Positions 1 through 64,000 of a stretch of 64,000 nucleotides of DNA are shown piece by piece. The notes under the pieces were generated by a model. That model had not been told where the DNA came from and ran no database searches. It saw nothing but the letters and a program-made list of their open reading frames with translations. The translations under genes were made by a program, and so were the position numbers. Source of the DNA: Rhizobium jaguaris (GTDB lineage: Bacteria > Pseudomonadota > Alphaproteobacteria > Rhizobiales > Rhizobiaceae); NCBI RefSeq assembly GCF_003627755.1, contig NZ_CP032696.1:310001-374000 (forward strand), written 5' to 3'. Every line of letters starts with the position of its first letter. Position 1 is the first letter of the stretch.

Positions 1-1
1 G

Positions 2-193
2 GTCGGTGCCCGCGTCTCCAAGGCAGCCCGCGACCGTGGCCTCATCGCCCGCGCCATGCCGCATGGTGATATCCTCGGCTTTGCCCCGCCGCTTGTCACC
101 ACAAAGGCGGAAATCGACGAGATCGTCTCCATCGCCGAGAAGGCGGTGCGCTGCGTGATCGACGACCTCGTTCTCAACGGCGAGAAAATCTGA
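2..193 (+). CDS. Class III (omega) aminotransferase, C-terminal end only
   Basis: An open frame runs in from the left edge and ends at TGA 191-193. The 63 visible residues contain an R-x-MPHGDILGFAPPL stretch followed by a helix rich in Glu and Ile, which is the usual C-terminal tail of PLP-dependent class III aminotransferases (omega-amino acid, putrescine or beta-alanine transaminases). The PLP lysine and substrate-deciding residues lie outside the window, so the substrate cannot be judged. The aldehyde dehydrogenase that follows 160 bp downstream on the same strand makes a transaminase/dehydrogenase pair plausible, in which the first enzyme makes an aldehyde and the second oxidises it; this is inference from gene order. 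Confidence 0.72.
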   Translation, partial: VGARVSKAARDRGLIARAMPHGDILGFAPPLVTTKAEIDEIVSIAEKAVRCVIDDLVLNGEKI

Positions 194-354
194 GTTAAGG
201 CGACCGGTACTGTTCTGGTCGAGCTCGAACGACCGGTCGCCATCGACCCATGCAATCGGATTCTGACAGGGCAGGGGAATCCACTTCCTGCCCTGATCGA
301 GAAGCTCAACCGTCGCGCGGCTTTGCGCACCATCAACAGAGAGGAAGCCGGCCT

Positions 355-1773
355 ATGACCGCTGCCAAACTTCATGTCACGACCAGCTTGGCACCGATCA
401 CCGTCCATAGCCCCTATGACGGATCTGTGCTGGGAACGATTGACGCCACCGATGCCAGCGAGATCGGCGAACTCATCGCCCGCGCCCGGCGCGGCGCCGA
501 ATTGTCGCGCAATCTGCCGAGACATAAGCGCGCAAGCATTCTCGAAGGGGCCGCTCAACTCATCGAGCGCCGTCGCGACGTCTTTGCCGAAACCATCGTG
601 CGCGAGGCCGGCAAGACGATCGTCCAGGCGCGCAAGGAAGTGCTCCGTTGCATCAACACGCTCAAGCTGTCTGCCGAAGAGGCTAAGCGCAATGCCGGCG
701 AAATCGTGCCTTTCGATGCCTATACCGGATCGGAACAGCGCCAGGGTTGGTTCACCCGCGAGCCGCTCGGCATCATCACCGCCATCACCCCCTACAACGA
801 TCCGTTGAACCTCGTCGCTCACAAGCTCGGCCCGGCGATTGCCGGCGGCAATGCCGTGCTCTTGAAGCCGTCGAACCTGACGCCGTTTTCGGCGATCAGG
901 CTGGTCGAGGTGCTTGTGGAAGCGGGCTTGCCGAAGGAGATCATCACCACCGCTCACGGCGACCGGGAATTGGTGACGGCTCTGATCTCCGAACGTGACG
1001 TGCGCATGGTGTCGTTCACCGGCGGCTTTGCCACCGGCGAGGCAATCAGCCGCAAGGCCGGCCTCAAGAAACTGGCGATGGAACTCGGCGGCAATGCTCC
1101 CGTCATCGTCATGGATGACTGCGACTTCGACATGGCGGTTGAAGGCTGCGTTTCCGGCGCCTTCTGGGCGGCTGGCCAGAATTGCATCGGCGCTCAGCGT
1201 GTGCTAATCCAAGCAGGGCTTTACGAGCGGTTCCGCGATGCCTCTGTCGCCGCAACGAAGAAGCTGAAGGCCGGCGATCCGCTGCTCGAAGGTACCGATG
1301 TCGGTCCGATGATCTCGAAGGAAGTTGCGGAACGCACCGAAGCAGCGGTCAATGAGGCCATTGTTGCCGGCGCGAAATTGCTTTGCGGCCACAAGCGTGA
1401 GGGATCGCTCTACCACCCGACGGTACTCGAGGGCACGCCGACGACCTGCCGCCTGTGGCAGGAAGAAGTGTTTGCTCCTGTCGTCGTGCTCGCGCCCTTC
1501 GAGACGCTCGATGAAGCGATCGAGATGGCCAACGATCCGGACTACAGCCTGCATGCCGGCATCTTCACCAGCAACCTCAATGTCGCGCTTGAGGCGGCGA
1601 ACAGGATCGAGGCCGGAGGCGTGATGATCAACGACTCTTCGGACTATCGCTTCGATGCCATGCCATTCGGCGGCTTCAAATACGGCAGCATGGGCCGGGA
1701 AGGCGTCCGTTTCGCCTACGAGGAAATGACCCAGCCCAAGGTGGTTTGCATCAATCGGCCCTACAGGTTCTAA
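355..1773 (+). CDS. NAD(P)-dependent aldehyde dehydrogenase
   Basis: Oxidises an aldehyde to the acid with NAD(P)+. The 472-residue protein has the whole ALDH fold: the Asn of PYNDP (N148), the KPS nucleotide-binding lysine (K171), the general-base glutamate in MELGGNAP (E243) and the catalytic cysteine in GQNCIGAQ (C277). I chose ATG 355 because GAGGAA lies 9-14 nt upstream and the protein then begins at a normal family N-terminus; an in-frame ATG at 250 would add 35 low-complexity residues. Length fits non-acylating ALDHs. The substrate is unknown: succinate-semialdehyde, lactaldehyde, phosphonoacetaldehyde and amino-aldehyde dehydrogenases all look alike at this level. Probably functionally paired with the aminotransferase upstream. 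Confidence 0.9.
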
Positions 1774-2000
1774 CCCGTGCGTTCTGAGGACACCATGAGC
1801 GCGAAAGCAGGAACTAGACTGGGAATCAAATACGCAACCAAGCGAACGGTTCACGCCTCCCAAGGCAACCAGGCTGTCGCCGAGCACGTTTCGGTGACAG
1901 CCATTTCGCTTGCGTAATTCATTCGTCCGAGAGCTGCTCGCAATCGCGTCAGAAGAAACGAACCAACGGCAGAGCATTGGTTCCCGCGAGGCAGTGAGCT

Positions 2001-3638
2001 ATGCAGCACGAAAAATCGGTAGTCAGTTCGACGACGTTGGCGCCTCTCGAAAACAGAATATTTCGATCGCTCTGCTTAGCCACACAAATCTCCAGTATCG
2101 GTTGGCTCGTCCAGACCACGGCCGTCAGTTGGTTGATGGCGACGATTTCCACTTCCGATTTGATGGTCGCACTTGTTCAGGCTTCCTCAACACTCCCCTC
2201 GTTCTTTCTATCAATCTTCGCTGGAGCCCTCACCGACAGTTTCAGCCGACGTTGGGTGATGCTAGCCGGCCATTTCTTGATCGCAATGGCATCCATCACA
2301 CTAGCGTTTTCGGTGGCGATAGGCTTCGTTAGTCCATGGTTACTACTTGGATTGGGGTTTTTAGCAGGTTGCGGTTTCACCTTGAACGATCCAGCGTGGC
2401 ACGCCTCGGTCGGCGATATTCTTGAGAAACGCGATATTCCAGCCGCAGTGACGCTGCTGTCGATTGGCTACAACACTGCGCGCAGCGTTGGGCCGGCTTT
2501 AGGTGGTATCATCCTGGCTTATTTCGGGCCGCTTGCCGCGTTTGCATTGGCAGCGCTGAGCCACCTAGCTCCCTTGAACGCAGTCTGGCGTGGCAAATGG
2601 CAAGTTCGCCAGCCACCACTTCCGCGTGAACGGATCATAACAGCAATTCACGACGGCATGCGGTTTACGGCGATGTCTTCGGAAATCGGAGCGGCGACTG
2701 TGCGTGCAACGATTTTCGGGATGTCAAGCATATCTATCCTCGCCCTGCTGCCCATCGTCGTCAGGGACCAACTGGCGGGCGGACCGGTGGTTTATGGCAT
2801 CTTGCTGGCCGGCTTCGGTGCAGGCGCGTTCATTGCCGGTATGAGCAACAGCATCCTGAGGCGCATGATGCCACAAGAACGACTGATCATGCTCGGATCT
2901 CTCAGCTGCGCCGCATGTTGCCTCACGATCGCATTCGCTCCGTCGGTAATAGTCGCGGCGGTTGCGCTGGCAGTTGCGGGCGCGGGATGGGTTATAACAT
3001 GGACGGGGATCGACGTGGCTGTGCAGATGGCAAGTCCCAGATGGGTCGTTGGGCGAACCCTATCTATCTACTATACATTTACCTACGGCGGCATTGCAGT
3101 CGGCAGTTGGGTTTGGGGCGCTGTTGCGCAGAACTACTCATTGACGTGGGCCCTGGTCAGCTGCGCGGTAGTTTTGTTGCTTGTTGCCGCAGTCGGGAGA
3201 GTGTTGCCCATATTGCCTTGGGAAGAGCAAGAGCAAGAGGACTTTGAGTTCACGCCACCCACTTTAGCGCTCGACGTGACGCCGAGGAGCGGTCCCATTG
3301 TCGTCAAAGTGGAATATTCTATTCCGGAAGGGAGCGTTGACGACTTTCTTGGACTTATGCGCGAAAGGCGTAGAGTCCAGAGCAGGGCTGGAGCCCGGAG
3401 TTGGACGCTCCAGCGGAACCTCCAGTTCCCTTCGCTATGGACGGAGACGTTCCGGACGCCGACCTGGCTGGATTTCTTACGCCTCAACCATCGGCTTACG
3501 GCGAATGACAAGGAAATAGGCGCACGATTGATGCGATTGCATTCAGCAGATCGTCCACCTGAAACGACATTTTCGATAGAGCGACCGGCAGGCGCGTCCC
3601 GTAAGTCAGATCAGAACCCCTATTTGTCTCGCCTCTAA
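2001..3638 (+). CDS. MFS_3-type (EntS-like) exporter with C-terminal extension
   Basis: Integral membrane transporter of the major facilitator superfamily. About 410 residues carry the hydrophobic segments; the loop sequence DSFSRR near residue 87 is the expected MFS motif A region, and [12 protein letters not shown] in the first half is typical of the EntS/MFS_3 family (siderophore and antibiotic exporters). A soluble tail of about 130 residues follows (charged linker EEQEQED, then a monooxygenase-like alpha/beta region), as in full-length MFS_3 proteins of about 520-550 residues. GAGG lies about 9 nt before ATG 2001. Two close paralogues occur at the other end of the window (61284-62948 and from 63299). 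The cargo is unknown; export of a small metabolite is inferred from family. Confidence 0.88.
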
Positions 3639-3726
3639 CATCGTAACCGAGTTCTGTCACACGCACAACTGCGAATCTATCAAATGCCGGCGGGACGCGC
3701 GACGCCTGGAACCAAGAAGGAATGCT

Positions 3727-4474
3727 ATGCCTGCGAGACTTTCAGTAAATTTGAATGCTATCGCCCTTTTGCGCAACCGCCGCGACCTACCATGGCCTTG
3801 TAGACCTCGGTCGCATCTCGCTAGAAGCGGGCGCAAGCGGGCTGACAGTGCACCCTCGCCCCGACCAGCGTCACGTCCGCTTCTCCGACCTGGGTCCTAT
3901 TCGGGCGCTGATCGACGGCTCTTTTTCGGGAGTAGAGTTCAACTTGGAAGGCTTTCCAGATGAAACTTTCTTGCGTCTAGTAGAGAAGCATCTGCCGGAG
4001 CAGGTTACCATAGTTCCGGACGGCCCCTCGCAAGCAACTTCGGATCATGGCTGGGAGTTTCGCAAGAGCCACAGACTGCATGAAAACGTAATCCAGCGCC
4101 TAAAAAAACTGAACGTGCGGGTATCAGTCTTCGTCAATGGCGAGCCGGACAGCGAGGCGCTGAAGATTGCAAAAGAGATTGGAGCCGACCGGGTTGAACT
4201 GTGCACCGGCCCCTATGGTGCCTGTTATAACGATCCTGCAAGAGCTGTGCGTATGCTTGACGCGCTTGGAAAGACGGCGGAGCTCGCGCTTGACCTCGGT
4301 CTCGCGGTCAATGCCGGCCATGACTTGACGGTTGCAAATCTACCGGCGCTCGTCGCCCGCGTTCCCAAATTGGCGGAAGTTTCGATCGGACATGGTTTGA
4401 TAGCCGACGCCCTCGAATATGGGATCAGCCAGTCTGTACGGCGATTTCGGCGCGTGTGCGGTCAGGACGTATGA
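3727..4474 (+). pseudogene. pdxJ: Pyridoxine 5'-phosphate synthase, frameshifted near N-terminus
   Basis: PdxJ condenses 1-deoxyxylulose 5-phosphate with 3-amino-2-oxopropyl phosphate to make pyridoxine 5'-phosphate. The start ([20 protein letters not shown]) is in one frame from ATG 3727, preceded by AAGGA; from about position 3798 the protein continues in the next frame as [20 protein letters not shown] and on to a normal C-terminus. Family active-site features are present: [21 protein letters not shown] and [12 protein letters not shown] 2-base loss or 1-base gain explains the break. Either this is an extra, decaying plasmid-type pdxJ or the read has an indel. An in-frame ATG at 3755 could give a shortened product lacking strand 1 of the barrel, unlikely to be active. 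Confidence 0.85.
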
Positions 4475-5100
4475 GGGCTAGAGGAGATTTTCAAGAGTGG
4501 CGCTATAGTTGCTTTCAGGAGTTGAACGCTCCGCATCCTGAAACTTGGTGCATAGGCTTGAACCTAGGCCGTTTGTGACCCTACGGTGTCGCCCTCCATT
4601 ATTGCGGCGAGAGCGAAGGCAAAAGATTGGGTCGACCGACTGAAGCGCGCTGGCCATGCTTAGTCCGGCTCTTATGTTCGTACGACCCTTCGCTCGGCGC
4701 TATGCGCGCCGATGAGCGCCAGAATTCTGCAGGGAGCATCGGAACTACGCAGGACTTCTGCGTGACGCCCGTATTTACGCAGCCCCGGATAAGCTGGACG
4801 GGGGTAGCTTAGAGCGCAAGTTACGCTTCAATATGGAACAATTGAGATTTCCTCCGGCTTGCAGAATACCACATTTTTCCTAGCGAGCCCGAACGTCTTC
4901 TGTGGCATATTTGTTACAAGGGAATTGTATAGTTATGTAACGAGCTTAGATGATTCTTTTGGCCCTCGGGTGACACGCCAAATCGCAGGAATGTAACAAA
5001 GAAGCCAGCACTGTGAACGCTCTATTTCCAAGCTCAAGATTGCGGTCACAGCACTACTCATACTCATCACAAGATCAAAAATCGGGAGAAATAGTCCCTC
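4475..5100. other. 626-bp intergenic region upstream of the acylase gene
   Basis: No convincing gene. The part from about 4840 is more AT-rich and is the likely promoter region for the downstream gene. It holds an inverted repeat, GTTACA at 4913-4918 and TGTAAC at 4936-4941 (17-nt spacer), which may be an operator or chance. No nod box or sigma-54 promoter was recognised. Confidence 0.4.
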
Positions 5101-7467
5101 ATGGCCGCGGAAGATAGACTTGATATCGAAGTGCGAACAATTAACCTTAAAGGTCTGAACGGGCCTGCCGAGATTGCGGTTGACCGATGGGGTGTCGCCC
5201 ACATTCGCGCTAAGACCCTTGAGGATCTTTTTTTCGTGCAGGGCTACAATGCGGCGAGGGATCGCCTGTGGCAGATCGACCTTTGGCGTAAACGAGGTCT
5301 CGGACTGTTGGCGGCCGATTTTGGTCCAGGATTTCTGGAGCAAGATCGGGCCTGTCGGCTGATGCTTTATCGCGGAGATATGGATGCAGAGTGGGCGGCT
5401 TATTCGCCCGACGCGAAGCTTGTCTGCGAGGCGTTCGTCGCCGGTGTCAACGCCTTTGTCGAGCGCATAGAGCAGGGCGGCGAAAACCTCCCCCCGGAAT
5501 TCGAAAAGCTTGATAGCCGGCCATCGCGTTGGAAAGCAGAAGACGTCGTTCGAATCCGGAGCCATTGCCTCACATATAATGCAGTTTTGGAAATCGCACG
5601 GGCTAACGTGCTGGCGACGTCTGGAGCCACGGCGGATATCCTTCGCAGCCAGCTCGAACCGCACGTACAGCCCGTGGCAGATCCAAACCTCAGGCTCTCG
5701 GATATTCCGTTGGCGGTTGCCGACCTGCTAAAGCTGGCAAAAGCACCCGTTAGCTTCAGTCCGAGACGTCTTGCCGCTACTTTGAGTCAGGCGCGCCTTT
5801 GGAATCGCTTGGATGTTAACGGTGAGGTGGAGCAATCGACTACTTCAGAAGGCTCCAACAACTGGGTGGTTTCGCCACAGCGCAGCGCAACCGGTCGTCC
5901 AATTATGGCTACGGATCCGCACCGGGCGCAAACTGTGCCGTCGCTCCGCTACATGGTCCACCTTTCGATGCCAGGCTTGAATCTGATTGGCGCCGGCGAG
6001 CCAGCTGTTCCAGGCATTGCGTTGGGCCACAACGGCCACAGCGCTTTCTCGCTCACCATCTCCGGGGCTGACCAAGAAGATATTTATGTCTACGAAACTC
6101 ATTCGGGCGATCCCGCTGTATATCGTTACAACGACGGATGGGAATCCATGAGGATCGTTGAGGAAATATTTGAGGTCAAGGGTTGTGAACCGCAGACACT
6201 ACCATTGCGCTTCACCCGGCACGGTCCAGTTATCTACGAAGATCCTGACAGTCGCAAATCATTTGCCATACGGACTGTATGGAACGAACCGGGCAGCGCT
6301 CCGTACTTAGCAAGCTTATCGGCTATGCGTGCAAAAACTTTCAGCGAGTACTGCGAGGCCCTTAGGGGATGGGGGACGCCTTCAACAAACCATCTCTATG
6401 CAGACGTGAGTGGGACTATTGGTTGGCAGATCGCCGGGAGGACTCCAATTCGGCCAAACTGGAATGGGCTTCTGCCAGTGCCAGGTGATGGCCGATACGA
6501 GTGGAGCGGTTTTGTTGCGTTAGTAGATCTGCCGTCAGCGGTCGACCCCGAACAGGGCTTCCTTGCGACAGCCAACGAAATGAATTTACCCGACGGTGGG
6601 GAGAAGAGTAAGTCTCCAATTGGTTACGAATGGGGGGAAAGAAGCCGAGCGCAGCGGATCCATCACGTGTTGAACGGCCAGCCGCAGCACACGGTTTACG
6701 ACTCTTGCAGACTGCAAAACGATCTTTATTCAATGCCGGCGGAGCGATTCCAAGCTGTCCTGCGGGAGCAACGTTTTAAAGGAGACACAGCTCGTCGGGC
6801 GGCTGCTCATATGCTTTCCTGGGATTGCGTGCTGAACGCCGAATCGTCACCTGCGGTGCTGTTTGAAAACTGGCTCACCAAGCACCTAAAGCCGAGGATT
6901 TTCCAAATCTTCGCCCAGGAAGAGTACAGCTGTCTACTACAACCCGGTAATATCCAATCTATCCTCTCGGTGGTGGAAAGGCCTGAACAATGGATCGGCA
7001 CTGATGCTGAGAAAACACGCCAGGAAATTCTGGAACAGACGTTGGCAGCCGCATGGCGCGACTGTGAGGCATGCCTCGGAGCAGACCCTACAAATTGGCA
7101 ATGGGGCCAGATGCACAGATTATCATTGAACCATGCGGTGAGCCGCGCCTTCCCCGAACTCTCGGCATCCTTTGACATTGAACCGATGCAAATTGGGGGC
7201 AGTGACTCGACCATCATGTACGCGGCATACCGCTCCCACGATTTTCAAACAACAACCGGTCCGTCGATGCGAATGGTTATCGACGTAGGAGACTGGGACA
7301 ACTGCCTCTTCGTGAACCTCCCCGGGCAGTCGGGAGATCCGCGCTGCTCGCACTATCGGGATCTCAAGGAAACCTGGCTTGGCGGCGACTACAAGCCGCT
7401 GCTCTATTCGTGCCGAGCGATCGATGAGGCGACAGAGTTGCGGATCGTGTTGAACCCGGCTGAGTAA
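5101..7467 (+). CDS. Penicillin acylase family Ntn-hydrolase (possible AHL or amide acylase), no signal peptide
   Basis: Members of this family hydrolyse amide bonds of beta-lactams, N-acyl-homoserine lactones or other N-acyl compounds after autocatalytic cleavage that exposes an N-terminal serine. The 788-residue protein has the alpha-chain start (DRWGVAHIRA, then GYNAARDRLWQIDLWR), a linker, and the cleavage/nucleophile site EG-SNNWVVSP with Ser252 as the expected new N-terminus of the beta chain; TDPHRA follows as usual. The start is fixed: GGGAG precedes ATG 5101 and an in-frame TAG lies at 5092-5094. The N-terminus is polar with no signal peptide, whereas classical penicillin and AHL acylases are periplasmic, so a cytoplasmic role is suggested. 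Substrate unknown; AHL degradation is conceivable given the LuxR protein at 47178. Confidence 0.88.
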   Translation: MAAEDRLDIEVRTINLKGLNGPAEIAVDRWGVAHIRAKTLEDLFFVQGYNAARDRLWQIDLWRKRGLGLLAADFGPGFLEQDRACRLMLYRGDMDAEWAAYSPDAKLVCEAFVAGVNAFVERIEQGGENLPPEFEKLDSRPSRWKAEDVVRIRSHCLTYNAVLEIARANVLATSGATADILRSQLEPHVQPVADPNLRLSDIPLAVADLLKLAKAPVSFSPRRLAATLSQARLWNRLDVNGEVEQSTTSEGSNNWVVSPQRSATGRPIMATDPHRAQTVPSLRYMVHLSMPGLNLIGAGEPAVPGIALGHNGHSAFSLTISGADQEDIYVYETHSGDPAVYRYNDGWESMRIVEEIFEVKGCEPQTLPLRFTRHGPVIYEDPDSRKSFAIRTVWNEPGSAPYLASLSAMRAKTFSEYCEALRGWGTPSTNHLYADVSGTIGWQIAGRTPIRPNWNGLLPVPGDGRYEWSGFVALVDLPSAVDPEQGFLATANEMNLPDGGEKSKSPIGYEWGERSRAQRIHHVLNGQPQHTVYDSCRLQNDLYSMPAERFQAVLREQRFKGDTARRAAAHMLSWDCVLNAESSPAVLFENWLTKHLKPRIFQIFAQEEYSCLLQPGNIQSILSVVERPEQWIGTDAEKTRQEILEQTLAAAWRDCEACLGADPTNWQWGQMHRLSLNHAVSRAFPELSASFDIEPMQIGGSDSTIMYAAYRSHDFQTTTGPSMRMVIDVGDWDNCLFVNLPGQSGDPRCSHYRDLKETWLGGDYKPLLYSCRAIDEATELRIVLNPAE

Positions 7468-8379
7468 GCGAGTGTGGATCGCCCCATTCACCGACGCATT
7501 GGGTGGGCGTGCCAGATATACATTCATTGAAGGGACACTCCATTGTATCGCTCACAGAGTCTGCGATATATCGCTACGTTCGAACAGCTCCGATCTTCTT
7601 CTATATCGACGCGCGGCGGCCGGTCGCCCGTTTAGCAAGAGGTGATCAGCGCCGTTGGAAACCTTTTCTCGCAGACGACGTACCGACCATGGGCAGATAC
7701 ATTGCCGGAAAGGTGTTTCACTGCCTTTCACGGCCAAACAAACACAATTGTTTCGCTTGGCTTTGAGGTCCCGCTGGAAGTCATCTTTCGCATGCAGTTG
7801 GCGACGCGAGCCAGGGGGAGGGGATGTCGCGGCGGTTGCCGTGGCATTGAAGCGATTGCTTCTCGACTTAGGTGATACCGAAGCAACACACAGGGCTCTA
7901 TGCCAGCATCAACTTTCTCGAAGGCCACGCCACGCGCATTGCTGGGCCTGATGGTGTCGAACAACGGGGCGACATTCATCTGGGAGTTACCGCAATGGCC
8001 TATACGAGATATCCTAATCATCGTAGACGCTTTCTTGGAGCCTTCGCTGCTTTGTCACCCATGGAAGTTCGATCGGATGAGAACTCTTGAAAGCCGCATC
8101 GCGCTGGCAAGACTTTCTTCGCTGACGTTGGCAGCAAACTGGCGCTTCGTTGCACCAATGGACCTAGACTCGTGCTTTGGTGCGAAAAAGTGAGCGACCG
8201 GTGACGCGAACACTTGGTTGGTAGCTGATCTGCAGAATGACAGTGCAATGCAACGTGTTCATTCGGAGTTTTCCGTCCTGTGAAGAGGGGCGCGAAGGTC
8301 GACGCCCAACTTGCAAACCGGGACCGGCATCGACACGGTAAAGTGACATCTAAGTGCATTTACGTTGCTTAGGTAGGCC
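7468..8379. other. About 0.9 kb without a recognisable gene
   Basis: Only short overlapping open frames with no recognisable family. The stretch separates the acylase gene from the mobile block and ends in the short group II intron scar. It probably represents decayed DNA; nothing specific can be named. Confidence 0.35.
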
Positions 8380-8398
8380 GGTCCCGGTAGGGACGATG
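8380..8398 (-). repeat. 19-nt scar of a group II intron 3' end with exon, truncated by IS3
   Basis: The reverse complement of these 19 bases is identical to 34018-34036, which covers the last bases of the group II intron fragment (ending in CCCTAC) plus the first exon bases (CGGGACC). The match stops where IS3 copy 1 begins. I infer that a second copy of the same intron once lay here on the minus strand and that all but its last dozen bases were removed when IS3 arrived or mediated a deletion. Confidence 0.6.
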
Positions 8399-8482
8399 AG
8401 AGCTGGCTCGGGAAATTTGGACAGCAAGGATAAGTGGAATTTCTGCCTGACTTCGGCTTAGATGCCGGGAACAGGAGATACC

Positions 8483-8794
8483 ATGACAAGACGACCGCGC
8501 CGGAACCATAGCCCGGCTTTCAAGGCGAAAGTGGCGCTTGCCGCCATTAGGGGCGAACAGACGCTGGTGGAATTATCCCAGCAGTTCGACGTGCATGCCA
8601 ATCAGATCAAGCAGTGGAAAGACCAGCTCCTTGAGGGGGCGACGGGCGTTTTCGGCGATGACGCCAAAGCGGAACCGGCGGCTCCGACCGTCGATGTCAA
8701 AACCCTGCACGCCAAGATTGGGGAACTGACGTTAGAGAATGATTTTTTATCCAGTGCGCTCGGCAAAGCCGGATTGCTGAGCGGAAAGAAATGA
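8483..8794 (+). CDS. IS3-family OrfA (helix-turn-helix transposase subunit), copy 1
   Basis: The 103-residue protein begins MTRRPRRNHSPAFKAKVALA, a typical OrfA N-terminus, with a helix-turn-helix (LVELSQQFDVHANQIKQWK) that binds the IS ends and a C-terminal leucine-zipper-like helix (LHAKIGELTLENDFL). ATG 8483 is preferred because GGAG lies 7 nt upstream; an in-frame ATG at 8462 has no such site. Its stop overlaps the orfB start (ATGA at 8791), so the two are translationally coupled, as in IS3-type elements that make OrfA, OrfB or an OrfAB fusion. Confidence 0.88.
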   Translation: MTRRPRRNHSPAFKAKVALAAIRGEQTLVELSQQFDVHANQIKQWKDQLLEGATGVFGDDAKAEPAAPTVDVKTLHAKIGELTLENDFLSSALGKAGLLSGKK

Positions 8795-9610
8795 TCAATC
8801 GCGAGCACAAACTGTCCGTCGTTCGCCAGGCGAAGCTTCTCGGCTTCAGCCGTGGCAGCGTCTATTATTCGCCGCGTCCTGCGTCAGACGGCGATCTGGC
8901 TCTGATGCGGCGGATTGACGAACTGCATCTCGATTATCCCTTCGCCGGAAGTCGCATGTTGCAAGGGCTTTTGAAGGCCGACGGGCTTGTCGCGGGGCGG
9001 CTTCACGTCGCGACGCTGATGAAGAAGATGGGCATTGAGGCGATCTACCGTCGTCCGAATACGTCGAAACCAGCACTTGGTCACAAGGTCTATCCATATC
9101 TGCTCAGGAAGCTGGCGGTCACCAGACCCAACCAGGTATGGGCAATGGACCTGACCTACGTCCCCATGGCGCGGGGCTTTGTCTATCTCTGCGCCGTCGT
9201 CGATTGGTTCAGTCGCCGAGTGCTTTCATGGCGGCTGTCGATCACGATGGAGACGGCTTTTTGTATCGAGGCGGTCGAGGAAGCTCTTTGCCGATATGGC
9301 AGGCCAGAGATCTTCAATACCGACCAGGGATCGCAGTTCACCTCCGTTGACTTTTAAGAAGGCCGGGATTGAAATCTCGATGGATGGCAAGGGCGCATGG
9401 CGCGACAACGTCTTCGTCGAGCGGCTCTGGCGGTCGATCAAATATGAGGAGATCTATCTCCATGCCTACAAAAGCGTGCCGGAGGCTCGTGCCGGAATTG
9501 GTCGTTATATAAGCTTTTACAACCAACGACGCCCACATTCATCGCTTGACCGGCAGACGCCGGATCAGGCTTACTTCAACGCGCTGACACCGATGATGGT
9601 AGCAGCATAA
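8791..9610 (+). pseudogene. IS3-family OrfB transposase, frameshifted between DDE residues, copy 1
   Basis: OrfB is the DDE integrase domain. The first frame (8791-9357) includes the helical region, the first aspartate in WAMDLTYV and the second in FNTDQGSQFTS, then hits TAA right after SVDF. The rest (KKAGIEISMDGKGAWRDNVFVERLW, carrying the catalytic Glu in VERLW) follows in the +1 frame up to 9610. Compared with ordinary OrfB proteins about four residues are missing at the junction, so an 11-bp deletion is the likely cause. The junction reads GAC TTT TAA G, where a +1 slip of tRNA-Phe from TTT to TTT would restore the frame. The same lesion is present in copy 2. Confidence 0.85.
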
Positions 9611-9672
9611 TCGAGGCGGAAATCCACTTAGCGAAACGCCCGGAACTGTTCAGACAAACCGAGCCAACTCAG

Positions 9673-10202
9673 TCGGCGAAGGTTCATCCGGACTATCATG
9701 TCGAGGTCGACAAGACCTTCTACTCGGTGCCACATCGGTTGATTGGATGCACCCTCCAGGTGCGGCTCACCCACCGGGTGGTCGAGATCTTTCACGATCA
9801 CCAGCGTGTCGCCAGCCATGTTCGCCGCTCCCAGCGTTCCGGCCACGTCACTGTCAACGACTATATGCCCAAGGCGCATCAGCGCTATGCCAACACCACG
9901 CCAGCCAATCTGATCGGCCGTGCGACCCAGATCGGCCCCAATGCCGCCATCCTGGTCGAACGCATGATGCGCGACAGGCCGCATCCGGAACAAGGATACC
10001 GCTCGGCCATGGGCATTCTGTCACTGGCACCGCGCTATGGATCGCAACGCCTCGATGCGGCCTGTGAGCGGGCGCTCACCATCAATGCCATCACCTATTC
10101 CTCCGTCGCCTCCATCCTCAAATCCGGCCTCGACCGCAGGCTGAACATGCGGCCGCCACACCTGCGCATACCAATATCCGTGGCCGATCCTACTATCAGT
10201 GA
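9673..10202 (+). pseudogene. IS21-family istA, C-terminal remnant (outer element)
   Basis: Directly after IS3 an open frame reads SAKVHPDYHVEVDKTFYSVPHR, the C-terminal half of an IstA transposase, through RPHPEQGYRSAMGILSL to about 10150; a frameshift there puts the normal C-terminus (NIRGRSYYQ) in the next frame, ending at TGA 10200-10202. The DDE catalytic part is absent, removed at the IS3 junction. The companion istB starts 12 bp downstream, as in IS21 operons. Dead gene. Confidence 0.85.
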
Positions 10203-10468
10203 AGGAAGCAAGAATGCTGACAAACCCCACCCTCGACCAGATGCAGGCCCTCGGGCTCACCGGCATGGCCGCCGCCTGGCGCGAATTGACCGAGCAGTCC
10301 AGCACCAATGAGCTCAGCCGCGATGAGTGGCTCGGCCTAATGCTCGATCGCGAAGTTACCCTGCGTGCCGACAAGCGCATCCGCAACCGGCTCGCCTCCG
10401 CCAAGCTACGCTTCGCCCAGGCCTGCATTGAAGATATCGACTTCGCCGCGGCCCGTGGTCTCGACCGG

Positions 10469-10475
10469 CGCAACA
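10469..10475. repeat. Target-site duplication CGCAACA (left copy)
   Basis: CGCAACA here and at 13075-13081 flanks the inner IS21-family element. A 7-bp duplication lies within the 4-8 bp usual for this family and shows the inner insertion is undisturbed. Confidence 0.85.
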
Positions 10476-10480
10476 TGCAA

Positions 10481-10578
10481 ATTCCGAGGTAATCCGCCCC
10501 CTGATTCCGAGATGATGTCGCCCCCCAGTTCCGAGAAATAGTCGCCCCCTTATTCCGAGATGATGCCGCCCCCTTTGG
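10481..10578. repeat. Left multiple terminal repeats of inner IS21 element
   Basis: Four tandem-spaced copies of a unit close to ATTCCGAGATGATGTCGCCCCC (trimmed forms ATTCCGAGG, TTCCGAGA, ATTCCGAGAT). They are the probable transposase-binding sites; the matching inverted copies lie at about 13005-13074. Confidence 0.8.
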
Positions 10579-10647
10579 AAGGCATCTGGCGTGGGTGTTC
10601 TGCCGGTGTGAAGTTTCTTCCTTCGACTGTGACGAGGAAGGAACGGG

Positions 10648-12198
10648 ATGCCTGCGGAGAGACTGGAGATGCGGCGTGTCCGCGAGATATTGAGATATCG
10701 CTTCGAGCAAGGACTTGGGCACAAGTCGATTGCGGTGCGGGTTGGGGCTGCGCCCTCGACGGTGCGTGAGACGCTACGGCGTGCGGCGGTTGCCGGGCTG
10801 ACGTGGCCTCTGGGTGACGACGTCAGTGACGCAGTTCTGGAAGCGGCGCTTTACAAAGCGGCCGGGACGAAGACGGGGCACCGTCGCGCTCCTGAGCCGG
10901 ATTGGGCGCACGTCCATCGCGAGCTGAAGCGCAAGCATGTGACGTTGCAGATCCTCTGGGACGAATACATCAGCCGTTATCCTGATGGATATCGCTATAG
11001 TCGGTACTGTGACCTTTACCGCGGTTGGGCGATGAAGCTGCCGGTGACGATGCGGCAGGATCATGCGGCCGGCGACAAGCTGTTCGTCGATTACGCCGGC
11101 GACACGGTCACCGTCATCGTTGATCGGCTGTCCGGCAAGACGAGACAGGCCCACCTGTTCGTGGCGGTTATGGGCGCGTCGAGCCTGTCACACGCTCATG
11201 CGCGCTGGAGCGAGACGCTTCCTGACTGGATCGAATGCCATATCCAGGCGCTGGAGTTTTTTGGCGGAGCGCCAGCCTTGCTGGTTCCCGACAATGCCAA
11301 GGTGGCGATCATCAAGGCGTGTCACTTCGATCCCCAGGTCAACCGGACGTATTGTGCGATGGCGGGCCACTACGGCAGCGCCGTCCTGCCGACGCGGCCG
11401 CGACGTCCCCGCGACAAGGCGAAAGTGGAAGCTGCGGTTCGTATCGTCGAACGCTGGCTGTTGGGCCGGCTGCGCCATCGCATCTTCTACAGCCTGGCCG
11501 AGGTCAATGCGGCGATCGGCGACTTGCTTCATGACCTCAACGACAAGCGCGTCCTGCGCCGTGTCGGCGTTACCCGCCGCCAATTGTTCGAGGAGCTTGA
11601 CCAGCCGGCTTTACGACCATTGCCTGTGGAGCGCTATGTTTTTGCCGAATGGCGCATCCGGCGCGCCGGGCTGGATTATCACGTCGAGATCGAGCGGCAC
11701 TATTATTCCGTTCCCTATCGCTTCGCCCGCGAGCAGATCGAGGCTCGCATCACCGCCAATACGATCGAGATCTTCCACAAGGGCGAGCGAATTGCCGCTC
11801 ACCGGCGCTCCAGCGGCAATGGCAAGCACACGACGATCCCCGACCATATGCCTTCGGCGCATCGCCGCTTCGCCGACTGGACGATCGAACGGATTCAACG
11901 CGAAGCCTCTGCGATGGGGCCGGATGTTGCGCTGTTGTGCGAGCGCATTCTTGCCGACAGGCCGCATCCCGAGCAGGGCTTTCGAGCCTGTCTCGGCATC
12001 ATCCGCCTGAACAAGAGCTTTGGCCGCGACAGGGTCAATGCCGCCTGCAGCCGCGCGTTGGAGATCGGGGCAAGGACCTATGGCTCGGTACGCTCCATCC
12101 TCGACAACCACCTCGACCGAACGGCTGCCTCAAATGGTGCGGCGTCGCATGAACCGATCCATCACGAGAACATCCGCGGACCCCGCTATTACCACTAA
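10648..12198 (+). CDS. istA: IS21-family transposase IstA (inner element, intact)
   Basis: DDE transposase that cuts and joins the element's ends. The 516-residue protein has an N-terminal helix-turn-helix (RRVREILRYRFEQGLGHKSIA, residues about 9-45), then the catalytic core with the first Asp in FVDYAGD, the second in LVPDNAK and the Glu in KAKVEAAV, and a C-terminal beta-rich region (YYSVPYRF) ending in NIRGPRYYH. Length is normal for the family. istB starts 12 bp after its stop, so both are on one transcript. Confidence 0.95.
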   Translation: MPAERLEMRRVREILRYRFEQGLGHKSIAVRVGAAPSTVRETLRRAAVAGLTWPLGDDVSDAVLEAALYKAAGTKTGHRRAPEPDWAHVHRELKRKHVTLQILWDEYISRYPDGYRYSRYCDLYRGWAMKLPVTMRQDHAAGDKLFVDYAGDTVTVIVDRLSGKTRQAHLFVAVMGASSLSHAHARWSETLPDWIECHIQALEFFGGAPALLVPDNAKVAIIKACHFDPQVNRTYCAMAGHYGSAVLPTRPRRPRDKAKVEAAVRIVERWLLGRLRHRIFYSLAEVNAAIGDLLHDLNDKRVLRRVGVTRRQLFEELDQPALRPLPVERYVFAEWRIRRAGLDYHVEIERHYYSVPYRFAREQIEARITANTIEIFHKGERIAAHRRSSGNGKHTTIPDHMPSAHRRFADWTIERIQREASAMGPDVALLCERILADRPHPEQGFRACLGIIRLNKSFGRDRVNAACSRALEIGARTYGSVRSILDNHLDRTAASNGAASHEPIHHENIRGPRYYH

Positions 12199-12210
12199 GG
12201 AGAACGAAAG

Positions 12211-12948
12211 ATGCTTGCTCATCCAACACTGGATAAATTGAATGCCATGGGCCTGGCCGGCATGGCAAAGGCCTTTAGCGAACTCGTTGCCAACGGCGAA
12301 GCCGAACATCTGTCGCACGCCGAATGGCTCGGACTGCTGCTCGAACGGGAATGGAGCTCCCGTTACGATCGAAAGCTTGCGGCACGCCTCAGGTTTGCCA
12401 AGCTTCGCCACCAGGCGCCCCCGGAAGACGTCGATTATCGCAGCGAGCGCGGCCTTGATCGCGCGCTCTTCATGAAGCTGCTCGGCGGCGACTGGATCAA
12501 CGCTCATGACAATCTGGCCATTTGCGGACCTTCGGGTGTCGGAAAAAGCTGGTTAGCCTGTGCGCTCGGCCACAAGGCTTGCCGAGATGATCGTTCCGTT
12601 CTTTATCAACGTGTCCCAAGGCTGTTTGCCCAGCTCGCGCTCGCTCGTGGCGATGGAAGGTATGCCCGGCTGCAACGGACCTTGGGCCATGTTCAGCTTC
12701 TGATCCTAGACGACTGGGGTCTCGAACCGCTCAACGATCAGGCCCGTCACGACCTCCTCGAAATCCTCGAAGATCGCTATGGCCGTCGATCCACGATCAT
12801 CACCAGCCAGCTTCCCGTGTCGGCATGGCATGGTGTCATAGGAGATCCAACTTATGCCGACGCGATTCTGGATCGCCTCGTTCATAACGCCCATCGCATC
12901 GAATTGAGCGGCGATAGTCTGCGCCGGAATCTGCCGCGCAAAGCTTGA
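12211..12948 (+). CDS. istB: IS21-family helper ATPase IstB (inner element, intact)
   Basis: AAA+ ATPase that assembles on target DNA and activates IstA. The 245 residues show the IstB N-terminal domain (MLAHPTLDKLNAMGLAGMAK), Walker A GPSGVGKSW, Walker B LLILDDWG and the sensor region (STIITSQLPVSAWHGVIGDP). A ribosome-binding site AAGGAGAACGAAAG precedes ATG 12211. Normal length, no damage seen. Confidence 0.95.
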   Translation: MLAHPTLDKLNAMGLAGMAKAFSELVANGEAEHLSHAEWLGLLLEREWSSRYDRKLAARLRFAKLRHQAPPEDVDYRSERGLDRALFMKLLGGDWINAHDNLAICGPSGVGKSWLACALGHKACRDDRSVLYQRVPRLFAQLALARGDGRYARLQRTLGHVQLLILDDWGLEPLNDQARHDLLEILEDRYGRRSTIITSQLPVSAWHGVIGDPTYADAILDRLVHNAHRIELSGDSLRRNLPRKA

Positions 12949-13505
12949 CACGTCGTCTGAATGAAATGACAACAATCATCGCCTGCAGACCCCATTAAAC
13001 AGGGGGCGAGATCATCCCGGAATCAAGGGGCGCAATCATCTCGGAACGAAGGGGCGGCTTCATCGGAATCGGCACGCAACACCATGGCGCTGGCCCAGGG
13101 GCAATGGCTCACCGCCCATGAGGGCCTGATTATCACCGGCCATACCGGCACCGGCAAATCGTGGCTGGCCTGTGCCTTCGGCAGGCAAGCGGCCAGGCTC
13201 GGTCACTCGGTGCTCTATGCGCGCGTGCCGCGCATGTTCGAGGATCTCGCGCTTGCTCGCCTCGATGGCTCCTTTCCCCGCCTCATCGACAAGCTCACCC
13301 GCGTCCAGCTCCTCATCCTCGACGACTTTGGAACCCATACGCTCACCGATCAGCAGCGGTTCTATCTCTTCGAAATCGTCGAGGAACGATATCAGAGAAA
13401 ATCCACCCTGATCACAGCCCAGGTTCCAGTGGCAAGCTGGCATGACATTAGCGCCGAACCAAGCATCGCAGACTGCCCCTATTGTCGACGGGGTAGTGCA
13501 TCACG

Positions 13506-13981
13506 TGACTATCATTGACCCACGCCACGGCCTTGCGGGTCAGCGTCTTGAGCTGGTGTCAGTCCAGTCCGGACGCGGTGCGGCATTCGTTGTCGTTCGA
13601 TTACCTGACGGACGCCGCCGTTCAATTCGCCGATCAGCAACCGATCTTGTAGCCGCTTCGCCGGAAGCGCGGAGCGAGTCGAAGTCGGCGCCTCGCATCA
13701 GCGTTCGAACCCTGCTCACATTGATGCGCCATTTAAACAGCATGGTTACCTCACGTTCCAAGGAGGTGATTCGCGATGAACGTGCAATCAAAACCGTACC
13801 GCGTAGCGTCTCAGTCCCTCGTAAAACTTCAGACCCCGAGCACGACAGTCCCGCGTCCGTGGCTCGATTTGCCGCCGGAGACGCGGAAACAAGTCGCTCG
13901 AAAACTTGCCCCCTGTTGATGCGGATGCGGTCAATACGCGCGCCGACAAAGGTAGCTCGGCATGCTGAGAGCGACGAATAG
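13506..13981 (+). CDS. Small protein of serine-recombinase module (DUF5372-like)
   Basis: A frame open from the end of the istB remnant contains, from GTG 13506, [20 protein letters not shown] and [18 protein letters not shown]: a short beta-rich domain of the kind (DUF5372-like; identification from memory) encoded just upstream of large serine recombinases in proteobacterial mobile modules. A related protein occurs in the second module at 37044-37619. Its natural C-terminus is uncertain, because the frame runs on through the next small gene and ends at 13981. Function unknown; probably an accessory factor of the recombinase. Confidence 0.45.
13776..13981 (+). pseudogene. Small recombinase-module protein, frameshifted
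   Basis: A perfect ribosome-binding site (AAGGAGGTGAT, 13759-13769) precedes ATG 13776, which opens [19 protein letters not shown], followed by [20 protein letters not shown]. The frame stops at TGA near 13918, but one extra C in the CCCCC run would continue it as LLMRMRS to 13981, overlapping the start of the recombinase. Position and size match the 69-residue gene at 37034-37243 in the second module. Function unknown. Confidence 0.5.
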
Positions 13982-15674
13982 CCCGGATGAGCGCGTCACG
14001 GCCGAGCATCGCGGCAAGCTCGCCTACATCTATGTCCGCCAGTCTTCCGTGAACCAAGTACGGCATCATCAGGAGAGCACGGAGTTGCAGTATCGTCTCA
14101 TCGATCGTGCTGTCGCTCTTGGCTGGCCACATGAACGCGTGCACGTCATCGATGAAGATCTCGGCAAGTCCGGTTCGGGCTGCGTCGAGCGAGAGGGCTT
14201 CAAGAAACTAATCGCGGAGATCGGGCTTGGAAACGCGGGGCTTGTCATCAGCCTCGACGCCTCCCGGCTTGCCCGCAATAACCGTGACTGGCTGGCATCA
14301 ACTTCTCGATCTGTGCTCATTGTTTGGCGTCATCATCGCTTACGGCGAACGGCTCTACGATCCCTGCGCTTATCACGACCGCCTGCTGCTGGGTTTGTCC
14401 GGCATCATGAGTGCGAAGCGGAGCTGCGCCAGATTAAGCAGCGCCTTCATCAGGGTGAGCGCCAGAAAGCGGCACGCGGCGAATTGCGCCTTGGCCTCCC
14501 CGCCGGGTTGGCTCATGACCGCTCGGGCCAAATCATTCTCAATCCCGATGAGGAGGTGCAGGCAAGGTTGTGTCTGGTCTTCAGCAAATTCCGCGAATTG
14601 GAAAGCGCGCGGGCAGTGATGCGCTATCTACGCAAGGAGAATTTGCCGTTGCCAATGCGCCCCCTTCGTGGTCCGGCGCCGCACGAAGTGGTTTGGCGTG
14701 AGGCCAGCAACCCGCGCGTGCTCAGCATTCTCCATAATCCCGGCTATGCTGGGGCCTATGTCTATGGTCGGCGGCGGCAGACTGGCGGACGCGTTCGTCA
14801 GGACGTTTATCGTCCGCGGACGACTAAGGTCCCCATCGCGGACTGGGAGGTCTGTTTGGAAGCGGCCCATCCTGGTTACATCGGCTGGGAGCAATTCATG
14901 GAGAATCAACGGCGATTGGAGAACAACATCAACCGCTACGAAGCCGGCCATTCGGGCGTGCCGCGCAAGGGCGCCGCACTGCTGCAGGGCATCGCTGTCT
15001 GCGGGCGGTGCGGTCGCCGGATGAGTTTGCGCTATAGCGGCCCTGCCGGAAACTATCCCGTCTACACGTGCCGCGCCGACCGCGGCCACGACGGAGGGCC
15101 GTTATGTCAGGAGGTGCGCGCTCTGCCGGTCGATGCACGCGTCGAAAGCATTCTACTCGAGGCTCTGACGCCGGATAGGATCGCGATCGCCGTCGCCGCA
15201 CTGGGCCAGATGGAAGAGGAGGCACATCAACTCGAGCGTCAATGGGCTCTGCGGCGCGAACGTGCGCGCTACGAGGCGGAGAGGGCACGGCGCCAATATG
15301 ATGCAGTCGAGCCTGAGAACCGCTTGGTGGCCCGTTCGCTGGAACGCGGATGGGAGGAAAAGTTGCGTGCAGCCGAGGCCATCGAGCAGGACTATGAACG
15401 ATGGCGGTCCGACGAGCCCCTCGTCCTGAGCGAGGCAGATCGCGACGGGTTACTGGCACTTGGGGAGAACCTGCCTGGCATCTGGCATGCCCCATCAACC
15501 ACAGCGGCCGAGCGAAAGAGCATCCTGCGCCTCATCATCTGCGAGGTCGTTCTCGACCAAAAGCGCCTGCGGGGCCAGGTCTGGATCAAGATCCTGTGGC
15601 AAACGGGAGCGACGTGCACTGAAACGCGCGCTTACGGTAGGCCGGCGTCGAACTTGCCCGAAATTACATTCTAA
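13962..15674 (+). pseudogene. Large serine recombinase, catalytic domain scrambled by two small insertions
   Basis: The frame is open for 570 residues and shows the resolvase start (YIYVRQSSVNQ with the nucleophile Ser), LDASRLARNNRDW, a Recombinase domain, a zinc ribbon (CGRCGRRMSLRYSG...YTCRADRGH) and a coiled-coil C-terminus. However, residues from about 14292 to 14412 are out of frame: the expected HQLLDLCSLFGVIIAYGERL and DRLLLGLSGIM are read in the next frame. A duplicated CTGG at 14288-14295 and a 2-base insertion near 14412 add six bases in total, so the frame reopens. About 40 residues of the catalytic domain are therefore nonsense and activity is unlikely. Confidence 0.85.
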
Positions 15675-16016
15675 TCCGCAGATCAGTCAGGGGGTGCGCG
15701 CGCGCCAGCCCAAATCCGTCTCGATGAAGTTGTGGAGTGCTGAAATCCGGGCCAGGTTCAAGAAGCTCTGGTAGTGATGTCGCATAATCCGGCCTGTCCG
15801 AGCGCAGCCCTTGGTGACCGATGCCTCTTTGTTTCCGCTGCTGCGTTAAGTGTGTCGTCGCGGGGATTTCCTGCGCTTTACGCGGAAAAGAGCCGCTTAT
15901 CTGCCGATCACAATGTCACATCGCCCCATTCCGCAATCCGGCGGGCGCTATCGTATAGAGCAGATATCGCGAGACTTGGGCTGCTTGTCGTAGAGCAGGC
16001 TTTTGGGGAGGCTACA
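15675..16016. other. 342-bp gap between recombinase and SDR gene
   Basis: The frame of the downstream SDR is open back to 15774, but the extra N-terminal sequence (82 residues) resembles nothing and is not needed for the fold. No other gene seen. Promoter for the downstream gene probably lies here. Confidence 0.4.
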
Positions 16017-16802
16017 TTGAGTCATGAATTTGGTAGCTTAAAAGGAAGAACGGCTGTCATCACAGGAGGAGCTCAAAATCTTGGCTGGGCTATAGTTGAA
16101 TCCTTTTGCTCGGCGGGGGGATGCGCAATAGTCGTTGATCGCGACACTTCCAAAATCAATCCAGCGAATTCTGCTGAGGCCATTTTGACGTTGGAAGCCG
16201 ACGTTACGGACCCCACCTTGCCAGACCGTTTAGATGCGCTCCTCCGTGACGCTGGCCGATCCCTCGACATTCTTGTGAACAATGCGGGACTTGGCCGCGA
16301 CGGTGGTCACGCACTAACTGCCTCCGAAGATGAGTTCCGGACTTGCCTAGACGTTAATCTCGTAGCGGTGTTTCGCCTATCGCGCTGGGCCGTTTCAAAG
16401 ATGATGACTAGAGGTGGATCGATTGTGAACGTCTCGTCCGTTTATGGGGAGGTGGGAGTGCCGGGCATGTGCGGCTATTCAACTTCTAAGTCAGCTGTCC
16501 TTGGATTGACGCGCCAGATGGCAACCGATTTTGGACCTAATGGGATACGTGTAAACGCGGTCGCCCCAGGCGTTATCGAGCACGGCCGAACCGCGGAACA
16601 TATTTATGCAGACGCATGGTACCGGCATGTGATGATTGACGGGGCGCCTATGCGAAGAACGGGCAAGCCGGAAGACATTGCTCCTGCAGTGCGGTTCCTC
16701 GCTTCCGACGAGTCATCGTTTATCACAGGTCAGGTCCTTACAGTCGATGGAGGATGGGCTATGGGTAGGTTCCCGCGCGAGTATCCGATTGGTGAAATAT
16801 AA
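16017..16802 (+). CDS. Short-chain dehydrogenase/reductase (SDR)
   Basis: NAD(P)-dependent oxidoreductase of classical SDR type, 261 residues from TTG 16017: cofactor motif TGGAQNLG (residues 17-24), NNAG (88-91), catalytic Ser in NVSSVYG (S140/S141) and YSTSK (Y154, K158), and a C-terminal ITGQVLTVDGGWAMG. TTG 16017 is chosen since GGGGAG lies 6 nt upstream and the protein then starts just before the first strand; the nearby ATG at 16024 is out of frame. It heads a run of four same-strand genes. Substrate unknown; families of this kind often reduce 3-oxoacyl or sugar substrates. Confidence 0.88.
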   Translation: MSHEFGSLKGRTAVITGGAQNLGWAIVESFCSAGGCAIVVDRDTSKINPANSAEAILTLEADVTDPTLPDRLDALLRDAGRSLDILVNNAGLGRDGGHALTASEDEFRTCLDVNLVAVFRLSRWAVSKMMTRGGSIVNVSSVYGEVGVPGMCGYSTSKSAVLGLTRQMATDFGPNGIRVNAVAPGVIEHGRTAEHIYADAWYRHVMIDGAPMRRTGKPEDIAPAVRFLASDESSFITGQVLTVDGGWAMGRFPREYPIGEI

Positions 16803-16964
16803 CTGTTCCAATATGGCCGATTATCAAGGCGAGTATCAGCCGAGCTGACTCTTTCACCGAACAAGAAACCTGCTCCCAGTCTGTCTAAGCACACAATAAC
16901 GCGGCCCAGACAACCAGGTTCACGGGGCCGGGATATCCAACCGCAACATTAAAGGAAGCAGCAT

Positions 16965-17912
16965 ATGATATCTCACGCGGCGAGCGGGTCCGTCATAGAG
17001 CCCGGCATCACAGAAGGAAAACCGCTTCTGGGCAGGGCGGTTGTTTTGACCGGCGCTGGCCAAGGCATTGGAGCCGCATGCGCGATTGCCGCCGCAAACC
17101 TCGGCGCTAAGGTCGTGGTCAATGACATTGATGGCAAGCGTGCCGACGAGACCTGCGAAACAATCCGAAAGCGCGGTGGCATAGCTTTGGCGAACTCGGA
17201 AGATATCAGTCAATGGCATCAAGCAGGAAAGCTCATTGACGCGTGCGTTGAGGAGTGGGGTAGGATTGATGGCCTCGTCAATAATGCTGCGCTGTTTCGG
17301 ATGGCACGGCTCGAAGAGCAGAGTGAAAGCGATGCGCGCGCCATGCTGGAAGTAAACGTTATGGGAACATTGGCCTGCGCAGCCCATGCTATCACACACA
17401 TGCGCCGTCAAAACGCCGGTTCGATCGTGAATGTCACTTCCGGAGCTGAGATGGGAGAAGAGGCGATGGGAGCTTATGGTGCTACCAAGGGCGCGGTAGC
17501 CTCCATGACTTACGCTTGGGCGGTGGAAACTTCCGGCACTCCAATCAGGGTTAATGCCATTTCCCCGGTCGGAAGAACCCGCATGAACGAGGAATGGTCT
17601 GGTTACCGGAGCAAGCATCTCCCAGAATCTGTGCAGTTAGATTCCGAGCAGACCGTGTTTCCATCGTCAGAGAGCAATGCGCCGGTTGTCTGCTTCCTTC
17701 TTTCGGATCTAGCCTCTGGAGTCCATGGGCAGGTGGTCCGCACCGAAGGTAAGAAGCTTTCGCTCATGTCTCATCCTGCCATTGCACTGCCAATTCTTAA
17801 TGACGACTGGACCTTCATAAAGATCACTGCGGCGTTCGATCGCGAGTTGAAGCAGCGACAGCTTCCGGTTGGAATGGCGGAGCTTGAGTCTATATTTAAA
17901 GCTGTCACCTAG
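16965..17912 (+). CDS. Short-chain dehydrogenase/reductase (SDR), 315 residues
   Basis: Second SDR, with TGAGQGIG at residues 29-36, NDID after the second strand (NAD-preferring acidic position), NNAA at about 107, catalytic Ser159 (NVTSGAEMG), Tyr171 and Lys175 (YGATKGA). AAGGAAG precedes ATG 16965. A tail of about 50 residues beyond the SDR core resembles the extended forms found beside hydroxyacyl-CoA or steroid-type dehydrogenases. It is transcribed with the SDR upstream and the deacetylase gene downstream; the roles are presumably linked, but the substrate cannot be deduced. Confidence 0.88.
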   Translation: MISHAASGSVIEPGITEGKPLLGRAVVLTGAGQGIGAACAIAAANLGAKVVVNDIDGKRADETCETIRKRGGIALANSEDISQWHQAGKLIDACVEEWGRIDGLVNNAALFRMARLEEQSESDARAMLEVNVMGTLACAAHAITHMRRQNAGSIVNVTSGAEMGEEAMGAYGATKGAVASMTYAWAVETSGTPIRVNAISPVGRTRMNEEWSGYRSKHLPESVQLDSEQTVFPSSESNAPVVCFLLSDLASGVHGQVVRTEGKKLSLMSHPAIALPILNDDWTFIKITAAFDRELKQRQLPVGMAELESIFKAVT

Positions 17913-18200
17913 TGTTCTGGGCAATAATTGACCTATCCGGACATGGCGGGGCGTACGATACGGGAAAGTCAGTTGTTCGAGTTGTAGGGATCGCCGGGGA
18001 CTCGCTCATCATTGGCCTTGCAAACCCAGCGTGGCCGCGACCAGCGAATGCTCTTTGGCATCCGACCGCTTAGAACCCACTAGGATGGGCAAGCGGTATG
18101 CAAAGCAGAGATCAAGCGACTGCACGACGGTTCCGGCGCCAAATTTTTCGCGCAGCATTTGGCGAAAAATTGCCCAGCCGCGATACGATGGAGGATCATT

Positions 18201-19085
18201 GTGACGGAAGCAGAAAATTCGAAACCGTGGCAGTGGCCTGATAATCAGTGGTGTGACCGCGTCAACCTAGTCCGCGCAGGCAAGCGATTGACGCCACCAT
18301 GGCCGGAAGGCAAGCGCTGTGCTGTCGCTCTGTCGTTCGACGTGGATCATGAAACCAACGAACTGCGAGACGGTGGAAAATCCATCGCTCGTCTATCTTG
18401 GGGGCAATACGGGCATCGGCGCGGAATGCCGCGCATTATGTCTTTACTCCATAAGCACGATGTCATGGCGACTTTTTTTGTCCCGGCCGTCGCTGCAAAG
18501 CTGTACCCAGAAGAGCAACGTGCGATCGCGGAAGAAGGCCATGAAGTTGGTCTGCATGGTTGGATTCACGAGCGCAATTCAGAACTCCCTGCAGCGGACG
18601 AGCGCGATTTGATGTTGCGCAGCGCAGAGGCGCTCGAACTCATTACGGGCGCTCGCCCGTGCGGAATGCGCACGCCGGCGTGGGACTTCTCTGAAAAGAC
18701 GCTTTCTATTGCCCGTGAGATGGGGTTGACTTATGACTCATCCTTGATGGCCGATGATAGTTGCTATGAACTGCTGGAGCGAGGCGAACGGACAGGCATT
18801 GTTGAAATACCCGTCGAATGGATTCGAGATGACGCCGCATATCTTTGGCCGACTGCCAACATGTATGGTCCTGCGCCGGATGATGTCCTGAAGATTTTCA
18901 TGCGAGAGTTTGAGCGGGCATACGAGGAAGGGGAGATGTTCCAACTCACGCTGCATCCCCACGTTATTGGCTATCGCTCGAGAATCTGGATCCTTGAAGA
19001 ACTGATCCTTGCCGCCAAAGCCAAGGGCGATGTGTGGTTCGCAACCCACCGACAAGTGGCCGAACATGTGTCGGCGGCGTTGTAG
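18201..19085 (+). CDS. NodB-fold polysaccharide deacetylase family hydrolase (PuuE/imidase-like)
   Basis: Metal-dependent amidohydrolase of the CE4/NodB superfamily, 294 residues. The metal-site pattern is FDVDHE (D47/D49), LHGWIHE (H119, H123) and RTPAWDFS (R157). There is no signal peptide, and the N-terminal WPDNQWC...GKRCAVALSFDVD arrangement resembles cytosolic relatives such as PuuE-type allantoinase, cyclic imide hydrolase or PgdA-like enzymes rather than secreted chitin deacetylases. GTG 18201 was chosen for the GGAGGA 6-8 nt upstream. Gene context (SDRs, iron alcohol dehydrogenase, maleate-isomerase-like protein) favours a catabolic role on a cyclic amide or imide; this is inference. 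Confidence 0.82.
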   Translation: MTEAENSKPWQWPDNQWCDRVNLVRAGKRLTPPWPEGKRCAVALSFDVDHETNELRDGGKSIARLSWGQYGHRRGMPRIMSLLHKHDVMATFFVPAVAAKLYPEEQRAIAEEGHEVGLHGWIHERNSELPAADERDLMLRSAEALELITGARPCGMRTPAWDFSEKTLSIAREMGLTYDSSLMADDSCYELLERGERTGIVEIPVEWIRDDAAYLWPTANMYGPAPDDVLKIFMREFERAYEEGEMFQLTLHPHVIGYRSRIWILEELILAAKAKGDVWFATHRQVAEHVSAAL

Positions 19086-19243
19086 TCCTGAGAGGGGCGG
19101 GAATAGTTCCTCACACTGACCCGCTCCAATTGCGAATAGCGTCACGCGTGAAAAGATGAACGTCTTAACAAGGACGCGCTCTTCAGCCTGTGTTCCCGAA
19201 GCTCCACGTCCTCCTGCGTCCCCAAACTGAAGGCCGAAAATTC

Positions 19244-20401
19244 ATGTCCCATTTCATCTTCAACACGACTAAGAGCATCCAGTTCGGTACCGGAATTGTC
19301 GCCAAGCTCGGTGATATTGCCCGCTCGACAATCGGAACGCGCGTGCTTTTAGTCACCGACCCTGGCATGATGAAGACTCGTATTGTCGAGCGCACAGTGA
19401 AAATTTTGAGTGCTGCTGGTGTGGAGGTATTGCTGTTCGAGAAGGTCAAAGCCGATCCTCCTGAGGAAGTTATTTATTGCGCAACTGAGATGGCTCGCTC
19501 TTCCGACGTCGCGGGCGTCATCGGGTTGGGCGGCGGCTCGTCTCTCGATGTAGCCAAACTTGTCGCAGTGTTGGCGAACGGCGGACAAGAGCTTAACGCC
19601 CTTTACGGCGTCGGGAATGCCATGGGTCCGCGCCTACCGCTAATTCTCATTCCAACTACGGCGGGAACGGGCTCCGAGGTGACACCTATTTCCATCGTGA
19701 CGACAGGCACTTCAGAGAAGATGGGCGTTGTCTCACCTATCCTCCTGCCGGACGTAGCCTTGCTCGATCCGGAGCTCACCTACGACCTTCCTTCGAGCGT
19801 TACTGCTAGCACGGGAATAGACGCCATGGTTCACGCCATTGAGGCCTTTGCCTCGACCAATGCGAACAACAATCCGATTTCCCGATCGCTCGCAATCCAG
19901 GCGCTGAAACTCTTGAGCGGCTCACTGCTCGACGCTGTTCGCGATGGTAAAAGCGAGAAGGCGCGCAGTGATCTGTTGCTTGGCTCCATGTTGGCTGGCC
20001 AAGCATTCGCCAACTCACCGGTCGCTGCAGTTCATGCGCTTGCCTATCCGCTCGGCGGGCACTTTCACATTCCACATGGCCTTTCCAATGCGCTCGTTTT
20101 GCCGCACGTCTTGCGGTTCAATGCCGCGACCGCGCATGAGGCATACGTCGATCTCGTGCCTCATGCCTTTCCCGCACTCGCAGTACTCGAAGGTCGTGAG
20201 CGGGTAGCCGCCTTCTGCGATGCGCTTGGCGCGCTTAGCCGCGACTGCGGCCTTCCCCAGACATTGCGTGAAGTGGATATCACTCAGGACCAGTTGCCCC
20301 GTCTAGCAAAGGATGCGATGAAACAAACGAGACTCTTGGTGAATAACCCGCGAGCCGTGACGGAAGGCGACGCCTTCGCGATCTATCGCGCAGCACTTTG
20401 A
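19244..20401 (+). CDS. Iron-containing alcohol dehydrogenase
   Basis: Group III NAD(P)-dependent alcohol dehydrogenase, 385 residues. Visible are the nucleotide-binding GLGGGSSLDVAK (residues 94-105), PTTAGTGSE, and the four metal ligands D193, H197 (GIDAMVHAIEAF), H264 (VHALAYPLG) and H278 (HIPHG). ATG 19244 follows GAAGG; the in-frame ATG at 19190 would add a short unrelated leader. The family includes 1,3-propanediol, lactaldehyde and 4-hydroxybutyrate dehydrogenases as well as maleylacetate reductases, so the substrate is open. It lies 158 bp after the deacetylase gene on the same strand. Confidence 0.9.
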   Translation: MSHFIFNTTKSIQFGTGIVAKLGDIARSTIGTRVLLVTDPGMMKTRIVERTVKILSAAGVEVLLFEKVKADPPEEVIYCATEMARSSDVAGVIGLGGGSSLDVAKLVAVLANGGQELNALYGVGNAMGPRLPLILIPTTAGTGSEVTPISIVTTGTSEKMGVVSPILLPDVALLDPELTYDLPSSVTASTGIDAMVHAIEAFASTNANNNPISRSLAIQALKLLSGSLLDAVRDGKSEKARSDLLLGSMLAGQAFANSPVAAVHALAYPLGGHFHIPHGLSNALVLPHVLRFNAATAHEAYVDLVPHAFPALAVLEGRERVAAFCDALGALSRDCGLPQTLREVDITQDQLPRLAKDAMKQTRLLVNNPRAVTEGDAFAIYRAAL

Positions 20402-20590
20402 CGAATTGCCTGAAAACTTGAGAAGGGTCGGACGGCGGACAAAAGCTGAAGCTTTCTCAATGGAAATTTCGCGTCTACGGATCAATTCCGCGCGGCATCA
20501 ACAGGCGTTGCAGCGCTTCGCCCCAACTAGGACACTGTGCTACGGCAAGAGGAGACAATACCGACCAGACCTGAGGCAGTCTTGACGAGA

Positions 20591-21409
20591 TCAGGATCGC
20601 TTAAGTGCCCGGCCAAGCGGAAGGCCAGCAAGTTGTCTGGCATACGCCCGTAGAAACGACCCCGCGCCAGTAATACTTGGCTTGACCCCGGCTAACACGA
20701 GCGCATGCCAGATTGTCACCAGGTTGGCGGTGATAATTGGCCGCCCTGAAACGTTCTCGAGAATTTCGATGCGAGCCAGCGAACTAATTGCTGTACAAGG
20801 AAGCAGAATTGGATCGTGAGAGCTTAGCGTTGATGAGACTCGGGCCAGTTCACTTTCAATATCTATTTCGAAAAAGCTTCCGCGCGCGGGTGCTTTCATG
20901 TGCCACACGCTACCCACGCTGATTCCAGCTTCAGAGAGGAATATGACAAGTTTTTCTGCTATCTCAGGTGAATAGGGCAATAGCACATCTACCTTTGTTG
21001 AGCCCAGGATGTCGAGCGCTGCCAGAAACGCGATCGATGTACTCGTTGCCGGCACGCCGGCACTTTCCGCCAGCAATCGCGCTTGGTTCCGTGCGTAGTC
21101 TAACCCCTTCAGAAAGCTAGCTGAGGTGCACCCCCATACGACCGAATTGCATCCTGCTTCTCCCAACTTCAATGCGGCCGCCCTCAGTAGACTTTCGTCT
21201 GCTAGCCCTTCATAATATCGGAAGTCATAGATTTCAGTATCAGGCTCGGGTGTCTGCACAGAATTATACTCGACGTTGGCCAAGTGTTGCTCCACCAGCC
21301 AATTCGAGATCAAAGCATCATCTATGATTTCGAACGGAATAGGATTGCGAGTGGAAACGGGTACAATGGCACCGATTTTTTTTACACTTTTCGAAGCACC
21401 TGCCGACAT
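20591..21409 (-). CDS. Asp/Glu racemase superfamily protein (maleate isomerase / arylmalonate decarboxylase type)
   Basis: 272 residues with the two active-site cysteines of the superfamily: C94 in VVWGCTSASF and C205 in ILLPCTAIS. The WGCTSASF context is typical of maleate cis-trans isomerases and arylmalonate decarboxylases, which form a covalent or enediolate intermediate at these cysteines, rather than of amino-acid racemases. A GGGAG lies 12 nt upstream of the start. Oriented opposite to the SDR-ADH genes and facing them. A maleate-like intermediate would fit with an imide hydrolase, but the pathway is inference. Confidence 0.82.
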   Translation of the reverse strand: MSAGASKSVKKIGAIVPVSTRNPIPFEIIDDALISNWLVEQHLANVEYNSVQTPEPDTEIYDFRYYEGLADESLLRAAALKLGEAGCNSVVWGCTSASFLKGLDYARNQARLLAESAGVPATSTSIAFLAALDILGSTKVDVLLPYSPEIAEKLVIFLSEAGISVGSVWHMKAPARGSFFEIDIESELARVSSTLSSHDPILLPCTAISSLARIEILENVSGRPIITANLVTIWHALVLAGVKPSITGAGSFLRAYARQLAGLPLGRALKRS

Positions 21410-21744
21410 GTTTCTAATTCACTCCCGATCATATTAATGATTTGTTCTAAGACCGCTTGGACTTGGTCATCTTATTGGCCAGAACCTCAACTTTTACGTG
21501 TGTCGTGATACCACGTTGTGGCCACCTATTATTAGGGAAAGACGAATAGGTTTCGCTGCAATTTTTGGCAAGCGACGCAGAAATACGGCGCATCCGCTTC
21601 ATGAACTCCGCTAAAATGCGGAGCAGCAGGTCAGACGCGGCCAGGCAACCGCTCCGGCCCCCAGCCGGAACCGTGTACCTTGGGGCCTTTGAACACTCGC
21701 GTGGTACAACCATCTAAAGTTGCACCGCAGATCCGGTCGGCCGG
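21410..21744. other. Intergenic stretch between racemase-like gene and lysR remnant
   Basis: No gene recognised. The part just upstream of the racemase-like gene is AT-rich and presumably holds its promoter. Confidence 0.35.
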
Positions 21745-22305
21745 CTGCAATATTTGGCAAGCCCACTGCGAAGAAAGTCGGCAACAGCGATTACGCGGGC
21801 AGTGACGTCTGCGTGACGCTCGGTCCGTGCAACTGACGCGACAGAACGAAATCCTCCTTCCATATGCAAAGCGCATCCTCGCGCTCAACGACGAGGTCGT
21901 GTCACTTTTCGTCATCCCCGAAATGAACGGCATAATCCAGATTAAGGCTCCTGACGATATAGTAAGCCTGATGTCGCCTGGCATCTTGAGACAGCTCTCA
22001 GAAACGTGGCCACGGCTTCAGGTAACGGTCCTGTCATCGGCTAATCATCGCGGCGCTGATGGTGGTGGTCCTCCTAACCTTGCGTTATACAACGCCCTAA
22101 AAGCGGAGCCGGCTGAAAAGGGCCAGAGGAGATCGACGCCCAGCATTTCCTCTAGCTTCCTGATCTGCATGGATTTAGCTGACGTGGTGGGCGACATCGC
22201 AACCTCCGCCAAAGTGAAATTCCCACGCTCTACAATGTGAACGAATGTCCGCAGGAAATCGAGACCCAGTGTCGGTAAAGGTTCTGGAGTGTTGATGTTC
22301 ATCAT
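21745..22305 (-). pseudogene. LysR-family regulator, scrambled by an internal inversion
   Basis: Three pieces of one LysR-type regulator are visible. The helix-turn-helix part (LDFLRTFVHIVERGNFTLAE, then SMQIRKLEEMLG) lies on the minus strand from ATG 22305 to about 22130. The linker and start of the effector domain (LTRQNEILLPYAKRILALND, then IIQIKAPDDIVSLM) lie on the plus strand at about 21827-22035. A C-terminal piece (ARVIAVADFLRSGLA) is again on the minus strand at about 21770-21830. Inverting roughly 21825-22125 would put the second piece directly after the first. The central effector domain is largely missing, so the gene is dead. It would have read away from the GMC gene at 22622. 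Confidence 0.72.
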
Positions 22306-22621
22306 GTCTGCTCGTCAAGATGGACGCTTTGCCCGGAAACTAATGTGGAGAAAGTGTGAGTTTGCTGCATGATGCGCTTTGGAAAATATCACGCACCTAT
22401 CCCTTTGCTGACCGGCCATACAGTTGTTCATCTGCTACGCCCTATGCGGCTGCACTTGAGCGGCAAGCGGCTATAGAGCGTTTGCCAGATTTTCCTTCGT
22501 CCGGCGCACAAAAGCTGCAATCAAAAATTGCTTGCGCAGGAATCCCGCACAACACGGCGCTGGTTCGCTGTGTCACAGGTTTGACAATGCAATAACCTTA
22601 GTGGGCGCGTGAGGCAATCTC
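22306..22621. other. Divergent intergenic region lysR / GMC oxidoreductase
   Basis: 316 bp between the lysR remnant and the GMC gene; the divergent arrangement is the usual one for a LysR regulator and its target. Apart from the inverted repeat at 22517-22531 no signal was recognised. Confidence 0.4.
22517..22531. promoter_or_regulatory. LysR-box-like inverted repeat
   Basis: GCAAT-CAAAA-ATTGC: a perfect 5-bp inverted repeat with T-N11-A style spacing, 91 bp upstream of the GMC gene and 212 bp from the remnant lysR. LysR-type regulators bind such sites, so it may be the relic operator of that regulator. Could also be chance. Confidence 0.3.
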
Positions 22622-23704
22622 ATGTACGACTTCATTATCGTGGGTGGCGGGTCATCTGGAACCGTTTTGGCCAACAGACTTTCGGCCGATGCCAGCAAGC
22701 GCGTCCTCCTGGTCGAGGCGGGAGCTGACTTTCCGCCAGATTCCGTCCCTGACGACATTCTTGACGGTAACCCAACGAGAGCTTACTTCAATCCCCGCTA
22801 CCAATGGAAAGATTTCGACGCAACCATGGAGCAAGGCCACCGTGCTGCCGAGCATTACGAGCAGGCGAGAGTAATTAGTGGAGGCTCCAGTATCAATGCG
22901 CAAGTGGCTAACAGGGGTGCGCCGGCCGATTATGACGAATGGTCAGCGAGCGGAGCGACCGGCTGGGATTGGGAATCCGTGTTACCCTTCTTCCGCCGTC
23001 TGGAAAGCGATCTTGATTTCGACGACGAGTACCATGGCCAGGACGGCCCGCTGCCGATTCAGCGCATAAAGCGGAGCGATTGGACCGGCTATATCAAAGC
23101 CGTCTCTGAGGCCTACCTTAGAAAGGGCATTCCCTTCGTGTCCGATTTCAACGGTGAATTCATGAACGGCCACTCAGTCGTTCCGCTGACAAGCCGAAAT
23201 GGGCAGCGTGTTTCTGCGGCCATGGGTTACCTGACATCGGCCGTAAGGGCGCGTCATAATCTTCGAATATTGGCTGACACGACGGTCACCAAGCTTACTT
23301 CCGTCGACGGGGCAATCACCGGCATTGGAACGGAGAACAAAGAGGGCCGCGTGACTTACGAGGGCGCCAACGTCGCGCTTAGCGCAAGCGCACTACATCC
23401 GCCTGCGCTCGGGTCCCTCTATTTCTGGGTCAATCGTTCATATTCAACGGGATCGGTGCGGCTGAAGGGCCCGTCGCACCTCATAGGACCGGACGTGCAG
23501 TTCAATATGCTTAGTGACGAGCGCGATTTCGATAGATTGAAGTCGGCCTTCTGCTTCATCTCGCGTTTATTGTTTGATTCAAATCTGTCCTCCGTAGCCA
23601 TTGCCCCTTTCCCAACAGCTTGGACCGGGCGTGCCAAGCAGATCAGTAGGTACAGCCGCCTGAACTACGAGCTAACCGGTATCGTTGCCGCTCCTATGGA
23701 CTCA
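22622..23704 (+). pseudogene. GMC oxidoreductase, internally deleted and cut by IS630 (paralogue of 54242-55927)
   Basis: FAD-dependent alcohol/choline oxidase-type protein. The start MYDFIIVGGGSSG (FAD dinucleotide motif), DDILDGNPTRAYFNPRYQW and GGSSINAQVANRG match the intact paralogue at 54242 closely. About 95 residues present in the paralogue are missing here between SASALHPP and LGSLYFWVN without loss of frame, and the C-terminal 140 or so residues with the catalytic His/Asn are gone: at 23704 the IS630 element begins (inserted at a TA). The lost 3' end was not found on the other side of the insertion, so the insertion was accompanied or followed by a deletion. Non-functional. Confidence 0.88.
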
Positions 23705-23720
23705 TACGGCCTCTCATTGA

Positions 23721-24284
23721 TTAAAACCCATTTGCCCATTCTCGCCCGATGGACATGATGCGCCAAGGCTGGCTTTCGATCTTTCGCCATGCGTCGCAGC
23801 AATGGGCGGCGATGTCGTCATAGGATTTGAAGACACGGTTGGAGAGCCAGTTCTCTCGCATGAAGAGCCAGAGGTTTTCGACCGGGTTCAGCTCTGGCGA
23901 TTTCGGCGGGAGCGGTAGGATCGTTATGTTTTCGGGCACGACGAGGTTGTTGGACATGTGCCAGCCCGCCTGATCCATGATGAGGATGGCGTGGGCGTCT
24001 TCGGCAACATGGCGGGCGATTTCGGCCAGATGCTGGGTCATGGCGTGTGTGTCGCACCACGGCATGACGAGAGCGGCTGCCTTGCCATGCTTCGGGGCAG
24101 ATCGCTCCGAAGATGTAGGCCGATCTCGTGCGCTGATCGTGCGGCGCTGAAGGTCGCGTTCCGCGTCTGGCCCAGCGGCGCGTGATCTTGTTCTTCTGGC
24201 CGATGCGAGCCTCGTCCTGGAACCAGATCTCTATTCTTTTGCTTTTGGCGGTTCCGGCGGCAATTTCCGCCACTGCGGCAGGGA
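23721..24284 (-). pseudogene. IS630-family transposase, C-terminal half, copy 1
   Basis: Reads NFPAAVAEIAAG, IEIWFQDEARIGQKNK (first catalytic Asp), then in the next frame MPWCDTHAMTQH, AILIMDQAGWH (second Asp) and LPPKSPELNPVENLW (final catalytic Glu). The frame break is at a CCCC run (24094-24097 on the plus strand); three C would give ICPKHGKAA and one continuous protein. The same four-C run is in copy 2. Copy 1 lacks a C near the end (MSIGREWANGF against MSIGRRMGKWV), so its last residues differ. Confidence 0.82.
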
Positions 24285-24360
24285 AGTTTATGGAATGGCC
24301 CGCCCTTTCACCCAGCATCGAGTAGGATGCTGATATCCGGAAGGAGAAAGGAACGAGCGA

Positions 24361-25382
24361 ATGTCTATTGCTATCCTCGGTGTTGATCTGGGCAAGAACT
24401 CTTGCAGCATAGTTGGCGTCGACGCGGCCGGTGCGGTGGTCGTTCGTCGAACAATGCGCCGACAGACGCTGATCGACTATGTGACGAAGCTTCCGGCCTG
24501 TGTGGTCGCAATGGAAGCATGCTGCGGTGCGCATCAACTGGGACGCCTCTTTATGGCGCAAGGCCACCAGATCCGGTTGATGTCGCCGGAATACGTTCGC
24601 CCATATATCAAAGCGCAGAAGAATGATGACCGCGATGCCGAGGGGATCGCGGAGGCCGCCTCACGACTGACAATGCGCTTCGTCGAACTCAAGAGCCAGG
24701 AGCAGTTAGACATCCAGACGTTGCATCGGGTGCGTTCGCGCCTCGTAGCCGAACGAACGAACCTCCTCAACCAGTTGCGGGCGATCCTGCTGGAACGCGG
24801 GGTGATCTTCCCGGCGGGCCGGCGAAGATTCGAGCTTGATTTGGATTGTATGCTTTCCGAGGGCAATGAGAGCTTGTCGGCGCGCATGCGTCAGCTGATT
24901 TGCGAGCTGCGTGCTGAATGGAAGGAGCTCGACGCGAAGATTGGGGCGCTGAACGACGAGTTTGTCCAACTGGCTCGTAACGATGCCGCCACACATAGGT
25001 TAACCTCGATCCCTGACATTGGGGTGCTCAACGCGACGGCTTTGGTCGCGGCAGTGGGCAATGCCAGCAGCTTTGCCAAGGCCCGAGACCTCGGCTCCTG
25101 GCTTGGATTGGTTCCGAGGCAATACAGCACGGGCGGCAAACCTCGGCTGCTCGGGATATCGAAGCGCGGCAATACGTATCTACGAACTTTGCTGATCCAC
25201 GGCGCCCGTGCGGCACTCCCATCACTTTCGAAGAGCGATACGCCGATGGGTCGATGGTTGAGGCAATGATCGAGCGAGGCGTACACCGTAACGCCGTGGT
25301 AGTGGCGTTGGCCAACAAGCTGGCACGCATCGCCTGGGCCGCTTTACGCAAGGAGACATCTTTTTGTCAATCGGCCCTTTAA
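24361..25382 (+). pseudogene. IS110-family transposase, frameshifted near C-terminus
   Basis: DEDD-type transposase. The N-terminal RuvC-like domain has ILGVDLGKNS, MEACCGAH and KNDDRDAEGI; the C-terminal domain has TSIPDIGVLNATALVA and STGGKPRLLGISKRGNTYLR with the serine nucleophile region. The open frame ends after PMGRWLRQ at 25269; the remaining tail (MIERGVHRNAVVVALANK) is in another frame up to TAA 25380-25382. A small indel near 25255 is responsible. The upstream noncoding part is only about 75 bp, so if this family's guide RNA is present it is more likely downstream (25383-25593). Confidence 0.85.
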
Positions 25383-25593
25383 TTGCGGGTGTTTGTCAAG
25401 CGCCTGCAACATCCTTGCCGGGGTCATGGTCCTTTCCGAGGTCGTTGCCTCATGATGTTGTTCGGATCGAGTGCTTCAACGTGTCCATCGATGTGCCTGT
25501 TGGGCCATCAGCCGATTGACCGAAGTCACCGCAACCACCGTCCCGGCGGGGACATTGCAGACCCCGTCTAGGGCCTGCAAACTCGAGTTTAGT

Positions 25594-26623
25594 TCAAGCG
25601 GTTTTCTGAGCACTCCATTCAAAGGTGGTGCCGTCGACCCAGATGCAGTGAAGGATGACAGCGAGCTTTCGGGGCAACGGCGACCTTGGCCTTTTTCATC
25701 CCGATGCGCTTCGCTAGCCGCAGCCCCCACGCCTTCAATGTGCACCATTTCTTCGTCCTGTGCAGCAGGACCGACGCGGCCTCGAACAGATACGTTCTTA
25801 ACAGTCGATCGCCCCATTTCGATGTCTTGCCGTTCGTGTCGCTCTCCCCAGATTGCTTTCGCCTGGGTGTCAGACCGAGATATGCGCCAACCGTCGCGGC
25901 CGATCGGAACCGACTCGGATCGTCGATGGTGTGACGGAACGTCAGCGCTGTGACGACGCCGATGCCTGGCACGGTCATCAGCCGACGGCTTGTTTCGTCG
26001 GCGCGTGCAAGAGCGGCGATCCGCTTGTCGAGCTTCTCCTGTTCGCCGCAAACTTGTTCATGAATGGAAAGCAGCGGGGCGATGACATCTTTGAGAGCGT
26101 GTTCGGCATCGACCAATTCCGCCACCTTACGCCGGAACATCGATCCAATGGCGCGATCGAAGAGCAGTCCATACTCCTTCACCATTGCTCGTATCTGGTT
26201 TTCTATCGCTCGTCTTATTTCGATCAGGCGCGAGCGGGTTACGAGCAGGGAGCGAACCTGCTGGCTCTCGGCACTCTTGACCTTCACCTCCCTGTACCAA
26301 CCGATGCGAACCAGCTCCGCTAAGCCTCGGGCATCATTCTCGTCGCTCTTGTTCATGCGCACCGATAATGCGGCTTTCGCGTGCCGTGCGTCGATGCAGA
26401 CGACAGGTAGGTCGATACGCCTGAGCTCATGCCACAGCCAGCTCGACATAGCTCCAGTTTCAAAGCCAATGCGTTCCGCAAACGGCGCTTTCCTCCGGAT
26501 CAGCTCTGCCAAGGCTCCGGGATTCGACTTAGCCCTACCTTCGAAGATCGGTCTTCCGGTCTCGTCCACGACACAAACGGCTGTTTCCCGTTGCGATACG
26601 TCCAGGCCAACATAGTGTTTCAT
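25594..26623 (-). pseudogene. IS110-family transposase (second type), frameshifted near C-terminus
   Basis: Begins [20 protein letters not shown], with [25 protein letters not shown] and [15 protein letters not shown]: an IS110-group transposase different from the one at 24361. The frame read from 26623 ends after a nonsense tail ([12 protein letters not shown]), but removing one C from the CCCC run (GGGG at 25670-25673 on the plus strand) gives the ordinary end [20 protein letters not shown] to TGA 25594-25596. The transposase would be complete otherwise. Same type of lesion (three C to four C) as in the IS630 copies. Confidence 0.85.
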
Positions 26624-26731
26624 GCGAGTCTCCTTCGAGGATGGGGCTCAAGTATTGAGCGTCATTCGAAGAACGAAGGCGAGCAATTACGTCATCGTGT
26701 AGTAACGGGACCCCTTATCGGCTCCCAAAAG

Positions 26732-28378
26732 GGGGTCTGACGCAATCTCGATGACATCAGGGTGCTCCCACAATCCGTGCCTCAAGCAAATCGAGCTTTC
26801 CACGTCCGTACATCTGGCGCTTGATAAGTTTCAGCTTGGTTATCTGGCCCTCTGTTTGGCCGTTCGACCAAATTGAAGTGATTGCATTCTGAACGGCTGC
26901 TCTGTCGCGGATAACGCCGTTGGCGAATGACGCGACCAAGCTTGTTTCTGCGCGGTCAATCCACGAGTCGAGATCATTTCTAGACTTGCGCCGCAGCATC
27001 TCGTGAAAGCTCTCCACGACATCTCTAGCTTCGACAAGGTCTGGTAGGTGCTCCTCGATCGCAGCGACCGTCATCGTTTGCGCCTTGGTCAAATTGTTGC
27101 GTTCAAGGGTCATCAGGCGGGCGATGGTGCGCGCCGCCGGCGCGTGGCCGAGCCCGTTCTCGGCCTTTTCGGCCCGCCTTCGTCGTGTTGCCCATTCCGT
27201 AACAACCCGGAGACCTCCGCCAAAACCAGCCAGCCGAAGCTGCCGCCACAGTTCAGCGCCGTTTCGTGATCCCGCATCCCATTGCGCTTCAAGCCAGGGT
27301 AGGTGTGGTTCGAGCGAAGTTTGCCGGACTCGGAAGATGTCGGTCCTTTGACCACGGATGACACTGCGAACCAGCTTACGGCTATGCCCGGTTCTGCGCA
27401 TGATTTCCTTGATGGACACGCCATCGCCGACGAGTCCACGAATGACAGAGTTTGTCTCCTCACGTCGCAGATATCCCTCATATTGCAAGCGCTCGGCGGC
27501 AGTCAAAAGCCTGGGATTTACGGTTGCGGTACCGACTGCCATGCGGACCTGCCGCATCGACTTGCGAACGGCGTCAAGAAAGGCGTGGCTAGCGTTTTCC
27601 ATGAGATGCCAGCGGTCGGCGATCTGTTCGGCTTGTGGCAGGGCTTGCGCAGCGGCCTGTGCATATCCGCCGCCGCGGTCTCTTGCCACGATTTCGATTT
27701 GCGGCTGCTCGACCAGCCAGGCCTTTGCGGTCGACGGTTCTCGGTCGGGCAACAACGCGATCGTCTTTCGCCGTTCCAGATCGCAGATGATCGTGCCATA
27801 TCGGTGATTGCGACGCCACGCCCAGTCATCAATGCCGATAACGCTCGGCGGCGGCGGTGGCGGACGATCATATCGCCGAACGGTTCGAAGCAGCGTGTCA
27901 TTGCTAACCGGTAACCCGAGACGATCTGCGAACCGTGCTGCTGGCCGACCGCCCAATGCCAAAGCGAGATGGTGAACCAAGGTCTCCAGGCGTGCTGTCC
28001 GGCGGGCCATGGGTCGGATCACGCCATCACCGAAGCGCTCGGCGAAAATCTTTCGGCGGCAATGGACGACATCACAGACGAAGCGTCGGACCGTCAGATG
28101 CAATTTGATCCTTCGGCCCGCACACGGCAGATCGGTGATAATTCGAGCATAGCGACTGTGTACACGATGGGAGGTCGTGCCGCATTCGGGACAGCTGCAA
28201 CCTCGGGACTGACCATGTGCAGTGACGACGATTACATCGGGTCTGTGATGCACTGCCTCCACGTTCAACTCGGCAGGGATTAAATCGGAAGGCTGAAAAT
28301 AGGCTCGCATGGTGCTGATTCTCCGTCGGGAACCAGGCCAGTAGAATCCGAAACATCATCGAGAATGAGTCAGACCCC
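26732..28378 (-). mobile_element. ISL3-family insertion sequence
   Basis: Inverted ends GGGGTCTGACGCAATCTCGATGA (left, shown in part) and GGGGTCTGACTCATTCTCGATGA (right, complemented) match at most positions and bracket one full-length transposase gene on the minus strand. About 1.65 kb. A clean 8-bp target duplication was not seen; CCCCTTAT occurs close to both ends but not at equal distances. Confidence 0.82.
26757..28310 (-). CDS. ISL3-family transposase
   Basis: 517 residues, full length. An N-terminal zinc finger (CSCPECGTTSHRVHSRY, then VCDVVHCRRKIFAERF) binds the ends; the DDE core shows IGIDDWAWRR, VARDRGGGYAQAA and DRWHLMENA; a HTH-like segment (ISIKEIMRRTGHSRKLVRSV, similar) lies in the middle and GQITKLKLIKRQMYGR near the end contains the last acidic region. 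No frameshift seen; potentially active. Confidence 0.93.
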   Translation of the reverse strand: MRAYFQPSDLIPAELNVEAVHHRPDVIVVTAHGQSRGCSCPECGTTSHRVHSRYARIITDLPCAGRRIKLHLTVRRFVCDVVHCRRKIFAERFGDGVIRPMARRTARLETLVHHLALALGGRPAARFADRLGLPVSNDTLLRTVRRYDRPPPPPPSVIGIDDWAWRRNHRYGTIICDLERRKTIALLPDREPSTAKAWLVEQPQIEIVARDRGGGYAQAAAQALPQAEQIADRWHLMENASHAFLDAVRKSMRQVRMAVGTATVNPRLLTAAERLQYEGYLRREETNSVIRGLVGDGVSIKEIMRRTGHSRKLVRSVIRGQRTDIFRVRQTSLEPHLPWLEAQWDAGSRNGAELWRQLRLAGFGGGLRVVTEWATRRRRAEKAENGLGHAPAARTIARLMTLERNNLTKAQTMTVAAIEEHLPDLVEARDVVESFHEMLRRKSRNDLDSWIDRAETSLVASFANGVIRDRAAVQNAITSIWSNGQTEGQITKLKLIKRQMYGRGKLDLLEARIVGAP

Positions 28379-28676
28379 TTATTCCATGCCTAATCACACC
28401 CATGGGATCTGGTGGCGGCATAATCTGCGTCTGGAACATGCCCTATCGCGCATGTAGCTCAACGAGGTTTGCAGGAAGGATCGTGAAGATGGCCCGACAG
28501 TTGACCGGCGTTTGGAAAGCCCGATTAAAAAAATGGCACTTGATGCCGAGAAGTTTATGGGGCTCCACACGCGCGGATGTCCATCTTGGCCATGGGTGTA
28601 ACCCATGAGACCGTATACGTTGACGCAGAGTGATCAGAACACCGTAAAATCCTCTTGCAGACGGGCGGGCCATACG

Positions 28677-29132
28677 TTTTTTAAATTCCTCAATGCTTCC
28701 GGGTCCTGTGCATGATGTTTCGGTCGTGTGGCGAGCTTGCGGTAGCCCATGGCCCGCACCTCGCGGCTCAGCGTTTGTTCGCTGACCGAGACGCGCAATT
28801 CTTCCCACAGCCATTGGACCAGATCGCACAGACGCCAACGCACTGGCCTGCGCCAGGGCCGCACGTTGGTGATCGTTCAACCGCGACTGCTGACCGGGAG
28901 CCTTGCCATTGATCAGACCATCAGGACCGCGTGCGTTGAAACGTATGACCCAGTCCCGCACGATCTGGAGCGTGACATTGCCCAGCCGCGCCGCATCCGA
29001 ACGAGAACCGCCGTCATAGATCACGGCAAGCGCCAAAAGTCGCCGTGCCTGAGCGGCATCCTTGGTCTGCCGCGCCAACCGCCGCAGACACTTCCCGTCA
29101 AAATCTCCTCGTAGTGAAATCGCTGAAGCCAT
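28677..29132 (-). pseudogene. IS630-family transposase, N-terminal half, copy 1
   Basis: Starts MASAISLRGDFDGKCLRRLA and continues through the helix-turn-helix (YDGGSRSDAARLGNVTLQIV) and the KAPGQQSRL region; around 28860 it is frameshifted (RWRLCDLVQWLWEELRVSVS and REVRAMGYRKL in another frame), then ends in IEEFKK at the insertion point 28676/28677. The matching C-terminal half is at 23721-24284. Dead. Confidence 0.82.
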
Positions 29133-29213
29133 CGCAAACCTGCAGTTTGCACCATCGATTCAGATTCATCACATTTTGGGGCGAGCGAGTCGAATTCAGT
29201 GAGGAGCCGTATT

Positions 29214-30052
29214 ATGCATAACGTCATAGTGAACGGCGCGGCAATTCCGGTAATCGGGCTTGGAACCTATACCCTTAAGGGCGAAGTGTGCTCGGAGTTA
29301 ATCGCGCATGCACTTTCGCTCGGCTACCGCCATGTCGACACCGCATCAATCTACGACAACGAGGGCGCGGTGGGCGAGGGACTGCGATTTTCCGGCGTAC
29401 CGCGCGACGAGGTCTTTGTTATAACCAAAGTCTGGTATAGCGATATCGCACCGGGAGATCTGGAACGATCAGCAGAGGAGAGCCTGAGGCGACTTGGCCT
29501 AAACGCTGTCGACCTGCTACTGATCCACTGGCCTCACCCGGAAATTCCGCTGGCCGGATCCATTAAGGCGCTGAACGCCGTTCGCGATTCCGGCATGGCG
29601 CAGTACATCGGTGGGTCGAACTTCCCAACCGGGCTGCTTTCGGACGCGGCGTGCCTGTCGAATGCTCCGCTGGTGGCCAACCAGGTCGAATATTATCCTT
29701 ATCTCGATCAGACCAGGGTTCATGCCGCCTGCCGCGCGGCCGGCATGGCGATGGTCGCCTACAGCCCACTCGGCCGAGGCGGAACGCTGCTCGAGGAGGC
29801 GGTAATCAGGGAAGCCGCCAAGTTGCACCTCAAGAGCCCGGTGCAGATCGTGCTTAGATGGCACGTGCAGCAGGCGGGCGTGGTCGCCATTCCGCGCACC
29901 GAGCGCAAGGAGAGGCTGGCGGAAAACATCGACGTATTCGTTTTGATCTTTCCGGTGAGGAGATGGCCGCTATCTCGCGGCTCCGGTCGCGCAATCTGCG
30001 CTTCTACGTTAACGAAGGTTACCACTCGCCAAAATGGGATATGCCTGCCTAG
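29214..30052 (+). pseudogene. Aldo/keto reductase, C-terminal 1-bp frameshift
   Basis: NADPH-dependent carbonyl reductase of the 2,5-diketogluconate reductase type. Starts MHNVIVNGAAIPVIGLGTYT; active-site residues visible in HVDTASIYDNE (Asp, Tyr), FVITKVWY (Lys) and LLIHWPHP (His). After ENIDVF (about 29940) one A appears missing: the normal end FDLSGEEMAAISRL and NLRFYVNEGYHSPKWDMPA is in the next frame to TAG 30050-30052, while the frame as read runs on to 30176. ATG 29214 directly follows the IS630 end, whose AGGAG serves as the only ribosome-binding site; the native 5' region is lost. Either a decayed gene or a read error. Confidence 0.82.
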
Positions 30053-31165
30053 TATCTTCTTCGCGGGCATACCCGATGGACAAACTGGCGTTGCCCGCGA
30101 CGCGATAACGGTGCCACTGACTATTCGCGCTATCCATTGCACTAATGGACCCGGCATTAGGATGCCGGGCGGGTGATGGTGCCTTCTCAAGGCGGCGGGA
30201 TTATGCCCCTAAGTAATACAAATTCTCCTCACCGCCATGCGCGCGATAGCGCGGAGTCGAGAGCAGCAGGAAAAATTTTTCTCCACCGCCTGTGCTGACC
30301 TCGCCATGGTTGGCAGGTCAGCTGCCTTAGAAATTTGGTCGCAGTTAGATGCCGATGACGGATTAAGAAACACTGTCCCGGCAAGTTCGGGGCTGAGTCC
30401 CAAATTTGGAAATCGCTCTGCATTTTGCAATGGAATTCGTGTCCGCGACTCCGAAACTCGACACGTTTGGCCTAGGCCGTAGTGCTAAAATAACGGATTA
30501 GGATTGAACTAATCCGATGATGCGGAGAAGTGTGCATTTGAGGAGCTCTCCTTACGGGATGTTGGGGAACCAAGCACTGATGAGCAGCCTGACTGATGCC
30601 CAACGCTCCGGCGGGACTAGCCCGCTGCGCCGCCGCATAATCGACGTGACGCGTCGCAACCGTATCACGCGCAGTCAAAGTGAAGGTTCCGCCCGCAGCA
30701 CAGTTATTCATCCATGGCTACAGTAGCCGTTTTCTTCAACTTAGGCCCTATCTTGAGCACATCCGCCTTGGTCGTCGTGAGTCCTATAGACCTTCCGTGC
30801 CCGTTCTCTCGGTTTTTAGAGAGGGAGAAGATCCATTGCGCCGTTGTGGGCGACATTGCTGCATCAGCTCATCGAGTAGCTAACGCCGTCGCTAAACCGT
30901 CTCTTTGGCGATCACTCCGGCAGGCGGTAACAACTGGCGGTTACGGAGCTGTCGCCGGTCGTTGGCAAAAAGGTCGCAACAGAACCTTCAAATAACTTTA
31001 CAGAATCTTTGCTACCCAAATCACAAACAATGGGTAAGTTCACTGGAAGTCTGATGGTTAGACACGGTTGAGAAAGCTGATGCGACGCAAAAATGCTGTC
31101 CGCAGCGGAATCAGCCCCGGCCTGAGAGCCAGTCCAGCTCTCATCCAATAGTGGAGTGCTCTGTA
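30053..31165. other. About 1.1 kb without recognisable gene
   Basis: Several short open frames on both strands (for example 30237-30482, 30714-30995) but none with a recognisable family. The last 150 bp before the ThDP enzyme gene are more AT-rich and probably contain its promoter. No nod box recognised. Confidence 0.35.
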
Positions 31166-32758
31166 ATGAGAACCTTTGGAACTTACATTGTTGAGTTGCT
31201 GGTCGCCAACGGAGTCGAGCTCGTTTTCGGCATTCCCGGAGCACATACGATCGAGCTTTACCGCGGCCTGCAAAACACAGGTTTGCGGCACGTTACGTCC
31301 CGCCATGAGCAGGGCGCCGGTTTCATGGCCGACGGATACGCCCGGGTCAGCGGCAAGCCTGGGGTCTGCTTCGTCATCAGCGGCCCGGGAGTGACCAACA
31401 TCGCGACTGCGATGGGGCAGGCCTATTGCGACTCGATCCCACTGCTAGTGATCTCCGCGGTAAATCCACTCGGCGCGATGGGCTCAGGTGCCGGCTATCT
31501 TCACGAACTTCCGGATCAGCGCCAGCTGATGCGGCAGGTCAGTGCCTTCAGTCACACGGTTCTGACGATGGATGAGTTCGAACTGGCTCTTGCGAGAGCC
31601 TTCGCGATTTTTGGTTCTGCCCGGCCGCGTCCAGTTCACATAGAGATTCCCACGACCTTGCTGCGATGCGACAGCACGTCCTTGGGAGGTGCGCGCCGCT
31701 TTGACCCGCCGGCCCGCCCGGGCATCGGAAAGGAAATAGCGGCTGCAGCGGCAGAACTGCTCGAAAACGCCGGTCGGCCGGTGATAGTGGCTGGTGGAGG
31801 AGCCAGGCGCGCAAGTGTTTCCATCAGGAGTCTAGCCGAAGCCTTACACGCGCCGGTATTGATGACCGTGAACGGTCGCGGAATCTTGTCGTACGCGCAC
31901 GAGCTAGCTGTTCCCATTATTCCTGCCAGCTCGCCCGCCTTCGAACTGCTGAGCAAATCCGACGTAGTTCTAGCGATCGGTACCGAAATGGGGCCGACCG
32001 ATTTCGGGGACAAGCTCTTCGATCTCACCAGCTTCTCTGGCAAGCTCGTCCGAATAGATATCGACCCTGAACAGGCGGTGCGTGGCATGCCCCCGGATCT
32101 GGCGATCGTGGCCGATGCGGCCGAAGCCGTCGAACAAATCAGTGCACTGATCGCGTGTTGCGGTGCAGGAGGCAGGGGGAAGGGACGCGCGGCCGCCGCA
32201 CGGGCAGCGGTGGCGGCGTTAGCCACGCCCATGGAGCAGGCGGGCCTGTATTTACTATCGGCGTTACGCGACAGCGCGCCAAGTACGATCATCGTCGGCG
32301 ATTCCACCCAACCAGTCTATGCCGGCTGCATGGCATTCGGTGCGGACGCGCCCGGCACCTTCTTCTGTTCGGCGACCGGCTACGGGACGCTTGGATATGC
32401 GCTGCCCGCCGCGATAGGCGCTAAAATCGCAGCTCCGGACCGCTCCGTGGTTTGTGTCATCGGAGACGGTGGACTTCAATTCACTCTCGCGGAAATGGCA
32501 ACCGCGACCGAAATTGGCTGTCCAGTCATCATGATCGTCTGGAACAACAACGGCTATGGCCAGATCAAGACACATATGGAGAATGCTGGGATCAAGCCGG
32601 TCGGTGTTGACATCTTTACACCTGATTTCCGGAAGCTCGCGCAGGCCTTTGACTGGCACGCTGAGATACTGGTGGGGCTCGAAAACCTTGGTGCCTGTCT
32701 GGCCGCGGTCAGGGGGTGCAGCAAGCCCTCTCTGATCGAGATTGTAGAGACCTCCTAA
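31166..32758 (+). CDS. ThDP-dependent 2-oxo acid decarboxylase (AruI / acetolactate-synthase-like)
   Basis: 530 residues with the three-domain architecture of acetolactate synthase relatives: PYR domain with the catalytic Glu48 in SRHEQGAGFMADGYAR, a central FAD/NAD-like domain (PVIVAGGGARRA), and the PP domain with GDG (433-435) and NNN (460-462) of the ThDP motif. The opening FGIPGAHTIELYRGL and LHELPDQRQLM closely recall 5-guanidino-2-oxopentanoate decarboxylase (AruI of the arginine transaminase pathway) from memory, so decarboxylation of a transaminated basic amino acid is the best guess. ATG 31166 is 9 nt after GTGGAG; a GTG at 31151 is possible. Followed by an IS701 remnant. Confidence 0.85.
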   Translation: MRTFGTYIVELLVANGVELVFGIPGAHTIELYRGLQNTGLRHVTSRHEQGAGFMADGYARVSGKPGVCFVISGPGVTNIATAMGQAYCDSIPLLVISAVNPLGAMGSGAGYLHELPDQRQLMRQVSAFSHTVLTMDEFELALARAFAIFGSARPRPVHIEIPTTLLRCDSTSLGGARRFDPPARPGIGKEIAAAAAELLENAGRPVIVAGGGARRASVSIRSLAEALHAPVLMTVNGRGILSYAHELAVPIIPASSPAFELLSKSDVVLAIGTEMGPTDFGDKLFDLTSFSGKLVRIDIDPEQAVRGMPPDLAIVADAAEAVEQISALIACCGAGGRGKGRAAAARAAVAALATPMEQAGLYLLSALRDSAPSTIIVGDSTQPVYAGCMAFGADAPGTFFCSATGYGTLGYALPAAIGAKIAAPDRSVVCVIGDGGLQFTLAEMATATEIGCPVIMIVWNNNGYGQIKTHMENAGIKPVGVDIFTPDFRKLAQAFDWHAEILVGLENLGACLAAVRGCSKPSLIEIVETS

Positions 32759-32848
32759 TCTAGTCTCACTGAGTCACAAAAATGGGAGATTCGCGCGTTG
32801 CGATGATGTGTTAGCGTAGCGATTCGTGGTCAGCAGGAGCGAGCTGAG

Positions 32849-33602
32849 ATGAATGGCCTGAGCAGAGGAAGTGAATCAGACTTTGCAGCTTATGTCGAGG
32901 GGCTTGTCGATGTGATCGGCCATGCCGATCGAGCCGAGCCGCTGAAAGATTACTGCCTCGGCCTCATGCTACCGGTGGAGCGCAAGAGTGTCGAGCCTTT
33001 GGCGGCGGTAACGGCGCCGGCGCGAGTATCGTCCAAACATCAGTCGTTATTGCATTTCGTCGGCCAAGCGCCGTGGTCGGATGAGGCGCTCCTGCGGCGG
33101 GTTGGCGATTTGGTGCTGGCGCTGATCGAGCGACATGGGTCGATTGAAGCGTGGATCGTCGACGACACCGGATTTCCCAAGAAGGGCAAGCATTCGGTCG
33201 GGGTTGCGCGGCAATATTGCGGTCAGCTCGGCAAGCAGGACAACTGCCAGGTCGCGGTCAGCCTTTCGGTCGCCAACGTCGCAGCGAGTTTGCCAATTGC
33301 CTACCGGCTGTATCTGCCCGAGATTTGGGCCGGCGATGCCGAGCGGCGGCGCAAGGCGAAGATCCCTGACAGCGTCGCATTCCAGACCAAGACGGCAACC
33401 CGGGGAGGGCCCGTTGCCACCCAAACCTTGGCGCGGAAAGGATCGCACTCGATCAGATCCGCGCCGCCCAAGCGGCCGGAGTTACATCCGGCGTGGCGTT
33501 GGCCGACGCCGGCTATGGCGCCGACGGCGCATTCCGCGCTGGCCTGTCGGCGCTCGGACTCGACTACGTCGTGGGCGTGCAGCCGACACTCAGTGTCTGG
33601 CG
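32849..33602 (+). pseudogene. IS701-family transposase, rearranged and truncated
   Basis: From ATG 32849 the protein reads MNGLSRGSESDFAAYVEGL and IVDDTGFPKKGKHSVGVARQ (catalytic Asp region), NCQVAVSLSVAN and WAGDAERRRKAKIP, typical of IS701. After VAFQTK (about 33400) the order is disturbed: a GPLPPKPWRGK-type piece (other frame), which normally lies after the VQPTLSVW motif, precedes ALADAGYGADGAF and LDYVVGVQPTLSVW. The gene stops at about 33602, where a group II intron fragment begins. Confidence 0.82.
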
Positions 33603-33604
33603 AA

Positions 33605-34029
33605 ATGATGGAGGCTTCAAGATTGTCCGTCTGACGATCAAGAAGCGCATGCGCACGACGCTGACGGCAATACGGGAAACGCTGATGCGACGACGCCATG
33701 AACCAATGGCAAAGGTAGGTCGGTGGTTACGGCAAGTGCTACAGGGGTATCTTAACTACCATGCGGTGCCTGACAATCTGCGACGATTGGGAGGGTTCCG
33801 CTGGGAAGTTGGTCGAGCTTGGCGACACGCCTTGATGCGCCGAACCCAGCGACACCGCTTGCTTTGGGATCGTTTCCAAAGGCTCGTCCGCAAATACCTG
33901 CCACCGTGCCGGCTGATGCATCCGCATCCTGATGCTCGGCTTACCGTCACTACAGCCGATAGGAGCCGTATGCGGTAGTACCGCACGTACGGAACTGACC
34001 GGGGGGCGATGGGTAACCATCGTCCCTAC
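33605..34029 (+). mobile_element. Group II intron, 3' fragment (maturase C-terminus plus domains V-VI)
   Basis: The frame from about 33605 to stop 33976-33978 gives IKKRMRTTLTAIRETLMRRR, RWLRQVLQGYLNYHAVPDN, RTQRHRLLWDRFQRL and LMHPHPDARLTVT, the maturase/DNA-binding C-terminus of intron-encoded reverse transcriptases. It is followed by the structured 3' end. The reverse transcriptase domain and the 5' intron are missing, replaced by the IS701 remnant, so this intron cannot splice alone. Confidence 0.85.
33962..34029 (+). ncRNA. Group II intron domains V and VI
   Basis: Domain V: GAGCCGTATGCGG-TAGTA-CCGCACGTACGGAACT folds into the conserved hairpin with the catalytic GAGC start. Domain VI: a stem of GGGGCGATGG / CCATCGTCCC type (34000-34025) ending in CCCTAC, the intron 3' end, with exon CGGGACC next. 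Position directly after the maturase stop is as in bacterial introns. A 19-nt copy of this 3' junction is at 8380-8398 (minus strand). Confidence 0.75.
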
Positions 34030-34097
34030 CGGGACCACTGAACCGGCCATAATATGGAATCCATCCCCGAAGGAGTGGATTGAGCTGTTTGGCTATT

Positions 34098-34469
34098 TCA
34101 GCTAGCGTCCCGGGCGTCTGCCGCGGGATGTTCAAGCTTTTGATCATGGCCGCCAGCTTCGCCGAGGAACGCCCGCAGAGCCCGGCTGACCATCTCGCTG
34201 ATCGTCGTTCCTTCCGCCGCTGCCCGCGCCCGGACGGCATCGACCAGGTTCGGCGGAAGCTTGAACGTCACTGCTGCGGCTGGCTCGACAACCGGCACGG
34301 GGCGACCGATCAACTGCGCCTCCTCGAGGTAACGATAGGCCTGACGTCGGGACATTGCGAATTCGCGCGACAACGACAAGGCACCCTCCGTCACACTCAG
34401 CCCGCGCGCGAGTAACCCATGGGCCGTATTGAGACGTTCCGCTTTTTGCGCATCGGTCGATCGCGACAT
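34098..34469 (-). CDS. Small DNA-binding protein (HTH plus ribbon-helix-helix-like)
   Basis: 123 residues. The N-terminal half (LNTAHGLLARGLSVTEGALS, then EFAMSRRQAYRYLEEA) looks like a helix-turn-helix; the C-terminal half (VTFKLPPNLVDAVRARAAAE and TTISEMVSRALRAFL) is a ribbon-helix-helix/CopG-type fold. Such proteins are common beside group II introns and IS elements, and may be a regulator of a lost neighbour. The upstream sequence contains no strong ribosome-binding site. The intron 3' end lies about 70 bp downstream of its stop. Confidence 0.65.
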   Translation of the reverse strand: MSRSTDAQKAERLNTAHGLLARGLSVTEGALSLSREFAMSRRQAYRYLEEAQLIGRPVPVVEPAAAVTFKLPPNLVDAVRARAAAEGTTISEMVSRALRAFLGEAGGHDQKLEHPAADARDAS

Positions 34470-34679
34470 GTGACATATACATATTACTTTTTGAGACGAA
34501 GATCAAGCACAGAACGAGAACGATCGAGTGGAATCGTCCGCTCGAACGTAAAATTACCTTTTGCGATCAGGGGGTGACAACGCCCCCTTGCGGAGTACCG
34601 CGTGTTCGCTCGACGACTTCTCCGTCCTTGGGCGACCAACTTCGCTGATGCGTCGCAACCCCGAGCACAGCAGGTTCTC

Positions 34680-35270
34680 AAGGAAAAAGACAAAGAGGCC
34701 GCCAGCATCTCTTACATGTGGGGCTACCGTAGCGGCGAGGACAGCCAGCAACCGATTGTGCTGTTCGATTATCAGCCCGGCCGCGGGCAGGAACACCCGC
34801 AGGCCTTCCTTGGCGACTACCGTGGCATCCTGATGAGCGATGGCTATCAGGCCTGGCGCACGTTGAAAGGCGCCACGCATGTCGGGTGCACGGCCCATGC
34901 CAGACGGAAGTTTGTCGATGCTCTCAAAGCGCGCAAGACACCCGGTGGGCCGCCGGCACAGGCCATCAAGTTCTTCGACCAGCTCTACCGGATCGAAAGG
35001 CAGGTGCGGCTCGAAAAACCCGACGACGGCGAAACGCGAGATCATTATATACGCCGCTTTCGCCAGAAACACACCATCGCGGTCCTTTCCGCCTTCAAGG
35101 AATGGCTCGACAAAATCGCGCCGAAGGTCGTGCCCGACACCAAACTTGGCGATGCCGTCTCCTAGTGCTCAATCAATAGGACTACCTGACCCGCTACACC
35201 GACGACGGCAGCATGCCGATCGACAACAATTTGCTGGAGCGTGACATCAGAGTTTTTGCCGGACCTGAGT
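34680..35270 (+). pseudogene. IS66-family transposase TnpC, internal fragment
   Basis: Reads ASISYMWGYRSGEDSQQPIV, DYQPGRGQEHPQAFLGDYRG, ILMSDGYQAWRTLKGATHVG and CTAHARRKFVDALKA, the catalytic core of IS66 TnpC. A TAG at 35163-35165 ends the frame; related sequence (DYLTRYTDDGSMPIDNNLLE) continues in another frame to about 35270, then stops at the recombinase gene. Both ends of the IS66 element are absent here. Confidence 0.85.
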
Positions 35271-35287
35271 CATTGCGCACTCCTTCT

Positions 35288-37047
35288 CTAAGTATCTGTA
35301 AACATTGGAAGCGTCTCCGCGTCAGCAATGCGACACGGACGGCCCTTTCGGGCTATCGCGGCTTGAACCGTCGGCGAAATCAGGTCGCTGGCCCTGATTT
35401 GATACGGCGCACCGCGAACCACCTGTTCGGCGGACAACACCTTCATCTTAATCAGATGGCGTATCCGATGATTGGTCACGCCTAATGCCGCCGCAGCCTC
35501 GGTGATGGTCAGCCATTCGCCGTCTTTGTCGGCTGATTTGTACGCGTGGATCGCACGTACCCGCCTTACCGAAGCGACCCGGTGCGCGGTCCAGGTTTTT
35601 CCTTGCCCCGTGGGCATGCCCATTCGATTGAGCGACGCGGCGATATGTTCATCGGACCAGCGACCAGCCATGCTGCGCATCACCGCAAGGGCATCCTCCG
35701 TGGTGGCACAACCGTGTTCACCAGTCCGAGGCTTGCGGACCTTGAGCTCCGAATGCTGACCGCCTTTCCAATGGATCGTCAAAACCACGTCACGCACCGC
35801 ATCGTCGACATCAACGACAATGTCGGCAATCAAAGTACGAAGCAATTGCTGGCGCACCCGCATGGTCACATCGGGCGATTCCCAGGCCGTGTGTAGATTA
35901 TCGGTAAGGTTTGCAAAGGTGCCCGGGTCAACCTCGATGGTTGAAGGACTTTCGGTAGGCTTGCGCACTTCCAGATCGCGCACGCGGCGTAGCGCGGTTT
36001 CCCAATTCTTCTCAAGCCGCGCGGCAATGAGACGGTTATCGGGATCGCATGCCGCATAGCGACGTTCAGCCAGGCTGGCCTCGTAGCGAGCCTGGTCGTG
36101 AAGGTGGCGCTGGTCTTCTTGCCGCTCCCGGTGCATCCGCTCTGCTTCAAAGGTCGCTTCGATCGCTAACGGTTCTACCGCGCGCAACAACTCGCGCGCA
36201 ACCGCCGCATCGACCTTCGGGCCGCCGAACGTCATGCAACGGGGCAAGCCCATCATCAAATTCTGTTTGTAGCAGCGATAGACAGGACTTTGTGGATTGC
36301 CCCTATAGGCAACACTCAGTCGCCGCCCACACCGTCCGCAGGTTAGGAGACCCGATAATAGCGCTTTGCCGCCGCGGCCCGATTTAGTCCCGCCCGAGCG
36401 GCCATAATTATTGAGCGCCAGTTGCTGTTGGTTGCGCTCGTACTCGTCCCAGCTGATATAACCCTCGTGGTGGTCCCTTATCATCACCTCCCAGGTTCCA
36501 GCCGGCTTGCCGTGCCCGTAACTGCGGCGTGCTCGTCCATCAACGATGGCAGTGCGCTTCTCGCTCTTTCCATAGACGTAGACGCCGGCGTAGAAAGGGT
36601 TTTTGAGGATGCCGATCACATTGCGATAACGGACTGGCTTCCAGACGAAGTTGGTCATGCGACCTTCATCCGACGGTCGTGGAAAGTGGATCTGATCTTT
36701 CGTCATCGACAATAGCACCTGACGGGCGCTTCCGAGCTCATGGAAGCGGACGAAGATGGATCGGATCACATCTTGCAGACGCAGATCGGGATCAAGTCCA
36801 AGCCCCGCCTCCCGATGCCAAATGTAGCCGAACGGAACGGAAAGGCGTAATTCGCCACGCCGCGCTTTCGATCTGGCGGCATCAAGCATGCGGGCTCTCA
36901 GCACGCCCAATTCGAACTCGCTGATAGATCGTACTGCCGTCGCTGGCTTTCCAGATTGGTCATGACCTGCGACTGTGTGGATTGCCGCACGTAGACGACA
37001 GCCTTGCGCGCGAGTAGCGCTGCCGGCATCAAATCAGTGCTGGTCAT
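35288..37047 (-). pseudogene. Large serine recombinase with most of the catalytic domain deleted
   Basis: ATG 37047 opens MTSTDLMPAALLARKAVVYV followed by RQSTQSQVMTNLESQRRQYDL, the resolvase N-terminus with the nucleophile Ser. Right after YDL the sequence jumps, out of frame, to ISEFELGVLRARMLDAARSK, so roughly 100 residues (the E/D-helix part of the catalytic domain) are deleted. The remainder to 35288 is intact: Recombinase domain, zinc ribbon (LTCGRCGRRLSVAYRG...YRCYKQ), coiled coil and a C-terminal MerR-like helix-turn-helix (LTITEAAAALGVTNHRI). Two small genes precede it, as in module 1 at 13506-15674. Inactive as a recombinase. Confidence 0.88.
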
Positions 37048-37243
37048 CGTTGAACTCCTCGACGACCAGACCGGCCGCCTGCATCAGCAGGCAGGCCAGA
37101 GTTAATATCGCCGTCTTGCGATCCTTGTCGCTCAGTCCGTCGAGCGTCCGGGCTTTGAATATCAGGTCGAGTTGCCGGCCCGACGCCGGCGCGAGCGTAT
37201 TGCGGGATCTTATCATGGTCCTCCTGAGTGATTCTACGTCCAC
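37034..37243 (-). CDS. Small protein of serine-recombinase module 2
   Basis: 69 residues, MDVESLRRTMIRSRNTLAPA ... LACLLMQAAGLVVEEFNDDQ. Its end overlaps the recombinase start (37045-37047), so translation is coupled. Equivalent in place and size to the small gene at 13776 in module 1; the shared pattern is a basic N-terminus followed by LTLACLLMQ / VARKLAPLLMR. Function unknown, probably recombinase accessory. Confidence 0.55.
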   Translation of the reverse strand: MDVESLRRTMIRSRNTLAPASGRQLDLIFKARTLDGLSDKDRKTAILTLACLLMQAAGLVVEEFNDDQH

Positions 37244-37619
37244 TTCGGAAGTGTGCAGGCTTGTCGCCGCCGGTGACCAGCCTGTTCAGTTCGATCAGCG
37301 CCGCAAGTTCGACGCGTGGCGTTCCCATGATCATGCCGCTGCACACCGCAGGATCAATCATCCATCCCGAAATCGAGACCACGACACCTGTCGGCCCCAA
37401 GACCTTTAGAAACCGTCCTGTCGCTCGTTCTTCGGCACGGCGAATGGAGACCCTCTGGCCGAAATACGGATGCCAGCGATAATGAACCTCGACTTCATCG
37501 CCGACATCGGCAGAATGAACGGGGCATTGCAACTGGAAGAAAGAGTTCTTATGACCATTATCAAGGGTGGAGGCACACTTTAAAGCACCGCTCGCTAAGC
37601 AGGCAGCGTACAGCGTCAC
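37044..37619 (-). CDS. DUF5372-like protein of serine-recombinase module 2
   Basis: 191 residues as read. The clear part is DEVEVHYRWHPYFGQRVSIR, then GRFLKVLGPTGVVVSISGWM and MGTPRVELAALIELNRLV; this corresponds to the beta-rich protein upstream of recombinase module 1. The last 65 residues overlap the small gene at 37034-37243 in another frame and are probably only partly real. Function unknown. Confidence 0.5.
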   Translation of the reverse strand: MTLYAACLASGALKCASTLDNGHKNSFFQLQCPVHSADVGDEVEVHYRWHPYFGQRVSIRRAEERATGRFLKVLGPTGVVVSISGWMIDPAVCSGMIMGTPRVELAALIELNRLVTGGDKPAHFRSGRRITQEDHDKIPQYARAGVGPATRPDIQSPDARRTERQGSQDGDINSGLPADAGGRSGRRGVQR

Positions 37620-37831
37620 GTCACGATCGGGATGGGTCAGAGCGCCGGAAATACTCGGCGGTTGCTCAAACTCTTGTCCTGGGGTTGGCTACCCAATGGT
37701 GACGATGCGTCGGAAGGCTGCCTCGATCTGGCTGCGGACATAGGAATAACCTGTCCAAACTTTTTTCCCGAGGATTCCTTCTCCGCTCCCAACGCCCTAA
37801 CCATTCCCGATTGTTGATGTCAGGTAGCATT

Positions 37832-38909
37832 TCAAATCGTAAGGGAGACTGTTGCGTCTTCAGATCTACGAGCAACATCCCGGAGAAATCCAACGAGTTC
37901 ACGCGCAATTGCAGTGATCGCCACGGTAGTCTTTTTGCCTGACCCGATCAGCTTTCGATAGCTAGCGGTCAACCGCACCTGAGCTTTCCATGCAATGTCT
38001 TTGATGGCCTGCGAAACGTCGGGGCGACGTTTATGCATCCAGTTTCCAACCTTGGCATGTCCGCGATAAGACCAAGCGGCTTCGAAGAGCAAGGCGCGTA
38101 GGGCAGAATTGCCCGTCTTGGTTATTCCTCGTGGCCGGACGGATCCACCGCTCGAGTGTTCCCCTGGCACCAAGCCGAGGTATGCCATGAGCTTCCGCGG
38201 GCTGTCGAAACGCGAGAATATACCGACTTCGGCTACTAACGTCGCGGCAATGACCAAACCCACACCCTTGAACGCCTGCAGATTAACTACAGTTCGCGCC
38301 AGGAACCAAGTTTGCGAAAGGAGTGCGATCTGTTCCTCCAACTCCTTCTTGCGGGCCTCGGCCTGTTCCAGCCGATTTAGATAACTTTGAAATGCGATTT
38401 GCTGCGCTTGGTGTTGGAAATGTCGATTGCGTAGCCATGTCCTATGCCTTGAAGTCCAGCACTTCGACGAATATCGCAGGTCATGCTTCAACAAAAAGAG
38501 TTGTATCAATGTGCGTGCTTTCCGCGCATCGTGAGAAGCAACAGATCGAGCCCGCACCAGGTCCCGCATCGCCTCATGCACTTCGTCAGGTACCCAAACG
38601 AAGGTCAGTTCGCCAGCACGCAACAGTCGTGCGAGCAACATAGCATCGCGAGTATCGTTCTTTTGCCGATTGCCTGGCCGAACAGGGGTATGGCTTGGCG
38701 CAACAACCCTGCAGTCAAACCCGAGTGCTTCAATCTGTCGAAATACGTTGTATCCACACGGGCCAGCTTACAAGTTTAGAAATCGCGTCCGGTTCGTTAG
38801 GAATTGTGCCGATGAGACGAACCTCACCCAATCTCCCGGCGTCGGCAACGGCGACGGAGATCGCCTCCTTGTGGACGTCCAACCCAATATATGCATCGTA
38901 ATCAGGCAT
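37832..38909 (-). pseudogene. IS110-family transposase with internal deletion
   Basis: ATG 38909 gives MPDYDAYIGLDVHKEAISVA to DAISKLV (N-terminal catalytic domain); about 20-25 residues are then missing and the frame changes to AGPCGYNVFRQIEALGFDCR, NRQKNDTRDAMLLARLL and on to the C-terminal domain (LQAFKGVGLVIAATLVAEVG, GEHSSGGSVRPRGITKTGN). The normal C-terminus is at 37832. The N-terminal deletion removes part of the DEDD site. Different subgroup from the other three IS110 transposases in the window. Confidence 0.82.
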
Positions 38910-38944
38910 GATGAAAGCTCCTTCTCCCGGCCGAAATGGCCGCC

Positions 38945-39150
38945 GGCTACGCTGCGCTCTGAGCGCCACTTCGCAAGGAGAAATGGTCATAGCATCTGGC
39001 TCTTTAGCGATACAGTCCAGGGGGCCAAAGCCAGTGCCGTCATCTACAGCTTGATGCTGACCTGCCGGGCATGTGGCGTCGAGCCATTCGCATGGTTGAA
39101 GCACGTCCTCACCGAACTGCCGCAGCGCCCCGAGCTGTGTCCCGTAGAAC
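38945..39150 (+). pseudogene. IS66-family transposase TnpC, C-terminal fragment
   Basis: Reads WLFSDTVQGAKASAVIYSLM then CRACGVEPFAWLKHVLTELP, the C-terminal end of IS66-type transposases (WLFSDTxxGAKAS...YSL...NGVEPYAWLR). Short relic next to the IS110 remnant, probably from another IS66 copy or the far end of the one at 34680. Confidence 0.7.
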
Positions 39151-39771
39151 ACGTCTATGTTCGGGATCTGACACACTGGGTCGCACCCATTTCGTCGTTG
39201 CGGCACGAAACAAGTGGATTCTCAAATGCTCGCACGCCGTTTCGGTGGCACGCCGATTGCACGGGACATTGTGAAAGTCCGTTCCGATTGAAGCGGTCTC
39301 CGGCCGAAGGCTCAACATGAAACTTGCTCGAACAATCCAAATCAATGCGATGGACGCTTCACGCGCAGTCCGGCCACAGAAGCTTGCAGCGCCCGTGGCG
39401 GATGCCCCTGTCATTCCCCAGTAGCGGCGTTGGTTACGTTCGCGTCTGGCGGGCGGCAGCGAGGACTGTCCCAAGCAGATTGGACTACGGCTTCGCGGCG
39501 AGCCGGATAAGGCTGCCTGCAGTCCGTCTTCCACGGAATAGGGCGCGTTATGATGGTATTCGCACTAACTTCGGGTGGAAGGCGGCGAGCCATTCGAGCG
39601 GATCGTCGACCCGCCATTGAGCGCGGCAATTCTGACGCGGCAACGATACGATGCTCAGGGAAATACTGCGCCATTGAAGCGTAGACGGCGTTCGGCCGAG
39701 CTGATCTGTTCGATCAAACAAATCCGGGCGCATGAACGCAATAACAAGCCAAGCATCTAAGGAGTAGACTT
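39151..39771. other. About 0.6 kb without recognisable gene, upstream of ATP-grasp gene
   Basis: No gene identified on either strand. The final part supplies the ribosome-binding site (AAGGAG) of the ATP-grasp gene; no promoter could be assigned. Confidence 0.35.
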
Positions 39772-40770
39772 ATGCGAATAGCTGTCGTGTGGAACAATAA
39801 TCGCACGGGTGTGATCAACCGGTTTGGGCAGCTTCGTTCACAGTACCACGAACGCGAGATGGTCGAAAGCGTCGCGTCGGCACTGCAAGAGGGCGGCCAT
39901 GAGACGCTGCTGTGCGAAGGCGACAAAGAAATGCTCGCTACGCTGGAGCGGTTCATGCCGCCCGATCCGCAAACTGGTCCCTCGGGGTTCGTCTTCAACA
40001 TGGCGTACGGAATTCAGGGCGAGTGTCGTCTCACCCACGTTCCCGCCATGCTAGAGATGGCCGGCATTCCGTACACCGGGTCGAGCCCTCTCGGGCATGG
40101 ACTGGCGCTCGACAAGGTCATTACCAAGAGGCTCATCCGCGATGCCGGCGTGCCAACGCCAAACTTTCGCGTGATGCGTCGCGGCACCGAGAGTACCCAC
40201 AACCTCCGATTCCCGGTTGTAGTGAAGCCCCGTCATGAATACAATAGCGTCGGATTGCAGCTCGTCCGTGAGCCTGCTCAGTTGAGGCAGGCTGTGGAAG
40301 TGATCGTCACGCAGTATGCGCAGGATGCCCTCGTGGAAGAATACATCGAGGGGCGGGAAATCTACGTCGCACTGCTGGGAAACGGAGAGCCAGAGGTATT
40401 GTCTCTGGTGGAACGAGATTTCGGCGACCGCACAACGCGTCTCTATACTTGGGAAGACAAAGAGAATATTGCGGTCGCGGCGCCGCAGGAGATTTGTCCG
40501 GCGCAAATCGCAAGCGAGCTCGCGATGACTCTGGGCAATATTTCGATTGCGGCCTTCGGTGCCTGCGAGTGCCGGGATTATGCTCGCGTCGATCTCCGAA
40601 TCGATCTCACCGGTAGGCCCTTCGTGCTAGAAATCAACTCCATGCCGGCTATCGGATTGCACAGCGCGTATGTTCTGGCCGCGACGAACGCCGGAAATAG
40701 CTTCTCAACTCTCGTCAACCGCATTATCGATATCGCCCATATGAGGTATTTCGGAATCGGCATTCCCTAG
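39772..40770 (+). CDS. D-alanine--D-alanine ligase-like ATP-grasp enzyme
   Basis: Joins a carboxylate to an amine via an acyl-phosphate using ATP. The 332-residue protein has the small N-terminal domain, the ATP-binding lysine in VVVKPRHEYNSVG (K152), the adenine-contact EEYIEGRE (189-196) and the Mg ligands D274 (RVDLRI), E288 and N290 (VLEINSMPAIG). AAGGAG lies 9 nt before ATG 39772. It differs from housekeeping Ddl (for example the N-terminal VVWNNNRTGVINRFG), and fits Ddl-like ligases that make dipeptide-type or amino-acid amide products in secondary metabolism. No partner gene directly adjacent, because mobile DNA surrounds it on both sides. Confidence 0.85.
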   Translation: MRIAVVWNNNRTGVINRFGQLRSQYHEREMVESVASALQEGGHETLLCEGDKEMLATLERFMPPDPQTGPSGFVFNMAYGIQGECRLTHVPAMLEMAGIPYTGSSPLGHGLALDKVITKRLIRDAGVPTPNFRVMRRGTESTHNLRFPVVVKPRHEYNSVGLQLVREPAQLRQAVEVIVTQYAQDALVEEYIEGREIYVALLGNGEPEVLSLVERDFGDRTTRLYTWEDKENIAVAAPQEICPAQIASELAMTLGNISIAAFGACECRDYARVDLRIDLTGRPFVLEINSMPAIGLHSAYVLAATNAGNSFSTLVNRIIDIAHMRYFGIGIP

Positions 40771-40799
40771 GCCGAACGCACACATCGAGCCGACGCGCA

Positions 40800-40923
40800 C
40801 CTGTAGGCACCATTTCGGCCGACGATGGTAGTTGCCGACGCGCTCGCCGAAGAAGGTATTTCGGTTGAGGTGATTGACCTAGATGTGAGCTTTCGGGAGG
40901 TTGTCCACTCGGAGCGGATTTAG
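40800..40923 (+). pseudogene. Remnant of a transketolase-like E1-beta (2-oxo acid dehydrogenase) gene
   Basis: A short frame reads MVVADALAEEGISVEVIDLD, the characteristic start of the C-terminal domain of dehydrogenase E1-beta / transketolase-family proteins (usually followed by LRTLRPLD). Nothing else of the gene is present. Relic only; identification rests on about 20 residues. Confidence 0.45.
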
Positions 40924-40966
40924 GAGACTGGAGTTACCACACCTCAGTTTTCCAGGATCGCTCCGA

Positions 40967-41922
40967 ATGAATATTCATAAGAATGCCCGACTGACGCCGT
41001 TGCGTCGAGAGGAAATGGCCGTGGCTGTCATCGAGGGTCATCTGTGCCAAGCGCAAGCTGGTCGGGTCTACGGGGTCTCGGCGAAGATCGTTTCGCGCTG
41101 GGTCGAGCGTTATGAGGTCGACGGGCGCGACGGGATGACGGATCGCTCATCGCGCCCCAAAACCAGTCCACGACAGACGGATGACGGTCTGGCCGGGCGG
41201 ATCATCGCTCTTCGCCGAAAGCGTTGGACCGGCAAGCATATCGCCATGGAAACCGGCGTGTCGCCCGCCACTGTCAGCCGTGTTCTCAAGCGTGCAGGCC
41301 TGTCGCGGACAAAGGATGTAGCCCCTGCCGAACCGGTCGTGCGCTATGAGTATGCCGAACCGGGCGGCCTCATCCATCTCGACATCAAGCGTCTTGGCCG
41401 CTTCGATCGCGTCGGACACCGTATCACCGGCGACAGGACAGGCCAGAGCAACTCCCGTGGGTCGGCTGGGAATACGTCCACGTCTGCATCGACGACGCCT
41501 CCCGCATCGCCTTTACCGACATCTTTCCCGACGAAAAGGCCGTCAGTGCCATTGCCTTCCTCAAGGCCGCGATCGCCTATTACAAGGGCTTGGGCATCAC
41601 CGTCACCCGGGTGATGACCGACAACGGTTCCTGCTACAAGGCCAAGGATTTCGCAAAAGCCTGCAAGGTGCTCGGCCTCAAGCACATCCGCACCAAACCC
41701 TATACGCCAAAGACCAATGGCAAGGCCGAACGCTTCATTCAGACCGCCCTGCGCGAATGGGCCTATGCACGCTCCTATCCCTCCTCAGAGCATCGAAAAG
41801 CGCACCTACCCAACTGGACGCATCTCTACAATTGGCACCGCCCTCGTGGCAGCCTAAACTCAAAGACACCCATCAGTCGCCTCAATCGATCCAGTGACAA
41901 CATGTTGACGCTCCACACCTAG
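40967..41922 (+). pseudogene. IS481-family transposase, frameshifted
   Basis: MNIHKNARLTPLRREEMAVA, helix-turn-helix region (QAGRVYGVSAKIVSRWVERY), GGLIHLDIKRLGRF (first Asp), then a frame change near 41458; the rest reads WEYVHVCIDDASRIAFTDIF, VMTDNGSCYKAKDF (second Asp) and KTNGKAERFIQTALREWAY (Glu) to TAG 41920-41922. Full length except for the indel. Confidence 0.87.
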
Positions 41923-41959
41923 AGCATCGTACTTTTAATCGAACCCATAGCCTGCGGCT

Positions 41960-42191
41960 CTGAAATAGTTGCGACATTGTTCTCAATGTCATCCGCACAC
42001 TCGGTGCCGCGCACGATCTTACCATGCTCATGGTGACGCACCAGATGCGCTTCGCCAAGGAATTTTCCGACCGCGTCTGCTTCTTCTATGGCGGAAAGAT
42101 TGCCGAACAAGCCCCACCCGAACAGCTCTTTGGTAACCCACAGAATGCGCGGACACGGCAGTTTCTTAATGCCGTACTGGAGGCAAGGTAG
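41960..42191 (+). pseudogene. Polar amino-acid ABC transporter ATPase, C-terminal remnant
   Basis: The frame to TAG 42189-42191 reads DIVLNVIRTLGAAHDLTMLM, VTHQMRFAKEFSDRVCFFYG and GKIAEQAPPEQLFGNPQNAR, the C-terminal end of GlnQ/HisP/OccP-type ATPases, including the switch histidine of VTHQM. Walker A and signature motif are absent, lost upstream at the IS481 end. Suggests an amino-acid or opine-type uptake operon stood here before the IS invasion. Confidence 0.75.
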
Positions 42192-42845
42192 GTTTCCGAT
42201 ACGGGCGACATCCTCAATTCCTCCCGTCCGAATACGATATCCAGTGTTATGTCAATCTGGCGCAGAAACTTGACCTGCTCTCCCGGCCGTCCGCGTCGAT
42301 AAGTTAGCTCTGTTCAGGTTTGAAGTGCTCCTTGAATCTGGGCAAGCGGGAGCTGGAATTTTCCGGTTTTGATCGTATTCTGACGGTCAGAGCAGTCTTG
42401 TTGAGATGGGCTGGAGACTGTAAGTACTAGCTGATCCCAGGCTTTGACGGTGCATCGTTGTCTTCCGAATCAATTGATGCGCCATAGGTCGGTTCTTCAT
42501 GGGAGTGCCACGACGACAGAGGCAGTCCATCTGGCGATACAACATAGTCATGTGTGGACGTATATGGACCCCGCCCGATTGCAACGGTTGACCAAGATCA
42601 GGATCGACGGTCAGAACTGCTGACGTATATCCGGCTTCATAATGCGGCTCGATAAATCGTCGCCGCGAGCCCCGATGGATTTTGGCGCGCTTCCACCTCA
42701 TCGGCCCCTAGACATTGGTCAAAGCCAAGCCGGTCCACACATCAGGTTTGGGAAGCGACGGAATGACCGTTTCGCCATCTCCTGCCATTTGTTGCAATTG
42801 CTGGGGTGAGACCTCCTTATCTATTCCTTCGTTTACCGCTTCGCC
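42192..42845. other. About 0.65 kb without recognisable gene
   Basis: Lies between the ABC remnant and the IS110 gene and probably includes the IS110 right end. A weak, degenerate frame follows the ABC remnant (EYDIQCYVNLAQKLDLLSRP) but I cannot assign it. Confidence 0.3.
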
Positions 42846-43877
42846 TTAGGCCGTTTCCAACGCCAACGCGGGCTCGTAGAATGTGCCGGTCGAGAGCATG
42901 GCCCACACGACCCGCGCATTCTTGTTGGCCAATGCAACGGCGGCGACGTTGGGATGACGCCGCGCTCGCAGCTTAGTCAGCCAGAGGCTTCTCGGATCCT
43001 GCTTGCCAGCTGCTTTTCCAAGCGCGGCGCGAGCCCCATGGATCATCAAGGTGCGCAGATAACGGTCGCCGCGTTTGCTAATGCCAAACAAGCGGGCTCG
43101 CCCTCCACTGGATCGCTGTTTCGGCACCAGGCCGAGCCAAGCCGCGAATTGTCGTCCATTCTTGAAGCAGGTTCTATCGCCCACAGCGGCGATCAAGGCG
43201 GTCGCCGTCACTGGCCCGATGCCTTCTATTCTCCCAAGCCGCTGGCACTGCTCGTTAGTGCGGAAGATTTCCCGTATCCGACGGTCATACGTTCGGATGC
43301 GCCGATCGAGTTCAGTCAACTCCGTCTGCAAGTCTCTCATAAGCGATCGTACCATGTCGCTGAGGCCGTCAGCCTCGTTCCCGACGATGACGGCGAGACC
43401 GCGCCGCTGCTGCGTGATGTCACGAGCAATAACAATCCCATGCTCGGACAGAAGCCCGCGAACCTGATTGACGAACCTGACCCGGTCAGCAACCAGACGT
43501 CGGCGAATGCGATGAACAGCCTGGACAGCCAGCTGATCGACTGATTTCGGCGGTACGAAACGCATCGAAGGCCTGCCAACCGCTTCGCAGATAACCTCCG
43601 CATCGTTTCGATCATTCTTGTTCGATTTCACATATGGCGTCACGAACTGCGGGCTGATCAGCCGAACTTCATGGCCGAGACCGGAGAGCACTCTTGCCCA
43701 GTAATGTGCGCCGTTCGACGCTTCCATTCCAACCAGACATCGCGGCAAATTGGCAAAGAATTGAGTTACCGCATCGCGTCGCAGCGTTTTACGCGTGACG
43801 ACTTTCCCATGACTGTCGACGCCGTGAACCTCGAAGACGTACTTCGCCAGATCCAGACCTATTCGAACGACCTGCAT
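42846..43877 (-). CDS. IS110-family transposase (intact)
   Basis: 343 residues from ATG 43877, preceded by GGAGG. RuvC-like DEDD domain: VRIGLDLAKYVFEVHGVD, VGMEASNGAHYW, KNDRNDAEVICEA; C-terminal domain: GRIEGIGPVTATALIAAVG and SSGGRARLFGISKRGDRYL with the serine region. No lesion seen, so it is the only IS110 transposase of the window that looks complete. An in-frame extension up to 44183 exists but has no family similarity. A noncoding stretch of about 300 bp precedes it, where IS110-group elements encode their bridge RNA. Confidence 0.92.
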   Translation of the reverse strand: MQVVRIGLDLAKYVFEVHGVDSHGKVVTRKTLRRDAVTQFFANLPRCLVGMEASNGAHYWARVLSGLGHEVRLISPQFVTPYVKSNKNDRNDAEVICEAVGRPSMRFVPPKSVDQLAVQAVHRIRRRLVADRVRFVNQVRGLLSEHGIVIARDITQQRRGLAVIVGNEADGLSDMVRSLMRDLQTELTELDRRIRTYDRRIREIFRTNEQCQRLGRIEGIGPVTATALIAAVGDRTCFKNGRQFAAWLGLVPKQRSSGGRARLFGISKRGDRYLRTLMIHGARAALGKAAGKQDPRSLWLTKLRARRHPNVAAVALANKNARVVWAMLSTGTFYEPALALETA

Positions 43878-44210
43878 GATATCCTCCTTCACCACAGTTA
43901 ACGTTCGAGATTCCAGCTCCCCGGGAGAGCGGGGTCCATACCATTGGCGCCCGCGGATCAAGAGTTTGTTTTCAGCGATGGAAAGATCGTTGGTGCGGTC
44001 AGGTCTACGGCTTGTTGCAGCGGCACACTGACCGCTGGCCCTGATGGTGTCCACTGATTCTTTGCTACCTGCGGCACAGTCGCGGTTCACGGGCAGGCCG
44101 ACTTTGCGGGCATGAGCAGGTTGGTCAACTACCATATGCCGTAGTATCGGTGCTTCCCCGGTAAGTCTACAAACCGTGTACATTCATCGCAATAAATAGG
44201 ATGCATTGGC
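43878..44210 (-). other. Putative IS110 left-end noncoding region (candidate bridge-RNA locus)
   Basis: Upstream of the intact IS110 transposase there is no gene for about 330 bp. Known IS110-group elements transcribe a structured guide RNA from this place. I could not fold it reliably or locate the element's end. CGCTGGCCCTGATGGTGTCC at about 44032 resembles CGCTGGCCCTGATGAAGTCC at about 50750, which may be a related relic. Confidence 0.35.
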
Positions 44211-44975
44211 ATGCAGAGTAATGTGACGACGCTGAAGGTTTCCAAATACATCTGTGCTGCAGACGAGCTGGGGCGCACATCCGGTCTCCATATCGCGATG
44301 GGCGACGATTTCGAGGAGTATGTGCAGATTACGAGCAAACTTCCTGGAAAGTCACCGACGTATCCAAGCTTCCGCCCTGACTGTTCAGATCTTCCGCCTG
44401 GGAAGGCTTTTTGGATTATCGGGCGGGATCGAGAAGGGAGAGTAGCGCATGTCCAGGCACTGCGTTTAGACGATCTGTGCGACACGGACCTTGCAGAGCA
44501 CCTCGGATCGCTCAGAGCCTGGTTTGCGGATGCTAACCTCAGTGCCGGACCCGATACCTCGTCTCAGTGCAATGCACCGAGTGCGCGTAGCATAACCGGG
44601 CGGGTTGCGTATCAGGGTGACATCTGGCTGCGGAAGGACTTTAGAGGCCGCGGTCTCTCTACCTTTATCGGTCGCATTGCATTTGGACTGGCATGGGCTA
44701 AATGGTCGCCGGATTTCATTTATGCGCTGGTCGCCGGCTGGCACATCGAAAAAGGAATTGTCGATCGCTACGGCTATCTGCATCGAGAGCCGCACGGATC
44801 AATACTACACTTGCCTGCTCATGGAATAGACGACGCCGATTGGCTCGTTTGGCTAACGCGAGACGAACTGTTGACCACACTTTCGTGCACGTCGGTATGG
44901 CAGGCGCTGGACGAGAGTACTTTGGCGGCAGCGGACTCGCCCAAGAAGGGACAGCGCCGCACGACGCTCACTTAA
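44211..44975 (+). CDS. GNAT-like N-acyltransferase family protein
   Basis: 254 residues. The middle part (GDIWLRKDFRGRGLSTFIGR) has the acetyl-CoA pyrophosphate loop R-x2-G-x-G/L (RGRG at 145-148) flanked by the usual strand and helix, and FIYALVAGWHIEKGIVDRYG matches the following strand-helix of GNAT enzymes. The N-terminal 100 residues are unlike common GNATs. It is not a LuxI-type synthase: the conserved Arg/Phe/Trp pattern of those is absent. ATG 44211 follows AGGA by about 7 nt. It lies between IS110 and IS3 and could belong with the biosynthetic genes further right. Substrate unknown. Confidence 0.6.
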   Translation: MQSNVTTLKVSKYICAADELGRTSGLHIAMGDDFEEYVQITSKLPGKSPTYPSFRPDCSDLPPGKAFWIIGRDREGRVAHVQALRLDDLCDTDLAEHLGSLRAWFADANLSAGPDTSSQCNAPSARSITGRVAYQGDIWLRKDFRGRGLSTFIGRIAFGLAWAKWSPDFIYALVAGWHIEKGIVDRYGYLHREPHGSILHLPAHGIDDADWLVWLTRDELLTTLSCTSVWQALDESTLAAADSPKKGQRRTTLT

Positions 44976-45308
44976 TGCAAGCACCAGATCAACATGAGAT
45001 CGCGTCGTCTTGGTGAATGGCTTGGTCTGTAAACTTGGTAACCGACTGCCTGCCCATGCGTAAGCCTCAGCGACGATCGAAAGATGGAAATTCAATTACC
45101 CGCGACATTAATGTCTCTAATATAAGGCGGCGACTTCCACGCGAGATCAGTGGCGCGCTAGCTCGGAGGTCGATTATCGGTGCACCGTATGCGTTATGCT
45201 GCAGACCGCGAAGTGCACTTTTTCAGAGCTGGCTCGGGAAATTTGGACAGCAAGGATAAGTGGAATTTCTGCCTGACTTCGGCTTAGATGCCGGGAACAG
45301 GAGATACC

Positions 45309-45620
45309 ATGACAAGACGACCGCGCCGGAACCATAGCCCGGCTTTCAAGGCGAAAGTGGCGCTTGCCGCCATTAGGGGCGAACAGACGCTGGTGGAATT
45401 ATCCCAGCAGTTCGACGTGCATGCCAATCAGATCAAGCAGTGGAAAGACCAGCTCCTTGAGGGGGCGACGGGCGTTTTCGGCGATGACGCCAAAGCGGAA
45501 CCGGCGGCTCCGACCGTCGATGTCAAAACCCTGCACGCCAAGATTGGGGAACTGACGTTAGAGAATGATTTTTTATCCAGTGCGCTCGGCAAAGCCGGAT
45601 TGCTGAGCGGAAAGAAATGA
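45309..45620 (+). CDS. IS3-family OrfA, copy 2
   Basis: Identical in sequence to the OrfA of copy 1 (103 residues, HTH plus leucine-zipper helix). Start chosen at the ATG following GGAG as in copy 1. Confidence 0.88.
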   Translation: MTRRPRRNHSPAFKAKVALAAIRGEQTLVELSQQFDVHANQIKQWKDQLLEGATGVFGDDAKAEPAAPTVDVKTLHAKIGELTLENDFLSSALGKAGLLSGKK

Positions 45621-46436
45621 TCAATCGCGAGCACAAACTGTCCGTCGTTCGCCAGGCGAAGCTTCTCGGCTTCAGCCGTGGCAGCGTCTATTATTCGCCG
45701 CGTCCTGCGTCAGACGGCGATCTGGCTCTGATGCGGCGGATTGACGAACTGCATCTCGATTATCCCTTCGCCGGAAGTCGCATGTTGCAAGGGCTTTTGA
45801 AGGCCGACGGGCTTGTCGCGGGGCGGCTTCACGTCGCGACGCTGATGAAGAAGATGGGCATTGAGGCGATCTACCGTCGTCCGAATACGTCGAAACCAGC
45901 ACTTGGTCACAAGGTCTATCCATATCTGCTCAGGAAGCTGGCGGTCACCAGACCCAACCAGGTATGGGCAATGGACCTGACCTACGTCCCCATGGCGCGG
46001 GGCTTTGTCTATCTCTGCGCCGTCGTCGATTGGTTCAGTCGCCGAGTGCTTTCATGGCGGCTGTCGATCACGATGGAGACGGCTTTTTGTATCGAGGCGG
46101 TCGAGGAAGCTCTTTGCCGATATGGCAGGCCAGAGATCTTCAATACCGACCAGGGATCGCAGTTCACCTCCGTTGACTTTTAAGAAGGCCGGGATTGAAA
46201 TCTCGATGGATGGCAAGGGCGCATGGCGCGACAACGTCTTCGTCGAGCGGCTCTGGCGGTCGATCAAATATGAGGAGATCTATCTCCATGCCTACAAAAG
46301 CGTGCCGGAGGCTCGTGCCGGAATTGGTCGTTATATAAGCTTTTACAACCAACGACGCCCACATTCATCGCTTGACCGGCAGACGCCGGATCAGGCTTAC
46401 TTCAACGCGCTGACACCGATGATGGTAGCAGCATAA
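45617..46436 (+). pseudogene. IS3-family OrfB, frameshifted, copy 2
   Basis: Same two-frame OrfB as copy 1: first frame ends with SVDF-stop at 46183, second frame carries KKAGIEISMDGKGAW and the catalytic Glu up to 46436. Identical lesion in both copies means either that the damaged element was duplicated in trans or by recombination, or that the frame change is tolerated by +1 slippage. Confidence 0.85.
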
Positions 46437-46498
46437 TCGAGGCGGAAATCCACTTAGCGAAACGCCCGGAACTGTTCAGACAAACCGAGCCAACTCAG

Positions 46499-47177
46499 AG
46501 TGCACCAACTACCTCGTCAATGCTGGATACGCTTCAAACAAAACATGAAATGCTCTAGTCTAGCTTGGCGCCAATCGGCCAGCTATGGGTATCGCGGAAT
46601 TTTGAGTACCGCAGCGTTTCGGCCTATTTGCGTTAGATATGCCATATCCCGTGCATCTTAGCTGCTGGTACGGCGGCTACACCGCGCGTTTTTCACAACC
46701 GACCGGATTACCCGGTGATAGAAACCGCTAAAGCCATTTCAGCAGCTTCCGGTAGGACGCACCTTGCATTGGAATACGCGGCAACCTGCCAAAAGCGCGT
46801 TAGATGCACGCGGATGCGGGGGCTCCTTGTTTGACTCTTTCTCGAAGTACAGTTGCGTCGATTGCGGGACTTTGATGCAATTTTCATATATCGACCTATT
46901 TATTGAATGCAAGCTACAATAACAATTCAGAATCTAAGCTTTAGTTTCTTCCGGCAGAAACCTCTATAACGATGGCGAAGCATAAATTTAAGTCAAAATT
47001 AATACCAGCGGTTACCATGATATGGTAGAGCATTAACGATGCCGGTCTGCCGGGGATGGCGAGCGTAGCTTTTGCAGTCGGCATCTCTGTTTGCCAGTGC
47101 AAACCGCTGCGGAGCAGAGAGGCTCCGCAACTCCCGATGATGACTGCTCTCTGTCAACTTGGAGGCTGGCAACGATA
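46499..47177. other. AT-rich intergenic region upstream of luxR-type gene
   Basis: About 0.7 kb without a gene. The second half (46850-47030) is strikingly AT-rich against its surroundings and probably contains the promoter of the LuxR gene. It includes the palindrome at 47013-47027. The first 60 bp may be a relic of an interrupted gene, not identified. Confidence 0.4.
47013..47027. promoter_or_regulatory. Palindrome TACCAT-GAT-ATGGTA
   Basis: Perfect 6-bp inverted repeat with a 3-nt spacer, about 150 bp upstream of the LuxR-type start, in the AT-rich region. Shorter than a classical 18-20 bp lux/tra box; a candidate operator for the LuxR protein or another regulator. Confidence 0.3.
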
Positions 47178-47963
47178 GTGTCAGACAAGTTTTGCTTTGT
47201 CCCGTCGATGCATTTCACGCCGGCTGCCGCGCAGGCGTTCGCAGTCGAGTTCGGCCGATTTCTCGACCAGACTGTTGACGTTGCGCAAACCGAGCAGTTG
47301 TTCGATGCGTTGTGTGCATTTGCTCTGAATTTTGACTGCCCATGGGTGGCGTATGAACATCTTACATCCGATCAAAGAGTTCTGACGCCGGTCCGACGCG
47401 AGCGAGCCGCCATGCTCAACTATCCTGATCAATGGCAGGCGCATTATTTCAAAATGGGTTATGACAAAATAGACCCGATCAACAGGACGTGTCGAAAGCG
47501 CGCAGATGCCTTTCGATGGAGTGAGGTCTATAACGACGGGCTCACGACCGAAGATGAACGGCGCGTTTTTGATGAAGCCGCGACATTCGGTTTAAGGTCA
47601 GGCATTAGCATTCCATTGCACGGTCCCAAAGGCAGCTTTGCAGTCACGAGCTTTGCACAGGGCGGCGAATTCCAAAATAGAACAGTCACTTATTTGCAAC
47701 TTGCCGCGCTTCATTTTCATCTTAGGGCGGCGAGGTTGGTGAATTCCAGTGGTATGGAGGAGATTGCTGACCTTTCTCCAAGAGAGAAAGAGTGCATCTT
47801 GTGGACGGCAAGAGGGAAGTCGTCGTGGGAAATAGGAAGGATTCTGGGCATATCCCTAAACACTGCCAATTTTCACATAAAAAACGCAATGCGCAAATTG
47901 GATGTCACCAGTAGAACAGCCGCTGCGATAAAAGCCGTGAACTTCGGAATTATCGATTTGTAG
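47178..47963 (+). CDS. LuxR-family regulator with autoinducer-binding domain (LuxR solo)
   Basis: 261 residues: an N-terminal autoinducer-binding domain with the usual signature residues in CPWVAYEHLT, WQAHYFKMGYDKIDPI (Trp, Tyr, Asp-Pro) and FRWSE, then GLRSGISIPLHGPKGSFAV, and a C-terminal LuxR helix-turn-helix (LSPREKECILWTARGKSSWE, ISLNTANFHIKNAMRKLDV). It should bind an acyl-homoserine lactone or related ligand and activate or repress nearby promoters. No luxI-type gene lies in the window, so it responds to a signal made elsewhere. GTG 47178 is chosen (GGAGG 12 nt upstream); ATG 47208 is an alternative. Convergent with the aminotransferase-oxygenase fusion gene. Confidence 0.88.
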   Translation: MSDKFCFVPSMHFTPAAAQAFAVEFGRFLDQTVDVAQTEQLFDALCAFALNFDCPWVAYEHLTSDQRVLTPVRRERAAMLNYPDQWQAHYFKMGYDKIDPINRTCRKRADAFRWSEVYNDGLTTEDERRVFDEAATFGLRSGISIPLHGPKGSFAVTSFAQGGEFQNRTVTYLQLAALHFHLRAARLVNSSGMEEIADLSPREKECILWTARGKSSWEIGRILGISLNTANFHIKNAMRKLDVTSRTAAAIKAVNFGIIDL

Positions 47964-48169
47964 AAAGCGGCGACCAGAAAAAAGTAGTGCATGTGTCACG
48001 AGCGATCGGTCAGGTTCGTCATTTCGCTGGGGTCGTGGCCGTTCTTGCCATAGGGTTGTTCCTTAACGGGCCGCCTATCGGAAAACACTGATGACAATCC
48101 TTACTCGGCTACACCACTCTCCCGACCCTCAACCTAGCGCAAGCCGATTAGTCGCTGTGACAGTCAAAC

Positions 48170-50260
48170 TCAGGTCCACCATAAAACTAGATCGGGTCGC
48201 GCAAAGCCGAAAAAGCTGTTCAGCACGAGTCGAGATTCTTCACCGTCTGATTTACGCGTGACGCCGTGAATGAAGCCGCCGTCGATCAGCGCGATATCCC
48301 CGGCCCTGAGCTCCAAATCTTGGCAGGGAACGGTTTCGAGGTAGGTTGCCGAATAGGGATAACCCGTGGTCTCCACACCCTGTTGCTTTCGATCGGCCGC
48401 CGTCGGCTTGTGGCCCCACATACGCAAATCGCCACCTTCCTTTGCCATGCTGGGGTAGAAGTTGAGCGCCACAACTGTGTTCGCCGCCACCGCCGAAGGC
48501 TCGAAATCGCCTCCTGCACATAGGACTTGAGCAACATCATCGTGAGGCGCCAAAGCATACGGGCCACTACCACACCAGCTGATAGCGCGACAAATATTAG
48601 CCTGGCCTTGCTCCGACTGGGCGAGCCGCAGCTCAATGCCTTGATGCTGAAGGTCGCGCTTCAATGCGTCGAATATTCCGCGAACTGGATCGACGAGATC
48701 GCCAAAAAGCAGGTCAATGAACGGTCGCGCATCTTCCGAGTCTGCGAAATAGTTGACCGCAGCCTTTTTGTAATGAGATGCGCCAACATACTGTCCGGGA
48801 ACTCCATCTCTGCGGTCCTTCAGACCGGGACTGCGACTGAAGTTCTGAGTGATCTCCTCGGCTACTTCGTCACTAAACGCGTTCTTGACATGCAGACCGG
48901 TGATCTCGCCTTTGAGGACTGAGATGATGTCCGACGTGTTGATTAAGCCTACGCGTTCTCTGATCGTAAGGGGGGAGATGGCCGAGGCGTGAGACACATG
49001 GTTAATCGTCATAGGCTGCTCCTGTAGTGCGTGATCGAGGATTCTGATGCCATGATCGAGTTCGTCATCGGCAATGGTTATCGGTGGAAGGACTTTGATA
49101 ACGTCACGGTTCGGGCCTGACGCTTCGATCAACAGGCCATTTTCGAAAGCGACGTCATGCACACGGGTAACAATGGCCTGTGATCGGCATTTGAGACCTG
49201 CCATCAGACCGCGGCCGCGCTTCTGTTCGATGCACTTTGGGAATTTCTCAACGAGTCGATCAAGGTGTCCTTGCAGTTTAACGGCTGTCCGCTCGACGCC
49301 TGCAGTAAACTGCCCGTCGGACCACATTTTACACATGGCGCCCGCAGTCACGAAGGCGAGGTTGTTGCCTCTGAAAGTCCCGCTATGTTCGCCGGGCTTC
49401 CATACGTCTATCTCGGGGCGAATCAGCACAATTGAGAACGGATTTCCTGAACCACTTAGGGATTTCGAAAGGCACACGATATCGGGTTCAATTTTCGCGA
49501 ACTCAAATGAAAAGAAATCGCCGGTTCGTCCCGCACCTGCCTGAATGTCGTCGACAATGAAAACAACGTCGTGTTTACGGCAAATTCGCTGAATTTCTGA
49601 TAGCCACTCAGCGGATGCGGTATTCATGCCGCCTTCTGCCTGAATGGTCTCTAGAATGATTGCGGCGGGCTTCTCTACACCGCTGCCTGGATCACCCAAA
49701 ACGGATTCGATGTAACCGACGGAATCGTAAGTTTGGTTAGGGTAGCTGTCGTACGGGACGCGGATTACGTCATGACGCGCCACGCCGCCAAGCTCCTTAG
49801 TCGAGGCCGAACCCGACACTGCCAAGGCGCCGAGCGACATGCCATGGAACGCGTTCGTGAACGCCATGACACTCGAACGGCCGGTATATTTGCGCGCAAG
49901 CGCCAACGCCGCTTCATTGGCACTAGTGCCCGTAGGGCCCGGAAATTGTATCTTATAAGACAAGCCTCGTGGCTTCAGGATTGAATTGACAAACACTTCA
50001 ATGAAGTCGCGCTTTGCCGCTGTATACATATCAAGCGACAAAAGGATATTTTTGCCAGCAATATATTCGACTGCTGGGCCAAGAATATCCGGGTTGTTAT
50101 GTCCGTAGTTAAGTGCGCCAGATCCTACGAGGAAATCGATATAGGGCTTGCCGGTCTCATCCCATATTGTCGCGCCAGTAGCTTTCGTGAAGACTGTGGG
50201 AAACGACCTTCCATAGCGGCAAACGTTAGACTCATGAGCCGCGAAAGCGTCGGTGTTCAT
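48170..50260 (-). CDS. Fusion: class III aminotransferase (EctB-like) + Fe(II)/2-oxoglutarate oxygenase
   Basis: 696 residues in two enzyme domains. Residues 1-415 are a class III PLP aminotransferase: GALNYGHNNP, GPTGTSANEAALALARKYTG, AFTNAFHGMSLGAL, VDDIQAGAGRTG (D237) and CLSKSLSGSGNP with the PLP lysine K266; the pattern is closest to diaminobutyrate:2-oxoglutarate transaminases (EctB). After a linker (about 416-475) residues 476-696 have the double-stranded beta-helix metal triad of 2-oxoglutarate oxygenases: PHDD (H573, D575), GGFIHGVTRK (H665) and R677 for 2-oxoglutarate. Aminotransferases of this kind consume or release 2-oxoglutarate, so the two steps could be coupled: amination, then hydroxylation of the product. 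AGAGGA precedes ATG 50260. No neighbour is co-transcribed. Confidence 0.88.
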   Translation of the reverse strand: MNTDAFAAHESNVCRYGRSFPTVFTKATGATIWDETGKPYIDFLVGSGALNYGHNNPDILGPAVEYIAGKNILLSLDMYTAAKRDFIEVFVNSILKPRGLSYKIQFPGPTGTSANEAALALARKYTGRSSVMAFTNAFHGMSLGALAVSGSASTKELGGVARHDVIRVPYDSYPNQTYDSVGYIESVLGDPGSGVEKPAAIILETIQAEGGMNTASAEWLSEIQRICRKHDVVFIVDDIQAGAGRTGDFFSFEFAKIEPDIVCLSKSLSGSGNPFSIVLIRPEIDVWKPGEHSGTFRGNNLAFVTAGAMCKMWSDGQFTAGVERTAVKLQGHLDRLVEKFPKCIEQKRGRGLMAGLKCRSQAIVTRVHDVAFENGLLIEASGPNRDVIKVLPPITIADDELDHGIRILDHALQEQPMTINHVSHASAISPLTIRERVGLINTSDIISVLKGEITGLHVKNAFSDEVAEEITQNFSRSPGLKDRRDGVPGQYVGASHYKKAAVNYFADSEDARPFIDLLFGDLVDPVRGIFDALKRDLQHQGIELRLAQSEQGQANICRAISWCGSGPYALAPHDDVAQVLCAGGDFEPSAVAANTVVALNFYPSMAKEGGDLRMWGHKPTAADRKQQGVETTGYPYSATYLETVPCQDLELRAGDIALIDGGFIHGVTRKSDGEESRLVLNSFFGFARPDLVLWWT

Positions 50261-50919
50261 TTTGGGATCCTCTCTACACGCGGGCGTCGCACCGACAAAG
50301 TAAGCGAGCGAGTAACGAACTCGATTCGCTAGAGATGTCAGTGAAGATGAGAACTATTCGAACCGGAACACGAGTGGCGGTGACTTTCTCGACGTCTGCC
50401 GGTACTTTCAGGGTGGTCGGCCATCGTAACGCGGAAGCGCGACTGCCAATTGCCACGCCACTCGTCTGCCGAACAGATATGCAGGCTACTCTGCATGTCC
50501 ACACCTTCTAGTTGGTACGCTCGAACAACCTAATTTCTATAGTTCCCGGGCAAGCACAGATACTACGAGATCTGATAGTTGACGCATCCGCCACGCCCGC
50601 GAAAGGGGTTGGCATTCTGGGAAGCACTACTTTGGCAGATTAACCGCCCTTGAATTGAAGGGGTGGACGGCCCCGCTTGGCAAGGGACAATTTAGTGTTT
50701 CCGGCGGATTGGTCGGGTGCAGGCATGTATTCGGCCTTTCGTCGCGGCCTATTCATGCCGCTGGCCCTGATGAAGTCCGCTGATCGGATCCCAGACAGGT
50801 CAACGCGCTTTTTAAGCGACACCCACTGAGCGAGTTTGTCCGATCCCGGCTCGACCGTCCGTCATCACACCATCAGCACCTCACCAACCTTTGCACTCCG
50901 CGGCCGTATCAGGCGGCAA
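50261..50919. other. Intergenic region upstream of the fusion gene, with IS relic
   Basis: The first 250 bp should contain the promoter of the minus-strand fusion gene. The part from about 50640 (CGCTGGCCCTGATGAAGTCC at about 50750) looks like mobile-element debris related to the IS110 upstream region at about 44032, and it ends exactly where the IS630 fragment begins. No intact gene. Confidence 0.35.
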
Positions 50920-51504
50920 TCCCTGCCGCAGTGGCGGAAATTGCCGCCGGAACCGCCAAAAGCAAAAGAATAGAGATCTGGTTCCAGGACGAGGCTCGCA
51001 TCGGCCAGAAGAACAAGATCACGCGCCGCTGGGCCAGACGCGGAACGCGACCTTCAGCGCCGCACGATCAGCGCACGAGATCGGCCTACATCTTCGGAGC
51101 GATCTGCCCCGAAGCATGGCAAGGCAGCCGCTCTCGTCATGCCGTGGTGCGACACACACGCCATGACCCAGCATCTGGCCGAAATCGCCCGCCATGTTGC
51201 CGAAGACGCCCACGCCATCCTCATCATGGATCAGGCGGGCTGGCACATGTCCAACAACCTCGTCGTGCCCGAAAACATAACGATCCTACCGCTCCCGCCG
51301 AAATCGCCAGAGCTGAACCCGGTCGAAAACCTCTGGCTCTTCATGCGAGAGAACTGGCTCTCCAACCGTGTCTTCAAATCCTATGACGACATCGCCGCCC
51401 ATTGCTGCGACGCATGGCGAAAGATCGAAAGCCAGCCTTGGCGCATCATGTCCATCGGGCGCAGAATGGGCAAATGGGTTTTAATCAATGAGAGGCCGTA
51501 CTAA
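50920..51504 (+). pseudogene. IS630-family transposase, C-terminal half, copy 2
   Basis: Near-identical to 23705-24284 in opposite orientation: VAEIAAGTAKSKRIEIWFQD, the same CCCC frame break (51107-51110), MPWCDTHAMTQH, IMDQAGWH and SPELNPVENLW. It keeps one extra C near the end, so the C-terminus is MSIGRRMGKWVLINERPY, probably the true one. It starts at the same IS630 position where IS110 is inserted in copy 1, and ends with the IS630 terminus GAGAGGCCGTA. Confidence 0.85.
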
Positions 51505-51944
51505 TCGAGTGCGATCTTCTGTGAGGGCTTGCTGGAGCAGGGCGTCACAGGCCTAGGCCGGTATAACGATCAGCGCATTGGGGCCATCTGAAAGGCCCAG
51601 CTTCCTGCTAAACGGTCCGGAAAACCTAAGCAATGGGTCAGTTGGCGAGGTTCAAATCGCACGAGCGAAATTCGAGCGAGTCGCGGCCTATTTTCGGCAT
51701 GTCGTCCACAACCGCCTTCATCAAACACTGAGGAACATTTTATGACGTTACCTTCTTCAAGTGTGACAAACGTAAACATAATATCAAAGAAACGCTGAAT
51801 GATGTTAATAACATGGTAATAAAATGAACGATTATTCTTTATATATTTGGCGTTGTCACTGCGGAGAATTTGTTTGATATTTACTTAAGTAGTTCAAGGA
51901 TTGCTATCCGGTCCGACAGCGGATTTGCGCGTGAAGGAAGAGCC
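51505..51944. other. 440-bp AT-rich intergenic region
   Basis: No gene. 51770-51900 is very AT-rich (TTTATATATTTGG and similar) and likely carries the promoter for the oxygenase genes that follow. No lux box recognised with confidence. Confidence 0.35.
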
Positions 51945-52379
51945 ATGTCCACTTCAAAAACTGTGGCAAACGCAGGACGGGAGATGGCCAAGAAGGTTCG
52001 ACCATCCCGCGTTTACCGCCCTATCGAAGGCAATGTCGACCTTAATTGGCCACTATCCAGACACCCCACAGTGAACTATGACACCAACGTCCGTTACGGC
52101 GCCTCCACTTTCGGCCACCTCTGGTCGGATCGGCTGCGCGGCTGGCTCGCATCATGTATAGCGGACTTGTCATCGCAAACACTCGCAAGAACTACCTGGA
52201 AGCCACATCCTTTGAGGGGGAAATGCGGCGCCTACAGGACGCGGGCGCCGATGTGCGGGCATGCCGATGTGCGGGCATATTGTCCGGACGAGAGCGGATA
52301 CATCACGGAACAGGGTGCCGACCGCCAAGTCGTTCAGGAACGTCACAATACCAAAGCACCAACGGAGGAGCTACTATGA
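51945..52379 (+). CDS. Hypothetical protein preceding the oxygenase gene
   Basis: ATG 51945 follows AAGGAAG and opens MSTSKTVANAGREMAKKVRP, then YRPIEGNVDLNWPLSRHPTV and NVRYGASTFGHLWSDRLRGW. 144 residues, no family recognised. From about 52150 a different frame contains protein-like sequence (YSGLVIANTRKNYLEATSFE, GEMRRLQDAGADVRAC), so the gene may be frameshifted or two relics may overlap. Its stop overlaps the start of the oxygenase gene at 52376, hence coupled translation. Confidence 0.45.
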   Translation: MSTSKTVANAGREMAKKVRPSRVYRPIEGNVDLNWPLSRHPTVNYDTNVRYGASTFGHLWSDRLRGWLASCIADLSSQTLARTTWKPHPLRGKCGAYRTRAPMCGHADVRAYCPDESGYITEQGADRQVVQERHNTKAPTEELL

Positions 52380-53308
52380 GTACGCTACCGCAAATCTCAC
52401 TGGCGAAACTGACAGCCGATGCAACGCGACGTGAAGAGCGACAGCGCTTGCAGATGGCTTGCGAGGAGTATGGGTTCTTCTACCTTATCGAGCACGGCAC
52501 CCCTAGGGAACAGATTGCACAAGCCATCGAGGCTTCCCGGCGGTTCTTCGCGTTGCCACAGTCGATCAAAGAACGCTACGGTCACGCCTCCCAAGAGGTT
52601 TATCCCACTACCGCGCGTGGATACAGTCCGTTGCACGGCGAAATGCTACATCCCGAGGCGGGCGCCGATTCAAAGGAACTGTTCGACCTCGGAATTGAAA
52701 ACGCAGGCGACCGACGTCCATTTGCGGGGCGCACGCACTTTCCAGATGATGCTGTGGCTCCTGGTTTCGCGCAAAGTCTGCTTACTTTGCAGGCGACCAT
52801 GCTCACCGCGGTTGTGCCGCAACTTGGGAATGCGCTTGCCGACCTGCTCAATTTGGAACAGGGCTGGTTCCGGCGCCATTTCAGCCCTCCGACGGTCCTG
52901 CAACGCGTGATCCGGTATCCATCTAGCGGCGGCGCTTGCGCCAAACACACCGACAATGGCTTCTTCACGCTACTGCCGCAGGAGGAACTGCCCACGCGCT
53001 CCTTGCAGGTGTGGTTCGGCGGGCGCTGGGTCCCAGTGCCGAGCCTGCCCGACGGTTTCGTAGTTAATCTGGGTGACATGCTTCAGGCCCTGAGCGACAA
53101 TCGCTTTCAGAGTACGCCGCATCAAGTCGTGCACAGTGGTCCGACTGACCGAATTTCGCTCCCCTTCTTTATCTATCCTGACATCGACGCTCGCCTGACT
53201 TCGCAGAAAAGGCAGCACACCTTCAGTGTTGCAGAAATGATGCTGCGGAACTACGAGTCAATCTGGGAACGCGGGACTGGCGCTGGACGCGCACTGGAGT
53301 TGCAGTGA
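52376..53308 (+). CDS. Isopenicillin-N-synthase-like Fe(II)/2-oxoglutarate-dependent oxygenase
   Basis: Non-heme iron oxygenase, 310 residues from ATG 52376 after a strong ACGGAGGAG. N-terminal DIOX_N region (CEEYGFFYLIEHG) and C-terminal double-stranded beta helix with the iron triad HTD (H191, D193) and H249 (STPHQVV), and the 2-oxoglutarate/substrate-binding R-x-S motif (R259, S261 in DRISLPFF). Family members hydroxylate, desaturate or cyclise small acids and peptides (IPNS, gibberellin oxidases, ethylene-forming enzyme). It lies near a second 2-oxoglutarate oxygenase domain (48170-50260) and may act on the same product. The start overlaps the previous ORF by 4 nt. Confidence 0.9.
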   Translation: MSTLPQISLAKLTADATRREERQRLQMACEEYGFFYLIEHGTPREQIAQAIEASRRFFALPQSIKERYGHASQEVYPTTARGYSPLHGEMLHPEAGADSKELFDLGIENAGDRRPFAGRTHFPDDAVAPGFAQSLLTLQATMLTAVVPQLGNALADLLNLEQGWFRRHFSPPTVLQRVIRYPSSGGACAKHTDNGFFTLLPQEELPTRSLQVWFGGRWVPVPSLPDGFVVNLGDMLQALSDNRFQSTPHQVVHSGPTDRISLPFFIYPDIDARLTSQKRQHTFSVAEMMLRNYESIWERGTGAGRALELQ

Positions 53309-53774
53309 GCGTTCGAATCCCTCAAATGTGTGGAAACTAAGCGGCGGCGCGGTGCACCTCCGCGTCGGGCGCCGCAAGTGTAGAACCTAAATCGTGCCGC
53401 CGTCGCGCTTATGCCACGACAGTGTGCAACGCGCGCGCCATAATGCGGCGCGCTAGTGCCGTCACATCGCTAATTGTCCACGTCGTACGTTTTCAAGAAG
53501 CTGCAGCGCGACGACTTTCGTTGTCCTCCTGTGCTGAAGCAATGAATTTCGGGTGTGCGAAGAGGAGCGATTGGCTTTGATGGAACGAGATGATCGGCCC
53601 CAAGGGAGTGTTTTTGGCTGCGGCGCTTTCGCACGAGTACACGCGGACCCTGCGGCCATGTTCGCAAATCCGCGCGCATACCCAACAAAACCTTTTCTCC
53701 GGACCGTCAAGAGCATCTCGATTGTATGGCCGCGTAGACAGGACCGTGACAGCCTTCAACGCAGGAGAATGCTC
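53309..53774. other. 466-bp gap between oxygenase and DUF2267 gene
   Basis: GC-rich, no gene recognised; the frame of the DUF2267 protein is open upstream to 53553 but without similarity. Confidence 0.3.
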
Positions 53775-54194
53775 ATGTGCCTGAGCCATGACCTCAACTA
53801 TGCATTGCAGACAACCCAGAATTGGATCAGCGATCTGATGTGGAGACTTCGCTGGGACGATCGCGAGCGAGTCTACCAAGCCCTTATCGCGACGTTGCAC
53901 GCTCTGCGCGACTGCCTGGATGGCGACGAGCCTGTTTACATAGGCGCCCAGTTGCCGCCCTTACTGCGCGGGTTTTACTACGAGGGCTGGCATCACGGTC
54001 GCCGTACCATAGCCAGAAACCGGAAATCGTTTCTCGACCGGGTGCACGACGGGGTCCAGCGAGATCCGGCGGTGGATCCGGAAGAGGTTGCTCGCTCGGT
54101 CCTAGCTCAATTGGCGGACCGTTTGCCTACAGCAGAGCTCGAGGATGCCAAGGCCGCCACTCCAAGAGTGCTGTATAGCCTTTGGCCAAACTGA
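53775..54194 (+). CDS. DUF2267 domain protein
   Basis: 139 residues from ATG 53775 (GGAG 7 nt upstream). Pattern of the DUF2267 family: LQTTQNWISDLMWRLRWDDR, VYQALIATLHALRDCLDGDE, AQLPPLLRGFYYEGWHHG, FLDRVHDGV and the final VLYSLWPN. These small helical proteins occur widely in rhizobia and their biochemical role is not established. It ends 47 bp before the GMC start used here, so the two are probably co-transcribed. Confidence 0.8.
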   Translation: MCLSHDLNYALQTTQNWISDLMWRLRWDDRERVYQALIATLHALRDCLDGDEPVYIGAQLPPLLRGFYYEGWHHGRRTIARNRKSFLDRVHDGVQRDPAVDPEEVARSVLAQLADRLPTAELEDAKAATPRVLYSLWPN

Positions 54195-54241
54195 AACAGC
54201 CGATGTTGTCCTTGTCGCGGTATACGGAGGGAGGGTTGCCT

Positions 54242-55927
54242 TTGGTCTTTGACTATATCGTCGTCGGTGGTGGTTCCGCTGGATGCGTCATGGCGAACAG
54301 GCTCTCCGGCAAAGCAAATCGCGTTCTACTCATCGAAGCCGGCCCTGATACGCCCCCGAACGCCATCCCTGATGACATCCTCGACGGCAATCCAACACGT
54401 GCCTACTTCAATCCTAATTATCAGTGGCCGTCACTCGACGCTGTGGCGGTACGGGATGGACGCAAGCCCATTCACTATGAGCAAGCCCGAGTGATGGGCG
54501 GCGGCTCCAGCATCAATGCCCAAGTGGCCAATCGAGGCGGTCCCGAAGACTACGATGGATGGGCATCAAGCGGTGCAACCGGGTGGGGCTGGGAGGACGT
54601 TCTACCTTATTTCCGTCGGCTCGAACGCGATTTGGATTTCGACGACGAATTTCATGGCAAGCATGGCCCCCTGACGATAAGTCGTGTTCGACAACGGGAT
54701 TGGTCCGGCTTTATCCGAGCGGTAGCGAAGGCATATGAAGATGTAGGTATCCATTTCAGGCCGGACTTCAACGGCCCATTTGGTGACGGGTACTCCGTTG
54801 TTCCGTTGACCAACCGCAACGGCCACCGTGTTTCTGCCGCGATGGCTTACTTGTCCGAGAGCGTCCGCTCTCGACCGAATTTGAGAATATTGTCGGAAAC
54901 GACGGTTGTGCGACTAAACTTTTCAGGACGCGCCATAACCGGCATTGAGACGGAAAGCAATTCCGGGCGGCAGTCATATCGCGCTTCGACCGTGATCCTC
55001 TGCGCCGGGGCCATCCATTCGCCCGCCATATTGATGCGCTCCGGGGTTGGCCCGGCCGAGCAAATGACAAAGCTCCACATTCCAGTTGTTGCAGAGGTGA
55101 ACGGTGTGGGGCAGAACCTCCAGGAACATCCGGGGATCGCCGTTTCGGCATATTTGAAGCTGAGCGACCGCATGGAGCCCAAGGTGAGTGGTCACATCCA
55201 GATGCATGCTCGTTACTCGTCTGGCTATGATGGGTGCCCTTCTACGGATATGGCAATATCGGCCGTTGCCAAGTCGGCTTGGCACCCGCTCGGTAAGCGC
55301 CTCGGCTCCCTTTATTTGTGGGTCAATCGCAGTTATTCGACAGGAACCATCGTGCTCAGGGATCGCTGTCACACCATAGAACCGGAGGTGGATTTCAACT
55401 GGTTGAGCGACCAGCGAGACGCCGAGCGATTGAAGCAGGGGTTCCGTTTCATGGCCCGCCTGCTGAAGCAAGATTCACTGTCGGCCGTGGCACACGATCC
55501 GTTCCCGTCAGCTTGGAACACGCGAGCGAAGCAAGTCAGTAAGGTCAATTGCATCAATTACGGGCTAACCTCGGTGCTCGCGCTGCTCATGGACAGCTCT
55601 CCGCACGTGCGCCGCGGTCTTATTAGGCACGTCATAACCGATGGTCATTGCATTTCAGATCTGATTAGCAACGAGGAGCTTCTGGATCGGTTTGTCCGCC
55701 AAAACGTGACCGGCAATTGGCATCCGACGTCGAGCTGCAGGATGGGGGCAATCTCGGATCCTGCCGCTGTGACCGACCCATCGGGGCGTATTCGGGGCGT
55801 TGAGGGGTTGAGAATCGCCGACGCTTCAGTGATGCCATTCTGCCCCCGCGCCAACACAAATATTCCGACCATCATGGTAGCTGAGAAGATGGCTGACGCG
55901 ATCTTGAGAGAGGACCGAAATAGCTAG
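54242..55927 (+). CDS. GMC oxidoreductase (choline dehydrogenase/alcohol oxidase family)
   Basis: FAD-dependent alcohol oxidase/dehydrogenase, 561 residues from TTG 54242: FAD-binding FDYIVVGGGSAGCVMANRL, DDILDGNPTRAYFNPNYQW, second signature GGGSSINAQVANRGGPEDYD, ILCAGAIHSPAILMRSGVGP, and the C-terminal catalytic region NWHPTSSCRMG (His about 494) and PRANTNIPTIMVAEKMAD (Asn about 540). The start is a choice between TTG 54242 (GAGGG 6 nt upstream; matches the paralogue start MYDFIIVGGG) and ATG 54203. Full length, in contrast to the damaged paralogue at 22622-23704. It may oxidise an alcohol in the pathway of the neighbouring oxygenases. Confidence 0.92.
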   Translation: MVFDYIVVGGGSAGCVMANRLSGKANRVLLIEAGPDTPPNAIPDDILDGNPTRAYFNPNYQWPSLDAVAVRDGRKPIHYEQARVMGGGSSINAQVANRGGPEDYDGWASSGATGWGWEDVLPYFRRLERDLDFDDEFHGKHGPLTISRVRQRDWSGFIRAVAKAYEDVGIHFRPDFNGPFGDGYSVVPLTNRNGHRVSAAMAYLSESVRSRPNLRILSETTVVRLNFSGRAITGIETESNSGRQSYRASTVILCAGAIHSPAILMRSGVGPAEQMTKLHIPVVAEVNGVGQNLQEHPGIAVSAYLKLSDRMEPKVSGHIQMHARYSSGYDGCPSTDMAISAVAKSAWHPLGKRLGSLYLWVNRSYSTGTIVLRDRCHTIEPEVDFNWLSDQRDAERLKQGFRFMARLLKQDSLSAVAHDPFPSAWNTRAKQVSKVNCINYGLTSVLALLMDSSPHVRRGLIRHVITDGHCISDLISNEELLDRFVRQNVTGNWHPTSSCRMGAISDPAAVTDPSGRIRGVEGLRIADASVMPFCPRANTNIPTIMVAEKMADAILREDRNS

Positions 55928-56694
55928 CGAGCGGTAATTCGTATATCCCAGACAGCGAGTGCCGGAGTTTGTATCGCAGCAGCGGTCGAGACCCTTACTG
56001 ATGCCGTGCCGCTGCAGACAGCGGTGCCCCGATGAAAGAGCGAGGTGCGGGATTGTCGGTTGCAACCGCATAAAGGCAATCATTGAGAGGTAGCGGCGTG
56101 TACCGGCGGGATGCAACGATGATCGCCTCCTCTTCGACAATGAGGATCATCGATCTCGCCTCCTGAGGCCGCTAGCAAGGTCCGCGACTGAACTCCGCTT
56201 GCGCCATATGGCCACCGTCCTCTGATTGATCTGGTCGCACCTCGAAAGCGTCCTTAGGCTCCGTTGATGCTGCATCGCTCGAGGGACGCCTCTGTCGTCG
56301 CGGCGCTTGCATGAAGAACCTGGCCCATAGCCCCTTCCTTTATTCGGAAGACAAGAATGCCTCCATCAAAGCCTGCGATCAAGCATCCGCGGATAAGCTT
56401 GAATTGTTTGAGACCGCACCCTGAGCGTTAGCATCATCCAGCAATGCAGCTCATCATTTGGTTATCTGCGACCGGCGCGATTGCATATTCACGTGACAGC
56501 CAATTTACATCTAATGTTCCTCAGCTCCGATTCTTCGCAAGCGGCAAGCGGAGGGGTCAGCGGTCGGATATCGGTAGCGGACACGATGAGCTACTATGAG
56601 CTTCTATGTCTGCGCCTAGTTCTGGAACTAGAACCTTCCATATGGTCGCGTTTTGTGCGTCAAGTTCAGCAAATTTGGGCGGCCATGAAGTTGG
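55928..56694. other. About 0.77 kb without recognisable gene
   Basis: Only short open frames. Lies between the GMC gene and an IS256 relic. Nothing specific identified. Confidence 0.35.
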
Positions 56695-56890
56695 TCATGC
56701 GGCTTGGTGGAGAGCGAGTTTCTTGTGCTCTCTGAGATCGTCCATGTTGATGCAGCGGTTGGCCTCCATCCAGTTCTGATAGGTTTCGACGGCGAGCGCG
56801 CGCTAGGCGCTGCCAGCTCTCAGCGCTGCGGAAGATGCGCACGACGTAGATCCGGCGGCGGATTTCCTCGTTGAGGCGCTCGAGCTGTTC
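56695..56890 (-). pseudogene. IS256-family transposase, C-terminal fragment
   Basis: Minus strand reads LERLNEEIRRRIYVVRIFRS, AESWQRLA, then in another frame RALAVETYQNWMEANRCINM and DLREHKKLALHQAA to stop at 56695-56697: the C-terminal end of an IS256-type transposase (NxLERLNxEIRRRxxVVxIFP). Frameshifted relic of about 65 residues. Confidence 0.78.
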
Positions 56891-57027
56891 GTGGTCTGAG
56901 GTGCTTGTGGTGGTTTATGTTCGCTAGGACTATCCGATATTTCGGCGCGTTGCTACAAAGTTCCATAATGCCGATTACGCCACAAACGCCTAAATAGCTG
57001 AAATTGCTGGATATATAGGGGCGAAAT

Positions 57028-57474
57028 TCATCGTGTGATATTTCGGGAGCCTTTAGTCGCCTTCTTAAACGGATCCAGGATTGTGACGCTGCGCCCCTGA
57101 AAGTCAGCGACGTTTCGGGTGACGATGACCAGGCCATTCACCTGCGCCGTCGCAGCTAGTCCGGTGTGGTCGGTGTTCTTGTCGGATTGTCCGAGCATTT
57201 GTCCCCAGTGGCGCGCGACCTTTTCGTCTACAGGAAGGATGCGGCCTTCATAGGCGGCGAAGATGGCATCGGCCGCCTTGGCGATCTCGTTAGCCACAGC
57301 GTCGTCGGTTTTCCGCTTTTTCTCAATGCCTTTCGAGATCTCTCGGACCGAGATCACGCTGATCGCGAGATCGGTATCGTCAACCGTATCGAGCCAAGCC
57401 GCCACATTTTCGTGCGGCACGGGTCGACCTATCTCTTTCAGAACATTGGTATCGAGCAGATATTTCAAGCTCAA
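57028..57474 (-). CDS. vapC: PIN-domain toxin (VapC/FitB-like ribonuclease)
   Basis: 148 residues. PIN fold: LLDTNVLKEIGRP (catalytic Asp8), ISVREISKGIEK (Glu), and LVIVTRNVADFQG (C-terminal Asp); LAATAQVNGL precedes the last strand. Family members are Mg-dependent RNases that cut tRNA or rRNA when their antitoxin is degraded. The start overlaps the stop of the upstream gene by 4 nt (ATGA at 57471), so antitoxin and toxin are translated together. Confidence 0.88.
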   Translation of the reverse strand: MSLKYLLDTNVLKEIGRPVPHENVAAWLDTVDDTDLAISVISVREISKGIEKKRKTDDAVANEIAKAADAIFAAYEGRILPVDEKVARHWGQMLGQSDKNTDHTGLAATAQVNGLVIVTRNVADFQGRSVTILDPFKKATKGSRNITR

Positions 57475-58061
57475 TCATCCAGCGCACTAAGATCGGCGCC
57501 GCGCATGGCGGCCTTTGCCGTTTGCTTCGGATACGGCCTGCCTGCCTTCGGATGCGCCTCCGCATAGACTCGCGCTGCAACGATCTGTTGTTCCTTTAGA
57601 GAGGGATAGTCGCGCATGACATCTTCGACGGTCGCGCCGGCGTCGAGGAGAGCGGCAATCCGATGCGCCTCGATTTGCGTTCCCCGGATTAGCGGTTCCT
57701 TGCCGGATAGGTCGATTTGAGCAGTGAGCTTGTCGAGTTCCTTCAACTTGCGCTCGACGAAGACCAGGTGCTGACCAATGTCGTAGCGCTGTTTACCGAA
57801 CACGACCTCTTTCGCGAGACCGCGTTTAAGAGAGCTTCGCAACGCCTCGTAGAATTCGGACTGGCTCTTGGGGGTCAGCGCCTGTTTGAGTTCGTCATAG
57901 GCATGGAGAAACACCAGCTCGGCTTGACCGAACTGCCTAATATTCCGACCGCCTCGCTTCACGAGTTGCGGCTTGATCGGCGCCCGCTCGACAACCTTTT
58001 TGAAAATGTCTAGAGGCGCACCAACCACAAAAGCCGCTTGTGCCGTTGTCAGATGTTCCAT
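57471..58061 (-). CDS. Antitoxin partner of PIN toxin (DUF433-like C-terminal domain)
   Basis: 196 residues from ATG 58061: MEHLTTAQAAFVVGAPLDIF (MerR-like/HTH N-terminus), a middle part with FLHAYDELKQALTPKSQSEF, and a C-terminal DUF433-type HTH (GKEPLIRGTQIEAHRIAALL, ATVEDVMRDYPSLKEQQIVA). DUF433 proteins commonly act as antitoxins of PIN-like toxins. An in-frame extension to 58130 lacks similarity. Related in design to the protein at 60040, three genes away, though sequences differ clearly. Confidence 0.8.
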   Translation of the reverse strand: MEHLTTAQAAFVVGAPLDIFKKVVERAPIKPQLVKRGGRNIRQFGQAELVFLHAYDELKQALTPKSQSEFYEALRSSLKRGLAKEVVFGKQRYDIGQHLVFVERKLKELDKLTAQIDLSGKEPLIRGTQIEAHRIAALLDAGATVEDVMRDYPSLKEQQIVAARVYAEAHPKAGRPYPKQTAKAAMRGADLSALDD

Positions 58062-58133
58062 CCTATTACCCTTTCTAATACACCCCAAACATATTAGAGA
58101 GAGTGCAAGGCCCGGACCGACGTGAGCCAAAGA

Positions 58134-59426
58134 CTACGATTGACGCCGCACTTCGTCCACTAGGGTCAGAGTCTCGAGGCGATCGAGAAGCTGCTTGGCT
58201 TTCGATTCTCCGAGCAGTTCAGGCGCCGATGTCGGCCAATGCTCCAGCGCCCGCCTGACTGTGGCCACGACCTCCCGTGTGATCAGCTTGTCGTCCAGGC
58301 GCAGAAAACTTGCGACCCTCTCAAAGCGATGTAGGTTCACACTTTCGAAGCTGTGGGTTTTGACGAACCTCAACGCCATAGTGTCGGACGGCATGTACAG
58401 AACGGTCGGGACGATATCGTAGGCCGGCGACAATCGGATTTCGCCGGGCGCCGGGAAGCGGAAAGACCAGTTTTTGAGATGGTTGTCGCCATTGCCTAAA
58501 AGCACGTCTGCAACAACCCTGCGGATGGCTTCCAATATATCATCGCGATGGTCGGTGCTGAAGCGGCGCACCATGTTGATGATGGTCTCGGTCGTCGCCA
58601 TCGTATATTTTCGATCGCCTATCGCTCCCAGAATTTGGGCCGCGTCTTCGATGTGAATGCGACGATCATCGTCGGCACGGTCGAAGCGATCGACGACGAG
58701 AACGCGCTCACCATGAGCCAACAGTTCCGCAGGGACGCCGCTGATAGCGGTGCTGGAGACAAGCCGGCAGTTTGCTGTTCGCACGCCGATCATCCTTGCC
58801 ATCTGCATGGCCGCGTGTTCAGCCTCCGGCAGCCCTGGGTATCGCTCGCTTGCGACCTTGATGATGCATCGGCCGGTGTTACCGCGACCCGGAACCGTCA
58901 ATCTGTCGCCCTCGACGTTGGCGGTGAACTTGAGCTGGACGCCTGCGAGCGAGAATTTAACCGCGCCGTCAGGCAGCGGAACATCCACGCCATGTACCTT
59001 TTCGATAGTGATTGGCCCGGCTGACGCTGGTATTGCTGTTTCCGGTACGACGAGGATTGCGCCGGGAAGATCGCCACCGAGGCGGGTCAAGACGTCGAAT
59101 TCGTCGTGATCGCCCGGCCCCATTTCGTTCAATACCAGATCCCTAAGGGCGCCCTCCGGAAGCAATCCTGAAAACCACGGTGGCAATGTGCCGTGAAGGC
59201 CAATTTTGTCGCCACGCCGCGCCAGACGATTGCGTGTGCCCTCGTCATCGTCAGGATCGGACCAACCCAGGCTTAGGATTGGCCGCCTTGGATCTCGCAG
59301 GAACGTCTCGGCAACTACAAACGCGACCGCGCCGTCGCTGTCGCGCGTCAGGGTCCCTACTCTAATCTTCCCGAGGTTCTGATCCAGAAGATGGACGCCG
59401 AGGATCGCCGATGATTTCGCCATCAT
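58134..59426 (-). CDS. hipA: HipA-family toxin kinase
   Basis: 430 residues. HipA N-terminal domain (GTLTRDSDGAVAFVVAETFL, GLLPEGALRDLVLN), then the kinase-like core: FSLAGVQLKFTANVEGDRLT, VVDRFDR, catalytic loop GNGDNHLKNWSF and metal-binding SPAYDIVPT. HipA kinases phosphorylate aminoacyl-tRNA synthetases (GltX in E. coli) and cause growth arrest/persistence. The start overlaps the hipB stop (ATGA at 59423). Length is normal. Confidence 0.92.
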   Translation of the reverse strand: MMAKSSAILGVHLLDQNLGKIRVGTLTRDSDGAVAFVVAETFLRDPRRPILSLGWSDPDDDEGTRNRLARRGDKIGLHGTLPPWFSGLLPEGALRDLVLNEMGPGDHDEFDVLTRLGGDLPGAILVVPETAIPASAGPITIEKVHGVDVPLPDGAVKFSLAGVQLKFTANVEGDRLTVPGRGNTGRCIIKVASERYPGLPEAEHAAMQMARMIGVRTANCRLVSSTAISGVPAELLAHGERVLVVDRFDRADDDRRIHIEDAAQILGAIGDRKYTMATTETIINMVRRFSTDHRDDILEAIRRVVADVLLGNGDNHLKNWSFRFPAPGEIRLSPAYDIVPTVLYMPSDTMALRFVKTHSFESVNLHRFERVASFLRLDDKLITREVVATVRRALEHWPTSAPELLGESKAKQLLDRLETLTLVDEVRRQS

Positions 59427-59770
59427 GGTTCCCCATTGTCGTCTTCATCGAGATCGACGAAAAGTTCCTCAAATGCGCTGGCCGCCGCACCTTTGCTCTG
59501 CTGTTCCCCAGCATCGCTAATCAGCTGTCTCACTTCCGCGATCCGGGACTTCGGCAGCAGGACAGGCACAAGGTCAAGGGCATCGCAGATTTCCGCAAAC
59601 AGCGTCAGTCGGTCCCTACCCCGCCGATCGGTCGCAAGGTCCCGTTCGAGTTCCGATATTCGCGCCCGGTCCCGACCGAGTCTTGTCGCAAGTGCAGGCT
59701 GACTGAGACCGCGTTGTTTACGGGCAGCCAGCAGTTGCTCGCCGAGGGTGTTGAAAATCGTGGTGCTCAT
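59423..59770 (-). CDS. hipB: HipB-family antitoxin (Xre HTH)
   Basis: 115 residues with a typical Xre-type helix-turn-helix (LGEQLLAARKQRGLSQPALA, GRDRARISELERDLATDRRG). HipB binds operators upstream of its own gene and neutralises HipA. Coupled by a 4-nt overlap to hipA. The 269-bp region up to the divergent DUF433 gene at 60040 would be the regulatory region for both directions. No strong ribosome-binding site seen at ATG 59770. Confidence 0.9.
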   Translation of the reverse strand: MSTTIFNTLGEQLLAARKQRGLSQPALATRLGRDRARISELERDLATDRRGRDRLTLFAEICDALDLVPVLLPKSRIAEVRQLISDAGEQQSKGAAASAFEELFVDLDEDDNGEP

Positions 59771-60039
59771 GCGGAATGTCGCCCATCTATTGCCGAGTGT
59801 CCGGAATTGCGTACGACCTTAAGATAAACGAGAATGCGGAATTCCGCAACAGGAGGTCATTTCGAGCGAAATAGCGCAACGATTTAACGGTGGCCCAGCG
59901 GCGATTCGATCTTGGCTCGTCCTTATCAACCCAGTGCTTCGAGTCCAACCGGCGACCACCGATCCGTCCCAAGCCTTGATATCGTCCCCGCAAATTATAT
60001 ATTCCGGCCCATCGGAAGAATTAATACGGAGGCTCAACC

Positions 60040-60693
60040 ATGCCCGCAGTTGCCGAGATGCTGAAGGCGAGCGAGGCTGCCGTTGTCTCGCGCGTGAGCC
60101 TGCGCGACGTCAATCGCGTCATCGACGAGCACATCTTGCCAGAAGCGTTCGTATCGCTCGACAACGGTCGTCATGTCCTCGCCGGAGCCTGCTCGCTTAT
60201 CACGTTTTACTTCGAAAGCGCCCGCCGCCTTACCTCGGAAGAACGCCTGTTTACCATCCGGACGGCAGAAGCCCGGCTCGCAAGCGCCCGCAGCCTCCCG
60301 TGGTCCGCTCTATTGCGTGAAGACTGGACCGTGCACCACGAGTTTCTGACGATCGATCTCATGCCCTTTATGAGGGGCGCGAGCGAGCGGCTGGACGACC
60401 TCACCGCGGCGCGGGAAGCCGTGACATCATCGCCCGAGATCCTTGGCGGGACGGCCGTCATTCGGGGCACCCGCGTTCCTGTCCATGATGTTGCCGCGTC
60501 TGTATCCGCGGGCCATTCAACGGAGCGCATTCTCGAAACCTGGCCGAGCCTAGACGCAGAGAAGATCAGGCTCGCGACAATCTATGCGGAAGCTAATCCC
60601 TTGCGTGGGCGGCCCCGCGTCCTGGGCGACCTTCCCGAAGGATCGGTCATCCTCACAGATCGTTGCGTCCCCCGTCGCAGGAAGGCGGGATGA
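60040..60693 (+). CDS. DUF433-domain antitoxin
   Basis: 217 residues after a clear GGAGG (8 nt spacing). N-terminal SLRDVNRVIDEHILPEAFVS is HTH-like; the C-terminal DUF433 domain reads SSPEILGGTAVIRGTRVPVH, STERILETWPSLDAEKIRLA and TIYAEANPLRGRPR, the usual DUF433 end. Partner of the downstream DUF5615-like gene (4-nt overlap, ATGA at 60690). Divergent from hipBA. Confidence 0.85.
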   Translation: MPAVAEMLKASEAAVVSRVSLRDVNRVIDEHILPEAFVSLDNGRHVLAGACSLITFYFESARRLTSEERLFTIRTAEARLASARSLPWSALLREDWTVHHEFLTIDLMPFMRGASERLDDLTAAREAVTSSPEILGGTAVIRGTRVPVHDVAASVSAGHSTERILETWPSLDAEKIRLATIYAEANPLRGRPRVLGDLPEGSVILTDRCVPRRRKAG

Positions 60694-61151
60694 AGTTTCT
60701 GATTGATGAGTGCCTCAGTCCTGAACTGGCCAAGATAGCGCTGGAAAAAGGTTATGGTGAAACGAGCCATGTCGTCTGGATGAAACTCGGCGGCTTGAAA
60801 GACTGGGAGCTCAAACCAATTATTCTCGAGGGCGACTGGACGTTCGTCACCAAGAACTCGGTCGATTTCCGCGGGCCGAAAGACAGGCCGGGAACGAAGG
60901 GCCAATATGCCGACGTCGCCATCCATGTCGGGCTGATCTGCCTCAGCGGCCCACCCGGTATGGACCTCGATATGCAGATCGAATTGTTCGAACAAGCTCT
61001 GGCCGAACTCGACCGTGACGATGATCTCGTCAATCAGGTCCTGGAATTTCCCTCGATGGCGAGGAAGAGCTGCGCGTGCTGCGGTACGCGCTTCCAAAGG
61101 CATAATCATTCACAGTCGGTGAGGAAGGACCGCCTACAAGCTTCATGGTAA
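60690..61151 (+). CDS. DUF5615/PIN-like toxin, C-terminus frameshifted
   Basis: Starts MKFLIDECLSPELAKIALEK with DxxLSPxLA, the DUF5615 PIN-like signature; WTFVTKNSVDFRG provides the second acidic motif. As read the protein has 153 residues, but its tail (FPSMARKSCACCG...) is abnormal: one missing A near 61044 (AAA to AA) would give LEISLDGEEELRVLRYALPK ending at TAA 61103-61105. Activity may survive since the catalytic acids lie upstream. Coupled to the DUF433 gene. Likely an RNase-type toxin, by family analogy. Confidence 0.75.
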   Translation: MKFLIDECLSPELAKIALEKGYGETSHVVWMKLGGLKDWELKPIILEGDWTFVTKNSVDFRGPKDRPGTKGQYADVAIHVGLICLSGPPGMDLDMQIELFEQALAELDRDDDLVNQVLEFPSMARKSCACCGTRFQRHNHSQSVRKDRLQASW

Positions 61152-61283
61152 GCCAGCGGAATGATCGGCGGATGTGGACGGCCAGATACAGTCCCGTTCA
61201 ACGCAGGGTTCCTGCGCTTAAGCCCCCGACAACGCCGAAATTCGTAACGGAGTTGCGGCTAATCTGCTGCGTCACCTTACTCG

Positions 61284-62948
61284 ATGCAAAGCTCAGAGCC
61301 ACCAAGAATGCAGATCGAAGACGTTTCCGTTCGCGGGCCCACAACACTCGATTCGCTGCGCAACGTGGCCTTCCGCTCGATCTGGAGCTCCACGCAGGTG
61401 GCGAACCTCGGATGGTTGGTGCAAACCGTCGCCATCAGTTGGCTCATGGCGACGATCTCCGCTTCGGATCTGATGGTCGCGCTTGTTCAGGCCTCAACGA
61501 CGTTGCCGGCCTTCATCCTTTCCATTCCTGCCGGAGCGATAGCCGATACCTTCAGCCGCCGGTCGGTAATGATCACCGGCTTGTCATTGATTGCGCTGGC
61601 GTCGATTGTCCTGGCGCTCGCCGCTGCCTTCGGCTTCGTCAGCCCCTGGCTCATCCTTGGACTGGGCTTTATGGCGGGTTGCGGATTTGCGCTGAACGAT
61701 CCAGCCTGGCACGCCTCCGTCGGCGATATCCTGGACAAGCGCGATATCCCGGCCGCGGTGACGCTCATGTCGGTCGGTTACAACATGACCCGCAGCATCG
61801 GTCCGGCGCTCGGCGGAGCGCTCCTCGCTTTCCTCGGTCCATTGACGGCCTTCCTTTTTGCCGCGTGCAGCAATCTTGCGCCCCTAGGCGCGGTGTTACG
61901 CAACAAGTGGTACGTCCGCTCGTCTCCTCTGCCTCCGGAGCGGATTTCGACTGCCATTCATGACGGCATGCGCTTTACGGCGCTTTCCTCCGGTATCCGG
62001 GCGGCAATCATACGTGCAACGCTCTTTGGCCTTTCGGCCATTGCCCTCCTTGCCCTTCTGCCGCTCATAGCCCGCGATCAACTGGCCGGCGGGCCGATCG
62101 TCTACGGCGTTCTGTTCGCCGGTTTCGGAACCGGCGCATGCTTCGCCGGCATGAACAATCAGCGTTTGAGGAAGCTGGTTCCTCAGGAGTGGTTGATGGC
62201 GATCGCCTCGGTTGCCCGCGCGCTCTGCTGCATCTCCGTCGCGATGACGTCATCGGTCACCGTGGCAGCGCTCTGCCTTGCGCTTGGCGGTGCCGGCTGG
62301 GTCATCACCTGGACCGGGTTCGACGTCTGGGTGCAGTTGGCCAGCCCACGCTGGGTCGTCGGGCGTACGCTCTCGATCTACTATGCGTTCCTGTCGGGCG
62401 GGATGGCTGCGGGCAGCTGGCTCTGGGGCACCGTCGCCCAGACCTATTCGCTTGCATCTTCTCTCGAACTTGCGGCAGCGGCTCTGTTACTCGTCGCCGC
62501 ATCAGGGTTCGTACTGGCGGTGCATCTGGCGGCAGAGGGAGACCAGCAGGGCTCGGTATATCCGGCGCCAGCGGTGGCGCTTGATCTGAAGCCGAAGCGG
62601 CCCAATTGCAGCGAGGACGGAATAGCCATAGACGACGGCGACCTGGACGTCTTCCTCGATCATATGCGCACTCGCAGATACGCCTTGGCCCGGGCAGGCG
62701 CGCGCGACTGGACGCTCCAGCGAAATCTCCGAAAGCCCTCCCGGTGGACGGAAACGTTCCGCATGCCGACCTGGATGGATTTCCTACGTCTGCATCATCG
62801 CCTTTCTCCATCGGATCAGGACGTCATCCAGCATCTCGCCGCTTTGCATATGAGTGACAAGCCTCCGGAAACAGATCTTGTGATTGAGCGCACAACAGAC
62901 GCACGCCGGAGCCGGAGCCAGCCGGTCACGCGTATGTCGCGTCCTTGA
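61284..62948 (+). CDS. MFS_3-type (EntS-like) exporter with C-terminal extension, second copy
   Basis: 554 residues, close paralogue of 2001-3638: [28 protein letters not shown] (MFS motif A region), [36 protein letters not shown] and a soluble tail (RTRRYALARAGARDWTLQRN, TFRMPTWMDFLRLHHRLS). GC-richer than the first copy. No clear ribosome-binding site at ATG 61284; ATG 61308 (MQIEDVSV) is an alternative. Followed after 12 bp by a small gene and then the third copy, all on one strand, so probably one operon. Cargo unknown. Confidence 0.88.
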   Translation: MQSSEPPRMQIEDVSVRGPTTLDSLRNVAFRSIWSSTQVANLGWLVQTVAISWLMATISASDLMVALVQASTTLPAFILSIPAGAIADTFSRRSVMITGLSLIALASIVLALAAAFGFVSPWLILGLGFMAGCGFALNDPAWHASVGDILDKRDIPAAVTLMSVGYNMTRSIGPALGGALLAFLGPLTAFLFAACSNLAPLGAVLRNKWYVRSSPLPPERISTAIHDGMRFTALSSGIRAAIIRATLFGLSAIALLALLPLIARDQLAGGPIVYGVLFAGFGTGACFAGMNNQRLRKLVPQEWLMAIASVARALCCISVAMTSSVTVAALCLALGGAGWVITWTGFDVWVQLASPRWVVGRTLSIYYAFLSGGMAAGSWLWGTVAQTYSLASSLELAAAALLLVAASGFVLAVHLAAEGDQQGSVYPAPAVALDLKPKRPNCSEDGIAIDDGDLDVFLDHMRTRRYALARAGARDWTLQRNLRKPSRWTETFRMPTWMDFLRLHHRLSPSDQDVIQHLAALHMSDKPPETDLVIERTTDARRSRSQPVTRMSRP

Positions 62949-62960
62949 GGTGAGCACGCG

Positions 62961-63293
62961 ATGAAACCATCCGAAGAGCAGCAACACTCAAATCCGCGTT
63001 ACCTCCGGAAATCGTCAGTCACGGTCGTGCCGACCGAAGGCAATAGCGCCCGGCCTTACACAGCTCCTGACCTGCTGACGGCATCAACCCCAGCCGCGCA
63101 GGCTCATTCGGCTGTCCTTGAACCTGCTTCAACGACAGCCGCTTTTTATTCGATGTTCGATTCAGGTCTTGCCGCGCTGCGCCGACGCAACCCTGTCTAT
63201 TCGCCGAGCGCTGGCAAGCGAACGCTCCGTTCCATCACCGCTGAACGGCTTTCGGTCTCGACGACCGCAGACGACAAGCATGAAAGAGACTAA
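62961..63293 (+). CDS. Hypothetical 110-residue protein between two exporter genes
   Basis: MKPSEEQQHSNPRYLRKSSV..., rich in Ser, Thr, Ala and Arg, with no membrane segment or known domain; the N-terminus contains little secondary structure. It starts 12 bp after the exporter stop, with GGTGAG upstream, and ends 5 bp before the next exporter, so position argues for a real gene in an operon. Function unknown. Confidence 0.5.
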   Translation: MKPSEEQQHSNPRYLRKSSVTVVPTEGNSARPYTAPDLLTASTPAAQAHSAVLEPASTTAAFYSMFDSGLAALRRRNPVYSPSAGKRTLRSITAERLSVSTTADDKHERD

Positions 63294-63298
63294 TCGAC

Positions 63299-64000
63299 AT
63301 GGACGCGATTGATGACAGAGCATCCACAGGCCTGTTGGCGCCGCTGAAGAATTCGACCTTCCGTTCCATCTTCCTCGCGTCCCAGCTTTCGAGCCTGGGT
63401 TGGCTGATGCAGACGGTGGCGCTCAGTTGGCTGATGGCAACCGTTTCGACTTCGGACGTGATGGTTGCGCTGGTCCAGGCTTCGTCCACCCTGCCCGCCT
63501 TTTTTCTTGCGATCTTCGTTGGAGCGATCGCCGACAACTACAGCCGGCGCGCGGTCATGATCGTCGGGCGAAGCTTGATGATGGCAGCCTCCGCAATGCT
63601 GACGATCCTGATGGCCTTCGGCATCACCGACCCATGGATGATCCTCGCCTTCAGCTTCCTGGACGGTTGCGGCATAGCGCTGAGCGACCCGGCCTGGCGC
63701 GCTTCGCTGGGCGACATGCTGGAGCGCCGCCATCTGCCTGCGGCCGTCACCCTTCTCAATGTCGGGTTCAACACGGTGCGCAGCGTCGGCCCGGCTCTCG
63801 GCGGCATCATCGTTGCGGTGTTCGGGCCGCTCGTCACTTTTGCGCTCACCACCCTGGGATTCGTCGCTCCCATCACCGCCTTATGGCGAAACAAATGGAA
63901 GGTGCAGGGGTCATCCCTCCCGCGGGAAGCGTTGATGACTGCCATCTATGATGGACTGCGCTTTACGGCGATATCCTCCGAAATCAAGTCGACGATCGTG
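63299..64000 (+). CDS. MFS_3-type exporter, third copy (cut by window end)
   Basis: Open from ATG 63299 to the right edge, 234 residues visible: [48 protein letters not shown] (motif A region), LSDPAWRASLGDMLERRHLP and [16 protein letters not shown]. It is the third paralogue of the family in this window and resembles 2001-3638 more at its start ([10 protein letters not shown] against APLKNSTFRS). Follows the small gene by 5 bp. Confidence 0.85.
   Translation, partial: MDAIDDRASTGLLAPLKNSTFRSIFLASQLSSLGWLMQTVALSWLMATVSTSDVMVALVQASSTLPAFFLAIFVGAIADNYSRRAVMIVGRSLMMAASAMLTILMAFGITDPWMILAFSFLDGCGIALSDPAWRASLGDMLERRHLPAAVTLLNVGFNTVRSVGPALGGIIVAVFGPLVTFALTTLGFVAPITALWRNKWKVQGSSLPREALMTAIYDGLRFTAISSEIKSTIV

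Follow-up and report, generated by a model that had tools for sequence, protein, structure and literature searches.

EctB-type enzymes yield L-2,4-diaminobutyrate and release 2-oxoglutarate, and in the ectoine pathway such an enzyme is accompanied by the hydroxylase EctD. Diaminobutyrate transaminases are also described from symbiotic rhizobia. In Rhizobium leguminosarum UPM791, diaminobutyrate transaminase activity of Dat (C189) was obtained both with cell extracts and with the purified protein, and none of the words oxygenase, hydroxylase and LuxR appears in the available part of that paper (PMC10228743). In Mesorhizobium loti R7A, the putative diaminobutyrate transaminase gene msi260 showed strong expression in nodules but none in a nifA2 mutant, and symbiosis remained fully effective, without any defect, when msi260 was inactivated (available sections of PMC3538637). 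A different kind of coupling was reported for amino acid hydroxylases. HilA, a hydroxylase of free L-isoleucine, and HilB, which belongs to PF10014, form the L-isoleucine dihydroxylation operon of Pantoea ananatis; according to the authors the two are translationally coupled in some bacteria, and some HilA/HilB operons include a putative amino-acid ligase and exporters (available sections of PMC3684760).

No description of a gene pair of EctB and an oxygenase was found among the papers listed in the literature search, most subscription journals being outside its scope, and the same search found nothing on hydroxylated diaminobutyrate. WelO5 appeared together with rhizobium only in a biocatalysis review. 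The names y4qG and y4qH, which we take to be those of NGR234 genes, apparently gave only chance string matches there; y4qG is the name of one EctB homologue among the matches listed.

An EctB-type transaminase and an oxygenase in one open frame

The DNA analyzed here (the window) is a stretch of 64,000 nucleotides from Rhizobium jaguaris (NZ_CP032696.1, positions 310,001 to 374,000). The contig that carries it has 550,563 bases and belongs to a genome of 8.03 Mb. Since nifDKEN-like genes, read by eye, were also present on this contig, it was taken for a rhizobial symbiosis replicon. An open frame of 696 codons runs from ATG to stop on the minus strand at positions 48170..50260. A sequence-only reading of the window had reported this uninterrupted frame without its strand and had interpreted it as a single-chain fusion of an EctB-like aminotransferase, with the PLP site at K266, and an Fe(II)/2-oxoglutarate oxygenase with the active site H573/D575/H665/R677. 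Both assignments were supported by the profile searches and every residue named was found at the correct position; the single chain itself was not supported, as described below. The features of the locus are listed in Table 1.

Table 1. Features of the ectB-oxygenase locus, with positions in the window
Feature	Position	Strand	Remarks
EctB-type diaminobutyrate--2-oxoglutarate transaminase half	49013..50260	(-)	Residues 1-416 of the fused frame; PLP lysine K266; TIGR02407
WelO5/HilA-fold Fe(II)/2-oxoglutarate oxygenase	48170..49012	(-)	280 aa; own ATG at 49012; HxD...H...R site
Junction	48995..49030	(-)	1 base shorter than relatives directly upstream of the oxygenase start; AGGAG and ATG kept
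LuxR-type regulator	47091..47963	(+)	Autoinducer-binding domain (PF03472, 107.6 bits) and GerE (PF00196, 63.7 bits); convergent with the pair
Lux-box-like 18-bp dyad ACTATCAGATCTCGTAGT	50562..50579	(-)	7 of 9 pairs symmetrical; begins 319 bp upstream of ectB
Second dyad copy ACTACCATATGCCGTAGT	44128..44145	(+)	Same flank; ahead of the ORF 44211..44975

Residues 5-414 of the fused frame matched positions 2-412 of the NCBIfam equivalog profile TIGR02407 (EctB) with 627.6 bits, above the curated cut-off of 552.2 and over the full domain, and Pfam Aminotran_3 was matched by residues 19-412 with 259 bits. K266 is part of the motif LSKSLSG and was lysine in 120/120 EctB homologues among the matches listed (414-477 aa), as expected for the catalytic lysine. 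The sequence relatives of this half in the PDB (6rl5, 9s1q and 9s1p) are each named diaminobutyrate-2-oxoglutarate transaminase. The nearest named relatives of both halves among the matches listed carried Ensifer or Sinorhizobium names. The full-length match over the cut-off, the catalytic lysine and the predicted reaction are shared with EctB (TIGR02407; PDB 6rl5). In contrast to EctB of the ectoine pathway, the partner is an oxygenase gene and EctC is not adjacent.

Two further EctB-type genes were found on the same replicon (G000:C3:266875-268128 and 295840-297072 (-)), with 46-47% identity to the ectB of the window. The first of them is close to nifDKEN-like and acdS-like genes (names by eye). 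Dat and msi260, as far as the available parts of both papers describe them, are likewise symbiosis-related diaminobutyrate transaminases, and either may correspond to the ectB of the window or to the 46% paralogues.

The junction in the window and in related loci

An alignment with two Sinorhizobium plasmids showed that the window is shorter by one base immediately ahead of the oxygenase start, and it is through this difference that the frame continues across both domains. Read in its old frame, ectB of the window still has a stop codon at the place where the relatives stop, and the oxygenase retains its own ATG with an AGGAG ribosome site a few bases upstream. Because the old stop, the internal start and the ribosome site persist, the loss of the base appears very young. 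The closest plasmid records are those of S. meliloti LMB1 and Sinorhizobium sp. CCBAU 05631; there the two genes have separate annotations and share 11 bases.

The comparison was extended to relatives found in plasmid records, in the genomes of GTDB species and in further whole genomes. Both genes were detected in 24 relative loci (L017, L018, L028-L042, L044, L045 and L047-L051); near-identical Mesorhizobium-type genomes are among them, and the loci do not count as 24 independent events. None of the 24 was fused. The oxygenase was in a different frame in 23 of them, its start overlapping the end of ectB by 7-128 bases, and in the remaining one (L031) ectB was broken and a stop lay between the genes. 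L029 was retained in the set although its own ectB is divided between two frames. The extracts of the window itself (L001, L019), duplicates (L009-L011, L014-L016, L020-L022) and loci with one gene only (L002-L008, L012, L013, L023, L043, L046, L052) were left out; four loci with weak oxygenase matches (L024-L027) gave no match in the junction comparison, and two Streptomyces loci (L056, L057) stood outside the count.

At the protein level, within the sensitivity of the catalogue search, none of 2533 candidate proteins of 383-1218 aa matched the oxygenase part at E <= 0.001. The oxygenase of this genome is entered in the protein catalogue as a separate protein of 280 aa with 100% identity, from a contig that also measures 550,563 bases. 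When the fused protein was aligned jointly with its two halves, the oxygenase rows had only 12-27% identity to it, and this alignment was set aside. Homologues sharing the fusion, which the sequence-only reading had proposed to look for in databases, were therefore not found in either comparison, and the homologues were instead split at the linker by a stop and a start at matching positions, the outcome that it had named as contrary to a real fusion. A family of single-chain EctB-oxygenase fusions was rejected on the basis of these results and of the lengths of the separate homologues listed (414-477 aa for EctB and 257-280 aa for the oxygenase).

The merger of the frames is either a recent single-base deletion or a sequencing error. 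We consider it quite probable that one base loss, by mutation or by error, merged two overlapping genes and that the functional unit is a two-gene operon of transaminase and hydroxylase under LuxR control. A separate oxygenase could still be made in this strain despite the merged frame, since the ATG and the ribosome site of that gene are retained. A sequencing or assembly error, with the ordinary two-gene arrangement present in the strain, falls under this explanation as one of its two cases, so that the likelihoods of the two overlap. Taken by itself, such an error is a serious possibility that falls a little short of even: a single base is missing from one assembly, with the old stop preserved, and none of the 24 relative loci shares the loss. 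On the other hand, the genome was assembled in 4 contigs with a completeness of 100% and a contamination of 4.48, and further degraded frames were seen by eye on the same plasmid, which makes true decay plausible.

It is unlikely that the frame encodes a strain-limited, recently evolved bifunctional enzyme with both active sites working in one chain. The frame is open across both domains with the named catalytic residues intact, and comparison with five relatives showed purifying selection on both halves, with dN/dS of 0.06-0.09 in ectB and 0.19-0.21 in the oxygenase gene. However, the measured selection would mostly be older than the base loss, whose remaining stop, start and ribosome site mark it as very young; the fused form was found only in this sequence, and the public catalogue lists the oxygenase separately. 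The idea of one enzyme that both makes and hydroxylates an amino acid thus loses its single chain with 0/24 loci fused, while its sequence of two reactions survives in the form of an operon. As two genes, the pair is probably real and in use.

Family and active site of the oxygenase

The oxygenase belongs to the WelO5 family of Pfam (PF22814), which was matched by residues 444-687 of the fused frame with 42.5 bits against a cut-off of 27. A search of the protein catalogue found 227 oxygenases, and the 120 listed were 257-280 aa long and had rhizobial names or none. H573, D575 and R677 were invariant in 120/120 of those listed and H665 was present in 119/120; in the numbering of the separate oxygenase these residues are 157, 159, 261 and 249, respectively. 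All four were also invariant in 24/24 aligned rows, including two Streptomyces proteins at 27-28% identity. The HxD...H motif, as a predicted iron triad, and the arginine, as the putative ligand for 2-oxoglutarate, are those of an Fe(II)/2-oxoglutarate hydroxylase.

The NCBIfam profile NF041274 (HilA) was matched with 86.7 bits (residues 41-280 against 46-285). Since this score is far under the equivalog cut-off of 500, the oxygenase was considered a relative of HilA, a hydroxylase of free amino acids, and not a member of that group. The two also differ in their partners: HilA of Pantoea ananatis is coupled to HilB, a second hydroxylase, whereas the oxygenase of the window overlaps an EctB-type transaminase.

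In carrier-free halogenases, glycine or alanine replaces the iron-binding aspartate, so that WelO5-type enzymes have HxG in place of the HxD of the oxygenase. When an AlphaFold model of the oxygenase was compared by fold, the predicted structure resembled these halogenases over almost the whole chain at approximately 13% identity, and the WelO5 G166D entry 5iqu was present among the matches. A search of PDB sequences with the oxygenase found nothing up to E 10; with the oxygenase alignment, the matches were weak and the best (E 0.022) was 6gem, the halogenase Wi-WelO15. That the oxygenase is a WelO5-like halogenase yielding a chlorinated amino acid, as might be supposed from a family (PF22814) that takes its name from a halogenase, is highly improbable. 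The iron-binding aspartate was kept in 120/120 homologues listed and in 24/24 aligned rows, with neither glycine nor alanine in its place, and the halogenase identity was rejected for this reason.

The more distant relatives of the oxygenase had other neighbours. In L052, ectB was not detected beside the oxygenase, and the two Streptomyces relatives sit within NRPS-containing stretches, indicating that the fold is not everywhere tied to diaminobutyrate. The distant relatives in S. tendae and in L052 both adjoin a carbamoyltransferase, a neighbour that might perhaps be expected if the hydroxyl group is there to be modified further.

Distribution and genomic context of the pair

The ectB-oxygenase pair occurs in Sinorhizobium, Mesorhizobium and Bradyrhizobium and on several rhizobial plasmids. 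Its distribution is patchy: in the whole-genome sample, both genes were found at E <= 1e-125 in 3/198 other genomes of the family, and the oxygenase was matched in 8/396 other genomes of the order, in four of these weakly (25-28 bits). The neighbourhoods were compared in 27 loci, a set that includes the window, two paralogue loci and short contigs. An ATP-grasp protein lies near some of the rhizobial pairs, with its similarity cluster in 7/27 loci, and in L017 it carries an L-amino acid ligase C-terminal domain (PF18603). Like the HilA operons that contain a ligase and exporters, some rhizobial pairs have ligase-like, radical SAM and transporter genes nearby. The radical SAM/SPASM-type protein was encoded upstream of ectB in 8/27 loci by similarity cluster (L032, L033, L036, L040, L042, L044, L049 and L050). 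Two of these proteins (L033 and L044) were run against Pfam, and SPASM was over its cut-off and Radical_SAM just under. No match to this protein was found in the own genome of the window, in a search run without a positive control, and it was rejected as a partner of the pair for this reason.

In a more distant genome (L051, G241:C1:1096500-1116000) the pair was present at 62% and 46% identity. Its neighbours there included a lysine/ornithine monooxygenase, a methyltransferase and a second 2-oxoglutarate oxygenase (PF10014), together with a TonB-receptor-like gene and a LysE-like exporter gene recognized by eye. The surroundings of this pair resemble a siderophore cluster and also contain a methionyl-tRNA-synthetase-like protein.

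Several other features of the window and its contig were recorded. Two copies of a GMC oxidoreductase gene lie at 22622-23758 and 54182-55927 (+). The first is far shorter than the second and seems to have lost an internal part; the intact copy recurs in L018 and L049 in the vicinity of the pair, together with a 2-oxoglutarate oxygenase gene located at 52154-53308 in the window. A further two genes, for similar MFS_3-type transporters, are located at opposite ends of the window, at 2001-3638 (PF05977, 666 bits) and 61284-62948 (+, recognized by eye). A chimeric frame on G000:C3 (L059:143-1408 (-)), read by eye, leads from the start of a short-chain dehydrogenase into a pyruvate dehydrogenase E1-alpha-like part and probably arose by deletion.

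A role of the pair in an ectoine/hydroxyectoine-type osmolyte pathway, with the oxygenase replacing EctD, was also considered. EctB was over its equivalog cut-off, a lone EctC-like gene over the cut-off was found at G000:C3:51964 (the control genomes offered no positive control), two weak EctA-like matches were present in the own genome (47.7 and 25.2 bits against a cut-off of 120.6), and ehuB is annotated near the pair in L018. Yet no EctA over the cut-off was found in the own genome, weak matches below the cut-off also occurred in 7/14 control genomes, and the EctC-like gene is approximately 306 kb away along the contig; EctA and EctC are thus not encoded with EctB in this genome. The oxygenase is of the WelO5/HilA family, and EctD was absent among its Pfam and NCBIfam matches. 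It resembles the ectoine hydroxylase EctD as an Fe(II)/2-oxoglutarate enzyme tied to an EctB pathway and differs in the lack of that family match. With EctA over the cut-off absent and the EctC-like gene far off, the ectoine pathway was rejected as a most unlikely setting for the pair.

Regulation of the pair

The LuxR similarity cluster was present in 14/27 loci, including the window. A -10-like ACTATAG follows approximately 20 bases downstream of the ACTATCAGATCTCGTAGT dyad, and a dyad followed by a -10 element at such spacing is the layout of lux-type promoters. The dyad, in the form found in L044 and with <=4 mismatches, was detected in 11/22 upstream regions; after single-base shuffling the mean was 0.02 of 22. 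This contrast is generous, because the pattern had been selected by eye in three of the regions counted and near-identical genomes are among the 11. It was not found in the other 11/22 upstream regions, namely those of all six Bradyrhizobium loci examined and of L017, L045, L047, L048 and L051. Three matches to acyl-homoserine lactone synthase over the cut-off were found in the genome, two of them on the contig of the window. Judging from the LuxR gene nearby and the dyad, the regulator probably activates the pair via the lux-box-like site.

The ORF behind the second dyad copy (44211..44975 (+)) encodes 254 aa without a Pfam or NCBIfam match, and a GNAT-like RGRGLS stretch was seen in it by eye. 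Visual inspection also suggested that a remnant of the start of this ORF lies on the 3' side of the dyad that precedes ectB.

A NifA/RpoN promoter for the pair was rejected. The strict sigma-54 pattern was found in 0/22 upstream regions and the loose one in 3/22, and the NifA-site pattern in 3/22 (L036, L040 and L042).

Proposed function of the pair

In the proposed scheme, the EctB-type transaminase would first convert glutamate and aspartate semialdehyde to L-2,4-diaminobutyrate and 2-oxoglutarate. The WelO5/HilA-fold hydroxylase would then use 2-oxoglutarate and most likely hydroxylate that diaminobutyrate, with the operon probably activated by the LuxR-type regulator through the lux-box-like site. 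The substrate was deduced from two points: HilA acts on free L-isoleucine, and EctB makes diaminobutyrate, which the coupled hydroxylase may accordingly accept. The product would be hydroxylated diaminobutyrate. Translational coupling of the two genes is suggested by their overlapping stop/start junctions, and the assignment of substrate, product, regulator and coupling is in each case a deduction of this kind.

More tentatively, and with rather more doubt than confidence, we propose that symbiosis regions of Sinorhizobium, Mesorhizobium and Bradyrhizobium may carry an undescribed pathway, at least in part under LuxR control, in which diaminobutyrate is made and hydroxylated. The new hydroxylated diamino acid, perhaps ligated into a dipeptide, could leave the cell by export and serve as a signal or an antimetabolite, either in the nodule or in the rhizosphere.

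Recognizing the two genes as such keeps a one-base artefact or mutation from being recorded as a new enzyme architecture. The fusion itself is of little interest, and what is worth keeping is a conserved pair of uncharacterized enzymes. If the proposed chemistry is true, the pair would give enzymatic access to hydroxylated diaminobutyrate, linked to possible LuxR control.
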